Source of the DNA: Streptomyces griseorubiginosus
Lineage (GTDB): Bacteria; Actinomycetota; Actinomycetes; Streptomycetales; Streptomycetaceae
Length of the DNA stretch: 64,000 nt
Reading direction: 5' to 3'
Assembly: GCF_001514195.1 (NCBI RefSeq)
Contig: NZ_KQ948746.1
Location: 1-64,000 of the forward strand
Of this stretch, positions 1 through 64,000 are shown one piece after another. The notes below the pieces were generated by a model, which worked only from the letters and a program-made list of their open reading frames with translations, searched no databases and was not told the DNA's origin. The translations under genes and the position numbers were made by a program. Each line of letters opens with the position of its first letter. Position 1 is the first letter of the stretch.

Positions 1-11
1 TCCTTTTGATA

Positions 12-43
12 GAAAGGCCCACACCTTATGGTGTGGGCCTTTC
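12..43. terminator. Rho-independent-type hairpin
   Basis: A perfect 14-bp inverted repeat (12-25 with 30-43) has a TTAT loop and ends in AAAGG/CCTTT arms. It is probably the terminator of a gene upstream of the window and may also stop transcripts leaving the minus-strand operon that ends at 97. Confidence 0.8.
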
Positions 44-65
44 TGCGTTTAGCATGCTGTTTTTC

Positions 66-90
66 AAAGGGGGCGCCTTGCGCCCCCTTT
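66..90. terminator. Hairpin terminator of the DUF58-MoxR operon
   Basis: An 11-bp perfect stem (66-76 with 80-90) has a CTT loop. Runs of A on one side and T on the other let it work in both directions. It lies six bases beyond the stop codon of the minus-strand DUF58 gene, so it most likely ends that operon. Confidence 0.8.
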
Positions 91-96
91 CTTTGT

Positions 97-1406
97 TTAC
101 AGGCGTCCCGCAGCCTTCAGGGCCAGATACGCGTCTGCCAGGGCCGGCGCTAGGTCGTCGGGCGTTGCGTCGACGACAGTCACCCCGTGCCGACGGAGTT
201 GCTCAGCAGTGCGCTGACGTTCCGTCTGGGCCTGGGCTGCGGCAGCGGCTTCGTAGATCGCCTCCGCGTTTCCACGGGCGGTGGCCATGCGGGCGATGTG
301 GGGGTCCGCCACCGAAGCCAGAAGAACGGTGTGGCGCTGTGTGAGCTGAGGGAGGAGCGGAAGCAGCCCCTCCTCGATCGGTGCGGCGTCCAGGCTCGTG
401 AGCAGCACGACCAGGGAGCGGCGAGGTGCCGTACGAAGAGCTGTGGCTGTGAGGCCTCGGGCGTTGGTTTCGACGAGTTCTGGTTCGAGGGGTGCCATCG
501 CGTTGACCAAGGAGGGAAGCAGGTCCTTTGCCGTGCGGCCCTGAACCAGGGCGCGTACTCCGCGGTCGTAGGCGAGCAGGTCCACGCGGTCGCCGGCGCG
601 GGAGGCAAGGGCGGCCAGGAGCAGGGCCGCGTCCATGGAGGCGTCGAGGCGGGGGGCATCGCCGACTCGGCCTGCTGAAGTGCGGCCGGTGTCGAGGACC
701 AGGAGGATGTGGCGGTCGCGTTCGGGGCGCCAGGTGCGTACGGCGACGGCGCTTTGGCGGGCTGTGGCTCGCCAGTCGATGGAGCGGGTGTCGTCGCCCG
801 GGACGTACTCGCGCAGGCTGTCGAACTCCGTGCCTTCGCCGCGGGTGAGAACGCTTGTGCGGCCGTCGAGTTCGCGCAGGCGGGCCAGCTTGGAGGGCAG
901 GTGCTTGCGGCTGGTGAACGGGGGCAGCACACGGACTGTCCAGGGGACCTTGTGGGTGCCCTGGCGGGAGAACAGCCGGAGGGGGCCGTAGGAGCGGATC
1001 GTGACCCGGTCGGCCTGGCGGTCGCCGCGGCGGGTGGGGCGTAGGCGTGTGGTGACGCGGCGGCGTTCGCCGGCGGGGACCGTGAGGTGGTGGCGGGAGG
1101 CTTCCACCTCGGTGCCCGGCTGCCAGCTGCTCGGGGGCCAGGCGTCGCGGATGTGGGCGCGGAGGGGGCGGCCGGACGGGTTGGTGACGGTGAGCGTGAC
1201 GTCGGCCGTCTCGCCCAGGCGGGCGGAGGTGTCGCCGGAGCGGGTCAGGCCCAGTCGTCGTACGGGAGCGGCGAGCGCGAAGTCGCAGGCGCAGGCAACC
1301 GCCAAGGGGGCGTTGACCGCGAGGATGCCTGTCCAGCTGGGCTCCCAGATGCCGATGGGCAGGGAGCCCAGGGCTGCTACGAGGGCGGCTCGTCCGGTGA
1401 GGGCCA

Positions 1407-1407
<1 letters not shown>
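97..1407 (-). CDS. DUF58 domain-containing protein
   Basis: 436 residues. The N-terminus has two hydrophobic stretches (about 5-20 and 27-47), so it is probably membrane-anchored. The DUF58 signature, YVPGDDTRSIDW at 201-212, is followed by a von Willebrand A-like domain with the HILLVLDTG strand. DUF58 proteins are usually encoded beside MoxR AAA ATPases and are thought to act with them as chaperone or assembly partners at the envelope; the exact role is unknown. The ATG at 1407 overlaps the MoxR stop (TGATG), which supports this start over an upstream in-frame one and implies translational coupling. It is the last gene of a five-gene minus-strand operon. Confidence 0.9.
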
Positions 1408-2395
<988 letters not shown>

Positions 2396-2399
<4 letters not shown>

Positions 2400-3598
2400 G
2401 AACGGCGTACCTCTCTTTCGAGGGCGTCGAGTTGGTCGGCGAGGGAGATGAGGGCTGCGTCGTCGCTGGGCGGCGGGCCGAAGAGCAGGGAGTGCAGGGG
2501 CTGTCCGTCGCCTTCGGCGCGGAGGTGGGCGGACAGGGCGGGGAGCAGGGCTTCGGGCGCGTGCGCCTGGGTGACGGGGACGCCGACGAGGGGGGCGAGG
2601 CGGGTGCGGGTGGTGGAGCGAAGAGCGGTGGCCGCGCGGTCGCGGGCGGCCGCCTTGCGGTAGAGGCGGGCGCGGCCTTCGACGGTTTCGGAGGCGCGGA
2701 TCGCCACGGGGAGTTTCTCGGGCACGAGGGGGCCGAGTCGGCGTGCCCTCCACAGGGCGGCGAGGGCTGCCGCGAAGAAGAGCTGGAGCGTGCCCCAGAG
2801 CCAGCCCGAGGGGAGCAGGTCGAGGAAGCCCTTTTCCGCATCCGGGTCGGCGGCGGAGGAGTCGGAGAGCGAGGGGAGGTACCAGACCAGATGGGGGCGG
2901 GAGCCGAGGAGTTGCAGGGCGAGCGAGGCGTTGCCCTGCTTGTCGAGGGTGTCGTTGTAGAGGATGTCGGGCGCGCCGAGCACGACGGTGTCGCCGTCCC
3001 CGGAAGCCGCCGGGACGCGCACCAGGGTGGGCAGGCGGTCGCTGGGGTAGCACTCGTCGTTGCCGGGGTGGGTGACGGTGTAGCGGATGCCGCCGGTGTC
3101 GGCGGTGCCCGCGCGTCGGGCGGCCGGGAGGGCGCAGTCGGGGGAGAGCGTCGAGTCGAGGCTGGTGGCGGGGTCCGCCACGACGCCGGGTGCCAGGCGC
3201 TCTACGGACCAGCTGCCGGGTGCGACGAGGATCGTCCGGCCGTCGGAGTCGGCGGTGGCGGAGTGCAGTTGGCTCTGCTGGCGGTGCGTCAGGAGGTCGG
3301 GTACGGCGACGAGGAGGGTGGTGTCGGGGCCGGTGGCGGCGCGGGCCTCGTCCAGGGTGGTGACGACGCGGGTGTCGACGCCCCGGTCGGCGAGGAGTTC
3401 GGCGACGGCCCGGCTGCCGAAGGGGTCGGCGGAGCGGGGGTCGAGGCTGCCGTGGCGTTCGGTGGAGCGGATCGCCGCGATCACGACGGCCGCGACGACG
3501 AGAAGCACGACAGCGAGGACGACGCCCCGCGCGCGGGTCCACACCTGGCGCGTGGTGGGCGAGGCCGAGGTGGACGGGAGCGTGGCCTCGGTGGTCAT
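2396..3598 (-). CDS. DUF4350 domain-containing membrane protein
   Basis: 400 residues. A transmembrane segment at about 24-43 precedes an extracytoplasmic DUF4350 domain (RSADPFGSRAVAELLADRGV, then repeated alpha/beta units). A second transmembrane segment at about 270-290 (LQLFFAAALAALW) leads into a basic cytosolic tail. The gene sits between DUF4129 and MoxR with four-base ATGA overlaps at both ends, a typical actinobacterial arrangement. Such proteins are inferred to form an envelope complex with the MoxR/DUF58 pair, but no biochemical function is established from the sequence. Confidence 0.85.
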
Positions 3599-4359
3599 TC
3601 GGCGGCTCCGTGGCGGGCGTGCTGGTCCGCGCTGTGGCTGGTGTGCGCGGTGTTCGTGCCGCTCGCGGTCTGCGCGAGTACCGGCTTGGTGCGTTCCAGG
3701 TCGCGGTCTAGGTCGGCGATGCGGTGGTACGACGGCTCGGTCGCGGACCGGCCGCCGTATGTGACGTCGTCGAAGTCTCGGGCCGCGGAGCGCAGTCGGT
3801 CGGTGTGGGAGGGCAGGGCGCGGCCCGCTTCCGCGGCGGCCTCGTCGGCGGTGCGGCCGGGACGGATGTCGAGGAGAGCGCGTTCCTCCAGGGAGCGGAC
3901 GATGGCGCGCATGCGTTCCTGGACGGCCTGGTTCCAGTGGCCCTGGGCGGCGTGGGCCTCGGCGGCCGCGCGGTGGTCGGCGGCGCTGCGGGGGCGGTCG
4001 TCGAACAGGGCGGCGGAGGAGCTGGGACCGCGGCGGGGGGTGCCCAGGCGCCACCACAGGGCGCCGGCGACCAGGAGGACGACGGTGATGACGACGACCA
4101 GGCCGAGCGCACCTCCCGGTGTCGCGGACGAGGCGGTGTCGAACAGCTTGCTCACCCAGTCCCAGAAGGCGTTGAGGGCACGTTGGAACCAGCTGGGGTC
4201 GTTCTCGTGGTACATCCGCTTGGCCAGCTCGCGGCGGGCGGCATCCCGCGCGGGGTCGCGCGGGGTCGTCAGCGGTGGTTCGTCGCCGGACCGTGCCAGG
4301 AACAGCACGGAGCCGTTTCCGGCGCGCAGCGAAGTGAGCACTCCCCCCGGCAGGTTCAC
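3595..4359 (-). CDS. DUF4129 domain-containing protein
   Basis: 254 residues with one strong transmembrane segment at about 84-104 and a cytosolic DUF4129 domain after it (GHWNQAVQERMRAIVRSLEE and a DFDDVTYGG motif). I chose the GTG at 4359 because GGGAG lies eight bases upstream; an in-frame ATG at 4404 would overlap the preceding gene by 41 bases. DUF4129 domains accompany transglutaminase or MoxR/DUF58 modules in actinobacteria. The protein is coupled to DUF4350 by an ATGA overlap. Confidence 0.85.
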   Translation of the reverse strand: MNLPGGVLTSLRAGNGSVLFLARSGDEPPLTTPRDPARDAARRELAKRMYHENDPSWFQRALNAFWDWVSKLFDTASSATPGGALGLVVVITVVLLVAGALWWRLGTPRRGPSSSAALFDDRPRSAADHRAAAEAHAAQGHWNQAVQERMRAIVRSLEERALLDIRPGRTADEAAAEAGRALPSHTDRLRSAARDFDDVTYGGRSATEPSYHRIADLDRDLERTKPVLAQTASGTNTAHTSHSADQHARHGAAE

Positions 4360-4363
4360 CTCA

Positions 4364-5743
4364 TCAGCTCCCGGGAGTGGCGCCGGTGCTGTAGCCCTGC
4401 ACACCGGCCGCGCGGGCCAGTTCGAGGTCGAGGGCCTCGCGGCGGATGCGCTGGTCGATGTAGAGGAGCACGGTGACGCCCGCCGAGATCGGGAAGGTGA
4501 TCATGGAGCCGATCACCGAGCCGATGCCGCTGATGATCAGGAACGTCCAGCCGAGGTCGCCGGTGCCGTTGACGAAGCCGCCGACGCCGTCGCCGCTCAG
4601 GGCCGCGGCGAGGAAGGTGAAGGGGAGGACGACGATCGCCGCGACGATGTTCGCGATGATCCCGGCCAGCAGCTGGATGCCGAGGACCCGCCACCAGGAG
4701 CCGCGGACCAGCTTCGTGGAGCGGCTCATCGACTTCACGATGGTCTGCTTCTCCAGCATCAGCGCGGGCGAGGCCAGCGAGAAGCGGATCATCAGCCACA
4801 GGGCCACGACACTCGCGCCGAGGATGCCCAGGACGGCGAGGGCGATTCCGCCGCCCTTGGAGCCCGCGACGCCCACGAGGATGCCGGGCAGCGCGCCGAC
4901 CGCCAACACGCCGAAGGTGATGAGCAGCAGCAGGAAGATCAGACCGAACAGCCTGGGCACCTGCGGGCGGGCGTCCCGCCAGGCCTCACCGGTGGTGACG
5001 GGGCGGCCGAGCACGGCCCGGCTGGTGACCGTGGTGAGCAGTGCGGTGGCGACGACCGTGCCGATCAGGGAGATCAGGAAGACGACCGTGGTGCTGACCA
5101 TGGTCTCGCCCAGGGCGCGCGTCACCTCGTCGGCGCTGGCGCTCGGGTCGCTGAGGGCCTCGGAGCCGGCGTTGTCGTCGAGGACGAAACCCTGGAGCAG
5201 GATGACCAGGACCTGGGTCACGACCGCGACGGTCAGCGAGATGCCGAGGACGGTGCGCCAGTAGGTGCGCATGGTGGAGACCGCGCCGTCGAGGATCTCG
5301 CCCACGCCGAGCGGGCGCAGGGGGATCACGCCGGGCTTGGCCGCGGGCGGGGGGCCGCCCCAGCCGCCGTATCCGGGGTGACCGGCGTAGCCGCCGCCCC
5401 AGCCCGGGCCCTGGGCCGGGCCGGCAGGCGGCTGGGATCCCCAGCCGCCGGGGGCGGGAGGCGGGGGAGGGGCCTGGCCCGGAGCGGTGGGGCCGGTGGG
5501 GGCAGACCACTGGGCGGCCGGCGGCTGTTCCTGGGACCACTTCGCGCCGGCGTCCTGCGAGGTGTCCGACGGCTGCTGCGTGGGCTGCGCCGGGTCGGAG
5601 GCCGCGGTCGGCTGCGCGCTGCCGTCGGGGGCAGCCGTCTCGGCGGGCTTCGCGTCGGTGGGCTCGGTGGGGCCGGACGTGCCGGGCTCGTGCCCGTCGG
5701 ACGGGGCGGATCCGGGCGAGGCCCAGCCCGGAGTGTCTTTCAT
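4364..5743 (-). CDS. Proline/glycine-rich multi-pass membrane protein (glycerophosphodiester phosphodiesterase membrane-domain family)
   Basis: 459 residues. The first 135 or so are disordered and rich in Pro, Gly, Gln and Trp, and start the cytoplasmic side. Then follows a six- or seven-helix membrane domain, introduced by the conserved IPLRPLGVGEILDGA motif at about 139-153, which matches the membrane domain annotated in Streptomyces as glycerophosphoryl diester phosphodiesterase membrane domain. No catalytic phosphodiesterase domain is present, so the family name should not be read as an activity. GGAG lies five bases before the ATG. It is the first gene of the operon and is divergent from mtnA. 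Confidence 0.82.
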   Translation of the reverse strand: MKDTPGWASPGSAPSDGHEPGTSGPTEPTDAKPAETAAPDGSAQPTAASDPAQPTQQPSDTSQDAGAKWSQEQPPAAQWSAPTGPTAPGQAPPPPPAPGGWGSQPPAGPAQGPGWGGGYAGHPGYGGWGGPPPAAKPGVIPLRPLGVGEILDGAVSTMRTYWRTVLGISLTVAVVTQVLVILLQGFVLDDNAGSEALSDPSASADEVTRALGETMVSTTVVFLISLIGTVVATALLTTVTSRAVLGRPVTTGEAWRDARPQVPRLFGLIFLLLLITFGVLAVGALPGILVGVAGSKGGGIALAVLGILGASVVALWLMIRFSLASPALMLEKQTIVKSMSRSTKLVRGSWWRVLGIQLLAGIIANIVAAIVVLPFTFLAAALSGDGVGGFVNGTGDLGWTFLIISGIGSVIGSMITFPISAGVTVLLYIDQRIRREALDLELARAAGVQGYSTGATPGS

Positions 5744-5883
5744 CGTCGCTCCTTCACGGTGCCCGTCCGCGGTCGCGGCGGCAGGTTGGCAGTCATCGTG
5801 TCATGGGGTGCTCGGCGAAGGGCCAGCCGCGGTAGGGGCTGCACGCCTTCAATACTCCGCCGGACAAGGGGCACACTGACGGC

Positions 5884-7032
5884 ATGGCTGATCAGTACGC
5901 GCAAACCGGCGAGGACAGCAAGCCCACCGAGATACCGGCGATCCGCTGGGAAGAGCCACCCGAAGGTCCTGTACTGGTGCTTCTCGACCAGACGAGACTG
6001 CCGGCCGAGGAGGTCGAACTGGTCTGCACGGACGCGTCCGCGCTGGTGGAGGCGATCAGGTCGCTCGCCGTGCGCGGGGCGCCGCTGCTCGGGATCGCGG
6101 GGGCTTATGGGGTCGCGCTCGCCGCCGCGCGCGGGTACGACGTGGACGAGGCGGCGACCGTGCTGGCCGGGGCGCGTCCCACCGCGGTGAACCTGGCGGT
6201 CGGGGTGCGCAGGGCGCAGGCCGCGCACCGGGCGGAGCTCGCCAGGAGCGGCGATGAGAAGCAGGCGGCCGGAGCGGTGCTGGCGGCTGCGCGGGCGCTG
6301 CACCAGGAGGACGCGGCGGCCAGCTCGGCGATGGCCGAGCGTGGGCTGACGCTGCTGGACGAGCTGCTTCCGGGCGGCGGGCACCGGATCCTGACGCACT
6401 GCAACACCGGATCGCTGGTCTCTGGCGGCGAGGGTACGGCGTTCGCGGTGGCTCTCGCGGCGCACCGGGCGGGGCGGCTGCGGCGGCTGTGGGTCGACGA
6501 GACCCGTCCGCTGCTCCAGGGCGCCCGGCTGACGGCGTACGAGGCGGCGCGCAGCGGGATGGCGTACACCCTGCTGACCGACAACGCGGCGGGCTCGCTG
6601 TTCGCGGCCGGGGAGGTGGACGCGGTGCTGATCGGTGCGGACCGGATCGCGGCCGACGGCTCGGTGGCGAACAAGGTGGGGAGCTATCCGCTCGCGGTGC
6701 TCGCGCGGTATCACCATGTGCCGTTCATCGTGGTGGCACCGCTGACCACGGTGGATCCGGACACGCCGGACGGCGCGTCCATCGAGGTCGAGCAGCGGGC
6801 CGGGCACGAGGTCACCGAGATCGCGGCGCCCCAGGTCCCGGTGGCGGGAGGTGGCGCGGGCGGCGGGATTCCGGTGGCCCCGCTGGGTACTCAGGCGTAC
6901 AACCCGGCCTTCGATGTGACACCGCCGGAGCTGGTGACGGCGATCGTCACGGAGGAGGGTGTGGTGTCGCCGGTGACGGCTGAGGCCCTTGCTGAGCTGT
7001 GTGCCAGGTCCCGGCAGATGACGATCAGCTGA
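5884..7032 (+). CDS. mtnA: S-methyl-5-thioribose-1-phosphate isomerase
   Basis: 382 residues. It interconverts methylthioribose 1-phosphate and methylthioribulose 1-phosphate in the methionine salvage pathway. The diagnostic segments are LAVRGAPLLGIAGAYG (about 60-75), the catalytic-cysteine motif THCNTGSL (about 176-183), the DNAAGSL loop and the catalytic aspartate in IGADRIAADG (about 248-257). The final NPAFDVTPPELVTAIVTEEG is also typical. Transcription is divergent from the membrane-protein operon and precedes mtrA. An 18-residue acidic N-terminal extension precedes the conserved core. Confidence 0.95.
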   Translation: MADQYAQTGEDSKPTEIPAIRWEEPPEGPVLVLLDQTRLPAEEVELVCTDASALVEAIRSLAVRGAPLLGIAGAYGVALAAARGYDVDEAATVLAGARPTAVNLAVGVRRAQAAHRAELARSGDEKQAAGAVLAAARALHQEDAAASSAMAERGLTLLDELLPGGGHRILTHCNTGSLVSGGEGTAFAVALAAHRAGRLRRLWVDETRPLLQGARLTAYEAARSGMAYTLLTDNAAGSLFAAGEVDAVLIGADRIAADGSVANKVGSYPLAVLARYHHVPFIVVAPLTTVDPDTPDGASIEVEQRAGHEVTEIAAPQVPVAGGGAGGGIPVAPLGTQAYNPAFDVTPPELVTAIVTEEGVVSPVTAEALAELCARSRQMTIS

Positions 7033-7106
7033 TCGAGGAACGGGGGCGACCCGGTCCGCCGAGGCGCGAAGCGCAGACAGTAGCGACCCCATACGACTAT
7101 CGTCAC

Positions 7107-7119
7107 AGGTCAGTGACCT
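7107..7119. promoter_or_regulatory. 13-bp palindrome in the mtrA promoter region
   Basis: AGGTCA-G-TGACCT is a perfect palindrome 37 bases upstream of the mtrA start. A second partial copy (GGTCACTGTTAC) follows at about 7136-7147. The position suggests an operator, possibly for autoregulation, but the palindrome does not closely match the GTAAC-type repeats known for MtrA. The binding protein is unknown. Confidence 0.4.
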
Positions 7120-7156
7120 CCCTCACCAGCGCCCCGGTCACTGTTACGAGAATGGG

Positions 7157-7846
7157 ATGATGTCGTTTATGAAGGGACGAGTCCTTGTCGTCGACGACGA
7201 CACCGCACTTGCCGAGATGCTGGGCATCGTGCTGCGTGGTGAAGGTTTTGAGCCGTCTTTCGTAGCCGACGGCGACAAGGCGCTGGCCGCGTTCCGTGAG
7301 GCCAAGCCGGATCTGGTGCTGCTGGACCTGATGCTGCCCGGTCGGGACGGCATCGAGGTGTGCCGCCTGATCAGGGCGGAGTCCGGGGTGCCGATCGTGA
7401 TGCTGACGGCCAAGAGCGACACCGTCGATGTCGTCGTGGGACTGGAGTCCGGTGCCGACGACTACATCGTGAAGCCGTTCAAGCCGAAGGAGCTCGTGGC
7501 CCGCATCCGGGCGCGGCTGCGGAGGTCGGAGGAGCCGGCGCCCGAGCAGCTCGCCATCGGGGACCTGGTCATCGACGTGGCCGGGCACTCCGTGAAGCGG
7601 GACGGGCAGTCGATCGCGCTGACGCCGCTGGAGTTCGACCTGCTGGTCGCGCTCGCGCGCAAGCCGTGGCAGGTGTTCACGCGTGAGGTGCTGCTCGAGC
7701 AGGTGTGGGGCTATCGGCACGCCGCCGACACCCGGCTCGTCAACGTGCATGTACAGCGGCTGCGCTCCAAGGTCGAGAAGGACCCGGAGCGGCCGGAGAT
7801 CGTGGTGACCGTCCGTGGTGTGGGTTACAAGGCAGGGCCCAGCTGA
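7157..7846 (+). CDS. mtrA: Response regulator MtrA
   Basis: 229 residues, the family length. The receiver domain (about 8-120) has the acidic pair at 13-14, the phospho-acceptor Asp57 in LLDLMLPG and the conserved Lys in the KPFKPKEL segment. An OmpR/PhoB-type winged helix follows (about 135-227; WGYRHAADTRLVNVHVQRLR). MtrA is the essential or pleiotropic actinobacterial regulator of envelope, division and development genes; it partners with MtrB, encoded immediately downstream. The start used is the ATG at 7157; a second ATG at 7169 would still keep the whole domain. Confidence 0.96.
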   Translation: MMSFMKGRVLVVDDDTALAEMLGIVLRGEGFEPSFVADGDKALAAFREAKPDLVLLDLMLPGRDGIEVCRLIRAESGVPIVMLTAKSDTVDVVVGLESGADDYIVKPFKPKELVARIRARLRRSEEPAPEQLAIGDLVIDVAGHSVKRDGQSIALTPLEFDLLVALARKPWQVFTREVLLEQVWGYRHAADTRLVNVHVQRLRSKVEKDPERPEIVVTVRGVGYKAGPS

Positions 7847-7847
7847 C

Positions 7848-9914
7848 ATGTCCGGAGACAGTGCCGCTTCGTCACCCGGGCGGACCGGGGCGAGTGCGGG
7901 GCGGCCTGTCGGGCGGAAGCCGGCGGGTTCCCGCTGGGGACGCTTCCTCGAGGGCGGGCTGCTTCAGGGCGGAGTCCAGGGCAGCCCGGTCCTGAGGCTG
8001 TTCATGCGCTGGGTGCGGCGGCCGCTGCTGCCCGTGATGCGGCTGTGGCGGCGCAACATCCAGCTCAAGGTCGTCGCGACGACCCTGCTGATGTCGCTCG
8101 GTGTGGTGCTGCTGCTGGGCTTCGTCGTCATCGGACAGGTGCGCAACGGCCTGCTCGACGCCAAGGTCAAGGCCTCGCAGAGCCAGGCCACCGGCGGGTT
8201 CGCGGTGGCCAAGCAGAAGGCGGACGAGGCGGGCGCCGGGACCGACGACGCGGCCACGGCGGCCGACGACCAGTCCGACCAGTTCGTCATCGAGTGGATG
8301 AGCAACCTCGTCTACTCGCTCTCCAGCGGCGGCCAGGGCGCCTTCGACGTGGTCACCCTGCCCGTGGGCGGCGACAGCGGCAGCGGGCGCGGACCGCGCG
8401 CCTCCGGCGATGTCGACCCGACGGCCAGCGTGCCCGAGGCACTGCGCACGAAGGTCGACCAGAGCACGACCGCCGCCCAGAGCTACACCCGCATCACCTA
8501 CGACACCGGCGAGGAGTCCCAGCCGGCCCTCGTCATCGGCAAGCAGGTCAACGACCCGAACGGCGACCCGTACCAGCTGTACTACCTCTTCCCGCTCACC
8601 CAGGAGGAGAAGTCGCTCAGCCTGGTCAAGGGCACCCTGGCGACCGCCGGGCTCTTCGTCGTCGTACTCCTCGGAGCCATCGCCTGGCTCGTGGTGCGCC
8701 AGGTCGTCACGCCGGTGCGGATGGCGGCCGGGATCGCGGAGCGGTTGTCCGCCGGGCGGCTCCAGGAGCGCATGAAGGTCACCGGTGAGGACGACATCGC
8801 GCGTCTCGGTGAGGCCTTCAACAAGATGGCGCAGAACCTCCAGCTGAAGATCCAGCAGCTGGAGGACCTGTCGCGGATGCAGCGGCGGTTCGTGTCGGAC
8901 GTGTCGCACGAGCTGCGGACGCCGCTGACGACCGTACGGATGGCCGCGGACGTCATCCATGACGCGCGTGAGGACTTCGACCCGATGACCGCGCGGTCGG
9001 CGGAACTGCTCGCGGACCAGCTGGACCGGTTCGAGACGCTGCTCGCGGATCTGCTGGAGATCAGTCGCTTCGACGCGGGCGCGGCGGCCCTGGAGGCCGA
9101 GCCCATAGACCTCAGGGAGGTCGTGCGGCGGGTGGTCGGCGGGGCCGAGCCGCTCGCCGAGCGCAAGGGTACGACGATCCGGGTGCTCGGCGACCAGCAG
9201 CCCGTCGTCGCGGAGGCCGACGCCCGGCGCGTCGAGCGGGTGCTGCGCAACCTCGTCGTCAACGCCGTCGAGCACGGCGAGGGCAAGGACGTCCTCGTCA
9301 AGCTGGCCGCGGCCGGCGGGGCGGTCGCGGTCGCCGTGCGCGACTACGGCGTCGGACTCAAGCCCGGCGAGGCCACGCGCGTGTTCAGCCGCTTCTGGCG
9401 GGCCGACCCGGCACGCGCGCGTACCACCGGCGGGACGGGCCTCGGGCTGTCCATCGCCCTGGAGGACGCGCGGCTGCACGGCGGCTGGTTGCAGGCGTGG
9501 GGTGAGCCGGGCGGCGGTTCGCAGTTCCGGCTGACGCTGCCCAGGACGGCCGACGAGCCGCTCAGGGGCTCGCCGATACCGCTGGAACCCAAGGACTCGC
9601 GACGCAACCGTGGACTGGACGACGCCGGGCTGCCGCGCGGGGGCGCGGACAAGGCGGCCACCGTGCCGGTCCAGCCGAAGACCGGCCAGGTGACCTCGCG
9701 GGATCCGATAACGCCGCGGACGGGTGCCGCGACACCCACAGCCGACCCGACCGCGCTGCCCGGCAACGGCTCGCGCGTGGTGCCGCGGCCCGCGGCGAAC
9801 GGGCGGCGGCAGGACGGCACGTCCACCGCGGAGGGCGGTGAGGGCGCGAGCCGTTCGAACGACGGCTCGCAGGAGTCGTACGAACAGCAGGGGGAGGCCT
9901 TCCGTGGACGCTGA
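7848..9914 (+). CDS. mtrB: Sensor histidine kinase MtrB
   Basis: 688 residues. After a basic 60-residue cytosolic start come a transmembrane helix at about 67-92, an extracellular sensing region, a second helix near 262-285, a HAMP domain, and the HisKA motif SDVSHELRTPLTT with phospho-acceptor His354. The ATPase domain has N (NLVVNAVEHG), G1 (DYGVGL), F and G2 (TGGTGLGLS) boxes. The last 130 residues are a Pro/Arg-rich disordered tail. The ATG lies one base after the mtrA stop. The 3' end overlaps lpqB by 11 bases, so the three genes are coupled. Confidence 0.95.
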   Translation: MSGDSAASSPGRTGASAGRPVGRKPAGSRWGRFLEGGLLQGGVQGSPVLRLFMRWVRRPLLPVMRLWRRNIQLKVVATTLLMSLGVVLLLGFVVIGQVRNGLLDAKVKASQSQATGGFAVAKQKADEAGAGTDDAATAADDQSDQFVIEWMSNLVYSLSSGGQGAFDVVTLPVGGDSGSGRGPRASGDVDPTASVPEALRTKVDQSTTAAQSYTRITYDTGEESQPALVIGKQVNDPNGDPYQLYYLFPLTQEEKSLSLVKGTLATAGLFVVVLLGAIAWLVVRQVVTPVRMAAGIAERLSAGRLQERMKVTGEDDIARLGEAFNKMAQNLQLKIQQLEDLSRMQRRFVSDVSHELRTPLTTVRMAADVIHDAREDFDPMTARSAELLADQLDRFETLLADLLEISRFDAGAAALEAEPIDLREVVRRVVGGAEPLAERKGTTIRVLGDQQPVVAEADARRVERVLRNLVVNAVEHGEGKDVLVKLAAAGGAVAVAVRDYGVGLKPGEATRVFSRFWRADPARARTTGGTGLGLSIALEDARLHGGWLQAWGEPGGGSQFRLTLPRTADEPLRGSPIPLEPKDSRRNRGLDDAGLPRGGADKAATVPVQPKTGQVTSRDPITPRTGAATPTADPTALPGNGSRVVPRPAANGRRQDGTSTAEGGEGASRSNDGSQESYEQQGEAFRGR

Positions 9915-11778
9915 CCGCGAAGGGAGCGGCGGGCGCGGGATCGGTCAGCGCGGGAGCGGCCGGCGCACGCCGGGGCGCGCGGTGGCGTACGCCGCGTGCG
10001 GGGTCGTACTTCTGGCGGGGTGCGCCTCCATGCCGGACAGCGGTGATCTGCGCGGGGTGGACTCCACGCCCCGGCAGGACACGCCGGTGCGGGTCTTCGC
10101 GATGCCGCCGCAGGAGGACGCCGAGCCGACCGACATCGTGCAGGGCTTTCTCGAGGCGCTGACCAGCGACGATCCCAACTACGAGACGGCCCGCAAGTAT
10201 CTGACCCCGGCCGCGCAGAAGAAGTGGGAGCCGGGCCTTTCCACCACGGTGCTCGACGACGGGCCCGGCGCCGACATAGTGCGGCCCGCCGACCGGGAGC
10301 AGGCCGACGGCACCTGGTTCACGCTGATCGGCACCAAGGTGGCCGTCGTGGACGCGCAGCAGTCGTACGCGCCGACCTCCGGTCAGTACCGGGAGACCGT
10401 GCACCTGGTGCAGGACAAGAAGACCAAGCAGTGGCGGATCGACACCCCTCCCCAGGGTGTCGTCATGGGGAAGTCGGACTTCCAGCGCAACTACGTGGCC
10501 GTCAACAAGTACTACTTCGCCTCGGAGGCCAAGGCGCTGGCCGTTCCGCAGACGGTGGCCGTCGCCGACCCGGTGTACGTGCGTGAGCGGGTGGATCCCG
10601 TGACGCAGGTGGTGCGCTCGCTGCTCAACGGGCCGACGCGGTGGCTCGACCCCGTCGTCAGGACGAGCTTTCCCACGGGCACCGCCCTCCAGAAGGGGAC
10701 CTCGTCGCTGACCCCCGACGACCGGGGCGCGCTGACCGTGCCGCTCAACGACAAGGCTGGGCACGTCAGTTCGGACCGGTGCCGGGCCATGGCGGCTCAG
10801 CTGCTGTTCACCTTGCAGAACCTCGCGCCGGCCGTGGACACGGTCGAACTACAGGCCGACCGCAGGCCGTTGTGCTCCGCCGACGGGGACGATGCCAACG
10901 GCGTCGCCCAGCGCGGCTCGGTGGAGAAGCCGGCGTCCCTGTACTTCGTGAACGGTGAGCACCGGCTGGTACGGATGCCCGCGGTTCCGGACAGCGGCGA
11001 CGCGAAGGCGGAGCCGGTGCCCGTGCCCGGGGCGCTCGGCGACGGTGACAAGGACCTGCGGTCGGTGGCCGTCTCGCGCGACGAGCACATGGCCGCCGGT
11101 GTCTCTCTCGACGGCAGGTCGCTGTACGTCGGATCGCTGGTGTCGGGCGGGTCGCTCGGGGACCCGGTGCTGGTCAGCACGGGCAAGGCGGCCGAGGACC
11201 GGCTGACCACGCCGAGTTGGGACATCGAGGGCGACCTGTGGGTGGCAGACCGGAATCCCGCCGATCCGCGGCTGCTGCTATTCAAGGAGGGCGCGGGCAA
11301 ACCGCTGAAGGTGGAGACTCCCGGGCTCGACGGGCGGATCAAGGACCTGCGGGTGGCGGCGGACGGGGTGCGGATCGCGCTCGTCGTGCAGAAGGGCGGC
11401 AAGCAGTCGCTGTACGTCGGGCGGATCGAGCGCGAGGGAAAGATCGGCGACGCGCGGAGCGTCTCGGTGCGGGAACTGCGCTCCACCACGCCGGATCTGG
11501 AGGAGGTCACGACCATGTCCTGGGCCGGCGACAGCAGGCTCGTGGTGGTCGGGCGGGAGCAGGGCGGAGTGCAGCAGACGCGGTACGTCCAGGTCGACGG
11601 GTCCACGCCCGAGGGGCCGCCGCCGGCCGCGCTGACGGGTGTGAAGGAGGTCGCCGCCTCGGAGGACGACGATGTGCCGTTGGCCGCGTACTCGGAGGAC
11701 GGGATCGTACGGCTGCCGTCGGGGGCGCAGTGGCAGAAGGTGGATGCGGACGGGACGGCGCCGGTTTATCCGGGGTGA
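9904..11778 (+). CDS. lpqB: Lipoprotein LpqB
   Basis: 624 residues starting at a GTG preceded by GGGGGAGG eight bases upstream, inside the end of mtrB. The signal sequence ends in a lipobox, VVLLAGC, with Cys40 as the lipidated residue. The body has the LpqB N-terminal GerMN-like domain (about 90-300; QVVRSLLNGPTRWLDPVV) and a C-terminal beta-propeller-like part. In mycobacteria LpqB interacts with the extracellular part of MtrB and modulates signalling, and this gene order is the same. It is secreted and membrane-anchored. Confidence 0.95.
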   Translation: MDADREGSGGRGIGQRGSGRRTPGRAVAYAACGVVLLAGCASMPDSGDLRGVDSTPRQDTPVRVFAMPPQEDAEPTDIVQGFLEALTSDDPNYETARKYLTPAAQKKWEPGLSTTVLDDGPGADIVRPADREQADGTWFTLIGTKVAVVDAQQSYAPTSGQYRETVHLVQDKKTKQWRIDTPPQGVVMGKSDFQRNYVAVNKYYFASEAKALAVPQTVAVADPVYVRERVDPVTQVVRSLLNGPTRWLDPVVRTSFPTGTALQKGTSSLTPDDRGALTVPLNDKAGHVSSDRCRAMAAQLLFTLQNLAPAVDTVELQADRRPLCSADGDDANGVAQRGSVEKPASLYFVNGEHRLVRMPAVPDSGDAKAEPVPVPGALGDGDKDLRSVAVSRDEHMAAGVSLDGRSLYVGSLVSGGSLGDPVLVSTGKAAEDRLTTPSWDIEGDLWVADRNPADPRLLLFKEGAGKPLKVETPGLDGRIKDLRVAADGVRIALVVQKGGKQSLYVGRIEREGKIGDARSVSVRELRSTTPDLEEVTTMSWAGDSRLVVVGREQGGVQQTRYVQVDGSTPEGPPPAALTGVKEVAASEDDDVPLAAYSEDGIVRLPSGAQWQKVDADGTAPVYPG

Positions 11779-12107
11779 CGGGGGCGTGGTGACGGCGGCG
11801 TGGTGACCGGCCACGGTGACGGGCATCGGTGACGGGTCACGATGACGTCGCTCGTTCGCGGAGCGTGTTGTAGGGAGCGGTTGCTTTTGCCGGGGGAGGC
11901 CCTGGTGGGGGTGGCCGCTTTTCCTTTCGGGTCTTATCGAGCGTGGCGGTGCGGATTCGAGGCACTGGTCCTCGGGGGCCGAAGCAATTCGTTGTATGGG
12001 GTCGGTATTTGATGTGGGAACTGCTGTTCGGGTAAGCGGCGGGGTTTTCCACAGGGGGTTATCCACAGGGGTGGTCGGCCGGCCCCCGTGTTGGCACAGT
12101 GGTGGGC
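11779..12107. other. lpqB-comF intergenic region
   Basis: 329 bases with no supportable gene. The left part has imperfect GTGACGG repeats. The right part is unusually AT-rich for this genome (around 11930-12020) and ends in two DnaA-box-like sites annotated separately. It probably carries the comF promoter. Confidence 0.5.
12045..12067 (+). promoter_or_regulatory. Pair of DnaA-box-like sites
   Basis: TTTTCCACA at 12045-12053 and TTATCCACA at 12059-12067 lie in direct orientation 14 bases apart. The second is the exact consensus DnaA box. They sit about 40 bases upstream of the comF-like gene, far from any dnaA/dnaN context, so this is not oriC. A regulatory or DnaA-titrating role is an inference from the sequence match only. 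Confidence 0.45.
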
Positions 12108-13460
12108 ATGCGGGGGTGGTGGCAGGACCTCACCGATCTGGTGCTGCCGGCCGAGTGCGGAGGCTGCGGGAGGCCTCGCACGGCGCTCTGTCCTGAGTGC
12201 CGTGCCGCCCTGGACGGGGCCGCACCGCGCCGGGTGCGACCGGTGCCGGAGCCGCCCGGACTGCCGGCCGTGCATGCGGCGGCTCGGTATGCGGATGCGG
12301 TGCGGGCGGTGCTGTTGGCGCACAAGGAGCGGGGCGCTCTGGGGCTCGCGGGGCCGCTCGGTTCGGCATTGGCGGGAGCCGTGTGGGCGGGGGTGCGGGA
12401 GGTTCGTGAGACGGGCGACGAGGGAGCGGCCTGGGGGCGCGTGCTGTTGGTCCCTGTGCCGTCCGCGCGGCGGGCCGTGCGGGCCCGGGGACATGACCCG
12501 GCCCGGCGGATCGCCCTCGCGGCGGCGGGAGAACTGCGGCGGGCGGGGATGCCGGCGCGCGTGGTGGCCGTACTGCGGCAGCGGCGGGGCGTGGCCGACC
12601 AGTCGGGGCTCAACTCCCGGCAGCGGATGGACAACCTCGCCGGTGCGCTGACCGTGGTGCCGGGCGGCGGACGGCTGCTGTCCGAAGGACTGGTCGTGCT
12701 GGTCGACGACCTGATGACGACGGGGGCGACCTTGGCGGAGGCGGCTCGGGCGGTACGGGAGGCGAGGGAGGGGGAACACCGGGGGCACCTCGGTGCGGGG
12801 GCCGGGGTTCGTGGGGAGCACCGCGGACTCAGGGCTTGCGAGGGGAGGGCCGGGCCTCGTGGCCAACAGGCTTGGTCTCGTGATGAACAGATGGCGGCCG
12901 GACGCCGTGATCAACGGCAACAGGGGGTGGGCGGAGGACCTGCCCAGCGGGGCGGGCTCGGCGGGCTGCGGCAGCCCGAGTCGAGGGCGGAGGCCGGTCG
13001 CCGGCAGTCGGAGTCGGAGAGGTGGAGCGCCGACGCGCAGGCGGCCATTGACGGCTGGCGTGAGCGGGCCAGGGCGGCGAGGGACGCGCGGGATGGTCAC
13101 GGGCAGGGGGCGACGGATGAGCGGGCTGACCAAGGGCCGACGGAGTCGCGGCGGTCGGAGACAAGTGCGTGGCTTGCTCCGGGGCAACCGGGGGCAGGCG
13201 GGAGCCACAGGGGACGGTCGCAGGGACCTGGTGGGGCTCGCAAGGTGCGGGGAGTGGGTGGATGCGGGAGTGACGGGGAGAGCGTCGTGTACACGGCCGC
13301 AACACGGGAAGGCATGAGGGACCGGATGATCGCAGGGACCGAGGAGGACACGGCCCGGGAGCGCTGCCAGGGGGCGGCGGGCGCCGGTGGCGTCCGTGAC
13401 CTGATCTGCGCGGCTGTGGTCGCGGCCTCGCCGGATTCCTCCGAGATAAACCGGAACTGA
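12108..13460 (+). CDS. ComF family phosphoribosyltransferase-like protein with long C-terminal insertion
   Basis: 450 residues, compared with about 230-280 usual. The N-terminus has a four-cysteine zinc-ribbon (ECGGCGRPRTALCPECR, about 13-29). The PRPP-binding loop VVLVDDLMTTGATLAEA is at about 197-213. After residue 220 comes an Arg/Gly/Gln-rich, unstructured stretch of about 210 residues, then a tail AAVVAASPDSSEINRN that I recognise as the usual end of Streptomyces ComF proteins. The insertion therefore splits the normal tail from the domain. ComF proteins belong to DNA-uptake and possibly DNA-repair systems; the substrate is unknown. Upstream GTGs at 12099 and 12102 are alternative starts. 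Confidence 0.85.
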   Translation: MRGWWQDLTDLVLPAECGGCGRPRTALCPECRAALDGAAPRRVRPVPEPPGLPAVHAAARYADAVRAVLLAHKERGALGLAGPLGSALAGAVWAGVREVRETGDEGAAWGRVLLVPVPSARRAVRARGHDPARRIALAAAGELRRAGMPARVVAVLRQRRGVADQSGLNSRQRMDNLAGALTVVPGGGRLLSEGLVVLVDDLMTTGATLAEAARAVREAREGEHRGHLGAGAGVRGEHRGLRACEGRAGPRGQQAWSRDEQMAAGRRDQRQQGVGGGPAQRGGLGGLRQPESRAEAGRRQSESERWSADAQAAIDGWRERARAARDARDGHGQGATDERADQGPTESRRSETSAWLAPGQPGAGGSHRGRSQGPGGARKVRGVGGCGSDGESVVYTAATREGMRDRMIAGTEEDTARERCQGAAGAGGVRDLICAAVVAASPDSSEINRN

Positions 13461-13771
13461 CTGTCAAGTTGCATCGTTGCAGGTTGTGAGAGGACCAATT
13501 CACCTGAACGGAGGTACGCCGCGGTAGAGGGTGACGACATCCGTCCGGGCGAGATATGTTCGGTTGTGAGAGAAAGGCGCAGGCCACACCTCACTAATCC
13601 GAATGCCGTGCCGCGGGATTTCCATCATCACCCGCGCCGGTGGAATGGAGATCTTGCCCGCGGGGGAGGAGGTGGAAGTCACCGAGTCCGAGGTTCCGGG
13701 GCTCACCGGAGCTTGGTGCAAAAGGGAGATGCTCCGCATCGAGGCGGAGCGATCCGGGAACGGAGTTCTGC
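13461..13771. promoter_or_regulatory. hpf upstream region with 11-bp direct repeats
   Basis: 311 bases before hpf. The 11-mer GGTTGTGAGAG occurs at 13482-13492 and again at 13562-13572, exactly 80 bases apart and in the same orientation. A GGAG at 13762 serves as the hpf ribosome binding site. An open frame from ATG 13603 runs into hpf in another frame; I do not consider it proven coding. The repeats could be sites for a stress or dormancy regulator. Confidence 0.4.
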
Positions 13772-14464
13772 GTGGACATCGTCGTCAAGGGCCGCAAGAC
13801 CGAGGTGCCCGAGCGGTTCCGCAAGCACGTGGCCGAGAAGCTGAAGCTGGAGAAGATCCAGAAGCTCGATGGCAAGGTGATCAGCCTCGACGTCGAGGTG
13901 TCCAAGGAGCCGAACCCCCGACAGGCCGACCGTTGTGACCGAGTGGAGATCACGCTCCGCTCCCGCGGTCCGGTGATCCGGGCGGAAGCGGCAGCCAGCG
14001 ACCCGTACGCGGCACTCGACCTGGCAGCGGAGAAGCTGGACGCCAGGCTGCGCAAGCAGCACGACAAGCGCCACACGCGGCGCGGCGCACGCCGGCTCAC
14101 GGCGGCCGAGGTCCCGGACCACGTTCCGGACGCGGCGACCCTCAACGGCAACGGTCACCCCGTGCACGAGGACGAGCCGGAGGGCGTACCCACCAAGAGG
14201 ATCGGCTCGCTGGAGATCAAGGGCGAAGGCCCCCTGATCGTCCGCGAGAAGACCCATGTCGCCTCCCCGATGACTCTCGACCAGGCGCTCTACGAGATGG
14301 AACTGGTCGGGCACGACTTCTATCTGTTCGTCGACTCCGAGACCAAGGAACCGAGTGTCGTCTACCGGCGGCACGCATACGACTACGGCGTCATCCACCT
14401 GAGCACGGACCCGATGGTCGCCCGGGCACACTCTCCCGCGCCCGGTGGCACGACGGGGAGCTGA
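13772..14464 (+). CDS. hpf: Long-form ribosome hibernation promoting factor
   Basis: 230 residues, the size of long HPF. The N-terminal S30AE domain (about 1-105; RHVAEKL-type helix and VEITLRSRGPVIRAEA) binds the 30S subunit. A charged linker leads to the C-terminal dimerisation domain (about 170-230; MTLDQALYEMELVGHDFYLF and VVYRRHAYDYGVIHL) that joins two 70S ribosomes into 100S particles. The GTG start at 13772 has GGAG eight bases upstream; an in-frame ATG further upstream encodes non-homologous Arg/Ser-rich sequence. It sits between comF and secA as in other actinobacteria. Confidence 0.94.
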   Translation: MDIVVKGRKTEVPERFRKHVAEKLKLEKIQKLDGKVISLDVEVSKEPNPRQADRCDRVEITLRSRGPVIRAEAAASDPYAALDLAAEKLDARLRKQHDKRHTRRGARRLTAAEVPDHVPDAATLNGNGHPVHEDEPEGVPTKRIGSLEIKGEGPLIVREKTHVASPMTLDQALYEMELVGHDFYLFVDSETKEPSVVYRRHAYDYGVIHLSTDPMVARAHSPAPGGTTGS

Positions 14465-14484
14465 CCCTCCCGGATGACAGCTGA

Positions 14485-14525
14485 CGGGTGCCCCTGGAGC
14501 GCGTGTGCGCCCCCAGGGGCACCCG
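14485..14525 (+). terminator. hpf terminator hairpin
   Basis: A 13-bp perfect stem (14485-14497 with 14513-14525) encloses a GC-rich 15-base loop, 20 bases after the hpf stop. There is no clear U-tract, as is common in Streptomyces. Confidence 0.7.
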
Positions 14526-14664
14526 CGTGCGACCGTTTCGCGCCTCGCTCTGTCATCTCACTGTCGTCCGGGCATGAAATCATGGCCGTACCGGCCCAAC
14601 CGGTGGGTCGTTGCCTTGGGTTGGCGATGGCACGAACCAGCCACAGCCTTCAGGGGGAGGAACG

Positions 14665-15411
14665 ATGGCGGACAGCTTCGGACCGCTGCGCGGCGAGGGC
14701 GCCGACGACGGCGTCGACGACATGGGCGCGGACGCGGGCTCACCACGCAAGGAACCCATCCGGGTCCTGGTCGTGGACGACCATGCGCTCTTCCGGCGGG
14801 GACTGGAGATCGTGCTGGCGGCCGAGGAGGACATCCAGGTCGTCGGCGAGGCGGGCGATGGCGCGGAGGCCGTCGACAAGGCCGCCGACCTGCTGCCGGA
14901 CATCGTTCTGATGGACGTGCGGATGCCCAAGCGAGGCGGCATCGAGGCCTGCACCTCCATCAAGGAGGTGGCACCCAGCGCGAAGATCATCATGCTGACG
15001 ATCAGTGACGAGGAAGCCGACCTCTACGACGCGATCAAGGCCGGTGCGACCGGATACCTCCTCAAGGAGATCTCCACGGACGAGGTCGCCACCGCGATCC
15101 GCGCGGTGGCCGACGGGCAGTCGCAGATCAGCCCCTCCATGGCGTCGAAGCTGCTCACCGAGTTCAAGTCGATGATCCAGCGGACCGACGAGCGGCGGCT
15201 GGTGCCCGCGCCGCGGCTGACCGACCGGGAGCTGGAAGTCCTCAAGCTCGTCGCCACCGGGATGAACAACCGTGACATCGCCAAGGAGTTGTTCATCTCC
15301 GAGAACACCGTGAAGAACCATGTGCGCAACATCCTGGAGAAGCTTCAGCTGCACTCCAGGATGGAGGCCGTCGTCTACGCGATGCGCGAGAAGATCCTAG
15401 AGATCCGCTAG
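14665..15411 (+). CDS. Orphan NarL/FixJ-family response regulator
   Basis: 248 residues. A 28-residue acidic leader precedes the receiver domain (VLVVDDH at 34-40, phospho-acceptor Asp84 in VLMDVRMP). A LuxR-type helix-turn-helix follows at about 180-240 (LTDRELEVLKLVATGMNNRDIA). No histidine kinase gene is adjacent. From memory, the same position in S. coelicolor (between hpf and secA) carries the orphan regulator called OrrA, linked to antibiotic production and development; the identity here rests on gene order and family. The 3' end overlaps the convergent YcaQ-like gene by 15 bases. Confidence 0.9.
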   Translation: MADSFGPLRGEGADDGVDDMGADAGSPRKEPIRVLVVDDHALFRRGLEIVLAAEEDIQVVGEAGDGAEAVDKAADLLPDIVLMDVRMPKRGGIEACTSIKEVAPSAKIIMLTISDEEADLYDAIKAGATGYLLKEISTDEVATAIRAVADGQSQISPSMASKLLTEFKSMIQRTDERRLVPAPRLTDRELEVLKLVATGMNNRDIAKELFISENTVKNHVRNILEKLQLHSRMEAVVYAMREKILEIR

Positions 15412-16590
15412 CGCCTTCACGAGGGGCTCGCGGAGCTCCGGAGCGTCCACCCGCTCCACACGTACGTCCGTGCAGTCCACCCAGCTCGCCGCCTCGACCA
15501 GGGCCTGCGCCACCGCCGGGACCGCCTTCGGGCCGTCCAGCGTGACCTGCCGGGCCACCAGCGTGCCGCCCTCGCGGGCCGGGTCCACGCGGCCGACCAG
15601 ACGGCCACCTGCCAGTACCGGCATCGCGAAGTAGCCGTGAATCCGCTTGGGCTTGGGGACGTAGGCCTCCAGGCGGTGGGTGAAGCCGAAGATCCGCTCC
15701 GTACGCGCGCGTTCCCAGATCAGGGAGTCGAACGGGGACAGCAGGGTGGTGCGGTGGCGGCCGCGCGGAGGCGTCTCCAGGGCCGCGGGGTCGGCCCAGG
15801 CCGGCTTGCCCCAGCCCTCGACGGTCACCGGTACCAGGCCGGAGTCGGCGATCACCGCGTCGACCTGCTCGCCCTTCAGGCGGTGGTAGTCGGCGATGTC
15901 CGCACGGGTGCCGACCCCCAGGGACTGCCCGGCGAGACGGACCAGGCGGCGCACGCACTCGGTGTCGTCCAGCTCGTCATGGAGCAGGTCGGCGGGGACG
16001 GCACGCTCGGCGAGGTCGTACACCCGCTTCCAGCCGCGGCGCTCCACGCAGACCACCTCGCCGTACATCAGGGCGCGTTCGACGGCGACCTTGGTGCCGG
16101 ACCAGTCCCACCACTCGCTGGTCCGCTTCGCGCCGCCCAACTCCGTGGCGGTGAGGGGGCCTTCGGTGCGGAGCTGCTTGACGACCTGGTCGTAGGTGCC
16201 TTCCGGGAGCTGGTGGTTCCAGTGCGGGCGGGACCGGTAGGCGCGGCGACGGAAGGCGAAGTGGGGCCATTCCTCGATGGGGAGGATGCAGGCCGCGTGC
16301 GACCAGTACTCGAAGGCGTGGGGGCGCGGCTGCGCCGCGCCGGGGGGCGCGGTGGTCCAGTAGGCGTCCTCCACCGTTCTGCGGCCCACCGCGCCGAGAC
16401 GGGCGTACGGGATCAGCTCGTGGGAGCGGGCCAGGACCGAGATGGTGTCGAGCTGGACCGCGCCCAGGTGGCGGAGGACGCCGCGGACTCCGGCCCGCCG
16501 GTCGGGAGAGCCGAGGAAGCCCTGGGCACGCAGCGCGATACGACGGGCCTCGTCGGCCGAGAGGTCGGTGGTGGGACGCGGGGTCGTCAT
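15397..16590 (-). CDS. Winged-helix DNA-binding protein of the YcaQ (DUF1006) family
   Basis: 397 residues. The family hallmarks are DEARRIALRAQGF at 13-25, the GAVQLDTISVLARSH segment at about 43-57, and the central RTLLSPFDSLIWERARTERIFGF-like stretch near 290-312 (here TTLLSPFDSLIWER). E. coli YcaQ is a DNA glycosylase acting on interstrand crosslinks, so a DNA-repair role is plausible. The ATG at 16590 starts the conserved sequence directly. Its 3' end overlaps the orphan response regulator gene by 15 bases in a convergent arrangement, so the two transcripts would share sequence at their ends. Confidence 0.86.
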   Translation of the reverse strand: MTTPRPTTDLSADEARRIALRAQGFLGSPDRRAGVRGVLRHLGAVQLDTISVLARSHELIPYARLGAVGRRTVEDAYWTTAPPGAAQPRPHAFEYWSHAACILPIEEWPHFAFRRRAYRSRPHWNHQLPEGTYDQVVKQLRTEGPLTATELGGAKRTSEWWDWSGTKVAVERALMYGEVVCVERRGWKRVYDLAERAVPADLLHDELDDTECVRRLVRLAGQSLGVGTRADIADYHRLKGEQVDAVIADSGLVPVTVEGWGKPAWADPAALETPPRGRHRTTLLSPFDSLIWERARTERIFGFTHRLEAYVPKPKRIHGYFAMPVLAGGRLVGRVDPAREGGTLVARQVTLDGPKAVPAVAQALVEAASWVDCTDVRVERVDAPELREPLVKALADL

Positions 16591-16655
16591 GGGTCCGAAC
16601 GATAGAGGCAGGCACTGACAGTCCGAGGTGACCTGCGCATTTGTCGGGACAGGCG

Positions 16656-17228
16656 TTACCGGGGCGCCGGCAGGTACTGGGCGGTCGACGGCAGGCCCAG
16701 GTCGGAGGGGAGCAGTGCGCCGAGCCAGCAGTCCCGGCGGATGCCCTGGTGGGCGATGCCGGAGCGCATGACGCCCTCGACGACGAAGCCGGCGCGCTCG
16801 GCCACCGCGCGCGAGGGCTCGTTGCCCACTTCGGCGCGCCACTCCACGCGGTCGACGGACAGCTCGGTGACGGCCCAGCGGGAGGCGGCGAGGACGGCCT
16901 CGGTGACGTAGCCCTTGCCGCGGTGCTCCTTGACGGCCCAGTAGCCGATCTCGGCCGTGGCCTGCCCCCGCATGGTCAGACCCAGCATGCCCACCAGGTC
17001 CTCCCCTTCGGGGAGGAAGAGACCCCAGGTGAACATCGTGCCGTTCGCCCAGCCCTGCGGGACCAGCTGCTCGGTGAAGCCCTGGGCGTGCTCGGGCAGG
17101 TACGGCGAGGGGATGGTCGTCCAGCGCAGGATGTCGGGATCCTGGACGGCGGTGAACACGGTCTCGGTGTCCTGCGGGCCGGGCGTGCGCAGCAGCAGGC
17201 GGTCGGTGGTGAGGGTGACGGGGTCCAT
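16656..17228 (-). CDS. GNAT family N-acetyltransferase (RimJ/RimL type)
   Basis: 190 residues. The opening LTTDRLLLRTPGPQDTETVF is the standard start of RimJ/RimL-like enzymes. The acetyl-CoA loop lies in AEIGYWAVKEHRGKGYVTEA (about 92-111) and the GNEPSRAVAERAGFVVEGVM region (about 135-154) completes motif B. These enzymes acetylate N-termini of ribosomal proteins or small amines; the substrate here cannot be told. It is transcribed toward the YcaQ-like gene with a 65-base gap. Confidence 0.9.
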   Translation of the reverse strand: MDPVTLTTDRLLLRTPGPQDTETVFTAVQDPDILRWTTIPSPYLPEHAQGFTEQLVPQGWANGTMFTWGLFLPEGEDLVGMLGLTMRGQATAEIGYWAVKEHRGKGYVTEAVLAASRWAVTELSVDRVEWRAEVGNEPSRAVAERAGFVVEGVMRSGIAHQGIRRDCWLGALLPSDLGLPSTAQYLPAPR

Positions 17229-17499
17229 CGACTGATTCTGCTCAGGTGTTCGGTGAAGGCGCCATCAGTTTTGCTGTGAGTGAGCGGGCCGTCACAATTC
17301 GCGCAATTCGTGAGCGGGACGCGGCACCATCGGCGTTGCTCGTCCGTTGTCACCTTTGAAGCAGATTTGAAGATGCTGACAGTCGGCGTACCCGGCAGGC
17401 CTCCCGGCCTGGCGGTGTCCTCGCATACGATGGCCGTTGCTCAGTAAGTGAAATGGAAACCGACCGTCCCAGGCCCGACCGGCAAGGAGACCAACCCCC
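17229..17499. promoter_or_regulatory. secA upstream region
   Basis: 271 bases between the divergent acetyltransferase and secA genes. CATACGAT at about 17424-17431 is a plausible -10 region for secA. AAGGAG about ten bases before the GTG is the ribosome binding site. I see no further gene. Confidence 0.4.
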
Positions 17500-20340
<2,841 letters not shown>

Positions 20341-20381
20341 TTCTGTCTGACGCCGCGGCGCCCTGGGGCGCTGGGGCGGTG

Positions 20382-20416
20382 GAAGGGCCGGGTCACCTGA
20401 GGGTGCCCGGCCCTTC
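20382..20416 (+). terminator. secA terminator
   Basis: The arms GAAGGGCCGGG and CCCGGCCCTTC (20382-20392 with 20406-20416) enclose an inner CACC/GGTG pair and a TGAG loop. It begins 41 bases after the secA stop and may also stop the convergent Rv3235-like gene. Confidence 0.8.
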
Positions 20417-20533
20417 GGCGTGCGGTGGGCATGCGATGGGCGTGCGGTGGGCGCGAGGGGGGCGGCTGCCGGGGACAGCGGGGCCCATGGGTGCCTGCAA
20501 GGGCTTCTCGGACCGGGTTTCTCCGCGGATTCG

Positions 20534-21223
20534 TCAGTCGTCGTCGGGGCGTGGGGCTCGGGGACCGCCCAGTTCGACCGCGGTGCAGCGCCAGCGCAGG
20601 TCCTGGCCCTGTTCCAGGCGGAAGGCCATGGCGCGCAGCTGGTCGCCGGCCCCGATGCGGGCGAAGGCCTCCACGGCGCCCTGGCGGGGCACGTAGTAGC
20701 CGATGTCGCGGACGACGGGGCGGGAGCCGCGGGTGCGCAGGGGACCGCGTTCGGCGAGCCAGGCCAGTTCGTCGTAGGCGCGGCCCGCGGTGTGCCGGAG
20801 CATCGAGTGGACGGGGCGCTGACCGCTCAGGACGGCGAGGAGGAGGTCGGCGAAGAGATCGGTGGGGCGGGGCCGGGGGACGGGGGCGTGGGGTCGGCGG
20901 GGGGTCTGGGGCGGAACGAGAGGGATGAGGTCCGTGGGGACGTCCGGGGTGGCATCGGAGGCCGTGTCCGGAGTGGCGGTAAGGCGGGTCGTGGTCGGCG
21001 TGCCGGTTCGGGTGGGGGTGCCCTGGGGGCGGCTGTCCGTGGGCCTCGTGCGGGGACGGGTGCCGTTGCCGGGGGAGCCCGGTGGGCGGCCGTCGCCCGG
21101 GGACGTACCGGGGGTGCTGCCGCCGGGGGTGCGCGGTGGGCTGCCGGCGGGGCGGCGGGAGTCGTGGCGGGCCGGCGGGCGGGTGCCGGAGCGGTGCTGG
21201 GCCCTGGTCATGACCTTGTTCAT
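20534..21223 (-). CDS. Rv3235 family protein
   Basis: 229 residues. The first 110 are Pro/Arg/Thr-rich and probably disordered. The conserved part (about 115-229) has DLFADLLLAVLSGQRPVHSM, YDELAWLAERG, a VRDIGYYVPRQGAVEAFARI segment and a final WRCTAVELG. This is the actinobacterial family named after M. tuberculosis Rv3235, which also lies near secA and lpqB. The function is unknown; no enzyme motif is visible. The start at 21223 has GGGG nearby; an in-frame start at 21310 would only add non-conserved sequence. Confidence 0.8.
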   Translation of the reverse strand: MNKVMTRAQHRSGTRPPARHDSRRPAGSPPRTPGGSTPGTSPGDGRPPGSPGNGTRPRTRPTDSRPQGTPTRTGTPTTTRLTATPDTASDATPDVPTDLIPLVPPQTPRRPHAPVPRPRPTDLFADLLLAVLSGQRPVHSMLRHTAGRAYDELAWLAERGPLRTRGSRPVVRDIGYYVPRQGAVEAFARIGAGDQLRAMAFRLEQGQDLRWRCTAVELGGPRAPRPDDD

Positions 21224-21544
21224 GGGATCCCCGTTCTGCGAGCCCGGAAAGTACCGGGCGGTAACTTCGTGCTTGGGGATCTTGTACGGGGCCGCGGGCC
21301 ACGACGGCAAGGAAGCCGAGAGCCGGGTCGGACGGCCGGAATCTTCACCTATCAGGGTGATGCGAGGGGGTGGAGGCCCATGATCCCGGGGGTGGGCCGG
21401 GTGAATTTCGGGACGGGCGTGGACGCCTCACGGAGTCCGGGCAGGGACTCGAAAGGGGACGCCCGCACGTATCCTGAAGGCCTTCGCGGAGCCCCTCCGA
21501 CCGCGTCCTTCGACCACGTTCTCCGACCACGAAAGCGGCCAGCC
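21224..21544. other. Divergent intergenic region between Rv3235-like and DUF6912 genes
   Basis: 321 bases, presumably carrying back-to-back promoters. I see no supportable gene, tRNA or strong hairpin. Confidence 0.4.
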
Positions 21545-22060
21545 ATGCGCGTCTACGTCCCCCTGACCCTCCCCGGTCTCGCCGAGGCGTACAAGACGGG
21601 TGAGCTGGGGGCCGAGCCGCTCCTCGCCTACGCCGTCACGCCCGCTCTGCGTGAGTGGTACCTCTCCGACGACATCGAGGAACTGGAGTACGCGGCGCTG
21701 AGCCGGGCCGCGCTCGCCTCGCTGCGGCTGCTCGCGGCGGACGCCGGGGCCGTGCGGCGCCGGGTCGTGGTGGCCGTCGACGTGGCCGACGGGGCGGCGG
21801 TCGCCGACCCCGACCGGGCGCTGGACCCCACGGCGCTCGGTGAGGTGCGGGTCGCCGGGCCGGTGAAGCTCGCCAAGGCCGCCGCGGTCCACGTCGACTC
21901 GGACGACGCGGAGGAGGACGTCACCGCCGCCGTGGACGCGCTGCCGGCGGCGGACGGCGGGGACGACGACGCGCAGTTCGTCGTGGACGGGGCCGAGGAC
22001 CACGAGCTGCTGTGGTACGCGACGCAGGAGATTCCCCACCTGGTCGGATGGGGCGGCTGA
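21545..22060 (+). CDS. DUF6912 family protein
   Basis: 171 residues. It begins directly with MRVYVPLTLPGLAEAYKTGE, and has LRLLAADAGAVRRRVVVAVDV (about 57-77) and an acidic C-terminus ending HELLWYATQEIPHLVGWGG. I recognise this as the short conserved actinobacterial protein placed between secA and the HAD hydrolase. No catalytic motif or membrane segment is visible, so it is likely cytosolic. Function unknown. Confidence 0.8.
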   Translation: MRVYVPLTLPGLAEAYKTGELGAEPLLAYAVTPALREWYLSDDIEELEYAALSRAALASLRLLAADAGAVRRRVVVAVDVADGAAVADPDRALDPTALGEVRVAGPVKLAKAAAVHVDSDDAEEDVTAAVDALPAADGGDDDAQFVVDGAEDHELLWYATQEIPHLVGWGG

Positions 22061-22137
22061 GCTTGTTCTCCGGCCGGTTCTACCCGCTGTGACCTGCTGG
22101 TCTCTTGATTGTCAGTGGGGGCGGGTACGTTTTTGGC

Positions 22138-22803
22138 ATGGGGAAGCTGACAGGGGCGCACATCGTCTGGGACTGGAACGGCACGCTGTTCCACGACAAT
22201 GACGCGATCATCGGGGCGACGAACGCGGCGTTCGGCGAGCTGGGGCTGGCGCCGATCACGATGGAGCAGTACCGGGCGCTGTACTGCGTGCCGGTGCCGA
22301 AGTTCTACGAGCGGTTGCTGGGGCGGCTGCCCACCGATGCCGAGTGGGAGGTCATGGACGAGACCTTCCATCGGTACTACGCCGAGCACCGGGTGGCGTG
22401 CCGGCTGACCGACGGGGCGGTGGAGCTGCTGACGGGGTGGGGAGCGGCCGGGCGCAGCCAGTCGATCCTCAGCATGTACGTGCACGACGAACTGGTGCCG
22501 TTGGTGCGCGGGTTCGGGATCGAGGCGCACTTCCTGCGGGTGGACGGGCGGACCGGGCCTTCGGGGGGCAGCAAGGCGGAGCACATGGAGCGGCACCTCG
22601 CCGCGCTGGTGGGGGTGGAGGCGGCTCGGACCGTGGTGATCGGGGATGCCGCGGATGATGCTGTGGCGGCGATGCGGGTGGGGGCGCGGGCCGTGCTGTA
22701 CACCGGGGGGTCGCACAGCAGGGCCAGCCTTGAGGGGGTGGGGGTGCCGGTGGTGGACACCTTGGCGGAGGCGGTCGCGGAGGCGGAGCGAATAGCGGCG
22801 TGA
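22138..22803 (+). CDS. HAD family hydrolase
   Basis: 221 residues. Motif I is VWDWNGTLFHD (about 9-19; the nucleophile Asp is in DWNGT), the cap domain follows, motif II is the Ser in SILSMY, and motif III/IV is VVIGDAADDAVAA (about 167-179). This looks like a phosphoglycolate-phosphatase-like member of the HAD superfamily; the substrate is not determinable. The ATG lies six bases after TACGTT, a possible -10 box, with TTGATT 15 bases further upstream, and no ribosome binding site is seen, so the transcript may be leaderless. Confidence 0.88.
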   Translation: MGKLTGAHIVWDWNGTLFHDNDAIIGATNAAFGELGLAPITMEQYRALYCVPVPKFYERLLGRLPTDAEWEVMDETFHRYYAEHRVACRLTDGAVELLTGWGAAGRSQSILSMYVHDELVPLVRGFGIEAHFLRVDGRTGPSGGSKAEHMERHLAALVGVEAARTVVIGDAADDAVAAMRVGARAVLYTGGSHSRASLEGVGVPVVDTLAEAVAEAERIAA

Positions 22804-22920
22804 CGGGTGGGTGCCGGGGCGGTGATGCCGGTGCGGGTGCCGGGTGTGCCGGTGCCGGTGTCTGAGCTGTGCTCGGGGTGCCGTGGGCCGGGGGTGGGTT
22901 TCGCTCGCCGCCGCTGGGCG

Positions 22921-23106
22921 GGTGCCGCTGCGCCCACCCGTGCCGCCCCAGCGGCACGACTGCCCGCAGCTACGGAGTGGGGTTGCCGCTGTGCTCTCCC
23001 GTGCCTCCACTGGCACGACTGCCCGCAGCTACGGCGATGGGTTGCCGTTGCGATCTCCCGTGCCTTGAGCCTTGAGCGGCACGACTGCCCGCCGTTACGG
23101 CGATGG
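22921..23106. repeat. Three tandem degenerate repeats of 60, 60 and 66 bp
   Basis: The units are 22921-22980, 22981-23040 and 23041-23106. Each opens with GGTTGCCGYTG-like sequence, continues with CTCCCGTGCC and ends with a 23-base core GGCACGACTGCCCGC...ACGG at 22953-22975, 23012-23034 and 23078-23100. A fourth copy starts at 23106 but is cut short. From memory, sequences like the core are scattered between genes in many Streptomyces genomes; I cannot confirm this here. Confidence 0.85.
22939..22958. terminator. Hairpin inside the first 60-bp repeat
   Basis: CGTGCCGC and GCGGCACG form a perfect 8-bp stem with a CCCA loop. It sits between convergent HAD and DJ-1 genes and could end both transcripts. 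The second and third repeats keep only part of the stem. Confidence 0.5.
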
Positions 23107-23140
23107 GGTGCCGCTCTGTCCTCCGCTGACCTCAACTCCC

Positions 23141-23707
23141 CTACGTCACCGGTGCCTTCGCCCTGAGGACTCGTAGGAACTCCCTCATCCATGCCGAGTG
23201 GTCCGGCCAGGCTCGGGAGGAGATCAGGGTGCCGTCGACCACCACCTCGGCGTCCTGGAAAGCCGCGCCGGCGGACTGCATGTCGGGTTCCAGGGCCGGG
23301 TACGCCGTCACGCGGCGGCCGCGCAGGCCGTCGACCGCGGCGGTGAGCAGGGGGCCGTGGCAGATCTGGGCGACCGGCTTGTCCGCGTCGAAGAAGGACT
23401 TGAGGATCTTGCGGAGTTCGGGGTCGTTGCGGAGGTACTCCGGGGCCCGGCCGCCGGGGATGACGAGGGCGGCGTACCGACCGGCGTCGACCTCGGCGAA
23501 AGCCAGGTCGGCGGGCCAGGTGTACCCCGGCTTCTCGGTGTAGGTGTCGAAGCCTGGCTCGAAGTCGTGGACGACGAACCGGAGCTGCTTGCGGGCGGGA
23601 GCCGCGATGTGGACGTCGTAGCCCTCCTCGCGGAGCCGCTGGTAGGGGTACAGCACCTCCAGTGACTCCGCCGCGTCGCCGGTGACGATCAGGATTTTGG
23701 CTGTCAT
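23141..23707 (-). CDS. DJ-1/PfpI family protein
   Basis: 188 residues from MTAKILIVTGDAAESLEVLY. The nucleophile-elbow cysteine is in VAQICHGPLLTAA (about 115-127), preceded by YAALVIPGGRAPEYLRND, the conserved acid-bearing strand. The family includes class I glutamine-amidotransferase-like proteases, deglycases and stress chaperones; the closest-looking architecture is the PfpI/YhbO type. An in-frame start five codons upstream (23722) is possible but adds non-conserved residues. Confidence 0.88.
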   Translation of the reverse strand: MTAKILIVTGDAAESLEVLYPYQRLREEGYDVHIAAPARKQLRFVVHDFEPGFDTYTEKPGYTWPADLAFAEVDAGRYAALVIPGGRAPEYLRNDPELRKILKSFFDADKPVAQICHGPLLTAAVDGLRGRRVTAYPALEPDMQSAGAAFQDAEVVVDGTLISSRAWPDHSAWMREFLRVLRAKAPVT

Positions 23708-24328
23708 GTCGGCAACGTGCATCCAGGAAGCGAGCTTGCCAAGGGGGTGCGCGGCATCGGGGGGTGGGGGCCCACGCCGGAGCGGCGGATAGCGGAGGAC
23801 GGGCTCGCGTCCCGTTTCAGGGGAGCGGCCGACGGCCGGCTGGACGTCGGACGGCCCGTCGGACGGCGTGTCCTGTTACGACGGCTTCGCCCCTTCCGCC
23901 CCTGTGCAGACTGTCAAACTTCCACCCCCGGTTTTGTACACATACGGCTCATGACGACCCCCCTGTAAGGAGCGATAGCCTTGGTGGCGTGATCAGCGCG
24001 ATAGTTCGCGGGGGCGCTGTGGCTCCCGCCCTGCGCCCGGTGTGCACGGAACATCTCCGTGGCCGGGCGGCGGCCGCTGGTCCGCGCGGGCGGGACGGGG
24101 TCGTAGGGACCCTCATGACGCCGCTTACACCCTCGTCAGCGACGCGGCAGAGAGCAGCGTCACACCTGTCGAGCGTGTCGAGAATGGCTGATATCCCCCC
24201 GCTCATCTCACCCTGCGGCATAGCGTCGGAGCAGACCGGAGACCCCGGGCCGTGGCGTCGAGCCGCAGGAGAAGAGACCGTACTTCCTTCTACGTCACGC
24301 AACGGCGCGCGACAGGAGTCAGAGGACA
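23708..24328. promoter_or_regulatory. Long upstream region of the glutamate dehydrogenase gene
   Basis: 621 bases between divergent genes with no supportable protein gene. It contains a GTCGGACGG direct repeat near 23846-23867. An AAGGAG followed by TTGGTGGCGTGA (about 23968-23991) and, just upstream, the six-codon frame ATG ACG ACC CCC CTG TAA (23951-23968) look like mini-ORFs but have no proof. The gdh ribosome binding site region AGGAGTCAGAGGACA precedes 24329. The length suggests a long, possibly regulatory, leader. Confidence 0.4.
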
Positions 24329-27300
24329 ATGCAGACCAAGCTGGACGAAGCAAAGGCCGAGCTGCTCGAAAGGGCTGCACGGGTAGCTGAGAACAGCCCG
24401 GTCGGGGGGCACCTACCGACTGGGACGACCGACGAGGACACTCCCCGCACCCCGGACACCCCGGACAGCGAGACCGTGCTCTCGTTCCTCCAGCGCTACT
24501 ACCTGCACACCGCCCCGGAAGACCTCACCGGCCGCGACCCGATCGACGTCTACGGCGCCGCGCTCTCCCACTACCGGCTGGGCGAGACGCGCCCGCAGGG
24601 TACGGCCAATGTGCGGGTCCACACGCCGACGGTGGAGGAGAACGGGTGGACGTGCACCCACTCCGTCGTCGAGGTCGTCACCGACGACATGCCCTTCCTC
24701 GTCGACTCCGTCACCAACGAGCTGACCCGGCAGGGGCGCGGCATCCATGTCGTGATCCACCCCCAGGTCGTCGTCCGCCGCGACCTCACCGGCAAGCTGA
24801 TCGAGATCCTCACCGTCCCGCCGGCCGCCCAGGATCTCCCGCACGACGCGCACACCGAGTCCTGGATCCACGTCGAGATCGACCGTGAGACCGACCGCTC
24901 CGACCTGAAGCAGATCACCAACGACCTGCTGCGCGTGCTCTCCGACGTCCGCGAAGCCGTCGAGGACTGGGAGAAGATGCGGGATGCGGCCCTGCGGATG
25001 GCCGACGAGCTGCCCGCCGAGCCCGTCGCCACCGATCTGCGCGACAGCGAGATCGAGGAGGCCCGCGAGCTGCTGCGCTGGCTGGCCGCCGACCACTTCA
25101 CCTTCCTCGGCTACCGCGAGTACCAGCTGCGCGAGGACGACTCCCTCGCGGCCGTGCCCGGCACCGGCCTCGGCATCCTGCGCTCCGACCCGCACCACGC
25201 CGGGGAGGAGGGCCACCCGGTCTCCCCGTCCTTCGAGCGGCTGCCCGCCGACGCCCGCGCCAAGGCCCGTGAGCACAACCTGCTCGTGCTGACCAAGGCC
25301 AACAGCCGGGCGACCGTGCACCGGCCGTCGTACCTCGACTACATCGGCGTCAAGAAGTTCGACGCGGACGGCAATGTCGTCGGCGAGCGGCGGTTCCTCG
25401 GTCTGTTCTCCTCCGCCGCCTACACCGAATCGGTGCGCCGGGTTCCGGTCATCCGGCGCAAGGTGGACGAAGTGCTGGAGCGGGCCGGGTTCTCGCCCAA
25501 CAGCCACGACGGCCGGGACCTGCTCCAGATCCTGGAGACCTACCCGCGCGACGAGCTCTTCCAGACCCCCGCCGACGAGCTGGAGTCCATCGCGACCTCC
25601 GTCCTGTACCTCCAGGAGCGGCGCCGGCTGCGCCTGTACCTGCGGCAGGACGAGTACGGCCGCTACTACTCGGCCCTCGTCTACCTCCCCCGCGACCGCT
25701 ACACCACCGGCGTGCGCCTGAGGATCATCGACATCCTCAAGGAGGAACTCGACGGCATCAGCGTCGACTTCACCGCCTGGAACACCGAGTCGATCCTGTC
25801 CCGGCTGCACTTCGTGGTCCGTGTCCCGCAGGGCACCGAGCTGCCGCAGCTCAGTGACAGCGACAAGGAGCGCATCGAGGCCCGTCTGGTCGAGGCCGCC
25901 CGCTCCTGGGCCGACGGTTTCGCCGAGGCGCTCAACGCCGAGCTCGGCGAGGAGCGTGCCGCGGAGCTGATCCGCCACTACGGCAACGCCTTCCCCGAGG
26001 GCTACAAGGCCGACCACACCCCGCGCTCCGCGGTCGCCGACCTCGTCCACATCGAGAAGCTCGCCGAGGACCAGGACCACGACTTCGCCCTGAGCCTGTA
26101 CGAGCCGGTCGGCGCCGCCCCCGAGGAGCGCCGCTTCAAGATCTACCGCAAGGGCGACGCGATCTCCCTGTCCGCGGTGCTTCCGGTGCTGACCCGGCTC
26201 GGTGTCGAGGTCACCGACGAGCGGCCGTACGAACTGCGGTGCGCGGACCGCAGTGTCGCCTGGATCTACGACTTCGGTCTGCGCATGCCCACGTCGCAGA
26301 ACGGCGGCGACTACCACGGCGACGACGGCCGCGAGCGCTTCCAGGAGGCGTTCGCCGCCACCTGGACCGGCAAGGCGGAGAACGACGGCTTCAACGCCCT
26401 GGTGCTGAGCGCCGGGCTCGGCTGGCGTCAGGCGATGGTGCTGCGGGCGTACGCCAAGTACCTGCGCCAGGCCGGTTCGACCTTCTCGCAGGACTACATG
26501 GAGGACACCCTCCGCCACAACGTCCACACCACCCGGCTGCTCGTCTCGCTGTTCGAGGCGCGGATGTCGCCGGACCGCCAGCGCGCCGGTCACGAGCTGG
26601 TGGACGCTCTCCTGGAGGAGCTCGACGCGGCGCTCGACCAGGTCGCGAGCCTGGACGAGGACCGGATCCTCAGGTCCTTCCTGACCGTCATCAAGGCGAC
26701 CCTGCGCACCAACTTCTTCCAGGAGGCCGCGGGCGGCAAGCCGCACGACTACGTCTCCATGAAGTTCGACCCGCAGGCCATTCCGGACCTGCCGGCCCCG
26801 CGCCCGGCCTTCGAGATCTGGGTCTACTCGCCGCGCGTCGAGGGCGTGCACCTGCGCTTCGGCAAGGTCGCGCGCGGTGGTCTGCGCTGGTCCGACCGGC
26901 GGGAGGACTTCCGCACCGAGATCCTCGGCCTGGTCAAGGCGCAGATGGTGAAGAACACCGTCATCGTGCCGGTCGGCGCCAAGGGCGGCTTCGTCGCCAA
27001 GCAGCTGCCGGACCCGAGCGTGGACCGGGACGCGTGGCTGGCCGAGGGCATCGGCAGCTACAAGACGTTCATCTCGGCGCTGCTCGACATCACCGACAAC
27101 ATGGTCGCCGGTGAGGTCGTCCCGCCCGCCGACGTCGTCCGGCACGACGAGGACGACACCTACCTGGTCGTCGCCGCCGACAAGGGCACCGCCACCTTCT
27201 CCGACATCGCCAACGGGGTCGCGGAGTCGTACAACTTCTGGCTCGGCGACGCCTTCGCCTCCGGCGGCTCGGCCGGCTACGACCACAAGGGCATGGGCAT

Positions 27301-29284
27301 CACCGCCCGCGGTGCCTGGGAGTCCGTCAAGCGGCACTTCCGCGAACTGGACCTCGACACCCAGTCCGAGGACTTCACCGTGGTCGGCATCGGTGACATG
27401 TCCGGTGACGTGTTCGGCAACGGCATGCTGCTCTCCGAGCACATCCGCCTGGTCGCCGCCTTCGACCACCGGCACATCTTCATCGACCCGAAGCCCGACG
27501 CGGCCACCTCCTACGCCGAGCGCCGCCGCGTCTTCGAGCTGCCGAGGTCGAGCTGGGCCGACTACAACGCCGACCTGATCTCGACCGGCGGCGGCGTCTT
27601 CCCCCGGACCGCCAAGTCCATCCCGGTCAACGCCCACATCCGCGAGGCCCTCGGCATCGAGGACAAGGTCACCAAGATGACCCCGGCCGACCTGATGAGG
27701 GCGATCCTCCAGGCGCCGGTGGACCTGCTGTGGAACGGCGGCATCGGCACCTATGTGAAGGCCTCCACCGAGACCCACGCGGACGTCGGCGACAAGGCCA
27801 ACGACCCGATCCGCGTCGACGGCGCCGACCTGCGCGTCAAGGTCGTCGGAGAGGGCGGCAACCTGGGCCTGACCCAGCTCGGCCGCATCGAGTTCGCGCT
27901 GCACGGCGGCAAGATCAACACCGACGCCATCGACAACAGCGCCGGTGTGGACACCTCCGACCACGAGGTGAACATCAAGATCCTGCTCAACGGCCTGGTC
28001 ACCGAAGGCGACATGACGGTCAAGCAGCGCAACAAGCTGCTCGCCGAGATGACCGACGAGGTCGGCCGCCTGGTGCTGCGCAACAACTACGCGCAGAACA
28101 CCGCCATCGCCAACGCGCTCGCCCAGTCCAAGGACATGCTCCACGCCCAGCAGCGCTTCATGAAGCACCTGGTGCGCGAGGGCCACCTCGACCGGGCCCT
28201 GGAGTTCCTGCCCACCGACCGCCAGATCCGCGAACGCCTCGCCCAGGGACAGGGCCTGACCGGCCCGGAGACCGCCGTCCTGCTGGCGTACACGAAGATC
28301 ACGGTCGCCGACGAACTGCTGCACACCGACCTGCCGGACGACCCGTACCTGCGCACTCTGCTGCACGCGTACTTCCCGACCGCGCTGCGCGATCAGTTCT
28401 CCGAGCACATCGACAGCCACCCGCTGCACCGCGAGATCACCACGACCGTCCTGGTCAACGACACCGTCAACACCGGCGGTACGACCTATCTGCACCGCCT
28501 GCGCGAGGAGACCGGCGCCTCCCTGGAGGAGATCGTCCGGGCGCAGACCGTGGCCCGCGCCATCTTCCGCTCCGGCGTGGTGTGGGACGGCGTCGAGGCG
28601 CTCGACAACCGGGTCGAGGCCGCCGTGCAGACCCGGATCCGGCTGCACTCGCGGCGCCTCGTCGAACGCGGCACGCGCTGGCTGCTCAACAACCGGCCGC
28701 AGCCGCTCCAGCTCGCCGAGACCGTCGAGTTCTTCGGCGACCGCGTCGAACTGGTGTGGTCGCAGCTGCCGAAGCTGCTGCGGGGCGCGGACCTGGAGTG
28801 GTACCAGAAGATCTACGACGAGCTGACCGGCGCCGGTGTCCCGGACGAACTCGCCACGCGCGTGGCCGGGTTCTCCTCCGCCTTCCCGGCGCTGGACATC
28901 GTCTCGGTGGCCGACCGCATGGGCCGGGACCCGATGGATGTCGCCGAGGTGTACTACGACCTCGCCGACCGCCTCCACATCACCCAGCTCATGGACCGCA
29001 TCATCGAGCTCCCGCGCGCCGACCGCTGGCAGTCCATGGCCCGCGCGTCGATCCGCGAGGACCTCTACGCGGCCCACTCGGCGCTGACGGCCGACGTGCT
29101 CGCGGTGGGCAACGGCACCTCGACCCCCGAACAGCGCTTCAAGGCCTGGGAGGAGAAGAACTCCGCCATCCTCGGCCGGGCGCGCGTCACCCTGGAGGAG
29201 ATCCAGGGCTCGGACTCCTTCGACCTCGCCAACCTCTCGGTGGCGATGCGCACGATGAGGACGCTGCTGCGCCAGCACTCGTAG
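24329..29284 (+). CDS. gdh: NAD-specific glutamate dehydrogenase, large (about 180 kDa) class
   Basis: 1651 residues, the size of the L_GDH-180 enzymes first described from Streptomyces clavuligerus. It oxidatively deaminates glutamate to 2-oxoglutarate with NAD. The N-terminal 700 residues are the ACT-like regulatory regions. The catalytic core follows, with GGLRWSDRREDFRTEILGLV (about 850-870), the substrate lysine region in VKNTVIVPVGAKGGFV and the nucleotide-binding VVGIGDMSGDVFGNGML (about 1020-1036). The helical C-terminal domain ends near 1651. It is a single-gene unit with a strong terminator after it. Confidence 0.95.
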   Translation: MQTKLDEAKAELLERAARVAENSPVGGHLPTGTTDEDTPRTPDTPDSETVLSFLQRYYLHTAPEDLTGRDPIDVYGAALSHYRLGETRPQGTANVRVHTPTVEENGWTCTHSVVEVVTDDMPFLVDSVTNELTRQGRGIHVVIHPQVVVRRDLTGKLIEILTVPPAAQDLPHDAHTESWIHVEIDRETDRSDLKQITNDLLRVLSDVREAVEDWEKMRDAALRMADELPAEPVATDLRDSEIEEARELLRWLAADHFTFLGYREYQLREDDSLAAVPGTGLGILRSDPHHAGEEGHPVSPSFERLPADARAKAREHNLLVLTKANSRATVHRPSYLDYIGVKKFDADGNVVGERRFLGLFSSAAYTESVRRVPVIRRKVDEVLERAGFSPNSHDGRDLLQILETYPRDELFQTPADELESIATSVLYLQERRRLRLYLRQDEYGRYYSALVYLPRDRYTTGVRLRIIDILKEELDGISVDFTAWNTESILSRLHFVVRVPQGTELPQLSDSDKERIEARLVEAARSWADGFAEALNAELGEERAAELIRHYGNAFPEGYKADHTPRSAVADLVHIEKLAEDQDHDFALSLYEPVGAAPEERRFKIYRKGDAISLSAVLPVLTRLGVEVTDERPYELRCADRSVAWIYDFGLRMPTSQNGGDYHGDDGRERFQEAFAATWTGKAENDGFNALVLSAGLGWRQAMVLRAYAKYLRQAGSTFSQDYMEDTLRHNVHTTRLLVSLFEARMSPDRQRAGHELVDALLEELDAALDQVASLDEDRILRSFLTVIKATLRTNFFQEAAGGKPHDYVSMKFDPQAIPDLPAPRPAFEIWVYSPRVEGVHLRFGKVARGGLRWSDRREDFRTEILGLVKAQMVKNTVIVPVGAKGGFVAKQLPDPSVDRDAWLAEGIGSYKTFISALLDITDNMVAGEVVPPADVVRHDEDDTYLVVAADKGTATFSDIANGVAESYNFWLGDAFASGGSAGYDHKGMGITARGAWESVKRHFRELDLDTQSEDFTVVGIGDMSGDVFGNGMLLSEHIRLVAAFDHRHIFIDPKPDAATSYAERRRVFELPRSSWADYNADLISTGGGVFPRTAKSIPVNAHIREALGIEDKVTKMTPADLMRAILQAPVDLLWNGGIGTYVKASTETHADVGDKANDPIRVDGADLRVKVVGEGGNLGLTQLGRIEFALHGGKINTDAIDNSAGVDTSDHEVNIKILLNGLVTEGDMTVKQRNKLLAEMTDEVGRLVLRNNYAQNTAIANALAQSKDMLHAQQRFMKHLVREGHLDRALEFLPTDRQIRERLAQGQGLTGPETAVLLAYTKITVADELLHTDLPDDPYLRTLLHAYFPTALRDQFSEHIDSHPLHREITTTVLVNDTVNTGGTTYLHRLREETGASLEEIVRAQTVARAIFRSGVVWDGVEALDNRVEAAVQTRIRLHSRRLVERGTRWLLNNRPQPLQLAETVEFFGDRVELVWSQLPKLLRGADLEWYQKIYDELTGAGVPDELATRVAGFSSAFPALDIVSVADRMGRDPMDVAEVYYDLADRLHITQLMDRIIELPRADRWQSMARASIREDLYAAHSALTADVLAVGNGTSTPEQRFKAWEEKNSAILGRARVTLEEIQGSDSFDLANLSVAMRTMRTLLRQHS

Positions 29285-29291
29285 GCGTACG

Positions 29292-29337
29292 ACGGCGAAG
29301 GCGCCCGGGACGGTGACGTCCCGGGCGCCTTCGCCGT
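29292..29337. terminator. Strong bidirectional terminator after gdh
   Basis: A 20-bp perfect stem (29292-29311 with 29318-29337) with a GGTGAC loop lies between the convergent gdh and TagH-like genes, starting eight bases after the gdh stop. It is the longest perfect hairpin that I found in the window. Confidence 0.9.
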
Positions 29338-29355
29338 GCCGGTGTCGTGCCGGTG

Positions 29356-30183
29356 TCAGGCCGCGACCGGCGGCTGCGGCTTGGCTCTGTCCTTGTCCGG
29401 GCCGCCCGTGAAGTCCTCGTAGGCCGCCAGGACTTCCTCGGTGGGGCCGTCCATGCGCAGTTCGCCGCGCTCCAGCCACAGGACGCGGTCGCAGGTGTCG
29501 CGGATGGACTTGTTGCTGTGGCTGACCAGGAACACCGTGCCCGCGTGCTTGCGCAGTTCGCGGATTCGGTCCTCGGAACGCTTCTGGAAGGAGCGGTCGC
29601 CGGTCGCGAGCGCCTCGTCGATCAGCAGCACGTCGTGGTCCTTGGCGGCGGCGATGGAGAAGCGCAGGCGGGCCGCCATGCCGGAGGAGTAGGTGCGCAT
29701 CGGGAGGGTGATGAAGTCGCCCTTCTCGTTGATGCCGGAGAAGTCGACGATCTCCTGGTAGCGGTCCCTGACCTGCTCGCGGGACATGCCCATGGCGAGG
29801 CCGCCGAGGTAGACGTTGCGCTCGCCGGTGAGGTCGTTCATCAGGGCCGCGTTGACGCCGAGGAGAGAGGGCTGGCCGTCGGTGTAGATGCGGCCGTTCT
29901 CCACCGGGAGCAGGCCCGCGACCGCTTTGAGCAGGGTCGACTTGCCGGAGCCGTTGGTGCCGATCAGGCCGATGGCCTCGCCCTTGTACGCGACGAAGGA
30001 GACGTTCTTGACGGCGTGCACCTTGCGGACGCCCGCCGCCTTCTCGGCCTGGCCCTTGCGCAGCATGCGGTTGAGGGCGGCGGTGGCGGAGCCCTTGCCG
30101 GCGCCGGTGCCGTTGACGCGGTAGACGATGTCGACGCCGTCCACGACGACGGTGGGGATCAGCTCGTTCTCGATGTCAGCCAC
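29356..30183 (-). CDS. ABC transporter ATP-binding protein, TagH-like (polysaccharide/teichoic acid export)
   Basis: 275 residues. Walker A is GTNGSGKST (about 75-83), the signature is YSSGMAARL (about 166-174), Walker B is VLLIDEALATGD (about 185-196). A 45-residue N-terminal segment before the ATPase (KGSATAALNRMLRKGQ) is typical of exporters of wall glycopolymers. With the permease upstream it forms a Wzm/Wzt-type pair that moves undecaprenyl-linked glycopolymers out across the membrane. It overlaps the permease gene by 8 bases. The polymer is inferred from the neighbouring GalE and TagF-like genes. Confidence 0.9.
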   Translation of the reverse strand: MADIENELIPTVVVDGVDIVYRVNGTGAGKGSATAALNRMLRKGQAEKAAGVRKVHAVKNVSFVAYKGEAIGLIGTNGSGKSTLLKAVAGLLPVENGRIYTDGQPSLLGVNAALMNDLTGERNVYLGGLAMGMSREQVRDRYQEIVDFSGINEKGDFITLPMRTYSSGMAARLRFSIAAAKDHDVLLIDEALATGDRSFQKRSEDRIRELRKHAGTVFLVSHSNKSIRDTCDRVLWLERGELRMDGPTEEVLAAYEDFTGGPDKDRAKPQPPVAA

Positions 30184-31108
30184 GGCCGTAGGTCTCCTCA
30201 GCCTTCCAGAAGTAGATGAAGCCGCCGATGCCGGCGAGCAGCGCCCAGCCCGTCGCGATCGGCCACACGTGATGCGGCAGCTGGCTGGAGTGGAAGCTGT
30301 CGATCAGGGCGTAGCGCATCAGGTCGATGTAGACGGCGGCCGGGTTGGCCTGGAGGACCGGGACCACCCAGTGCGGCCAGTCGTGGTGGCCCTTGGCCAG
30401 CTTGTCGATGCTCCACATCACGCCGGAGACGTACATCCACGTGCGCAGGATGAACGGCATCAGCTGGGCGATGTCGGGCGTCTTGGCGCCCATCCGCGCC
30501 ATGACCATGGAGACGCCGGCGTTGAAGGTGAACTGGAGGACCAGCGCCGGGATCGCCAGCAGCCAGGACGCGCTGACCGGCACGCCGAAGCAGAGCAGGA
30601 TGACGACCAGTGCGCCCATCGAGAACAGCAGCTGCTGGAGCTGCTGGAGGCAGAACGAGATCGGGAGCGCGGCCCGCGGGAAGTGCAGCGCCCGCACCAG
30701 GCCCAGGTTGCCCGAGATGGCGCGGGTGCCCGCCAGGATCGAGCTCTGGGTGAACGTCCAGATGAACACGCCCGTCACCAGGAACGGGATGTAGTCCGGC
30801 ACGCCCTTCTTGGTGCCCAGCAGAACACCGAAGATGAAGAAGTAGACCGCCGCGTTCAGCAGGGGGTTCATCACCTGCCAGACCTGGCCCAGCTTCGCCT
30901 GGCTGTACTGCGCGGTGAGCTTGGCGGTGGCGAACGCGGTGATGAAGTGCCGCCGCGCCCACAGCTCTCGGACGTACACGGGCAGGGAGGGACGGGCACC
31001 GCTGACCGCGAGGCCGTGCCGGGCGGCAAGGGCCGCGAGGTCGCCGTCGGCCGGGGCCGCTGTGGGGGGCGGTGTGTCGAGGACCTGGCTCACATCCGCT
31101 GCTTTCAC
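30176..31108 (-). CDS. ABC-2 type polysaccharide export permease, TagG-like
   Basis: 310 residues with a 55-residue cytosolic start and six transmembrane helices. The motif YSQAKLGQVWQVMNPLLNAAVYFFIF (split across about 70-95) is diagnostic of TagG/Wzm permeases. It ends GFIYFWKAEETYGRG. The start is a GTG at 31108; an in-frame GTG at 31093 is equally possible because neither has a good ribosome binding site. It is divergent from a TetR gene, and the gap holds a striking operator-like array. Confidence 0.9.
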   Translation of the reverse strand: MKAADVSQVLDTPPPTAAPADGDLAALAARHGLAVSGARPSLPVYVRELWARRHFITAFATAKLTAQYSQAKLGQVWQVMNPLLNAAVYFFIFGVLLGTKKGVPDYIPFLVTGVFIWTFTQSSILAGTRAISGNLGLVRALHFPRAALPISFCLQQLQQLLFSMGALVVILLCFGVPVSASWLLAIPALVLQFTFNAGVSMVMARMGAKTPDIAQLMPFILRTWMYVSGVMWSIDKLAKGHHDWPHWVVPVLQANPAAVYIDLMRYALIDSFHSSQLPHHVWPIATGWALLAGIGGFIYFWKAEETYGRG

Positions 31109-31174
31109 TCGGGGGGTGGGGTGGTGCGTCGGTGCGTGGTTCTTGTGCGGCGGGTGGGTCCGGCCGATGTTTTC

Positions 31175-31202
31175 TTACGTGACTCTTTACGTTCTCTTAC
31201 GT
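31175..31202. repeat. Three TTACGT hexamers upstream of the TagG-like gene
   Basis: TTACGT occurs at 31175-31180, 31187-31192 and 31197-31202, each preceded by CT. Read on the minus strand it is a triple ACGTAA, 66-95 bases before the permease start. It may be promoter or regulator-binding sequence for the export operon. Confidence 0.4.
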
Positions 31203-31206
31203 CGGG

Positions 31207-31405
31207 ACGGGACCGTATCGTCGCAACGTGAGCGTAGGACGAGTGAGCGTCGGAACGCAACCGTTTCGTCGTCACCTCGCGCGTGGGGACGCAACCGTTT
31301 CGTCGTGACCTCGCCCGTTGGGACGCAACCGTTTCGTTGTGACCTCGCCCGTTGGGACGCAACCGTTTCGTTGTGACGTCCCGCGTCGGAACGAGACCGT
31401 TTCGT
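31207..31405. promoter_or_regulatory. Array of six operator-like 15-bp palindromes, five at exact 34-bp spacing
   Basis: ACGCAACCGTTTCGT occurs at 31255-31269, 31289-31303, 31323-31337 and 31357-31371. ACGAGACCGTTTCGT follows at 31391-31405. A degenerate copy, ACGGGACCGTATCGT, lies at 31207-31221. The consensus ACGnAAC-n-GTTnCGT is a dyad with a central base, as expected for a TetR-type operator. The 34-base repeat unit also keeps a GTGACCTCGCCCGT block between sites. The array fills the divergent region between the TetR gene at 31429 and the TagG-like permease, so the TetR protein is the obvious candidate ligand. Confidence 0.8.
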
Positions 31406-31415
31406 CGCTACGCCC

Positions 31416-31421
31416 TATGCT
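31416..31421 (+). promoter_or_regulatory. Putative -10 box of a leaderless TetR transcript
   Basis: TATGCT matches a -10 consensus and ends seven bases before the ATG at 31429. No ribosome binding site precedes the ATG, so transcription may begin at the start codon. The last operator-like palindrome ends ten bases upstream of this box. Confidence 0.45.
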
Positions 31422-31428
31422 GGTCCGC

Positions 31429-32055
31429 ATGACGACCAACGCCGACGCGCCGCAGACCCGTCCGCGCCGCCGTGCTCCGGCCGGAGCCGCCGTTCTCCGC
31501 GAGGATGTGACGGAAGCCATTCGGGCGGCCGTCTTCGAGGAGCTCGCGGCCGTCGGGTACGCGCGGATGTCGATCGAGGGCATCGCGCGCCGCGCGGGCG
31601 TCGGCAAGACCGCGGTCTACCGCCGCTGGCGTTCCAAGCTGCACCTGGTCCTCGACGTCGTCTCGGAGATCGCGGTGATGGGCCTGCCGGTGCCGGACAC
31701 GGGCTCGCTCCAGGACGACCTGCGGATGCTGTACGAGGTCACGTCGAGGGCGCTGCGGCATCCCGTGGCCTCGCAGATCCTCCCGGACCTCCAGGCCGAG
31801 GCGGCCCGTAACCCCGAGATCGCCGAAGCCCTCCAGAACGCCTTGCAGAAGGGTCAGGAGGGCGTCGCCAGCAAGATCATCGTGGCGGCGGAGCAGCGCG
31901 GCGAGATCCGGCCTGGCCTCAACGACGAACTGGCCCTCGACCTGATCTCGGGCCCCCTGTACTGGCGATCCGTGGTGATCCGCAGCCCGAAGCTGCCGAA
32001 GGGCTACCTCGCGGCGCTGGCACACGCGACCACGGAGGCGCTGAAGGCGCTCTGA
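31429..32055 (+). CDS. TetR/AcrR family transcriptional regulator
   Basis: 208 residues. An Arg/Pro-rich tail (about 1-22) precedes the TetR helix-turn-helix at about 27-73 (AAVFEELAAVGYARMSIEGI, ARRAGVGKTAVYRRW). The C-terminal domain resembles the TetR_C group seen with RutR-like or efflux regulators (LRHPVASQILPDLQAEAARN). It is divergent from the TagGH-like exporter and has five or six palindromes upstream, so autorepression and control of the exporter are likely. The ligand is unknown. Confidence 0.93.
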   Translation: MTTNADAPQTRPRRRAPAGAAVLREDVTEAIRAAVFEELAAVGYARMSIEGIARRAGVGKTAVYRRWRSKLHLVLDVVSEIAVMGLPVPDTGSLQDDLRMLYEVTSRALRHPVASQILPDLQAEAARNPEIAEALQNALQKGQEGVASKIIVAAEQRGEIRPGLNDELALDLISGPLYWRSVVIRSPKLPKGYLAALAHATTEALKAL

Positions 32056-32252
32056 GGGGGCTGCGCCGGGTGTCCCGTGTCTCCACGTTCGAGGTGAGCG
32101 GCCGGGACGTGAAGCCGTAGCGCCCGGCGGTGTGGACCGAGTAGCGCCGGGCGGTGTGGACGTGGGCCGGCGCCGGTGCTGTTTCGAGCGAGGACGCGAC
32201 CGGTCAAGAGGACGTACGACCAGTCAAGGGGGGCGGGGTGTCGCCCGGGCCG

Positions 32253-33344
32253 TCACCAACTGATCCGTGCCGCCACCGGCAGATGGTCGCTCCCCGTCGC
32301 CGGCAGCAGCCACGCGCTCCTCGGCTCGACCCCGCGGACCAGGATCTGGTCGATCCGCGCGACCGGGAAGCTCGCGGGCCAGCTGAAGCCGAACCCGGCC
32401 CCTGCCACCTCCTGAGCCGAGCGCAGCCGTGAGGTGAGTCCCTTGAAGGCCCGGTCGTCCGTGGTGCCGTTGAAGTCACCGAGCACCAGGACCCGCTTGT
32501 CGTGCCTGGCGGCGACGGCCGCGGCGAGCTTGGTCGCGCCCGCGTCCCGCGAGTCCGTCCAGAAACCGGACCCGGCCGTCACCCGCACGGACCCCAGATG
32601 TGCCACGTACACCGCCAGGGGCCCCTTTTCGGTGGCCACCGTGGTGCGCAGCGCACGGGGCGGTTCCACCGGCATGTCCTCGGGCCGCAGTGTCTCGGCC
32701 AGCGGTCCGGCCATGCCCCGCAGGACGTCGACCGACCGGGTGTCCGACAGCGGCAGCCTGCTCCACAGCCCGACCGTGCCCCGCACGACGTGGTGCGGGT
32801 ACGCCTTCGCGAGCGCCTTCTCGTACGTGCCCCTGGCCTGGTCGGTGAGCTCCTCCAGTGCGAGAAGATCCGCGCCGGAGGCGGCCAGTTCGCGGGCGGT
32901 GCCGGCCGGATCACGGTTCTCCGCGGCGACGTTGTGGCTGACCACGGTGAGGTCACCGCCCGCCTGGGACCGGTCGCCGAGCAGCCCGCCGAAGAGGTGC
33001 AGCCACATCGTGACCGGCAGCAGCAGCGCGACGAGCGCGGCGGCGGAGCGCCGCAGCAGGGCGCCGGCCAGCAGTACCGGCACGAGCAGGCCGAACCAGG
33101 GCAGGAAGGTCTCCACCAGACTGCCGAGGCCGGCGCGGTCCGTGAGCGTCCCGTGCAGCGGCAGCAGCAGCCCGAGCAGCAGCGCGCACACCGTGAGGAC
33201 GGGGCCGCGTCGCCACGGGCCGGGTCGGGATCCGCTCGCGGGCCGTCGCCGCTTCGCCGCTATGACGGCCGGCCTGACCTCGTCGAACAGTCGGCGAACC
33301 CGACCGGGCGTGGCTGGTGCTGCTGGGGGCTCGGTTCGGGACAT
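32253..33344 (-). CDS. Endonuclease/exonuclease/phosphatase family membrane protein
   Basis: 363 residues. A basic N-terminus (about 1-48) is followed by three transmembrane helices (about 49-125; VLTVCALLLGLLLPL and others). An EEP domain outside the membrane follows: VVSHNVAAENRDP (about 137), LLALEEL, LVLGDFNGTTDD (about 291-302) and the terminal GSDHLPVAARISW with the catalytic His. EEP enzymes cleave phosphodiesters in nucleic acids, lipids or sugars; the membrane anchor and neighbours suggest a lipid or envelope substrate. The ATG at 33344 lacks a clear ribosome binding site. Confidence 0.86.
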   Translation of the reverse strand: MSRTEPPAAPATPGRVRRLFDEVRPAVIAAKRRRPASGSRPGPWRRGPVLTVCALLLGLLLPLHGTLTDRAGLGSLVETFLPWFGLLVPVLLAGALLRRSAAALVALLLPVTMWLHLFGGLLGDRSQAGGDLTVVSHNVAAENRDPAGTARELAASGADLLALEELTDQARGTYEKALAKAYPHHVVRGTVGLWSRLPLSDTRSVDVLRGMAGPLAETLRPEDMPVEPPRALRTTVATEKGPLAVYVAHLGSVRVTAGSGFWTDSRDAGATKLAAAVAARHDKRVLVLGDFNGTTDDRAFKGLTSRLRSAQEVAGAGFGFSWPASFPVARIDQILVRGVEPRSAWLLPATGSDHLPVAARISW

Positions 33345-33563
33345 ACCGGAAGTGAAGACGGGCGGGTGTTGCCGGCGCGTATGCGATTTTCGATACGCGG
33401 AGGACATGTGCCGGTTCGTGGCTCCGACGCCGGCGTGTCGTGGGTGGTCGAGCGTAGTGGGGACCGTGGATGGGCCGCCCGGCCTCAGCGACCGGCTGCC
33501 CTCGACGGCCGCGCCCGCCAATGAGCCGGTCCCCGCCACCCTCCAAGAACCGGCGCCCTTCAG

Positions 33564-34568
<1,005 letters not shown>

Positions 34569-34607
34569 GTACGGCCGTCCCCTCGTCGGTTGACCCCTGT
34601 CCGCGTA

Positions 34608-35837
34608 TCAGTGAAGCAGGCGCTCGGGCTCGGGCGTACGCACGCCGGCGAGGGGCCGGGGGGCCGTCGTCGAGCGCCACACGCGGATGAAGGACAGCAC
34701 GGCGGCAACGCCCAGGAGTCCGTTGCGCAGGACCATCAGCGCGCAGCCCGTCCAGGTGGCGGCCGCAACCTCGTCGTACAGGACCGGGAACACCACGGCG
34801 CTGACCGCCGAAGCCGCCACGACCAGCGCGGCGACCGGGCGCTGGGTGGTGTGCTGGGACGTCAGGCACACGGCGGCCAGGCCCAGCAGCCAGATCATGT
34901 ACTGCGGGCTGATCACCCGGCTGGTCACGGTGAACAGCAGCACGGCCGACAGGGCCGCGTCGTACGGCGTGGCCTCGCCCCAGCGCCGGGCCCTGGCCCG
35001 CCACAGCAGCACCAGACCGAGCGCCACGACCGTCAGCGCGAGCGAGGCGTGCGCGACCGCGGAGACGTACGGCCCCGTGTACTCCAGCGCCCCGTACCGG
35101 TACCGCACCCTCCCCGGCCAGCCCGCGTGCCGTGCCAGGGCGAGGAGGGTGCCGCCGAAGGACTCGATCTGCACGCCCCGGCCGCCCTGCTGGCGCAGGA
35201 ACGCGAAGGGGTGGTCGAAGAGGGTCACCAGGAGCGCGAGCACCGTCGTGCCGGTCACCGCGGCCGCGGTCCAGGCCGACCGGGTCGCCCGCCCGCGGGG
35301 GAGGCCCGTGAGCAGCAGGACCGGCCACACCTTGACCAGGGCGCCGAGTGCCGCGAGCGCACCGCACGCGCGCGTGGAGCGCGTCGACGCCAGCAGGGCG
35401 AGCACCGCGAGGGCGGTGACCTGCACGTCGTAGCGGGCGAGCGGGAGGTGCAGGAGGAGCGGCAGGCCGCCGATCCAGACGCAGGCGCCGAGCAGGGTAC
35501 GGCCGGGGCGGGTGCCCGCGCGGGTGAGTGCGACGGCGACGGCCGCGTCGGCGGCGAGGGTGAGGGTGACGAAGGCCTGGAAGTACGTCAAGCCCGGCAG
35601 CAGCGCCGGGGACAGCAGGAGCGGTCCCGCGCCCGGCGGGTACTGCCAGAGCGTGTCGCGCACGGGGTAGGCGCCGTGCGCGAGGACGCCGTACCAGTGG
35701 TGGTAGAGCTGCCAGACCTCGCGTCCCACGGCGTCCCACCCGCGCAGGGTGAGCAGCCACAGCATCAGGGCCCGGGTGGCGAACCAGACGGCGGCCAACG
35801 CGGCCCGGGGATGTCTCATCAGGCTCATCAGGCTCAT
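34608..35837 (-). CDS. GT87-like polyprenol-phosphate-dependent glycosyltransferase (DUF2029 type)
   Basis: 409 residues with about ten transmembrane helices. The N-terminus FATRALMLWLLTLRGWDAVG and the PRDTLWQYPPGAGPLLLSPA-like segment (YPVRDTLWQYPPG, about 56-68) match actinobacterial mannosyltransferases that use a polyprenol sugar donor. A late SPQYMIWLLGLA motif is also typical. Three in-frame ATGs lie nine bases apart in the repeat ATGAGCCTG (35837, 35828, 35819) and no strong ribosome binding site distinguishes them. It is likely part of the envelope glycopolymer region with galE. Confidence 0.82.
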   Translation of the reverse strand: MSLMSLMRHPRAALAAVWFATRALMLWLLTLRGWDAVGREVWQLYHHWYGVLAHGAYPVRDTLWQYPPGAGPLLLSPALLPGLTYFQAFVTLTLAADAAVAVALTRAGTRPGRTLLGACVWIGGLPLLLHLPLARYDVQVTALAVLALLASTRSTRACGALAALGALVKVWPVLLLTGLPRGRATRSAWTAAAVTGTTVLALLVTLFDHPFAFLRQQGGRGVQIESFGGTLLALARHAGWPGRVRYRYGALEYTGPYVSAVAHASLALTVVALGLVLLWRARARRWGEATPYDAALSAVLLFTVTSRVISPQYMIWLLGLAAVCLTSQHTTQRPVAALVVAASAVSAVVFPVLYDEVAAATWTGCALMVLRNGLLGVAAVLSFIRVWRSTTAPRPLAGVRTPEPERLLH

Positions 35838-35942
35838 CAGGGCGGATCGTAGGCGGGCATATGCCGCGCAAGCCCTAAAGCGCCGCTAGTTTTCGGTAAG
35901 TGTCACCGGTCACCGGAAGCCCGCGTCACCGGAGGGCCCGCG

Positions 35943-36422
35943 TCACTGGCGGCCCGCGTCACCGGCGGCTTCGCTCTGGGCCGCCGCGTCCAGCATCGAG
36001 GTGAGCTGGTCCAGGCGGGTGCGCAGGTCGCGGATCTCGTCGACGTCGCAGCCGGTCGCGGCGGCGATCCGGCGGGGCACCTGGAGCGCGTGCTCTCGCA
36101 GTGCCGTGCCCTCGTCGGTGAGGCGCACCTCGACCGAGCGCTCGTCGCGCGTGCTGCGCTCCCGGCGCACCAGGCCGGCCGCCTCAAGTCGCTTGAGCAG
36201 GGGGGACAGGGTGCCGGAGTCCAGGCGCAGGTGTTCGCCGAGCGCCTTCACCGGCAGGTCGCCGTGCTCCCACAGGACGAGCATCACCAGGTACTGGGGG
36301 TAGGTGAGCCCGAGGTCCTTGAGGATCACGCGGTAGACGCCGTTGAAGGCGCGGGAGGCGGCGTGCAGGGAGAAGCAGATCTGCTGGTCGAGCCGGAGCC
36401 AGTCGGTCGCGGGCGTGGTCAT
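35943..36422 (-). CDS. ohrR: Organic hydroperoxide sensor OhrR (MarR family)
   Basis: 159 residues. The reactive cysteine is Cys16 in QQICFSLHAASRAFNGVYR, and a second one is Cys125 (ATGCDVDE), a spacing resembling 2-Cys OhrR proteins such as that of Xanthomonas. The winged helix covers about 55-105 (LGEHLRLDSGTLSPLLKRLE, RSTRDERSVEVRLTDEG). OhrR represses ohr until peroxide oxidises the cysteine. It is divergent from ohr, with a palindrome between them. The ATG at 36422 begins directly at the family sequence. Confidence 0.94.
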   Translation of the reverse strand: MTTPATDWLRLDQQICFSLHAASRAFNGVYRVILKDLGLTYPQYLVMLVLWEHGDLPVKALGEHLRLDSGTLSPLLKRLEAAGLVRRERSTRDERSVEVRLTDEGTALREHALQVPRRIAAATGCDVDEIRDLRTRLDQLTSMLDAAAQSEAAGDAGRQ

Positions 36423-36452
36423 GTCCTCCAGGGTAGCTCTTACCCGCGATTT

Positions 36453-36466
36453 AGTTGTGCACAACT
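36453..36466. promoter_or_regulatory. OhrR operator palindrome
   Basis: AGTTGTGCACAACT is a perfect 14-bp palindrome 30 bases upstream of ohrR and 59 bases upstream of ohr. An overlapping dyad CACAA-CTGAA-TTGTG follows (36460-36474). Known OhrR operators are AT-rich dyads in this position, so OhrR binding is very likely. Confidence 0.8.
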
Positions 36467-36525
36467 GAATTGTGTGCTCTACTTGTGGCAACGACAAGGA
36501 CTCACCCCCCAAGGGACGGATTTCC

Positions 36526-36939
36526 ATGGACGCGCTCTACACCGCAGTCGCCACCGCCACCCACGGCCGTGACGGTCGTGCCGTCTCCAGCGACGGCAAG
36601 ATCGACCTCAAGCTGGCCCCGCCGGTGGAGCTGGGCGGCAACGGAGAGGGCACCAACCCCGAGCAGCTGTTCGCCGCCGGTTACGCCGCCTGCTTCGGCA
36701 GTGCCCTCGGTCTCGTCGGCCGCCAGGCCAAGGTGGACGTCAGCGACGCCGCCGTCACCGCCGAGGTCGGCATAGGCAAGCAGGGCGAGGGCTTCGGCCT
36801 CAAGGTCGCGCTGCGCGTCGAGCTGCCCGACACCGTGGACGCGGAGACCGGCCGCAAGCTCGTCGAGACGGCCCACCAGGTCTGCCCCTACTCCAACGCC
36901 ACCCGCGGCAACATCGAGGTCGAGCTCGTCATCGAGTGA
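36526..36939 (+). CDS. ohr: Organic hydroperoxide resistance protein Ohr
   Basis: 137 residues. It is a thiol peroxidase of the OsmC/Ohr fold that reduces organic hydroperoxides to alcohols. The two catalytic cysteines are in GYAACFGSAL (about 56-65) and HQVCPYSNATRGN (about 121-133). The start MDALYTAVATATHGRDG is the family start. It is divergent from ohrR and presumably induced by peroxide through it. Confidence 0.96.
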   Translation: MDALYTAVATATHGRDGRAVSSDGKIDLKLAPPVELGGNGEGTNPEQLFAAGYAACFGSALGLVGRQAKVDVSDAAVTAEVGIGKQGEGFGLKVALRVELPDTVDAETGRKLVETAHQVCPYSNATRGNIEVELVIE

Positions 36940-36987
36940 CCGAGTCCTCGGATTGCCGAGTGATCGGTAAGTGAGCGGCGTGTCTCA

Positions 36988-37013
36988 GGCGCCCGGCCGT
37001 CCGGCCGGGCGCC
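36988..37013. terminator. Bidirectional hairpin between ohr and the TagF-like gene
   Basis: GGCGCCCGGCCG and CGGCCGGGCGCC form a 12-bp perfect stem with a two-base loop (probably opening to four). It lies between convergent genes. Confidence 0.75.
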
Positions 37014-37067
37014 AAGTCGTCGGCCGGCTCGGCGTCGGCCGGGTCGCGCTGGACGGCATGGGCCCTC

Positions 37068-39410
37068 CTAAAGGGTCTCGGCGGCAGTCGTTTCCGCGCG
37101 TGTCGTCTCCGCCGCGGAACGCGGCACGCTGGTCAGCGGCGCACGCCCCGCCGCGGCGGCCGCCGACGGCACCGGATGGCGCTCCGCCGGCGGGATCGCC
37201 GGCGGCGACTGCGGCTCGCCCAGCACCACATGGCGTACGACCCGTTCGGCGGCGCGGCCGTCGTCGTACGGGCAGAACCGCTCGCGGAACGCCGAGCGCA
37301 GCTGGGTGGAGCGGGAGCCGCGCCAGTGGCCGGAGGCGAAGATGTCGATCAGCTCGTCCTCGCTGCGCGCGATCGCACCCGGCGCGAAGGACCGCAGGTC
37401 GAAGTAGGTGCCCCGGGCCGCCTCGAAGGCCTCGCGGTCGTCGGCGTGGATCACGATCGGGCGGTCAAGGCCTGCGTAGTCGAACATCAGGGACGAGTAG
37501 TCGGTCACCAGGGCGTCCGAGGCCAGGCACAGGGACTCCACGCTCGGATGGTCGCTGACGTCGATGACACGGGGCGTCGGGACCGGGACGAGCGGGCCGC
37601 CGTGCCGGTGGTGGGCGCGGGCCAGCACGACGAAGCCGGGACCCAGGCGGCGCAGGAGCCGCTCCAGGTCGAGACGGAGGTGCTGGGTGCGCCGGTAGTC
37701 GCGGTGGGTGGGCGCGTACAGGATCGCGACCGTGCCCTCGGGCACGCCGAGCGACTCGCGCAGTCGCCGTACGTCCTCCGAAGTGGCCCGCTGGAACACG
37801 TCGTTGCGGGGCTGGCCGTAGGGAAGCACCGTGTAGCGGCCGGGGTGGACCCGCTGCCACGTGAGGGTGGCGTGGCGGTTGGGGGACAGCACGTAGTCCC
37901 ACTGGTCGACGCCTCGCAGCAGGGCGTCGAAGTCCAACTCGTGTGATGCCGCCGGGCGTTCCCGGAGGTCCAGGCCCATGTGCTTGAGCGGGGTGCCGTG
38001 GTGGGTCTGCACGAGGACCTGGCCCGGGCGCTTGACCAGGCGGCGGTCGAAGTCGGTGTTGTGCACGAGGTACTTGGAGCGGGCGAGCGCCGTCCAGTAG
38101 GCGGCCGTGTCCGGGGTGATGCGCCGGGTCGCGGTCGGGATCGTGTGGTGGTGCTCGGGGGCGGCGACCCACGCGGTGCGGATGTGCGGGGCGAGGGTGC
38201 GGAACGCCTCCTCCAGCGCACCGGGGTTGCAGCCGTGGCCGCGGTCCCCGTACGCGGCGAACAGGGCACGGTCCGCACGGATGGGCAGGCGCAGCTGGAC
38301 GCGGTAGTGCAGCCGCAGGGCCGCCGCACGCAGGGCCGTTGCGAGCCGTACGGTGGGCCGGGCGATCCGCCGACCGAGCAACCGGCCCAGTTCCAGGGCC
38401 CTGTGGGTGCGGTACAGGTTCCGACGGATCGTGGTGTGACGCAGCCGGGAGCTCACCGGAGCCGGGTGACCCGGGGTGCGGTGGGCACGGTAGTGGTCGC
38501 GGGCCCGCCGCAGGAACTCGGCGCGGGTGTCCCGCGGCAGACGGCCCCGCCCGCTGAACACCGCCCACAGGTCGTCCACCATGCGGCGGAACAACACCGG
38601 CCGCCACTGGGCGAGTTCGGGGCGCGCGTCGACGTACCCGAAGACCCTGTCGTACTGATCGAAGACGTCGAAGTCCGCCCGTCCGGCCGTCGCGGGGACG
38701 CTTCGCTGCCGGTGGTGGACGCAGACCCGCTCCAAGGTGGCGATCGACTCGGCCGCCATCAGGAGCGGGTAGCTCCAGCCCAGGTCCGTGTGGCGCCCGG
38801 GCGGGAAGGCGAAGCCCCCGTCCCCGACGAACTCCCTGCGGCACACCTTGTTCCACGCCGAGGCCCGCACCCGCAGCATCCCCGGCCGGTCCTCCAGGCG
38901 GAACGGCGCCGGACCCTGCTCGCTGAGCACGCCCGCGAACGGGTCCCGGACGATCTCGCCCGTCCACGGCACGAGCGCGTGGCCGTGCACCAGGACGTCC
39001 GGCTCGCCCGTCTCCTTCAGCCGGTCGGCGATCGACCGCAGCGCGTGCGGGGTGAGGGTGTCGTCGCCGTCGAGGAAGACCAGGTAGTCGCCCATGGCCT
39101 CGGCGATCCCCGCGTTGCGGGCGGGCCCGGGGCCCTCCTCGCCGGCGGCCCCAGGACCCTCCTCGCGGGCGCCCCCACGTCCCTCCTCGCGGGCCGGCCC
39201 AGGGGCTTCTTGGCGGGCCGTGCGGACGGTCCGCACCCGCGCGTCACGCGCCGCGAACTCGTCGGCGATCTCACCGCACGCGTCCGGGGAGCGGTCGTCG
39301 ACCACGATCAGCTCCAGATCGTCGTACGACTGCGACAGCACCGACTCCAGGCAGGCGGGCAGATACGCCTGCACCTGGTACGCGGGGACGATGACACTGA
39401 ACCTGGGCAC
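37068..39410 (-). CDS. GT2 glycosyltransferase-CDP-glycerol glycerophosphotransferase fusion (TagF-like)
   Basis: 780 residues. The GT2 domain (about 1-330) has FSVIVPAYQVQAYLPACLES, the VVDDRS loop and the DxD motif FLDGDD at 112-117. The TagF-like domain (about 370-720) has THHGTPLKHMG, YAPTHRDYRR and ALVTDYSSLMFDYAGLDRPIV (two parts near 640-660). TagF-type domains polymerise glycerol- or related polyol-phosphates of wall teichoic acid. A 24-bp minisatellite adds about 30 Glu/Gly/Arg-rich residues at about 66-96, just before the conserved GPARNAG loop. It probably makes polymer exported by the TagGH-like pair. Confidence 0.9.
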   Translation of the reverse strand: MPRFSVIVPAYQVQAYLPACLESVLSQSYDDLELIVVDDRSPDACGEIADEFAARDARVRTVRTARQEAPGPAREEGRGGAREEGPGAAGEEGPGPARNAGIAEAMGDYLVFLDGDDTLTPHALRSIADRLKETGEPDVLVHGHALVPWTGEIVRDPFAGVLSEQGPAPFRLEDRPGMLRVRASAWNKVCRREFVGDGGFAFPPGRHTDLGWSYPLLMAAESIATLERVCVHHRQRSVPATAGRADFDVFDQYDRVFGYVDARPELAQWRPVLFRRMVDDLWAVFSGRGRLPRDTRAEFLRRARDHYRAHRTPGHPAPVSSRLRHTTIRRNLYRTHRALELGRLLGRRIARPTVRLATALRAAALRLHYRVQLRLPIRADRALFAAYGDRGHGCNPGALEEAFRTLAPHIRTAWVAAPEHHHTIPTATRRITPDTAAYWTALARSKYLVHNTDFDRRLVKRPGQVLVQTHHGTPLKHMGLDLRERPAASHELDFDALLRGVDQWDYVLSPNRHATLTWQRVHPGRYTVLPYGQPRNDVFQRATSEDVRRLRESLGVPEGTVAILYAPTHRDYRRTQHLRLDLERLLRRLGPGFVVLARAHHRHGGPLVPVPTPRVIDVSDHPSVESLCLASDALVTDYSSLMFDYAGLDRPIVIHADDREAFEAARGTYFDLRSFAPGAIARSEDELIDIFASGHWRGSRSTQLRSAFRERFCPYDDGRAAERVVRHVVLGEPQSPPAIPPAERHPVPSAAAAAGRAPLTSVPRSAAETTRAETTAAETL
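39133..39210. repeat. 24-bp in-frame minisatellite in the TagF-like gene
   Basis: CCCTCCTCGC recurs at 39133, 39157 and 39181, an exact 24-base period, with a diverged fourth unit at 39205. Read on the coding (minus) strand, each unit encodes eight residues close to GAREEGPG. The frame is kept, so copy-number change would lengthen or shorten the protein by eights. Confidence 0.85.
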
Positions 39411-39502
39411 GGCACATCCAAGAGTCGGCGCGGGAGTTCTGCCCGGGAACGGACCGTGCGCACCCTTGGTTACGGTCCGTACGGCATTCGGGCGAACGCG
39501 AA

Positions 39503-39530
39503 GGGGGCGGGCCGGTGTCGGCCCGCCCCC
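39503..39530. terminator. Terminator of the sugar ABC transporter operon
   Basis: GGGGGCGGGCCG and CGGCCCGCCCCC form a 12-bp stem with a GTGT loop, 20 bases beyond the stop of the last permease gene. Confidence 0.8.
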
Positions 39531-39549
39531 AACTCGGCTGTCGTACGCG

Positions 39550-40458
39550 CTACTTCACCGCACCCGCCATCACTCCGGACACGAACTGCCGCTGGAACGC
39601 GAAGAACACGATCAGCGGGATCACCATCGAGATGAACGCGCCCGGCGCCAGGATGTCGACGTTGGCGGCGAAGGCGCGCACCTGGGTCTGGAGCGCGACC
39701 GTGATCGGCTGGCTGTCGGCGTCCGTGAACACCAGGGCGATCAGCATGTCGTTCCACACCCACAGGAACTGGAAGATGCCCAGGCTCGCGATCGCGGGCG
39801 CGCCGAGCGGCAGCACCACCCGTGCGAACAGGCGCAGTTCACCCGCCCCGTCGAGCCGGGCCGCCTCCAGGAGTTCGCGTGGGATCTCGGCGAAGAAGTT
39901 CCGCAGCAGGAACACCGCGAACGGCAGTCCGAAGCCCGTGTGGAACAGGACCACGCCGAAGATGTTGCCGAACAGGCCGATCTTGCCGAAGAGTTCGGCG
40001 ATCGGGATCAGCGCCACCTGCACCGGCACCACCAGCAGACCGACCACGGCCATGAACCACCAGTCACGGCCCGGGAAGTCCATCCACGCGAACGCGTAGC
40101 CCGCGAGCGCGCCGATGACGATCACCAGGAGCGTCGCCGGCACCGTGATCAGGATGGTGTTGATGATGGAGTGGGTGATGTCGCTGTTGTGCAGGAGCTT
40201 GTCGTAGCTGTCCAGGGTGAGCTGGGACGGCTCGGTGAACACCGTCCACCAGCCGCTCGTGGCGATGTCCCCGGGGCCGCGCAGCGAAGAGATCAGCAGA
40301 CCGAGCGTCGGCACCAGCCAGAACAGGCCGACGAGCACGAGCAGGACGCTGATCACGCCCCCGCTGACCCGCTCGACCAGCCGTGAGCCCAGGGACCGCT
40401 TCGCCTTCGCGTCCCCCGCCGACGCCGTCTCCGGAAGCCTCTCGGCATGGGTCGTCAT
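39550..40458 (-). CDS. Carbohydrate ABC transporter permease (MalG-like)
   Basis: 302 residues with six transmembrane helices. The EAA loop that contacts the ATPase is EIPRELLEAARLDGAGELRLFARVVLPLG (two parts, about 205-233). The C-terminus QRQFVSGVMAGAVK is the usual MalG end. It starts with an ATG overlapping the stop of the MalF-like gene (ATGA). It forms the channel with the next gene for sugar imported from the binding protein encoded at 41803-43185. Confidence 0.92.
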   Translation of the reverse strand: MTTHAERLPETASAGDAKAKRSLGSRLVERVSGGVISVLLVLVGLFWLVPTLGLLISSLRGPGDIATSGWWTVFTEPSQLTLDSYDKLLHNSDITHSIINTILITVPATLLVIVIGALAGYAFAWMDFPGRDWWFMAVVGLLVVPVQVALIPIAELFGKIGLFGNIFGVVLFHTGFGLPFAVFLLRNFFAEIPRELLEAARLDGAGELRLFARVVLPLGAPAIASLGIFQFLWVWNDMLIALVFTDADSQPITVALQTQVRAFAANVDILAPGAFISMVIPLIVFFAFQRQFVSGVMAGAVK

Positions 40459-41798
40459 CGCCGTACCTCCCGCCGGAGCCGCCGGATGTTGAACCACATC
40501 ACCGGGATGACGAGCAGCAGCAGGAACACCGAGATGGCGCTCGCGATGCCCGGCTGGTCCTCGGAGAAGCCCTTCAGGTACAGCTCCAGGGCGAGGACGT
40601 TGGCGTCGTCCCGCGAGGAGCCCGGGGCGATGATGTAGACCAGGTCGAAGATCTTCAGGACGTTGATCATCAGGGTCACGACGACGACCGCGAGGACCGG
40701 TGCGAGCAGCGGCACCGTGACCCTGCGGAAGACCTGCCACTCGCTCGCGCCGTCGACCCGGGCCGCCTCCAGGAGTTCCCGGGGGATGCCCGCGAGCCCC
40801 GCGGCGATCAGCACCATCGCGAAACCGGCCCACATCCAGATGTACGACCCGATGATGGACGGGGTCACCAAGGACGGGCCGAGCCAGTCGACCCCGTTGT
40901 AGGCCTCCCTGAAGTTGCTCGCGGGCAGGCGGAGTTGGGCTCCGTTCGCCTTCTCCGAGAAGGAGAACGTGCCGTCGTCGCCCGCCTTCACCGTCTCGAC
41001 GACCTTGCCGTCCTTGACCGCCTCGATCTTCATGCCGGGGTAGCCGAGCTCGCTCGGGTCGACCCCGCCGAGCGTGCCGACGCCCTTGCCGCGGGTGAAG
41101 TCCTGCCAGGTGGTGCCGGTGATCCGGCCCGGGTCCGCCTGGGGTGCCACGGCCTTCTTGGCGTCGCTGGGCATCTGGTCGGGGGCGACGCCCACGAGGG
41201 GCAGCGTGACCGTGCCGCCGGTGTGGACCGTGGCCTTGGTGACGAAGCCGCCGCCCTGTGCCACCAGCGGGGAGTTCCGGCCCGGATGGGCCTTCGGGAA
41301 CGACGAGGACTGCGCGAACGTGTCGTGCACGCCCACCCACACCGCGTTCGCGAACCCCTTGTCCGGGTCCTGGTCGTAGACGAGGCGGAAGATGATGCCC
41401 GCCGCGAGCATCGAGATCGCCATCGGCATGAAGACGAGCAGCTTGAACGCCGTGCCCCAGCGGATCCGTTCGGTCAGCACCGCGAAGATCAGACCGAGCG
41501 CGGTGGAGATCGTCGGCGCGAACACCACCCAGATGACGTTGTTCTTCAGGGCGGTGAGGATGCCGTCGTCGGTGAACAGCGCCTTGTAGTTGTCGAACCC
41601 GGCGAAGCCGTCGCCGGACTGGTTGTAGAAGCTGCGGACGAGCGAGTACCCGATCGGGTAGACCACGAGCGCGCCCAGCAGCACGAGGGCGGGCAGCAGG
41701 AACAGCACTGCCACGGTCCTGCGCGTGCCGGTCACGCTCTTGCGCGACTTGGGAGAGGCAGGGGCCGGTGGGACCCCTGCCTCCGTGGCCGACGTCAT
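40455..41798 (-). CDS. Carbohydrate ABC transporter permease (MalF-like) with large extracellular insertion
   Basis: 447 residues, about 140 more than usual. The first three helices are normal (LFLLPALVLLGALVVYPIGYS at about 33-53). Between helices three and four lies a hydrophilic, Gly/Thr/Val-rich insertion of about 140 residues (about 165-305, from GVHDTFAQSSSFPKAHPGRN to NFREAYNGVDWLG), with TLPLVGV and TVKAGDDGTFSFSEK strands resembling an Ig-like/carboxypeptidase-regulatory-like fold. It returns to a standard EAA loop (GIPRELLEAARVDGASEWQV). The insertion would face outside. Overlaps the MalG-like gene by four bases. Confidence 0.9.
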   Translation of the reverse strand: MTSATEAGVPPAPASPKSRKSVTGTRRTVAVLFLLPALVLLGALVVYPIGYSLVRSFYNQSGDGFAGFDNYKALFTDDGILTALKNNVIWVVFAPTISTALGLIFAVLTERIRWGTAFKLLVFMPMAISMLAAGIIFRLVYDQDPDKGFANAVWVGVHDTFAQSSSFPKAHPGRNSPLVAQGGGFVTKATVHTGGTVTLPLVGVAPDQMPSDAKKAVAPQADPGRITGTTWQDFTRGKGVGTLGGVDPSELGYPGMKIEAVKDGKVVETVKAGDDGTFSFSEKANGAQLRLPASNFREAYNGVDWLGPSLVTPSIIGSYIWMWAGFAMVLIAAGLAGIPRELLEAARVDGASEWQVFRRVTVPLLAPVLAVVVVTLMINVLKIFDLVYIIAPGSSRDDANVLALELYLKGFSEDQPGIASAISVFLLLLVIPVMWFNIRRLRREVRR

Positions 41799-41802
41799 CG
41801 CC

Positions 41803-43185
41803 TCAGTTCCCGTAGGCGGCCGCCGCGTCGGCCTCCAGCTTCGCCTGGGTGCCCGCGATGTCCTTCGGGTTGGCCAGGAAGTCCTGGAGCGCCTTCCACT
41901 CGCCCTTGCCGGGCGTGCCGCCGAAGGCCTGCGGGGCCTGGTCGGACATGTCGAAGCGGAAGTCGTCACCGGACTGGATCAGCGCCTTGGCGATCTTCTG
42001 CTGCACCGGGTTCGGGTACGAGGAGATGTCCACGTTCTTGTTCGGCGAGAGGTAGCCGCCGAGCTTGGCCTGGATGGTCGCCGCGTCCGGGGAGGCCAGG
42101 AAGGTCGCCAGGGCCTGCGCGGCCTTGGAGTCCTTCAGGATCACGGCCGCGTCGCCGCCGGAGACCACGGGAGCGGTGTCGCCGGCCTTCGGGAACGGGA
42201 ACACCTTCGCGTCGGTACCGACCTTCGCCTTGGCGGTCTGGATGTTGACCTGCGCGAAGTCGCCCTCGTAGACCATGGCCGCCTTGGGCTGGTCGCCGCC
42301 GGTGAAGACCTGCGTCACCGAGGCCGGGAAGTCGGTCTGGAGCGCGCCCTTCGCACCGCCCGCCACATAGTCCTTCTTGCCCCAGACCTGGCCCAGCGTG
42401 GCCAGCGCGTCCTTCACGGACGGGTCCGTCCACTTGATCTCGTGCTTGGCCAGCTGGTCGTACTTCTCGGGGCCCGCCTGGGAGAGGTAGACGTTCTCGA
42501 ACCAGTCGGTGAGGGTCCAGCCCTCGGCACCGCCGACGGAGAACGGGGTCACGCCCGAGTCGTAGACCGTCTGCGCGGTGGTCAGCAGCTCGGCCCAGGT
42601 CTTCGGCTCGGTGGCGCCCGCGTTCTCGAAGACCTTGGCGTTGTACCAGATCAGGGACTTGTTGGCGGCCTTGTAGTAGACGCCGTACTGGGTGCCGCCG
42701 ACCTTGCCGATGTCCTGCCAGCCCTGCGAGTAGTTCTTCGCGAGCTCCGCCTTGGCCTCCGCGCCCAGCGGTTTGGCCCACTTCTTGTCCACGGCCTGCT
42801 TGATCGCGCCGGGCTGGGGGAGCATCGCCACGTCCGGCGGCTGGCCGCCCGCGATCTTCGAGCCCAGGAAGTTCACGATCGGGTCCTGCGCGGGTACGAA
42901 GGTCACCTTGGCGCCGGTGCGCTTCTCGAACTCCGCGAGGACCTTCTTGAAGTTGGCCTGCTCCTCGCCGCTCCACACGGCGGCGACCTGGAGGCTCTGG
43001 CCGTTCAGCTTGGGGAGGGTGACACCGGTGCCGGTCGCCGTGCCGCCGGTCGGACCGCTGTCACTGCTGCTCTTGTCGTCGTCCCCGCCGCAGGCGCTGA
43101 GCGAGAGGGCGAGGGCCGCCGCGAGCGCGGCGGCCGCGGTCTTCGCGGCCCTGGGCTTTCGGTTTGTGCTGCTCGTGCTGCGCAT
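41803..43185 (-). CDS. Extracellular sugar-binding lipoprotein of ABC transporter
   Basis: 460 residues. A signal peptide ends in the lipobox LSAC, followed by a Gly/Ser/Asp linker. The mature part is a family-1 solute-binding protein (VWSGEEQANFKKVLAEFEKRTG at about 68-89; GGTQYGVYYKAANKSLIWYN; GGDAAVILKDSKAAQ). The sugar cannot be named. There is no ATP-binding gene in the operon; in Streptomyces such importers commonly share the ATPase MsiK. The ATG at 43185 follows an in-frame GTG at 43188, and either may be used. It is first in a three-gene operon, four bases before the MalF-like gene. Confidence 0.92.
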   Translation of the reverse strand: MRSTSSTNRKPRAAKTAAAALAAALALSLSACGGDDDKSSSDSGPTGGTATGTGVTLPKLNGQSLQVAAVWSGEEQANFKKVLAEFEKRTGAKVTFVPAQDPIVNFLGSKIAGGQPPDVAMLPQPGAIKQAVDKKWAKPLGAEAKAELAKNYSQGWQDIGKVGGTQYGVYYKAANKSLIWYNAKVFENAGATEPKTWAELLTTAQTVYDSGVTPFSVGGAEGWTLTDWFENVYLSQAGPEKYDQLAKHEIKWTDPSVKDALATLGQVWGKKDYVAGGAKGALQTDFPASVTQVFTGGDQPKAAMVYEGDFAQVNIQTAKAKVGTDAKVFPFPKAGDTAPVVSGGDAAVILKDSKAAQALATFLASPDAATIQAKLGGYLSPNKNVDISSYPNPVQQKIAKALIQSGDDFRFDMSDQAPQAFGGTPGKGEWKALQDFLANPKDIAGTQAKLEADAAAAYGN

Positions 43186-43360
43186 CACGTCCCCGTTCCT
43201 CGTTCCTCGTCGAACGTAGAGGGTGTCCCGTGCGAACTGGTCTACGCCGGGAGAACGGGGTCGGCAAGGGCGCGTCCGCTGTCAAGCAGGCGATCGTTGC
43301 GGCCTCGTGACCAGTACGGCTGCGTGCGGGCATACGACGCAGAGAGGCAGCTCCGTTCGG

Positions 43361-46300
43361 CTAAAGCAGTGACGGCACCTCTGCTGCTGCGACTTCCCTC
43401 GCTGCCCGTTCCAATGCACTGGCGAGCAGAGCGAGGTCCGTCGGACCGTTGCCCAGTTCCCGGACCGGACGACGGGCCGGGGGGTCGCCCATGCGCTCCC
43501 ACTCCAGGGGCACGACCGTGGGGCGCTGGGTGGCCGTACGCGGGATGCGGCCGGTGACCCGGCCTGCCTGGAAGCCGGTCACCCGGCCGTCGGACCAGGT
43601 CAGACGGCCGCGTCCGGGGGCCGGCTCCTCCGGTCCGGTGGCCGGGGGGTCCAGGGTGACGCGCAGGGTGGCCCGGCGGGCCGGTTCCGACTCCGCCGTA
43701 CGGCCGCCCGGACCGGTCGCAGCCACCAGGTGGACGCCCAGCCGCTCGCCCTCGCGGGCCACCGCCTCCAGCGCGCGTATGACCGACCCTGCGGCGGGCC
43801 GGCCCGGCGAGCCGAGGGGCGGCGACACCAGGGCGTCGAGGTCGTCCACGACCACGACCAGACGGGGGAGCGGGGGCACCGCCTCGGCCTGGCGGCGGGC
43901 CGCGGCGGGGCGCAGCCGGATGGTGGAGCTGGGCGGGGAGTCGAGGTCGGCGGCGGCCGGGTCGGCGGGGGCCTCACCGGGGGCGCCGAGCGCGGCCGTG
44001 GCGCCCCTGGCGGCGGACGGGCCGCGGGTCGCCACCGAGCGCTGGGAGACCATACGGCCGGACAGCTCGCGTCCGGTGTGCCACCCGGCGAAGTCGGAGC
44101 GGCCGAGCAGTTCCGCGCGCCGCTTCAGCTCGGCGCTCAGGGACTGCGCGAACTCCCGCATGCGGACCGGGTCGTTGGCGGTGAGGTGGGTGGTCACGTG
44201 CGGTACGTCGGTGCACACGCGCAGTCCCTCGCCGTGGCCGCCGCCCGCACCCACGCTGTCCCGGCCGTCCATCAGGACGACACCGAGCCGGTCGGGGCGC
44301 TCCGCGGCGGCCAGTGAGGCGACGACGGCCCGCAGCAGTTCCGTACGGCCGCTGCCCGCGGGTCCCTCGATCAGCAGATGCGGGCCCTCGGCCACGAGGT
44401 CGGCACAGACCGGCCCGCGCGGGCCCGCGCCGAGCACGGCCCAGGCACGTCCGCCGAGCGACTCGGGGTCGTCGGCCGCGTCCGCCCAGCGGGTCATCAG
44501 CGACGGCGGGGTGGCCCGGGCCAGCCCCAGCTCGTCCAGCAGCCGCGCCGACTGGGGCAGCGGCGAGGACACGCGCGTGTGCCGTCCGTCGGCGGTCCCG
44601 TCGGTGCGCAGCGGGGCCAGCGCCCGGGCGAACCGTTCGGCCCAGGCGGCGGAGACGGCGTCCACCGCGGCGACCGTGCCGTGGCCCACGGGGGTGGGGG
44701 CCGCGGTGAGGTGGAGGGTGTCGGTGCCGTGGCCTTCGGGGGCCGGGGTCCGGGAGGCGCCGTCGGTGGGCCGGGGCACGGTGTGGGTGGTGTCGGAGCC
44801 GAGCCGGCGGGGTGCCGGGCGGGGGCGGTCGCCCTCCTTCTCGGGTTCGAGGTTCCCGGGCTTCTCGGGCGCGGTGTACGTCTCCTGACCGTCCCGGGCG
44901 CCGGTGGGTGCACCCGCACCCGCACCCGCGCGCGGGGCGGATGACGTGCCCGCCGCGGCCGGGAGCCCCGCCCGCGCCACCCGCATCAGCCGCAGAGCCG
45001 TCGCCACGTCCCCGCTGAGCAGGCCCACCGCGCCGCACTCGCGGAACGTCGGGGCCGCCGCACAGGCCGCCTCGTAGGTGTCCGTCACGGGCGAGGCCGG
45101 AGAGGCGGGGGCCGTCTCGGCCAGGCAGACGACATGGATACCGGCCCGCGGGCCCTGCGAGGCCAGCCGGGCCACCGCCTCGCGCAGATCCGCGCCACCG
45201 GGATCGCCGTCCACGACGACCACGGTGTACGGCCCGGGGAAACCGCCGGTCCCGTCGCCCTCGGCGTCGTCACGGGCCCAGGAGGGGCGTCGGGCGGCGC
45301 CCCGGAGGGGGTCCTGGGAGCCGGCGGAGCGGGCCGCCGGGATCATGCCGCGGGGCGGGGCCGGCTCCGCGTCGGCCAGGTGGTCGTCCAGGCGCCGGAG
45401 CAGTTCGTCGGTGCGGGCCGCGGCCTGTTCGCGGTCATGGGCCAGGAGGAGCCGGCAGTCCTGGCCGTGGCCCGGGCGGACATGGGGGAGCCAGCCGAGC
45501 CAGGACCACTCGGTGACGCGCTCCTGCGCGGGCCGGGAACGGTCCGCGCTGATCAGGACGATCTCCAGGGTCTCGGGCGCGTGCAGGGCGGCCAGTTGGG
45601 CCACCACCGCGCGGGCCAGCCCGGCCAGCCGCGCGCGCGGACCGGCGAGACCCAGTGCGCCCACCTCGCGCAGATCCGCGGTGACCGGGACGGCGGGCAG
45701 CAGCCCCGTCCCGTCGGGCGCGGTCCGGTCCGCGGTGCCGAGCCGGACGGTGAGCGCCTCGGGGTGCCCCGGCCCGCGCTCCCACAGCCGGTCACCCGGG
45801 CCCAGCGCCGTCAGCAGCAGGGCGGCGGGGTCCGGCCAGACCTCGGGCAGCTGGGCGGCCACGGCCGGCGCGGCGGCGGGAGCCGGTTCCTCGGCGTACG
45901 GCTCGTCCTGCGCGGTGGTCTCGGGCTCGCCCCGGCCGCCGGCCAGCCGCCGCGCCCACTTGCCGAGCCCGCCACGCCGGCGTCCGCTCTGCGGGACGTC
46001 GGTGCCGCGCAGCGGGGTGCCTTTGCGGCGGCCCGTGCCGGGTTCGGCGGGGTCGGGGGTGTCGGTGGGCTCCTGGTCGGTGCCGGGCGCCGAGGTGGGT
46101 GCGGAAGCGGCGGACGCCTCCGTGAAGGAACCGATCCCGGTCCGGCCGCCGTGGGTGTCCCCGACCGCACCGACGGAACCGGCAGAGCCTGCACCGACGG
46201 GACCAGCAGGGCGAGCACCGACGGAACCGGCAGAGCCGGTGGGACGCGAGGAACCGGTGCCGGGGGCCGCGCCCGCGGGGCCGCACGGGCGCCCACCGGG

Positions 46301-47467
46301 GGCCGTCCCGCTCGTACCCCCGCTCTCGATCCGCGGTGCCCCGCCCTGCCCGGGCACGACGACCGGCGGCTCGACGGGACCGTGGCCCTGCGCCTCCGCG
46401 GTCCCGGGGTTCCCGCCGGACGCGCCCCAGCCGGCCGAGCCGTAGGTGTGGTGGGTCCGGTCGGCGGGCTGCCGGGACGGGCTGGACGGGGTGCCCCCGC
46501 CGCTGTCCCGGCCCTCACGCGCGTGCGGCGCCCTCGTCCCGTCCCCGGCCCCGGAGAGCCCGGCCCCGGAATCCCCAGCCCCAGCGACCCTGGCGCCGGA
46601 GACCCCGGTCCCCGTGACCGCGGCCCCCGCCCCGGCCGCGGAGCCCGCGGCAGCCGCCGACACCCTGCGTCCGCGACGCTCGTTGGGCCGGCCGTACCCG
46701 GCCTCGCCCGCCCCGGGTGCACTCTCGGGCACGGCCCGCCCCAGACCGTTCCCGCCGTCCGCCCCTCCGCGCTCCCCGGTGTCCCCGGGGGCCACCCGCA
46801 CATGGCCTTCCCCGTCCGGTTCCGTCCCCAGACGGCGGCCCCCGCTCGGGGCGAGGCGCAGGACCGACTCGCCGATCCTCAAGAGCGCCCCCGGGGGGAA
46901 ACGGACCGGGCGGGTGCCCACGCGGGTGCCGTCCAGGACGGTGCCGTTGGTGGAGTCGAGGTCGGCCACCGAGACGCGGCCGTCGCCGGCGACGGTGATC
47001 GCGCAGTGGAGACGGGAGACGTCGGGGTCGTCCAGCGGGACGTCGGCGTCGACGGAGCGGCCGATGTGGATCTGGCCGCCGTGCAGGAGGTGGACACCGC
47101 CCGCGTCCGGGCCCGCGACCACATGGAGCTGGGTCGGCGCCTCGTCGAGCTCGGGGTGGGGTTCGGGGGCCGCGGGGGCGCCCAGGGACAGCACGGCGCC
47201 GTCGATCAGCGGCGGCTCGCCGAGGGTGGCGCGCTGGACGTCGAGACGCTCGCCGTCCGCGTACAGCACGACGGTGCCGCCGCCGCGCTCCGACTCGCCC
47301 GCGCGGGAGGCACCCGCCTCACCGGGGACCGCCGAGGCCAGTGCGGCGGCCACCGCGGCCAGGGCGGTGCCGACGGGAGCGGTGACCAGGACGTCGCAGC
47401 TCGCGGCGCGGCCGCGGGCCCGGTCGGGCGGGCCCAGCGGGTCTACGACGGTCAGCCGGATCTGCAT
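43361..47467 (-). CDS. Giant FHA domain-FtsK/SpoIIIE-like protein
   Basis: 1368 residues. The N-terminus (MQIRLTVVDP, about 1-100) may be a ubiquitin-like fold. An FHA phosphothreonine-binding domain covers about 113-205 (HIGRSVDADVPL, SRLHC, DSTNGTVLDG). A disordered, Ala/Gly/Pro/Thr-rich region spans about 206-545. The rest holds FtsK/SpoIIIE-like ATPase repeats as in EssC/EccC. The P-loop is GPAGSGRT at 1035-1042, with Arg1041 in place of the Walker A lysine; VVVVDDLDAL is a plausible Walker B. It is divergent from the PkaA-like kinase, so kinase-dependent FHA binding is likely. MSASEQ at 47503 is an alternative start. Confidence 0.85.
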   Translation of the reverse strand: MQIRLTVVDPLGPPDRARGRAASCDVLVTAPVGTALAAVAAALASAVPGEAGASRAGESERGGGTVVLYADGERLDVQRATLGEPPLIDGAVLSLGAPAAPEPHPELDEAPTQLHVVAGPDAGGVHLLHGGQIHIGRSVDADVPLDDPDVSRLHCAITVAGDGRVSVADLDSTNGTVLDGTRVGTRPVRFPPGALLRIGESVLRLAPSGGRRLGTEPDGEGHVRVAPGDTGERGGADGGNGLGRAVPESAPGAGEAGYGRPNERRGRRVSAAAAGSAAGAGAAVTGTGVSGARVAGAGDSGAGLSGAGDGTRAPHAREGRDSGGGTPSSPSRQPADRTHHTYGSAGWGASGGNPGTAEAQGHGPVEPPVVVPGQGGAPRIESGGTSGTAPGGRPCGPAGAAPGTGSSRPTGSAGSVGARPAGPVGAGSAGSVGAVGDTHGGRTGIGSFTEASAASAPTSAPGTDQEPTDTPDPAEPGTGRRKGTPLRGTDVPQSGRRRGGLGKWARRLAGGRGEPETTAQDEPYAEEPAPAAAPAVAAQLPEVWPDPAALLLTALGPGDRLWERGPGHPEALTVRLGTADRTAPDGTGLLPAVPVTADLREVGALGLAGPRARLAGLARAVVAQLAALHAPETLEIVLISADRSRPAQERVTEWSWLGWLPHVRPGHGQDCRLLLAHDREQAAARTDELLRRLDDHLADAEPAPPRGMIPAARSAGSQDPLRGAARRPSWARDDAEGDGTGGFPGPYTVVVVDGDPGGADLREAVARLASQGPRAGIHVVCLAETAPASPASPVTDTYEAACAAAPTFRECGAVGLLSGDVATALRLMRVARAGLPAAAGTSSAPRAGAGAGAPTGARDGQETYTAPEKPGNLEPEKEGDRPRPAPRRLGSDTTHTVPRPTDGASRTPAPEGHGTDTLHLTAAPTPVGHGTVAAVDAVSAAWAERFARALAPLRTDGTADGRHTRVSSPLPQSARLLDELGLARATPPSLMTRWADAADDPESLGGRAWAVLGAGPRGPVCADLVAEGPHLLIEGPAGSGRTELLRAVVASLAAAERPDRLGVVLMDGRDSVGAGGGHGEGLRVCTDVPHVTTHLTANDPVRMREFAQSLSAELKRRAELLGRSDFAGWHTGRELSGRMVSQRSVATRGPSAARGATAALGAPGEAPADPAAADLDSPPSSTIRLRPAAARRQAEAVPPLPRLVVVVDDLDALVSPPLGSPGRPAAGSVIRALEAVAREGERLGVHLVAATGPGGRTAESEPARRATLRVTLDPPATGPEEPAPGRGRLTWSDGRVTGFQAGRVTGRIPRTATQRPTVVPLEWERMGDPPARRPVRELGNGPTDLALLASALERAAREVAAAEVPSLL

Positions 47468-47808
47468 CGCCGTCAGCGGTCCCTTCTGCTCGGACGCGGA
47501 CATCCCCCACCCCGCACGAGCACCATCGGCCAGTACTGCACGCATCCTCGCACCTGCCACTGACAACACGCCCGCCGCCCGAGGGCAAGTGATCTTGATT
47601 GGTCAGCTCTGCCCCCAAAAGTGCCTGACCAGTGCAGCGCCGACGATCACTTGAGATCGGTCACGTCAACGCCCGGCAACCGGGAGACCCGGACGGAGCG
47701 TCCTTGTTTCGAACGTGCTTGGCATCGCTCACGTAGTGCTTGGACGTGCGGCACTACAGTGGGTCGGAAGTGGGTCGGAACGACAGCAAGCAGCAGGGAG
47801 TGCATGAC
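47468..47808. promoter_or_regulatory. Divergent region between FHA-FtsK and pkaA-like genes
   Basis: 341 bases without a supportable gene. It contains GTGGGTCGGAA as a tandem direct repeat (about 47759-47779) and GGGAG eight bases before the kinase GTG. Both promoters should lie here. Confidence 0.45.
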
Positions 47809-49539
47809 GTGCGGCCGGTGGGCAGCAAGTACTTCCTCGAGGAGCCGCTCGGACGCGGTGCCACGGGGACCGTCTGGCGAGCACGCCAGCGGGAGACCGC
47901 CGGCGCCGAGGCCGCCGTGGCGGGACAGCCGGGAGAGACCGTCGCGATCAAGGTCCTCAAGGAGGAGCTCGCGAGCGACCCGGACATCGTGATGCGGTTC
48001 CTGCGCGAGCGCTCCGTGCTGCTCAGGCTGACCCACCCGAACATCGTGCGGGTGCGCGACCTGGTCGTCGAGGGCGATCTGCTCGCCCTGGTCATGGACC
48101 TCGTCGAGGGCCCCGACCTGCACCGCTACCTGCGCGAGAACGGCCCCTTCAGCCCCGTCGGCGCCGCGCTGCTGACCGCCCAGATCGCCGACGCGCTCGC
48201 CGCGAGCCACGCCGACGGCGTGGTCCACCGCGACCTCAAGCCGGCCAACGTGCTGCTGCGCCAGTACGGCGGCCAGATGCACCCCCTGCTGACCGACTTC
48301 GGCATCGCCCGCCTCGCCGACTCCCCGGGCCTGACCCGGACCCAGGAGTTCGTCGGCACGCCCGCGTACGTCGCCCCCGAGTCCGCCGAGGGCCGCCCGC
48401 AGACCTCCGCGGTCGACATCTACGGCGCCGGCATCCTGCTGTACGAGCTGGTCACCGGACGTCCGCCGTTCGCCGGCGGCTCCGCCCTGGAGGTCCTGCA
48501 CCAGCACCTGAGCGCCGAACCGCGCCGACCTTCCACGGTCCCCGACCCGCTGTGGACCGTCATAGAGCGTTGCCTGAGCAAGAACCCGGACCGCCGCCCC
48601 AGCGCCGAGAACCTCGCGCGCGGGCTCCGGGTCGTCGCCGAGGGCATCGGGGTGCACGCGAACTCCGCGCAGATCGCGGCTGCGGAGAACGTCGGCGCGC
48701 TGCTGCTGCCCGACCCGGACCCGGCGGCCGTCCCGGACACGCCCGGCGCCGCCGACCCGACGCAGGTGCTGCCGCACGGCGCCGGTGCCGTCGACCCGAA
48801 CGCCGCGACCAGCTTCCTGCCGCACACCGGCGCCGGGAACCCGGTCGGCGCCGCCGACCCCACCGCCGTACTCCCGACCAACCGGGGCGGCGCGGCCGAC
48901 CCGACCGCCGTCATGCCGCCGGTGCCGCCCGGGCAGGCGGGGCAGTACGGGCAGCAGGGGCACCGGTCCGGCGGGCCCGAGGAGCCGCACCCCTGGCAGA
49001 ACCAGCTGCGCGCGGCCCGGGACCGCAACGAACAGACCCAGGTCCAGCAGTACCTCGACCCCGACGAGGACCCGCTGCGCCGCCGCCCCCAGCGGCAGGT
49101 CGCCAGGCCGCAGCCGCAGCAGCCGCCGCAACGGCAGCAGCGGCCCCAGCAGGGCCCGCCGCAGGGCGGTTACGGCCAGGGCGGCTACGACCAGGGCGGG
49201 TACGGCCGTCAGCCGCAGCAGCGCCAGCAGTACGCCCCGCAACAGCAGCAGCCGCAGCGCTACGCGCCCCCGCCGCAGCCCGAGCGCCCCGCGCGCGAGC
49301 CCCGGCAGCCGCGGCAGCGCAGCGCCAACCCGATGAAGATCCCCGGTCTGGGCTGCCTCAAGGGCTGTCTGTTCACGATCCTCATCCTGTTCGTGGCGAG
49401 CTGGCTGATCTGGGAGCTGAGCCCGCTCCAGGAGTGGATCGGCACCGGCAAGAGCTACTGGCAGCAGCTCGGCGACATCGTCGACACCGTGAGCAAGTGG
49501 ATCGGAGATCTGGGCGGAAACTCCTCAGGTCAGCAGTAG
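47809..49539 (+). CDS. pkaA: Membrane Ser/Thr protein kinase (PkaA-like)
   Basis: 576 residues. The kinase domain (about 7-270) has the P-loop LGRGATGTVW, the ATP lysine in VAIKVLKEEL, catalytic loop VHRDLKPANVL and DFGIA. A Pro/Gln/Gly-rich linker with QGGYGQGGYDQGGYG repeats follows, then one transmembrane helix near 528-548 (CLFTILILFVASWLIW) and a short outside tail without PASTA repeats. The GTG at 47809 has GGGAG eight bases upstream. The adjacent tandem kinase pair matches S. coelicolor pkaA-pkaB, hence the symbol. Regulatory targets may include the divergent FHA protein. Confidence 0.9.
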   Translation: MRPVGSKYFLEEPLGRGATGTVWRARQRETAGAEAAVAGQPGETVAIKVLKEELASDPDIVMRFLRERSVLLRLTHPNIVRVRDLVVEGDLLALVMDLVEGPDLHRYLRENGPFSPVGAALLTAQIADALAASHADGVVHRDLKPANVLLRQYGGQMHPLLTDFGIARLADSPGLTRTQEFVGTPAYVAPESAEGRPQTSAVDIYGAGILLYELVTGRPPFAGGSALEVLHQHLSAEPRRPSTVPDPLWTVIERCLSKNPDRRPSAENLARGLRVVAEGIGVHANSAQIAAAENVGALLLPDPDPAAVPDTPGAADPTQVLPHGAGAVDPNAATSFLPHTGAGNPVGAADPTAVLPTNRGGAADPTAVMPPVPPGQAGQYGQQGHRSGGPEEPHPWQNQLRAARDRNEQTQVQQYLDPDEDPLRRRPQRQVARPQPQQPPQRQQRPQQGPPQGGYGQGGYDQGGYGRQPQQRQQYAPQQQQPQRYAPPPQPERPAREPRQPRQRSANPMKIPGLGCLKGCLFTILILFVASWLIWELSPLQEWIGTGKSYWQQLGDIVDTVSKWIGDLGGNSSGQQ

Positions 49540-49644
49540 TACTGGGGATTTGTCGACATCCAGCGGGTGATTTCCGTCTCCGCGGTGAAGGTTGGCTCCT
49601 GCGACGCGTAGCTTTAGCGACAACACGCGTCTGTAGGAGCAGTC

Positions 49645-50901
49645 TTGGCACGGAAGATCGGCAGCCGGTACACCGCCAACCAGATCCTGGGGCGGGGCAG
49701 CGCCGGCACGGTGTGGCTGGGCGAGGGACCCGAGGGGCCCGTCGCCGTCAAGCTCCTGCGCGAGGACCTCGCGTCCGACCAGGAGCTCGTCGGCCGGTTC
49801 GTGCAGGAGCGCACGGCGCTGCTCGGTCTGGAGCATCCGCACGTCGTCTCCGTACGCGACCTGGTGGTCGACGGCAACGACCTCGCGCTCGTCATGGACC
49901 TGGTCCGGGGCACCGATCTGCGCACCCGGCTCGACCGTGAGAAACGGCTCGCGCCCGAGGCGGCGGTGGCGATCGTGGCCGACGTCGCCGACGGACTGGC
50001 CGCCGCGCACGCGGCCGGGGTCGTGCACCGGGACGTGAAGCCGGAGAACGTCCTGCTGGACATGCAGGGACCGCTCGGCCCCGGTGGCGCGCACCCGGCC
50101 CTGCTGACCGACTTCGGCGTGGCCAAGCTCATCGACTCGCCGCGCCGCACCCGGGCCACGAAGATCATCGGTACGCCCGACTACCTCGCGCCGGAGATCG
50201 TCGAGGGGCTGCCGCCGCGCGCCTCCGTGGACATCTACGCCCTCGCCACCGTGCTGTACGAACTCCTCGCCGGGTTCACCCCGTTCGGGGGCGGGCATCC
50301 GGGCGCGGTGCTGCGGCGCCATGTGACCGAGACGGTGGTGCCGCTGCCCGGGATCCCCGACGAGCTGTGGCAGCTCATCGTGCAGTGCCTGGCGAAGGCC
50401 CCGGCCTCCCGGCTGCGCGCCTCCGAGCTGGGCGCCCGGCTGCGGGAGCTGCTGCCGCTGCTGGCCGGGATGCCGCCGCTGGACGTGGACGAGCCGGACG
50501 CGGAGCCGGAGGACGAGCAGGACGGCGAGGCGGCCGCCCCCGCGGCGGCCGGCGAGCCGGTGTCCTCCGGGCGGCCCGCGCGGCGCGGTGCCGTCCCCCT
50601 GGTGCCGGGCGCGAGGCCCACCGACTCCAACCGGGACACGCACACGTCGATGCGGGTCCCGGCGCCCGACGAGCTCGCCGGCGGCGCCCTGGGCACCGCC
50701 CGGGTACCGCGGCCCGTCGGCGCACCGCGGCCTGGCTCCGCCCGCCACCGGGCCACCACCCGCCGCCGCCGACTTGCCGTCGGCGCCGCCGCGGTGGTGC
50801 TGGTGGCCGCGGCAGGCGTCGGAATCTGGGCGGCCACGTCGGGGGACGACGCGGGTGCGTCACCACAGGACACGAAGAACTCGGCGCCTGCCTCGCCCTG
50901 A
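49645..50901 (+). CDS. pkaB: Membrane Ser/Thr protein kinase (PkaB-like)
   Basis: 418 residues, matching the size of S. coelicolor PkaB. The kinase domain (about 9-265) has [31 protein letters not shown] and DFGVAK. An acidic then basic linker precedes a transmembrane helix at about 374-395 and a short outside tail ending SAPASP. The start is a TTG at 49645, supported by GGAG five bases before it and no better start. The 3' end is imperfectly duplicated downstream (51042-51119). Confidence 0.9.
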
Positions 50902-51041
50902 GGGGGCGGGGCGAGCGCGATCGGTGGCGGTGGCGGGGGTCGAGGCCTGGACGGCGTCGGCCTTGCCTTCCGGCGGCCGGGGCCGTGTCCTGGGGCGCGA
51001 TCGAGGTCGGTCGCGGTGGTGCGGAGGCTGCGGCGGGGGCC

Positions 51042-51119
51042 GGGGTCTGGGCGGCGGCATCCCGGGACGATCCCGGGGCGTCGCCGCCGGGCGAGGGGCA
51101 CTCGGCGCCCACCTCGCCC
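51042..51119 (+). repeat. Degenerate duplicate of the pkaB 3' end
   Basis: 51042-51119 aligns without gaps to 50821-50898 at a constant offset of 221 bases, at roughly 70 percent identity by eye. Its translation, [15 protein letters not shown] then HSAPTSP, parallels the kinase tail [15 protein letters not shown] then NSAPASP. The copy lacks the stop codon and runs into tandem repeats that reuse its last 16 bases. It looks like a relic of a tandem duplication. Confidence 0.7.
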
Positions 51120-51217
51120 CGTGCCCCTGGGGAACTCGGCGCCCACCTCGCTCCCGTGTCCCGGGGACTCGGCGCCCACCTCGTCGGCCCCGTCCCGGGA
51201 AGTCGGCCCCCACCTCG
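51101..51217 (+). repeat. Four tandem 34-bp repeats before prfB
   Basis: CTCGGCGCCCACCTCG starts at 51101, 51135 and 51168, and a diverged form (GTCGGCCCCCACCTCG) at 51202, giving 34, 33 and 34-base spacing. Each is followed by a CCCGGGGA-like stretch. The GC-rich units could form alternative hairpins and delay or stop transcription before prfB. Confidence 0.75.
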
Positions 51218-51275
51218 CCCGCCCCGTCCCGGGGGACGAGCTACGTCGGTTGCCACAGACGTTAGGCTGGAGGGC

Positions 51276-52379
51276 GTGGCAGTCGTCGATGTATCCGAAG
51301 AGCTCAAGTCCCTCTCCTCGACCATGGAGTCGATCGAGGCCGTTCTGGACCTCGACAAGCTGAGGGCAGACATCGCCGTGCTCGAGGAGCAGGCGGCCGC
51401 GCCGTCCCTGTGGGACAACCCGGACGAGGCGCAGAAGATCACCAGCAAGCTGTCCCACCTCCAGGCCGAGGTCAGGAAGGCCGACGCGCTGCGCAGCCGG
51501 ATCGACGATCTCGCTGTGCTGTTCGAGATGGCCCAGGAGGAGGACGACCCGGACACCCTCGCCGAGGCCGAGTCGGAGCTCACCTCCGTCAAGAAGGCGC
51601 TCGACGAGATGGAGGTGCGCACCCTCCTGTCCGGCGAGTACGACTCCCGCGAGGCGCTCGTCAACATCCGCGCCGAGGCGGGTGGCGTCGACGCCGCCGA
51701 TTTCGCGGAGAAGCTCCAGCGGATGTACCTGCGCTGGGCGGAGCAGAAGGGCTACAAGACCGAGCTCATCGAGACGTCGTACGCGGAAGAGGCCGGCATC
51801 AAGTCGACCACCTTCGCCGTGCAGGCGCCGTACGCCTACGGCACGCTCTCCGTCGAGCAGGGCACCCACCGGCTCGTGCGCATCTCGCCCTTCGACAACC
51901 AGGGCCGCCGCCAGACCTCCTTCGCGGGCGTCGAGATCCTCCCCGTGGTCGAGCAGACCGACCACATCGAGATCGACGAGTCGGACCTGCGCGTGGACGT
52001 GTACCGCTCGTCCGGTCCCGGCGGCCAGGGCGTCAACACCACCGACTCCGCGGTGCGCCTGACCCACCTGCCCACCGGCATCGTCGTCTCCTGCCAGAAC
52101 GAGCGCTCGCAGATCCAGAACAAGGCGACCGCCATGAACGTCCTCCAGGCGAAGCTGCTGGAGCGCAAGCGCCAGGAGGAGCGGGCCAAGATGGACGCCC
52201 TCAAGGACGGCGGCAGCTCCTGGGGCAACCAGATGCGTTCGTACGTCCTGCACCCGTACCAGATGGTCAAGGACCTGCGCACCGAGTTCGAGGTCGGCAA
52301 TCCCGAGGCTGTGTTCAACGGCGAGATCGACGGCTTCATCGAAGCCGGAATTCGCTGGCGCAAGCAGCAGGAGAAGTAA
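51276..52379 (+). CDS. prfB: Peptide chain release factor 2
   Basis: 367 residues. It recognises UGA and UAA stop codons: the SPF tripeptide is in [12 protein letters not shown] and the GGQ hydrolysis motif in [16 protein letters not shown]. The frame is open from the GTG at 51276 with no internal UGA, so the programmed frameshift of E. coli prfB is absent, as usual in actinobacteria. Start choice: GTG preceded by GGAGGGC. It is separated from ftsEX by a surface-protein gene and a small minus-strand gene. Confidence 0.96.
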
Positions 52380-52405
52380 CTTTGTCGACTTGACCACCGC
52401 TCCCC

Positions 52406-52430
52406 AACTGCCGCCCCACGGGCGGCAGTT
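52406..52430 (+). terminator. prfB terminator
   Basis: AACTGCCGCCC and GGGCGGCAGTT form an 11-bp stem with a CAC loop, followed by TGCTTT. It begins 27 bases after the prfB stop. Confidence 0.85.
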
Positions 52431-52671
52431 TGCTTTATGTCTGGGTTTTACATCACACTCACAGACCGCTTTCCCCGGCAAAGAGCCCTTACCAGGACAT
52501 CGCGCGCGCAACGGCCTTGACGATGCTTTGAAAAATGGGAAGGGTAAAGCGTGGCATGCGTATCTCTGGGGCGCATGTGAACCGGGGGATGTGAGTACAG
52601 CTGCCTTCCTCCGTCGATCACGGCCCCGAGCGCCGCCTCATTGACGATGAGCTACTGGGGGTAGCAACCAC

Positions 52672-53325
52672 ATGACGAAGAAGACGCGGATCCGGATCGC
52701 GCGCATAGCCGCCGGTGCCGTGATCGCGGCCGGTGCCTCGCTGACGGCCGCCGGCGCTGCTTCCGCGCTGGAGATCAACGTGGGCGTGGGCGCCGACGGT
52801 GTGAGCGCGAGCGTGAACACCGGTGACGACGACCCGACCGACCCCGGCACCGAGATCCCGACCGACCCGGGCACCGAGCTCCCCACGGACCCCGGCACCG
52901 ACGTGCCGACGGACCCGGGGACCACACCGCCGGTCACCCAGGACCCGACCGACGAGCCGACGGACCCCACCGAGGAGCCCACCGAGCCCACCGAGGACCC
53001 GACCGACCCGGGCAACGGGAACGGCAACGGCAATGGGAACGGCAACGGCAACGGCAACGGGAACGCCGGTGGCGGCGGCAACAACGCCGACCCCGACGGT
53101 GGTTCCGGCACCTCCACCCAGGAAGAGGGCTCCTCGGCCCTCACCGAGACCGGCGCGGACACCACGTCCAACACGTCGGCCCAGGGCAACGGCAAGGAGC
53201 TCGCCGAGACGGGTGCCGGTCAGACCGCCTTCCTGCTCGTCGGTGCCGCCACGATGATCGCCGGTGGCATCGGCTTCCGCATCCTGCCCCGCCTCGCCGG
53301 TGGCCGCGGTGGCGCTGCCGCCTAA
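52672..53325 (+). CDS. LAETG-anchored, PTDPG-repeat cell-surface protein
   Basis: 217 residues. The signal peptide (about 1-32, cleaved after ASA) is followed by a Thr/Asp/Pro repeat region (PTDPGTEL-type units, about 53-113) and a (Gly-Asn)n run (about 114-131). The sorting signal LAETG at 177-181, a hydrophobic helix (about 184-203) and a positively charged tail follow, so a class E-type sortase should attach it to peptidoglycan. An LTETG at 157-161 is a second possible site. The function is unknown; the low-complexity body suggests a stalk or spacer. GGGGG lies about eight bases before the ATG. Confidence 0.85.
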   Translation: MTKKTRIRIARIAAGAVIAAGASLTAAGAASALEINVGVGADGVSASVNTGDDDPTDPGTEIPTDPGTELPTDPGTDVPTDPGTTPPVTQDPTDEPTDPTEEPTEPTEDPTDPGNGNGNGNGNGNGNGNGNAGGGGNNADPDGGSGTSTQEEGSSALTETGADTTSNTSAQGNGKELAETGAGQTAFLLVGAATMIAGGIGFRILPRLAGGRGGAAA

Positions 53326-53375
53326 GGGTGACTCCCGGTAGTCGCACCGCTGCTTGAGGTGCGTGTGCCGAACGG

Positions 53376-53411
53376 CGAAGGGCCCGGAGCGTATTCGCTC
53401 CGGGCCCTTCG
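53376..53411. terminator. Bidirectional terminator
   Basis: A perfect 16-bp stem (53376-53391 with 53396-53411) with a TATT loop lies between the convergent LAETG protein gene and the small zinc-ribbon gene. Confidence 0.9.
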
Positions 53412-53466
53412 TGCGTCTGTGCAGGGGTCCTCGGGGGAGTCTTCGTACGGGGCGTACGCGGACCGG

Positions 53467-53658
53467 CTAGGCGGTCTGGTGGGCCAGCAGGGCCACCGCC
53501 GCGATCAGGACCGCGAGCAGGGCGATCAGGGTCACAGGGTTCAGGCCCGCGAAGTGGTTCTCCTGCTGGAGCCGCTCACGGTTCGCCCGGCACACCGGGC
53601 ACCGGCCCTCACTCACGGGCGCCGCACAGTTTGCGCACACCAGGCGGTCGTACGTCAT
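53467..53658 (-). CDS. Small zinc-ribbon membrane protein
   Basis: 63 residues. The N-terminus has two CxxC pairs, [16 protein letters not shown] (about 8-23), that should bind zinc. The C-terminus is a single hydrophobic helix, [16 protein letters not shown] (about 45-60). The start is the ATG at 53658. The length and composition fit a small membrane-tethered zinc ribbon conserved in Streptomyces beside ftsE. Function unknown; it is divergent from ftsE. Confidence 0.8.
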
Positions 53659-53894
53659 GCGCGTCACCCTTCTTGCCGACTGTTCCGTACACAAGAACGC
53701 TCCCGGATCGCAGAACGTTCCCTTCTCCACTGTGCCAGGTTCGCCTGGTGGCCGCCTGTGGGCTGGGGAAGAGAGGCATTCCAGGTCGGTACAAAACAGT
53801 CCAACCGATACGCAACCCGAACCGGCGCCTGCGCTCGCACACCCGGTTCGCGTATGGTCACGCTCATCTACCCCCGGCCTACCGTGGTGCATCC

Positions 53895-54584
53895 GTGATC
53901 CGATTCGACAACGTATCCAAGGTCTACCCCAAGCAGACCCGCCCCGCACTCAGGGACGTCTCCCTCGAAGTGGAGAAGGGCGAGTTCGTGTTCCTCGTGG
54001 GGTCCTCCGGCTCCGGAAAGTCCACCTTCCTGCGGTTGGTGCTCCGCGAGGAGCGGACCAGCCAGGGGCAGGTGCACGTCCTGGGCAAGGACCTCGCGCG
54101 CCTCTCCAACTGGAAGGTGCCGCAGATGCGCCGCCAGCTGGGGACGGTGTTCCAGGACTTCCGGCTGCTGCCCAACAAGACGGTCGCCGAGAACGTGGCC
54201 TTCGCGCAGGAGGTCATCGGCAAGTCCCGCGGTGAGATCCGCAAGTCCGTGCCGCAGGTGCTCGACCTCGTCGGGCTCGGCGGCAAGGAGGACCGGATGC
54301 CGGGCGAGCTGTCCGGTGGTGAGCAGCAGCGCGTGGCCATCGCGCGGGCCTTCGTGAACCGGCCCAAGCTGCTGATCGCCGACGAGCCCACCGGCAACCT
54401 CGACCCGCAGACCTCCGTCGGCATCATGAAGCTGCTCGACCGGATCAACCGGACGGGCACCACCGTGCTGATGGCGACGCACGACCAGAACATCGTGGAC
54501 CAGATGCGCAAGCGCGTCATCGAGCTGGAGAAGGGCCGCCTCGTCCGCGACCAGGCACGCGGCGTCTACGGCTACCAGCACTGA
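53895..54584 (+). CDS. ftsE: Cell division ATP-binding protein FtsE
   Basis: 229 residues. Walker A is GSSGSGKST (about 36-44), the ABC signature is LSGGEQQR (about 137-144), Walker B is [12 protein letters not shown] (about 158-169). It begins [20 protein letters not shown] after the GTG at 53895, the only suitable start. FtsE with FtsX transmits a cytosolic ATP signal to peptidoglycan hydrolases rather than transporting a substrate. It is 40 bases upstream of ftsX. Confidence 0.96.
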
Positions 54585-54624
54585 CCGCCTCGAAGAGTCC
54601 CCGGAAAGGCCTGAAGAAGACGCC

Positions 54625-55542
54625 ATGCGCGCCCAGTTCGTACTCTCCGAGATCGGTGTCGGTCTCCGTCGCAACCTGACGATGACGTTCGCCGTCATCG
54701 TCTCCGTCGCCCTGTCGCTCGCCCTGTTCGGCGGTTCGCTCCTGATGAGCGACCAGGTCGGCGCCATGAAGGGCTACTGGTACGACAAGGTCAACGTCTC
54801 GATCTTCCTCTGCAACAAGAGCGACGCCGAGTCGGACCCCAACTGCGCCAAGGGCGCGGTCACCGAGGACCAGAAGAAGGACATCCTCTCCGACCTGAAG
54901 AAGATGTCGGTCGTCCAGACGGTCGTCCACGAGTCCCAGGACGAGGCGTACAAGCACTACAAGGAGCAGTTCGGCGACTCCCCGCTGGCCGCCTCCCTCA
55001 CGCCGGACCAGATGCAGGAGTCGTACCGCATCAAGCTCAAGGACCCGGAGAAGTACCAGGTCATCGCGACCGCCTTCAATGGGCGTGACGGCGTGCAGTC
55101 CGTGCAGGACCAGAAGGGCATCCTGGACAACCTGTTCACCATGCTCAACCTGATGAACCGGGCCGCGCTCGGCGTCATGGCGCTCATGCTGATCGTCGCC
55201 CTGCTGCTGATCGTCAACACCGTGCGTGTCTCGGCGTTCAGCCGTCGGCGGGAGACCGGGATCATGCGGCTGGTGGGCGCGTCCGGCTTCTACATCCAGG
55301 CGCCGTTCATCATGGAGGCCGCCGTCGCCGGCGCGATCGGCGGTGCTCTCGCCTGTGTCTTCCTGGTCGTCGGCCGGTACTTCACGATCGACCACGGCAT
55401 GGCCCTGTCCACCAAGCTGAATCTGATCAACTTCGTGGGCTGGGACGCCGTCCTGACCAAGCTGCCGTTGATCCTCGCCGCGAGTGTGCTGATGCCCGCA
55501 TTGGCCGCGTTCTTCGCGTTGCGCAAGTACCTGAAGGTGTGA
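54625..55542 (+). CDS. ftsX: Cell division membrane protein FtsX
   Basis: 305 residues with four transmembrane helices (about 22-45, 180-203, 230-255, 275-300). A large extracellular loop (about 46-175) carries two cysteines, in FLCNKSDAESDPNCAKG (about 61-77), that probably form a disulfide. The MRAQFVLSEIGVGLRRNLTM start and the terminal FALRKYLKV are family hallmarks. It should contact a NlpC/P60 peptidoglycan hydrolase; the S41 protease next door is a further envelope enzyme. Confidence 0.95.
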   Translation: MRAQFVLSEIGVGLRRNLTMTFAVIVSVALSLALFGGSLLMSDQVGAMKGYWYDKVNVSIFLCNKSDAESDPNCAKGAVTEDQKKDILSDLKKMSVVQTVVHESQDEAYKHYKEQFGDSPLAASLTPDQMQESYRIKLKDPEKYQVIATAFNGRDGVQSVQDQKGILDNLFTMLNLMNRAALGVMALMLIVALLLIVNTVRVSAFSRRRETGIMRLVGASGFYIQAPFIMEAAVAGAIGGALACVFLVVGRYFTIDHGMALSTKLNLINFVGWDAVLTKLPLILAASVLMPALAAFFALRKYLKV

Positions 55543-55549
55543 CGCACGC

Positions 55550-55589
55550 CAAGAGGGCCGTACGGTCAACCGGCCGTGCGGCCCTCTTG
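55550..55589 (+). terminator. ftsX terminator
   Basis: A 16-bp stem with one G-T wobble (55550-55565 with 55574-55589) lies eight bases after the ftsX stop. It separates ftsX from the S41 protease gene. Confidence 0.75.
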
Positions 55590-55610
55590 CGTTGTCCTAG
55601 ACTCACCGGC

Positions 55611-56783
55611 ATGTCAGGCCGTGACCTGTTCTGTCAGCCCCGCCGCATCCGCCGCGGGGCCGCCCTGACATTGGTGTTCGCGAGCGTCCTGGTGGCCGGC
55701 GCGGCCACCGGCTCGCTCCCCGAGGGCGACCGCGGTGACCGGAAGTCCTCGTCCGACACGGCCCGTTCGACCGCGCTCGCGGGGGCCCACGAGGACGTGG
55801 CCAGGGCGGCCGAAGAGGCCATGGCCGACGGCAAGTCCCCCACGGAGGCCGCCCAGCGCGCCGTCAGCCGCAGCGGGGACCGCTGGGGCGCCGTCTACTC
55901 CCGTGGCGAGTACGAGGAGTTCGAGGAGGCCCTGGCCGGCCAGTACACCGGCGTCGGGCTGTGGGCGCGGCGCGAGCAGGACGGCCGTATCGAAGTGACC
56001 AGGGTGAGCTCCCACTCGCCCGCGGCCGCCGCCGGGATCCGCCGCGGTGATCTGCTGCGCAGCGTGGACGGGACCTCCGCGGACGGGCGGCCGGTCACCG
56101 AGGTGGTCTCCTTACTGCGCGGGGACGCCCAGGACGCGGCCGCCGGGACCATGGTCCGGCTGGGCCTTCAGCGCGGCACACGCGCGTGGAGCGAGACACT
56201 GCGGCGCGCTCGGCTGTCCACGGACTCGGTCAGCGTCCGGGAGCTCGCCGGCTCGATCACCCTCATCAAGATCGACTCGTTCACGAAGGGTGTCGGGGAC
56301 GAGGTCCGCGACGCCGTGAGGGCCGCTCCGGCCGGCGGCGGGATCGTCCTCGACCTGCGCGGCAATTCCGGCGGCCTGGTCACCGAGGCCGTCACGACGG
56401 CGTCCGTCTTCCTCGACGGAGGGCTGGTCGCGACCTATGACGTGGACGGATCGCAGCAGGCACTGCACGCGGAGCCCGGTGGGGACACGACCCGGGCGCT
56501 GGTCGCTCTCGTCGACGGCGGGACGATGAGTGCGGCGGAGCTGCTGACGGGGGCGCTCCAGGACCGGGGGCGGGCCGTGGTGGTCGGTTCCCGCACCTTC
56601 GGCAAGGGATCGGTGCAGATGCCCACCCGGCTGCCGGACGGGTCCGTGGCGGAGCTGACCGTGGGGCACTACCGGACCCCGTCGGGGCGGGGGGTCGACG
56701 GGCGGGGGATCACGCCCGACCTGGAGGCCGACGAAGGGGCTCTGGGGCAGGCCGAGACGGTGCTCGAGGGATTGGGCGACTAG
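55611..56783 (+). CDS. S41 family carboxy-terminal processing protease (CtpA-like)
   Basis: 390 residues. A signal anchor (about 15-35) is followed by a PDZ domain (about 110-200; GVGLWARR, AGIRRGDLLRSVDG) and the tail-protease domain. The catalytic Ser is in DGGTMSAAELLTGAL and the Lys in GSRTFGKGSVQMP. It trims periplasmic/extracellular protein tails. Codon 168 is TTA (56112-56114), which in Streptomyces is read by the developmentally controlled bldA tRNA. The gene sits after ftsX, before smpB. Confidence 0.93.
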   Translation: MSGRDLFCQPRRIRRGAALTLVFASVLVAGAATGSLPEGDRGDRKSSSDTARSTALAGAHEDVARAAEEAMADGKSPTEAAQRAVSRSGDRWGAVYSRGEYEEFEEALAGQYTGVGLWARREQDGRIEVTRVSSHSPAAAAGIRRGDLLRSVDGTSADGRPVTEVVSLLRGDAQDAAAGTMVRLGLQRGTRAWSETLRRARLSTDSVSVRELAGSITLIKIDSFTKGVGDEVRDAVRAAPAGGGIVLDLRGNSGGLVTEAVTTASVFLDGGLVATYDVDGSQQALHAEPGGDTTRALVALVDGGTMSAAELLTGALQDRGRAVVVGSRTFGKGSVQMPTRLPDGSVAELTVGHYRTPSGRGVDGRGITPDLEADEGALGQAETVLEGLGD

Positions 56784-56885
56784 AGGTCGTCGTTCGGCTG
56801 CCGGTCGACGGCCACGTCATTGTCGATGGCCACGTCATTAAGGGCTGGCCCCGCACCCCCTCACTAGTGCGAAAATGGCAGCACT

Positions 56886-57440
56886 ATGAGCAAGGGAATG
56901 TACGTACCGAAGGAGTCCCAGCCCAAGCCGGGTGGGGCGGCCGCGAAGGCCAGGGACGGCGAGAAGGGCGGCAAGCGCAAGATCGTCGCCCAGAACAAGA
57001 AGGCCCGGCACGACTACGCGATCATCGACACCTACGAGGCCGGCCTGGTGCTCATGGGTACCGAGGTCAAGTCGCTGCGCGAGGGCCGCACCTCCCTGAC
57101 CGACGGCTTCGTCCAGATCGACGGGGGCGAGGCGTGGCTGCACAACGCCCACATCCCGGAGTATCACCAGGGCAGCTGGACCAACCACTCCGCGCGCCGC
57201 AAGCGCAAGCTGCTGCTGCACCGCGAGGAGATCGACAAGCTGGAGTCGAAGGCGCAGGAGACGGGTCACACCATCGTGCCCCTCGCCCTCTACTTCAAGG
57301 ACGGCCGCGCGAAGGCCGAGATCGCGCTCGCGCGAGGCAAGAAGGAGTACGACAAGCGGCAGACGCTGCGGGAGAAGCAGGACCGGCGGGAGTCGGACCG
57401 GGCGATCGCGGCGGCGAAGCGCAGGCAGCGGGGCCAGTAG
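56886..57440 (+). CDS. smpB: SsrA-binding protein SmpB
   Basis: 184 residues. It delivers tmRNA to stalled ribosomes in trans-translation. The core (about 33-165) has [41 protein letters not shown] and [22 protein letters not shown]. The C-terminal helix ([17 protein letters not shown]) is the basic tail that enters the mRNA channel. A 31-residue Lys/Gly-rich extension precedes the core. Its RNA partner is encoded 95 bases downstream. Confidence 0.96.
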
Positions 57441-57535
57441 GGCGAGGCCGCCGGAATACGGTGGCATCGGCGCGCGTTGGTCACGTACGATGGGTACCGC
57501 ACCCCGCGCGGGTGTGAGCATTGAAAACACAACAT

Positions 57536-57919
57536 GGGGATGATCGGTTTCGACAGCGGCTGTTGAAGCAGGGGAAGCGTGTCGAGGAAGCGGCAATGAT
57601 CTCGTTAACCATATGTCGCAACCAATAATCGCCAATTCCAAGAGCGATTCCCGCGCCTTCGCCCTCGCTGCCTAATAAGCAGTGAGTGAAGGCCCTAACG
57701 GGTGTCAGCCCGGGGATGTTCCCGACCCGGACCCTGGCATAATCTAGGGGACTAAACCATTGAGCCCGGTCACGGGGTTCAATGGGAAATCAAACAGTGA
57801 CTGGGCCCGTCGGCGACTTGTTCGCGTGATCGCCGGGGCCGAGAAAATCTCAGCGAACTGCACACGGAGAAGCCCTGATTCTGCACCGTTGGACGCGGGT
57901 TCGATTCCCGCCATCTCCA
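57536..57919 (+). ncRNA. ssrA: tmRNA (transfer-messenger RNA)
   Basis: The 5' end GGGGAUG pairs with 3' CAUCUCC to make the tRNA-like acceptor stem, and GGTTCGATTCCCGCC just before the 3' end is the T arm. The resume codon is GCC at 57631 and the tag reads ANSKSDSRAFALAA, followed by two UAA stops (57673-57678). The ALAA end is the degron recognised by ClpXP. The terminal CCA is not encoded after the discriminator A at 57919, so it must be added by enzyme. Downstream of smpB and followed by a terminator. Confidence 0.95.
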
Positions 57920-57950
57920 CTCGTCCCTCCGGGGACAACCCCATGTGGGC

Positions 57951-57984
57951 GAAGGCCCCGCAATCTCACGGTTGCGGGGCCTTC
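57951..57984 (+). terminator. ssrA terminator
   Basis: GAAGGCCCCGCAA and TTGCGGGGCCTTC form a 13-bp stem with an eight-base loop 32 bases after the tmRNA 3' end. It lies just before the next gene's ribosome binding site. Confidence 0.85.
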
Positions 57985-58013
57985 GTCATGTTCTTTCGAC
58001 CAGGAGGCGTCGT

Positions 58014-58751
58014 ATGGCGTGGCAGCAAGCTCCACGCCGGCTTTTCGTCCGTGCGTACGGCGACGAGTCACCGCTGTACGTGCCGGGCGACGAGGAGGAC
58101 CTTTCTCAGTGCGCCTCCTCACTTCCGCTCGACGCTCCCGAACTCGGGCTCACCGACCTCTTGGTCGACCGGCTGAGGTCCTGGTCACGGGCCCGCCCCG
58201 GGGATGGGGCCACATCCCGGCAGAAGCTGCGACGGCACGCGAAGCAGGGGCTTGAGGTGGCCCGGGCGCTGGCCCGGTACCTCGGGCCGCAGTGGGCGGT
58301 GTGTTTTCGGGACGACGCCCGGGCCTCCGACACATTCGTCTGCTGGGGATGCGGGGGTTCGCACCAGCCCCTCGACGAACACGACTCACCGCCGTATCCG
58401 CTGCACGTCATCGTCGAGGGCGAGTTCATGTGGCTCCCGTTGCGCGCGGACGGTGTCGGGGACTTCGCTCCCGACGACCCGGCCGTCGGCCTGGACCTGT
58501 CCGACGACCTCGTCACCGCTTTGGCCACCTGGGCGAGGGATATCAACGACACACTGAACCGCGACCTGCGGGACCGGGTGGACGGCAAGTACGACGACGC
58601 ATGGCAGCAGTTGTTCGACACCGGGACGGACCTGGCGCGCCGGGTCGCGCACGAGCTGGGCCCGGCGCGCAGGGTGACGTACAAGGGCCTGGCCAACGGC
58701 GGTCTGGCCCGGCTGGCCTCCGTCACCTGGCAGGGGGATCGGGAACTGTAA
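58014..58751 (+). CDS. Hypothetical protein downstream of ssrA
   Basis: 245 residues. I do not recognise it. It starts MAWQQAPRRLFVRAYGDESP with AGGAGG seven bases upstream. Visible are Trp/Arg-rich segments, a CWGCGG (about 110-115), a DLSDDLVTALATWARDINDTL helix (split near 162-182) and a C-terminal LASVTWQGDREL. No signal peptide or membrane helix appears, so it should be cytosolic. It precedes the duplicated immunity-like gene by 74 bases in the same direction, which suggests co-transcription and a shared role. Confidence 0.75.
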   Translation: MAWQQAPRRLFVRAYGDESPLYVPGDEEDLSQCASSLPLDAPELGLTDLLVDRLRSWSRARPGDGATSRQKLRRHAKQGLEVARALARYLGPQWAVCFRDDARASDTFVCWGCGGSHQPLDEHDSPPYPLHVIVEGEFMWLPLRADGVGDFAPDDPAVGLDLSDDLVTALATWARDINDTLNRDLRDRVDGKYDDAWQQLFDTGTDLARRVAHELGPARRVTYKGLANGGLARLASVTWQGDREL

Positions 58752-58825
58752 CCGTGAAAGGGCCGCGGTGAGCGACGGCTTCCTCGCGTGCCCGGCACCG
58801 CGTCGACTGGGGGAGGGGAAGGGCA

Positions 58826-60079
58826 GTGCGCAGCATCGGCGATCCCGACTTCGGCGTTTCCTGGCTGATGAGCATGTTCCACGCGGACTGGACCCACAAC
58901 GGGCGTACGGCCGCCGAAGCGGTCGACTACCACTTCTGGGACCAGCTTGACCGGGACAACGTTCTCGCGGTCCGCCGGGACGCGCTGCTGCTGTCGCGCC
59001 TTCCCTCGGAGACGATCGAGGTGCTGTGGCTGGCCGGTACCGCGAACGGGCTGTCGTTCTTCGACGGACACCGCAGCGGTGTCACCTCCGGACGACAGTG
59101 GATGGAGACGATCACCGGCCGGTGCGACACGTGGTTGTCCAGGCATGTGGGCACCGGCGAACTCGTCGTCCCCGCCGAGTGGGACGGCGTGGAACTGGCC
59201 GACGCCGTCCTCTCGGAGATCGAGGCGGCGGCCTTCGTGCCGGACGACGTCACGCGGGCGCTGACGGAGTGCACCCGCCACTGCACCCCGGATCTCGCGT
59301 TCCGCCTGCTGCTGCGGGCGATGGGGGAGATCGGCACCGTGTCCCGCGCAACCCTCCTGCCGGAACACTACGCACGGCTGGAAGCACTGGGGTCGGCGCT
59401 CCACTACGGCGAGTTCGTCGTGTCAGAGGTCCGGCATCTCGTAGTGTCCCCTGAACCACCAGAAGGGAGCCGACCCGCACGGCGCTTCACCGAGTTCGAC
59501 TTCGGTGTCCCATGGGTGATGGCTTTCTTTCACCAGGACTGGTGCTACGAGGCGCACACCCCCGCCGAACTCGTCGCACGGCACCTGCCGGACGGGGCCG
59601 GTGAATACGCCCTGGCGGTGCGTCGCGACGCCCGGGCGCTCCTCGACGGGCTGCCGTCGCGGACGCTGGAGGTGCTGTGGGACGCCGGAACCCAGTACGG
59701 CATGGGCTGGCGGCAGACCACCGGAGCCGAGTGGACGCGGACCGTCGTGGATGTGTGCGACACCTGGCTGGCCACACAGACGCAGGTGCCGCCGCTCACC
59801 GAAGCCGACACGGAGGACGGCCTCGACCACCGGGACGAGGTCGTCGCCGAGATCGAGGCTATGAAGTTCCTGACCGCCGAGGTGCGCCGGGCGCTCGTCG
59901 ACTGCGCCCACCACTGCACCCCGGACCTGGCGTTGCGGACACTGCTGAGGGCGATCGAGTACGCCCCTGAGGCATCCTTGTCCGAGGAGCAGTACAGGAG
60001 GCTGAACGGTCTCGGATCGGCCCTGCACTACGGGGAGTTCGTGGTGCAGAACGTCGAGTACCGGATCTCCGACGACTAG
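58826..60079 (+). CDS. Tandemly duplicated FHxDW protein resembling contact-dependent inhibition immunity proteins
   Basis: 417 residues made of two copies of a domain of about 200 residues. Each copy has DFGVxWxMxxFHxDW, ALLxxLPSxTxEVLWxAGT, a CDTW helix, CTxHCTPDLA-like sequence and LGSALHYGEFVV. The latter is identical in the two copies (about 188-199 and 395-406). FHQDW-type helices are seen in CdiI-like immunity proteins; the assignment is an inference from that motif. It starts at a GTG with GGGGAAGGG upstream. No cysteine export signal or membrane helix is seen. Confidence 0.78.
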   Translation: MRSIGDPDFGVSWLMSMFHADWTHNGRTAAEAVDYHFWDQLDRDNVLAVRRDALLLSRLPSETIEVLWLAGTANGLSFFDGHRSGVTSGRQWMETITGRCDTWLSRHVGTGELVVPAEWDGVELADAVLSEIEAAAFVPDDVTRALTECTRHCTPDLAFRLLLRAMGEIGTVSRATLLPEHYARLEALGSALHYGEFVVSEVRHLVVSPEPPEGSRPARRFTEFDFGVPWVMAFFHQDWCYEAHTPAELVARHLPDGAGEYALAVRRDARALLDGLPSRTLEVLWDAGTQYGMGWRQTTGAEWTRTVVDVCDTWLATQTQVPPLTEADTEDGLDHRDEVVAEIEAMKFLTAEVRRALVDCAHHCTPDLALRTLLRAIEYAPEASLSEEQYRRLNGLGSALHYGEFVVQNVEYRISDD

Positions 60080-60092
60080 AGCAAGGCCCTCT

Positions 60093-61097
60093 TCATGGAA
60101 CCGTACGCCTCCCCGTACTCCCCCTCTCCGTCATCCGAGGCGCCAGCAGCGTCGACTCCGGTACAGCAGCCCCCGACAGCTTCTTCATCAGGAGGTCCAC
60201 GGCCCGTGCGCCCAGTTCCTCCGACGGCAGGGTCACCGACGTGATCGGGACGCGGGAGGACTCCGCCACCCCGTCGGGGCAGATCGCCGTGACGGAGAGG
60301 TCGGACGGGATGCGGAGGCCCAGGTCGGCGAAGGCGTCGACCAACGGTTCCAGGACGGGTTCGTTGTGGACGACCACCCCCGTCAACGCGGGCTGTTCGC
60401 GTAGGAGTTGTTCGGCGACGGCGCGGGCGTCGGCCGGCTCGCAGGGGAGGACCGTCGAGGACATCCCGGCGCGGTCCGCGGCGGCCGTGAAGCCCTGGAC
60501 CACCCGCCCGGCGTAGGCCGTCCCGCGGACGTACACCTCCGGCGGGGAGCCGACCAGGGCCACCGAGCGGTGACCCAGCCGTGCCAGGTGCTCCACGCAC
60601 GCCTCGCCCGCAGCCCGGAAGTCGAGGTCGACGCAGGTCAGGCCCGCCGTGGAGGCCGGCAAGCCGATCAGTACCGCCGGCAGGTCCAGTGCGCGCAGCA
60701 ACGGCAGCCGGGGGTCGTCGAGTTGGACGTCCATCATGACCAGGCCGTCCACCAGGGCCGTGTCGGCGACCCGGTGCAGTCCCTCCTCGCCCTCCTCCTG
60801 CGTCAGCAGCAGCACGTCGTGGTCGTGGCGGCGGGCCGCCGTCACCACCGACACCGCGAACCCCATCACCGTCGGGACGTGGATCCCGGTCCGTAAGGGC
60901 ACCACCAGCGCCAGGACATTGGAGCGTCTGCCGGCCAGGGCGCGGGCGCCCGCGTGCGGACGGTAGCCCAGCTCGCGGATCGCCTCCTCGACCCGCAGCC
61001 GGGTCTCCTCGGAGATCGGGCGCTTGCCGCTGAGGGCGTAGGAGACGGTGCTGGGGGAGACCCCGGCCCGTCGCGCCACATCCGTGATCTTCACCAT
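60093..61097 (-). CDS. LacI family transcriptional regulator
   Basis: 334 residues. The helix-turn-helix is ITDVARRAGVSPSTVSYALS (about 4-23) and the hinge AGRRSNVLALVVPLRTG follows. The rest is a periplasmic-binding-protein-like effector domain (LVDGLVMMDVQLDDPRL, VVVHNEPVLEPLVDA). Codon 68 is TTA (60894-60896 on the reverse strand). The ATG shares a base with the GH31 stop (TGATG), so the regulator is translated last in a xyloside-utilisation operon and probably represses it until the sugar is present. Confidence 0.94.
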   Translation of the reverse strand: MVKITDVARRAGVSPSTVSYALSGKRPISEETRLRVEEAIRELGYRPHAGARALAGRRSNVLALVVPLRTGIHVPTVMGFAVSVVTAARRHDHDVLLLTQEEGEEGLHRVADTALVDGLVMMDVQLDDPRLPLLRALDLPAVLIGLPASTAGLTCVDLDFRAAGEACVEHLARLGHRSVALVGSPPEVYVRGTAYAGRVVQGFTAAADRAGMSSTVLPCEPADARAVAEQLLREQPALTGVVVHNEPVLEPLVDAFADLGLRIPSDLSVTAICPDGVAESSRVPITSVTLPSEELGARAVDLLMKKLSGAAVPESTLLAPRMTERGSTGRRTVP

Positions 61098-63346
61098 CAG
61101 CCCAGCTCCAGGGAGAGGAAGCCGGTGCCGGCCCGCGCCCGCGCCGCCCGGTCCCCGGCCGCCAGGCCCCACGGCGCCGAGGGGTCGGAGCAGGACGCCC
61201 GCAGCGTGTCTCCCTCGCGTACGACGGTGAAGGCGACCTCGCCGACCCGTACCGTGACCTGCTCGCCCCGGGCGAGGCCGTACGCCCGCAGGGTCACCCC
61301 GTCGGCGTGGTCGTAGTCGGGGCGGTCCACAACCGCGCCGACCGGGATCACCGCACCCGGCCTGACCAGCAGCGGCACGCTCAGGAAGGCATGCCGCTCG
61401 CGCACCCAGCGCGGACCGGTCACCGTCTCGCCGGTCACGAAGTGGGTCCAGGCGCCCTCCGGGACGTAGTACGAGACCTCCCCGGAGTCGCTGAACACCG
61501 GGGCCACCAGGAGGTCCGGGCCGAGCATGTACTGGCGTTCGAGGTGTGCGCACCCGGGGTCGTCCGGGAACTCCAGGACCATCGCCCGCATCACCGGCAC
61601 GCCCTCGGTGTGGGCGGTGCGCGCCGCCTCGTACAGGTAGGGCATGAGGCTCAGCTTGAGGCGGGTGAAGTGGCGCAGGACGTCCACGGACTCCTCGTCG
61701 AACAGCCACGGCACGCGGTACGACGAGCTGCCGTGCAGGCGGCTGTGGGAGGAGAGGAGTCCGAAGGCCAGCCACCGTTTGAAGAGCGACGGGCTCGGGG
61801 TGCCCTCGAAGCCGCCGATGTCGTGGCTCCAGAAGCCGAAGCCCGAGAGCCCGAGGGACAGCCCTCCGCGCAGCGACTCGGCCATCGACTCGTACGTCGC
61901 CTCGCAGTCGCCGCCCCAGTGCACCGGGAACTGCTGGCTGCCCGCGGTCGCCGAGCGGGCGAAGACCACCGCCTCCTGTTCGCCGCGGTGCTTGCGCAGC
62001 ACGTCGAAGACGGTCCGGTTGTAGAGGTAGGTGTAGTAGTTGTGCATCCGCTCGGGATCGGAGCCGTCGGACCACTCCACGTCCAGCGGGACCCGCTCGC
62101 CGAAGTCGGTCTTGAAGCAGTCCACACCCTGTGCGAGCAGCGCCTCCAGCTTCGAGGCGTACCAGTCGCGGGCGGCCGGACTGGTGAAGTCGACCAGGGC
62201 CATGCCGGGTTGCCACAGGTCCCACTGCCAGACGCTGCCGTCGGGTCGCTTGAGGAGGTGGCCGAGCGCCTTGCCCTCCGCGAACAGGGGCGATCTCTGG
62301 GCGATGTACGGGTTGATCCACACCGAGACCCTCAGCCCCCGTGCGTGCAGCCGGGCGAGCATGCCCTCCGGGTCGGGGAAGACCCGCGGGTCCCACTGGA
62401 AGTCGCACCAGTTGAACTCGCGCATCCAGAAGCAGTCGAAGTGGAAGACGGACAGCGGCAGTTCGCGGTCCTTCATGCCGTCGATGAACGAGGTCACCGT
62501 CTCCTCGTCGTACGACGTGGTGAACGACGTCGACAGCCACAGGCCGAAGGACCACGCGGGCGGGAGCGCCGGACGGCCGGTGAGGGCCGTGTACTTGCGG
62601 ATGATCTCCTTGGGGCTCGGGCCGTGGATGACGTAGTACGTCAACTCCTGTGTCTCCGCGCTGAACTGGACCCTCGACACCGCTTCCGAGCCGACCTCGA
62701 AGGAGACCTTGCCGGGGTGGTCGACGAAGACGCCGTAGCCCGCGTCCGTGAGGTAGAACGGGACGTTCTTGTAGGCCTGTTCGGTGGCGGTGCCGCCGTC
62801 GGCGTTCCAGATGTCGACGACCTGGCCGTTCTTCACCAGCGGCCCGAAGCGCTCGCCGAGCCCGTACACCGAGGTGCCCACGGTCAGGTTGAGCTGCTCG
62901 CGCAGGTAGTGCCCGCCGGCCGCGTCCCGCAGGATGCCCATGTTCTTGGTGCCGCTGCTGGTGAGGACCCGGCCGTCGGCGAGGAAGTCGACCTGCCAGG
63001 GCCCGGTGCGGGCGAAGCGGACCGACAGGGTGCCGGAGGTCAGGGTCGCGGTGTTCTCGTCGGAACCGGTGTGCGGGGTGAACTCCTCTTTCCTGAGCTC
63101 GAATTCGGGCCGGTCCGGCTGCTCACCCTCGAAGTGCGTGAAGGTGATGCCGATGACGTCGGGCATCGGGGCGTGGGCGCTGATCGTCACGACCGGTCCC
63201 TTCAACAGGTCGCCGCGGTGGCGGATGGGCCGGGACGGCGCGTGGATCTCCAGCCCGTCCTCGGAGGCGGTGACCTCGTGGACCACGGCCGGATGGTCCG
63301 CGGTGACGCCCTCGCGCAGCAGCCAGTAGCCGTCGGTGAACTTCAT
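61097..63346 (-). CDS. yicI: GH31 alpha-xylosidase (YicI type)
   Basis: 749 residues, close to the 770 of E. coli YicI. It removes non-reducing alpha-xylose from xyloglucan oligosaccharides or isoprimeverose. The nucleophile Asp is in CFKTDFGERVPLD (about 400-412) and the acid/base Asp in PVHWGGDCEATYESMA (about 474-489). The N-terminal beta-sandwich and the FHFDCFWMREFNWCDFQWDP active-site loop (split near 300-320) are YicI-like. No signal peptide, so it works in the cytosol on sugar brought in by the upstream transporter. Confidence 0.93.
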   Translation of the reverse strand: MKFTDGYWLLREGVTADHPAVVHEVTASEDGLEIHAPSRPIRHRGDLLKGPVVTISAHAPMPDVIGITFTHFEGEQPDRPEFELRKEEFTPHTGSDENTATLTSGTLSVRFARTGPWQVDFLADGRVLTSSGTKNMGILRDAAGGHYLREQLNLTVGTSVYGLGERFGPLVKNGQVVDIWNADGGTATEQAYKNVPFYLTDAGYGVFVDHPGKVSFEVGSEAVSRVQFSAETQELTYYVIHGPSPKEIIRKYTALTGRPALPPAWSFGLWLSTSFTTSYDEETVTSFIDGMKDRELPLSVFHFDCFWMREFNWCDFQWDPRVFPDPEGMLARLHARGLRVSVWINPYIAQRSPLFAEGKALGHLLKRPDGSVWQWDLWQPGMALVDFTSPAARDWYASKLEALLAQGVDCFKTDFGERVPLDVEWSDGSDPERMHNYYTYLYNRTVFDVLRKHRGEQEAVVFARSATAGSQQFPVHWGGDCEATYESMAESLRGGLSLGLSGFGFWSHDIGGFEGTPSPSLFKRWLAFGLLSSHSRLHGSSSYRVPWLFDEESVDVLRHFTRLKLSLMPYLYEAARTAHTEGVPVMRAMVLEFPDDPGCAHLERQYMLGPDLLVAPVFSDSGEVSYYVPEGAWTHFVTGETVTGPRWVRERHAFLSVPLLVRPGAVIPVGAVVDRPDYDHADGVTLRAYGLARGEQVTVRVGEVAFTVVREGDTLRASCSDPSAPWGLAAGDRAARARAGTGFLSLELG

Positions 63347-63359
63347 CGGTGGGGGGTCC

Positions 63360-64000
63360 TTACTTCACGGCACCCACGGCGATACCGCGGGTGAGGGTTC
63401 GCTGGAAGACGAGGAAGAACACGATCGCGGGGAGCACGCCGAGCAGGGCGGCCGCGTTGGTCATCGTGGCGTCCATCAGCCGCTGGCCCTGGAGGACGCC
63501 GAGGGCCACGGAGACCGTCTGGTTGTCGTTGGAGATCAGCATGACCAGGGGGAGCAGGAATTCGTTCCAGGTCCAGATGAAGAAGAAGACCAGCAGGACG
63601 CCGAGGGTGGGGCGGCTGACGGGGACGACGATCCGCCACAGCACCTGCCACTTGTTGGCGCCGTCGATGCGGGCCGCTTCGAGGATCTCGCGCGGGAACT
63701 GGCCGAGCACCGAGGAGAGCAGATACGTGCCGAAGGCCGCCTGGATCACCGTGAACACGATGATCACGCTCAACCTCGTGTCGTACAGGCCGACTTCCTT
63801 GCTCAGGTAGTAGACGGGGTAGACCAGCGCCTCCTGCGGCAGCATGTTCGCCAGGACGAAGAAGGCGAGGACCCAGGTCCGGAACCTGATACGGCCGATG
63901 CCGATCGCGTAGGCGTTGAGGACGGACAGGATCACGGCGAGCACCGCCACCGAGCCGCTGATCAGTACTGAGTTGAACAGCTTCCGGCCGAAGTCGACGC
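63360..64000 (-). CDS. Carbohydrate ABC transporter permease, partial at window edge
   Basis: The reading frame runs off the end of the window, so the N-terminus is missing; the 213 visible residues begin VDFGRKLFNSVLISGS. The EAA loop is QFPREILEAARIDGANKWQVLWRIV (two parts). The C-terminus RTLTRGIAVGAVK is the usual MalG-like end. It is upstream of the GH31 gene on the same strand with a 13-base gap, so an importer of xyloside sugars is likely. The rest of the transporter must lie beyond 64000. Confidence 0.9.
   Translation of the reverse strand, partial: VDFGRKLFNSVLISGSVAVLAVILSVLNAYAIGIGRIRFRTWVLAFFVLANMLPQEALVYPVYYLSKEVGLYDTRLSVIIVFTVIQAAFGTYLLSSVLGQFPREILEAARIDGANKWQVLWRIVVPVSRPTLGVLLVFFFIWTWNEFLLPLVMLISNDNQTVSVALGVLQGQRLMDATMTNAAALLGVLPAIVFFLVFQRTLTRGIAVGAVK

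Follow-up and report, generated by a model that had tools for sequence, protein, structure and literature searches.

A Probable TagR Operator Array Expanded in 34-bp Units in the tagG–tagR Gap of a Streptomyces Genome

The TagR–tagGH system of S. roseosporus is the closest described system to the locus studied here. According to PMC10269677, TagR is a TetR protein that binds the tagR–tagG gap, giving several EMSA bands and at least two footprints. Knockout of tagR raised expression of tagG and tagH, and the autoregulation of TagR was positive. The tagR–tagG pair was present in most Streptomyces searched, with gaps of 100–300 bp. The regulator TagR and its target tagGH are already published; hence the system itself is not new.

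The window is the whole stretch of DNA analysed in this study, 64,000 nucleotides of Streptomyces griseorubiginosus. The genes around the gap were as follows:
29356..30183, minus strand: wzt/tagH-like ABC ATPase, partner of the permease (PF00005)
30176..31108, minus strand: wzm/tagG-like ABC-2 permease, divergent from tagR (PF01061)
31429..32055, plus strand: tagR, TetR-family regulator of 208 aa (TetR_N and TetR_C_11 above gathering scores)

Among NCBIfam models, the permease matched galactan_ABC_perm below its cut-off, and the best models of the ATPase were TagH and galactan-export ATPases, both below their cut-offs. The arrangement was like that of S. roseosporus (PMC10269677): a TetR gene divergent from a wall-teichoic-acid exporter, at least two sites in the gap, and a downstream gene on the opposite strand; tagG of S. 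roseosporus occupies the place of the permease. This locus combined a TetR-family protein of TagR size (about 206–208 aa), divergent exporter genes of the tagG–tagH type and a shared gap with two or more operator-like sites. Matches to tagR at E ≤ 1e-40 were present in 207 of 247 genomes of the genus. Judged by its family, its size, the gene order and how widespread it is, the adjacent TetR protein is probably the ortholog of S. roseosporus TagR, and its main target is likely the tagG-like permease gene.

The exact 15-mer ACGCAACCGTTTCGT occurred four times in the gap, at 31255, 31289, 31323, and 31357, and the variant ACGAGACCGTTTCGT occurred at 31391, so the steps from 31255 onward were 34, 34, 34, and 34 bp. 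A further site, ACGGGACCGTATCGT, was located at 31207, 48 bp ahead of the first ACGCAACCGTTTCGT. These copies and spacings agreed with the earlier note on this DNA. With up to two mismatches, the window contained 8 matches against 1.57 ± 1.33 expected, and 0 of 100 shuffles reached 8. Tandem Repeats Finder reported a period of 34 for the array, with 4.7 copies and a score of 224.

The operator consensus was derived from 108 loci aligned on both ancestral sites. At both sites, strong conservation spanned positions −14 to +14 relative to the centre and dropped outside this range, giving CGTCGGRACGNRACCGTWTCGTCGYNACG; to the left of the distal site, the drop was more gradual than elsewhere. The dyad is symmetrical, with CGTnnnnACGnAAC in each arm. 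The earlier note had described 15-bp dyads sharing a GTGACC block. The palindromes are real, but the conserved unit is a 29-bp dyad, and the GTGACC block, although present, is the right outer arm of that dyad. The repeat unit consists of a 29-bp operator and a 5-bp linker, and the gap contained six operators (no strand; mismatches counted against the genus operator):
31200..31228: distal operator CGTCGGGACGGGACCGTATCGTCGCAACG, ancestral, 0 mismatches, conserved in the aligned loci
31248..31276: first proximal operator, ancestral, 1 mismatch
31282..31310: interior extra operator 1, 2 mismatches
31316..31344: interior extra operator 2, 3 mismatches
31350..31378: interior extra operator 3, 2 mismatches
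31384..31412: last, tagR-proximal operator, 0 mismatches, its place fixed relative to the tagR −10 box

The site at 31207, previously taken as a degenerate sixth copy, is the distal operator, which is strictly conserved across the genus and not decayed.

When up to three mismatches were allowed, the 29-bp pattern gave 6 matches in the 9.87-Mb genome, all in the tagG–tagR gap, and 0 in the reversed control. The operator was present in 24 of 24 held-out TagR-bearing genomes and in 0 of 22 genomes without a close TagR, all 22 of which had a TagG homologue. The proposed tie between the repeats and the adjacent TetR gene was borne out by this comparison across genomes. The TagR of the window would be expected to bind the six operators. 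Three similar 15-bp cores lay at or near other TetR-like genes of the same genome, as might be seen if the sites were bound by a TetR-family protein other than TagR or by some other factor. Binding by such a factor instead of TagR is very improbable, because the 29-bp form was found nowhere else in the genome and followed the presence of TagR exactly in the sampled genomes, and because S. roseosporus TagR binds the corresponding gap (PMC10269677). The similar cores elsewhere were rejected as further TagR targets, the 29-bp form being absent there. Another TetR-like gene of the genome that contains the window (C12) had the 15-bp palindromes ACGACACTGTTTCGT and ACGAAACGGTTTCGT 46 bp apart (L111:1474-1534); the pair resembles the ancestral TagR pair but lacks the 29-bp form.

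Exactly two operators were found at 113 of 173 distinct orthologous loci and three to eight at 58 of them; the named loci come from the nearest relatives, so these proportions are not genus-wide frequencies. Two sites per TagR locus were in line with the expectation that TetR regulators usually use one or two operators. The spacing of the first pair was 48 bp in 143 of 171 loci and nearly always 46–50 bp. The ancestral control region evidently comprised two operators 48 bp apart, one distal and one proximal. The proximal operator could usually be recognised in the family's other genera as well, and a weaker distal operator frequently lay 46–57 bp from it. Three loci from other genera (L239, L244, and L245) were without the standard proximal site and instead carried a CGACGAAACGCAAGCGTTGCGTCG-type palindrome that was almost perfect, accompanied by a weaker copy at a distance of 19 bp.

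The following promoter boxes were predicted:
31231..31236, minus strand: tagG −10 box TACGCT (position occupied by TANNNT in 165 of 169 loci)
31255..31260, minus strand: tagG −35 box TTGCGT, within the first proximal operator (identical in 168 of 169 loci)
31416..31421, plus strand: tagR −10 box TATGCT (the last operator is followed by TATGCT in 158 of 171 loci)

The predicted tagG −35 and −10 boxes were 18 bp apart, and the distal operator overlay the predicted tagG transcription start. The tagR −10 box was 6–8 nt ahead of the first ATG in 168 of 171 loci. It was only 7 nt ahead in the window, so the tagR transcript is likely leaderless. A generic scan of the gap for sigma-70 promoters and terminators found nothing, and the boxes of both promoters thus rest on conservation. 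The predicted tagG leader contained an ACGT-rich repeated box at 31173-31203, on the tagG side of the distal operator, with TTACGT at 31175, 31187, and 31197; many relatives had a similar box.

At expanded loci, the spacing of the distal pair was kept, and in nearly all cases the extra operators lay on the tagR side of this pair, ahead of the tagR promoter. Among non-first spacings, 34 bp clearly predominated, with 48 cases against six of 33 bp and two of 35 bp; none in the compared loci was below 33 bp. Other spacings at expanded loci were 36, 40, 45, 60–90, and more than 150 bp. In the initial part of the array, an indel exactly one 34-bp unit long distinguished the sister loci L013 and L144, and the gaps in the alignment of the window array to relatives were whole 34-bp units. 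Three successive linkers in the window were still nearly alike (TCGCG, TCGCC, and TCGCC), so the perfect regularity of this array mainly marks recent duplication. On the tagR tree, changes between two and more sites numbered 17, at least 7 of which were forced by well-supported branches, and 33–35-bp spacing needed 11 changes, at least 5 of them forced; these step counts do not tell gain from loss. The comparisons indicated that the extra operators arose by tandem duplication of 34 bp (29 + 5), both in the clade of the window and elsewhere in the genus. The unit indel between sister loci and the predominance of 34-bp spacing upheld the tandem duplication suggested earlier. The array is a lineage-specific expansion, in which copying of one ancestral operator in this strain produced six sites.

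Two loci showed other arrangements. The TagR locus L094 had five sites spaced 47, 47, 47, and 52 bp, apparently an expansion of the distal and not the proximal operator. The spacing of 48, 45, 48, and 45 bp at L154 suggests a duplicated two-operator block of 93 bp.

Between copies 34 bp apart, 82% of operator positions and 32% of linker positions were identical, so operators were kept while linkers drifted to near chance, although the search itself favours recognisable sites. Regular tandem repeats of varying copy number could also be a minisatellite without a regulatory role. This is the least probable explanation and can hardly be sustained, given the retention of the operators beside near-random linkers and the genus-wide conservation of the ancestral pair. 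The mean operator score was 28.9 for interior copies, compared with 46.5 for distal, 47.7 for first proximal and 43.0 for last operators. The interior copies were thus less constrained than these anchors, and some may do nothing.

It is quite possible, if somewhat short of an even chance, that the sites are TagR operators but that just three of them (distal, first proximal and last) matter, the interior copies being near-neutral by-products of duplication that come and go. The lower interior score is consistent with this, as are the decayed copies and short insertions and the variation in number and spacing even among loci with 95–96% identical TagR. The greater identity of operators than of linkers argues against it, with the detection bias given above, and so do the recurrence of expansion on the tree, the lack of spacings below 33 bp and the appearance of near-34-bp spacing in separate lineages.

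The array could instead be a cooperative platform, in which TagR complexes at 34-bp steps touch each other or wrap the DNA to give switch-like control. At a 34-bp step, 29-bp operators are closely packed, 5 bp apart, the exact 34 bp outlasts linker divergence, and related dimer-of-dimers regulators cooperate within one operator (PMC4150764). Exact spacing is also expected from duplication without later indels, however, and the other expanded loci included spacings from 36 to over 150 bp. Moreover, 34 bp corresponds to 3.24 helical turns, so neighbouring operators face different sides of the DNA. A cooperative platform is accordingly unlikely. The cooperative or phased assembly put forward in the earlier note gained no direct support: sister species differ in how many extra sites they have and how these are spaced, and the conservation of the extra sites is lower than that of the anchors.

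The six palindromes are very probably operators of the TagR ortholog, 29-bp dyads derived from an ancestral pair by 34-bp duplications, with the anchors doing most of the work; this reading was reached by sequence comparison. TagR would repress the divergent wall-teichoic-acid exporter genes tagGH, with the distal operator over the tagG start. In the ancestral layout, the −35 box of tagG and the −35 region of tagR would both lie under the proximal operator, and TagR would therefore control the two promoters simultaneously. Duplication in 34-bp units would place the extra operators between the ancestral pair and the tagR promoter and move the predicted tagG and tagR starts from about 69 to about 205 bp apart, leaving each promoter with its own operator. 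The three anchor operators would carry most of the regulation. The extra copies would raise the capacity for TagR binding, probably with a modest effect; they may make repression sharper, draw TagR away by titration, decouple the two promoters or be near-neutral. The published autoregulation is positive (PMC10269677), whereas an operator at the tagR promoter predicts simple autorepression. Separation of the promoters could remove polymerase interference and could bear on this positive autoregulation. More tentatively, and with considerable doubt, wall-teichoic-acid export may have been repeatedly re-tuned in Streptomyces by 34-bp operator growth that splits overlapping divergent promoters, changing a coupled switch into an independently graded or sharper one.

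The window has six operators, compared with two in the S. roseosporus system, and an operator array is not described in the available part of PMC10269677. Array expansion could explain the gap lengths of 100–300 bp published there. The new elements are the precise 29-bp operator and the fixed 48-bp pair defined across the genus, the ancestral arrangement of two sites enclosing an invariant promoter, and the natural series of two to eight operators in related species. This series lets the effect of extra repressor sites be asked in existing strains. Variation of the operators may explain differing TagR-governed osmotic and envelope behaviour among industrial Streptomyces, and the locus shows a bacterial control region growing by tandem duplication.

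In homotypic operator clusters, the same operator recurs several times within a bacterial control region. The window differs in its exact 34-bp tandem units, whose copy number varies among species. A literature search for TetR regulators with operator arrays found no close case. TetR operators bound by a single dimer are 15–17 bp, whereas those of the dimer-of-dimers class (QacR, CgmR, Ms6564, and CprB) are 22–32 bp (PMC4150764). The 29-bp operator of the window falls within the latter range, and its length suggests two dimers per operator. The operators compared in PMC4150764 are single, whereas those of the window form an array.
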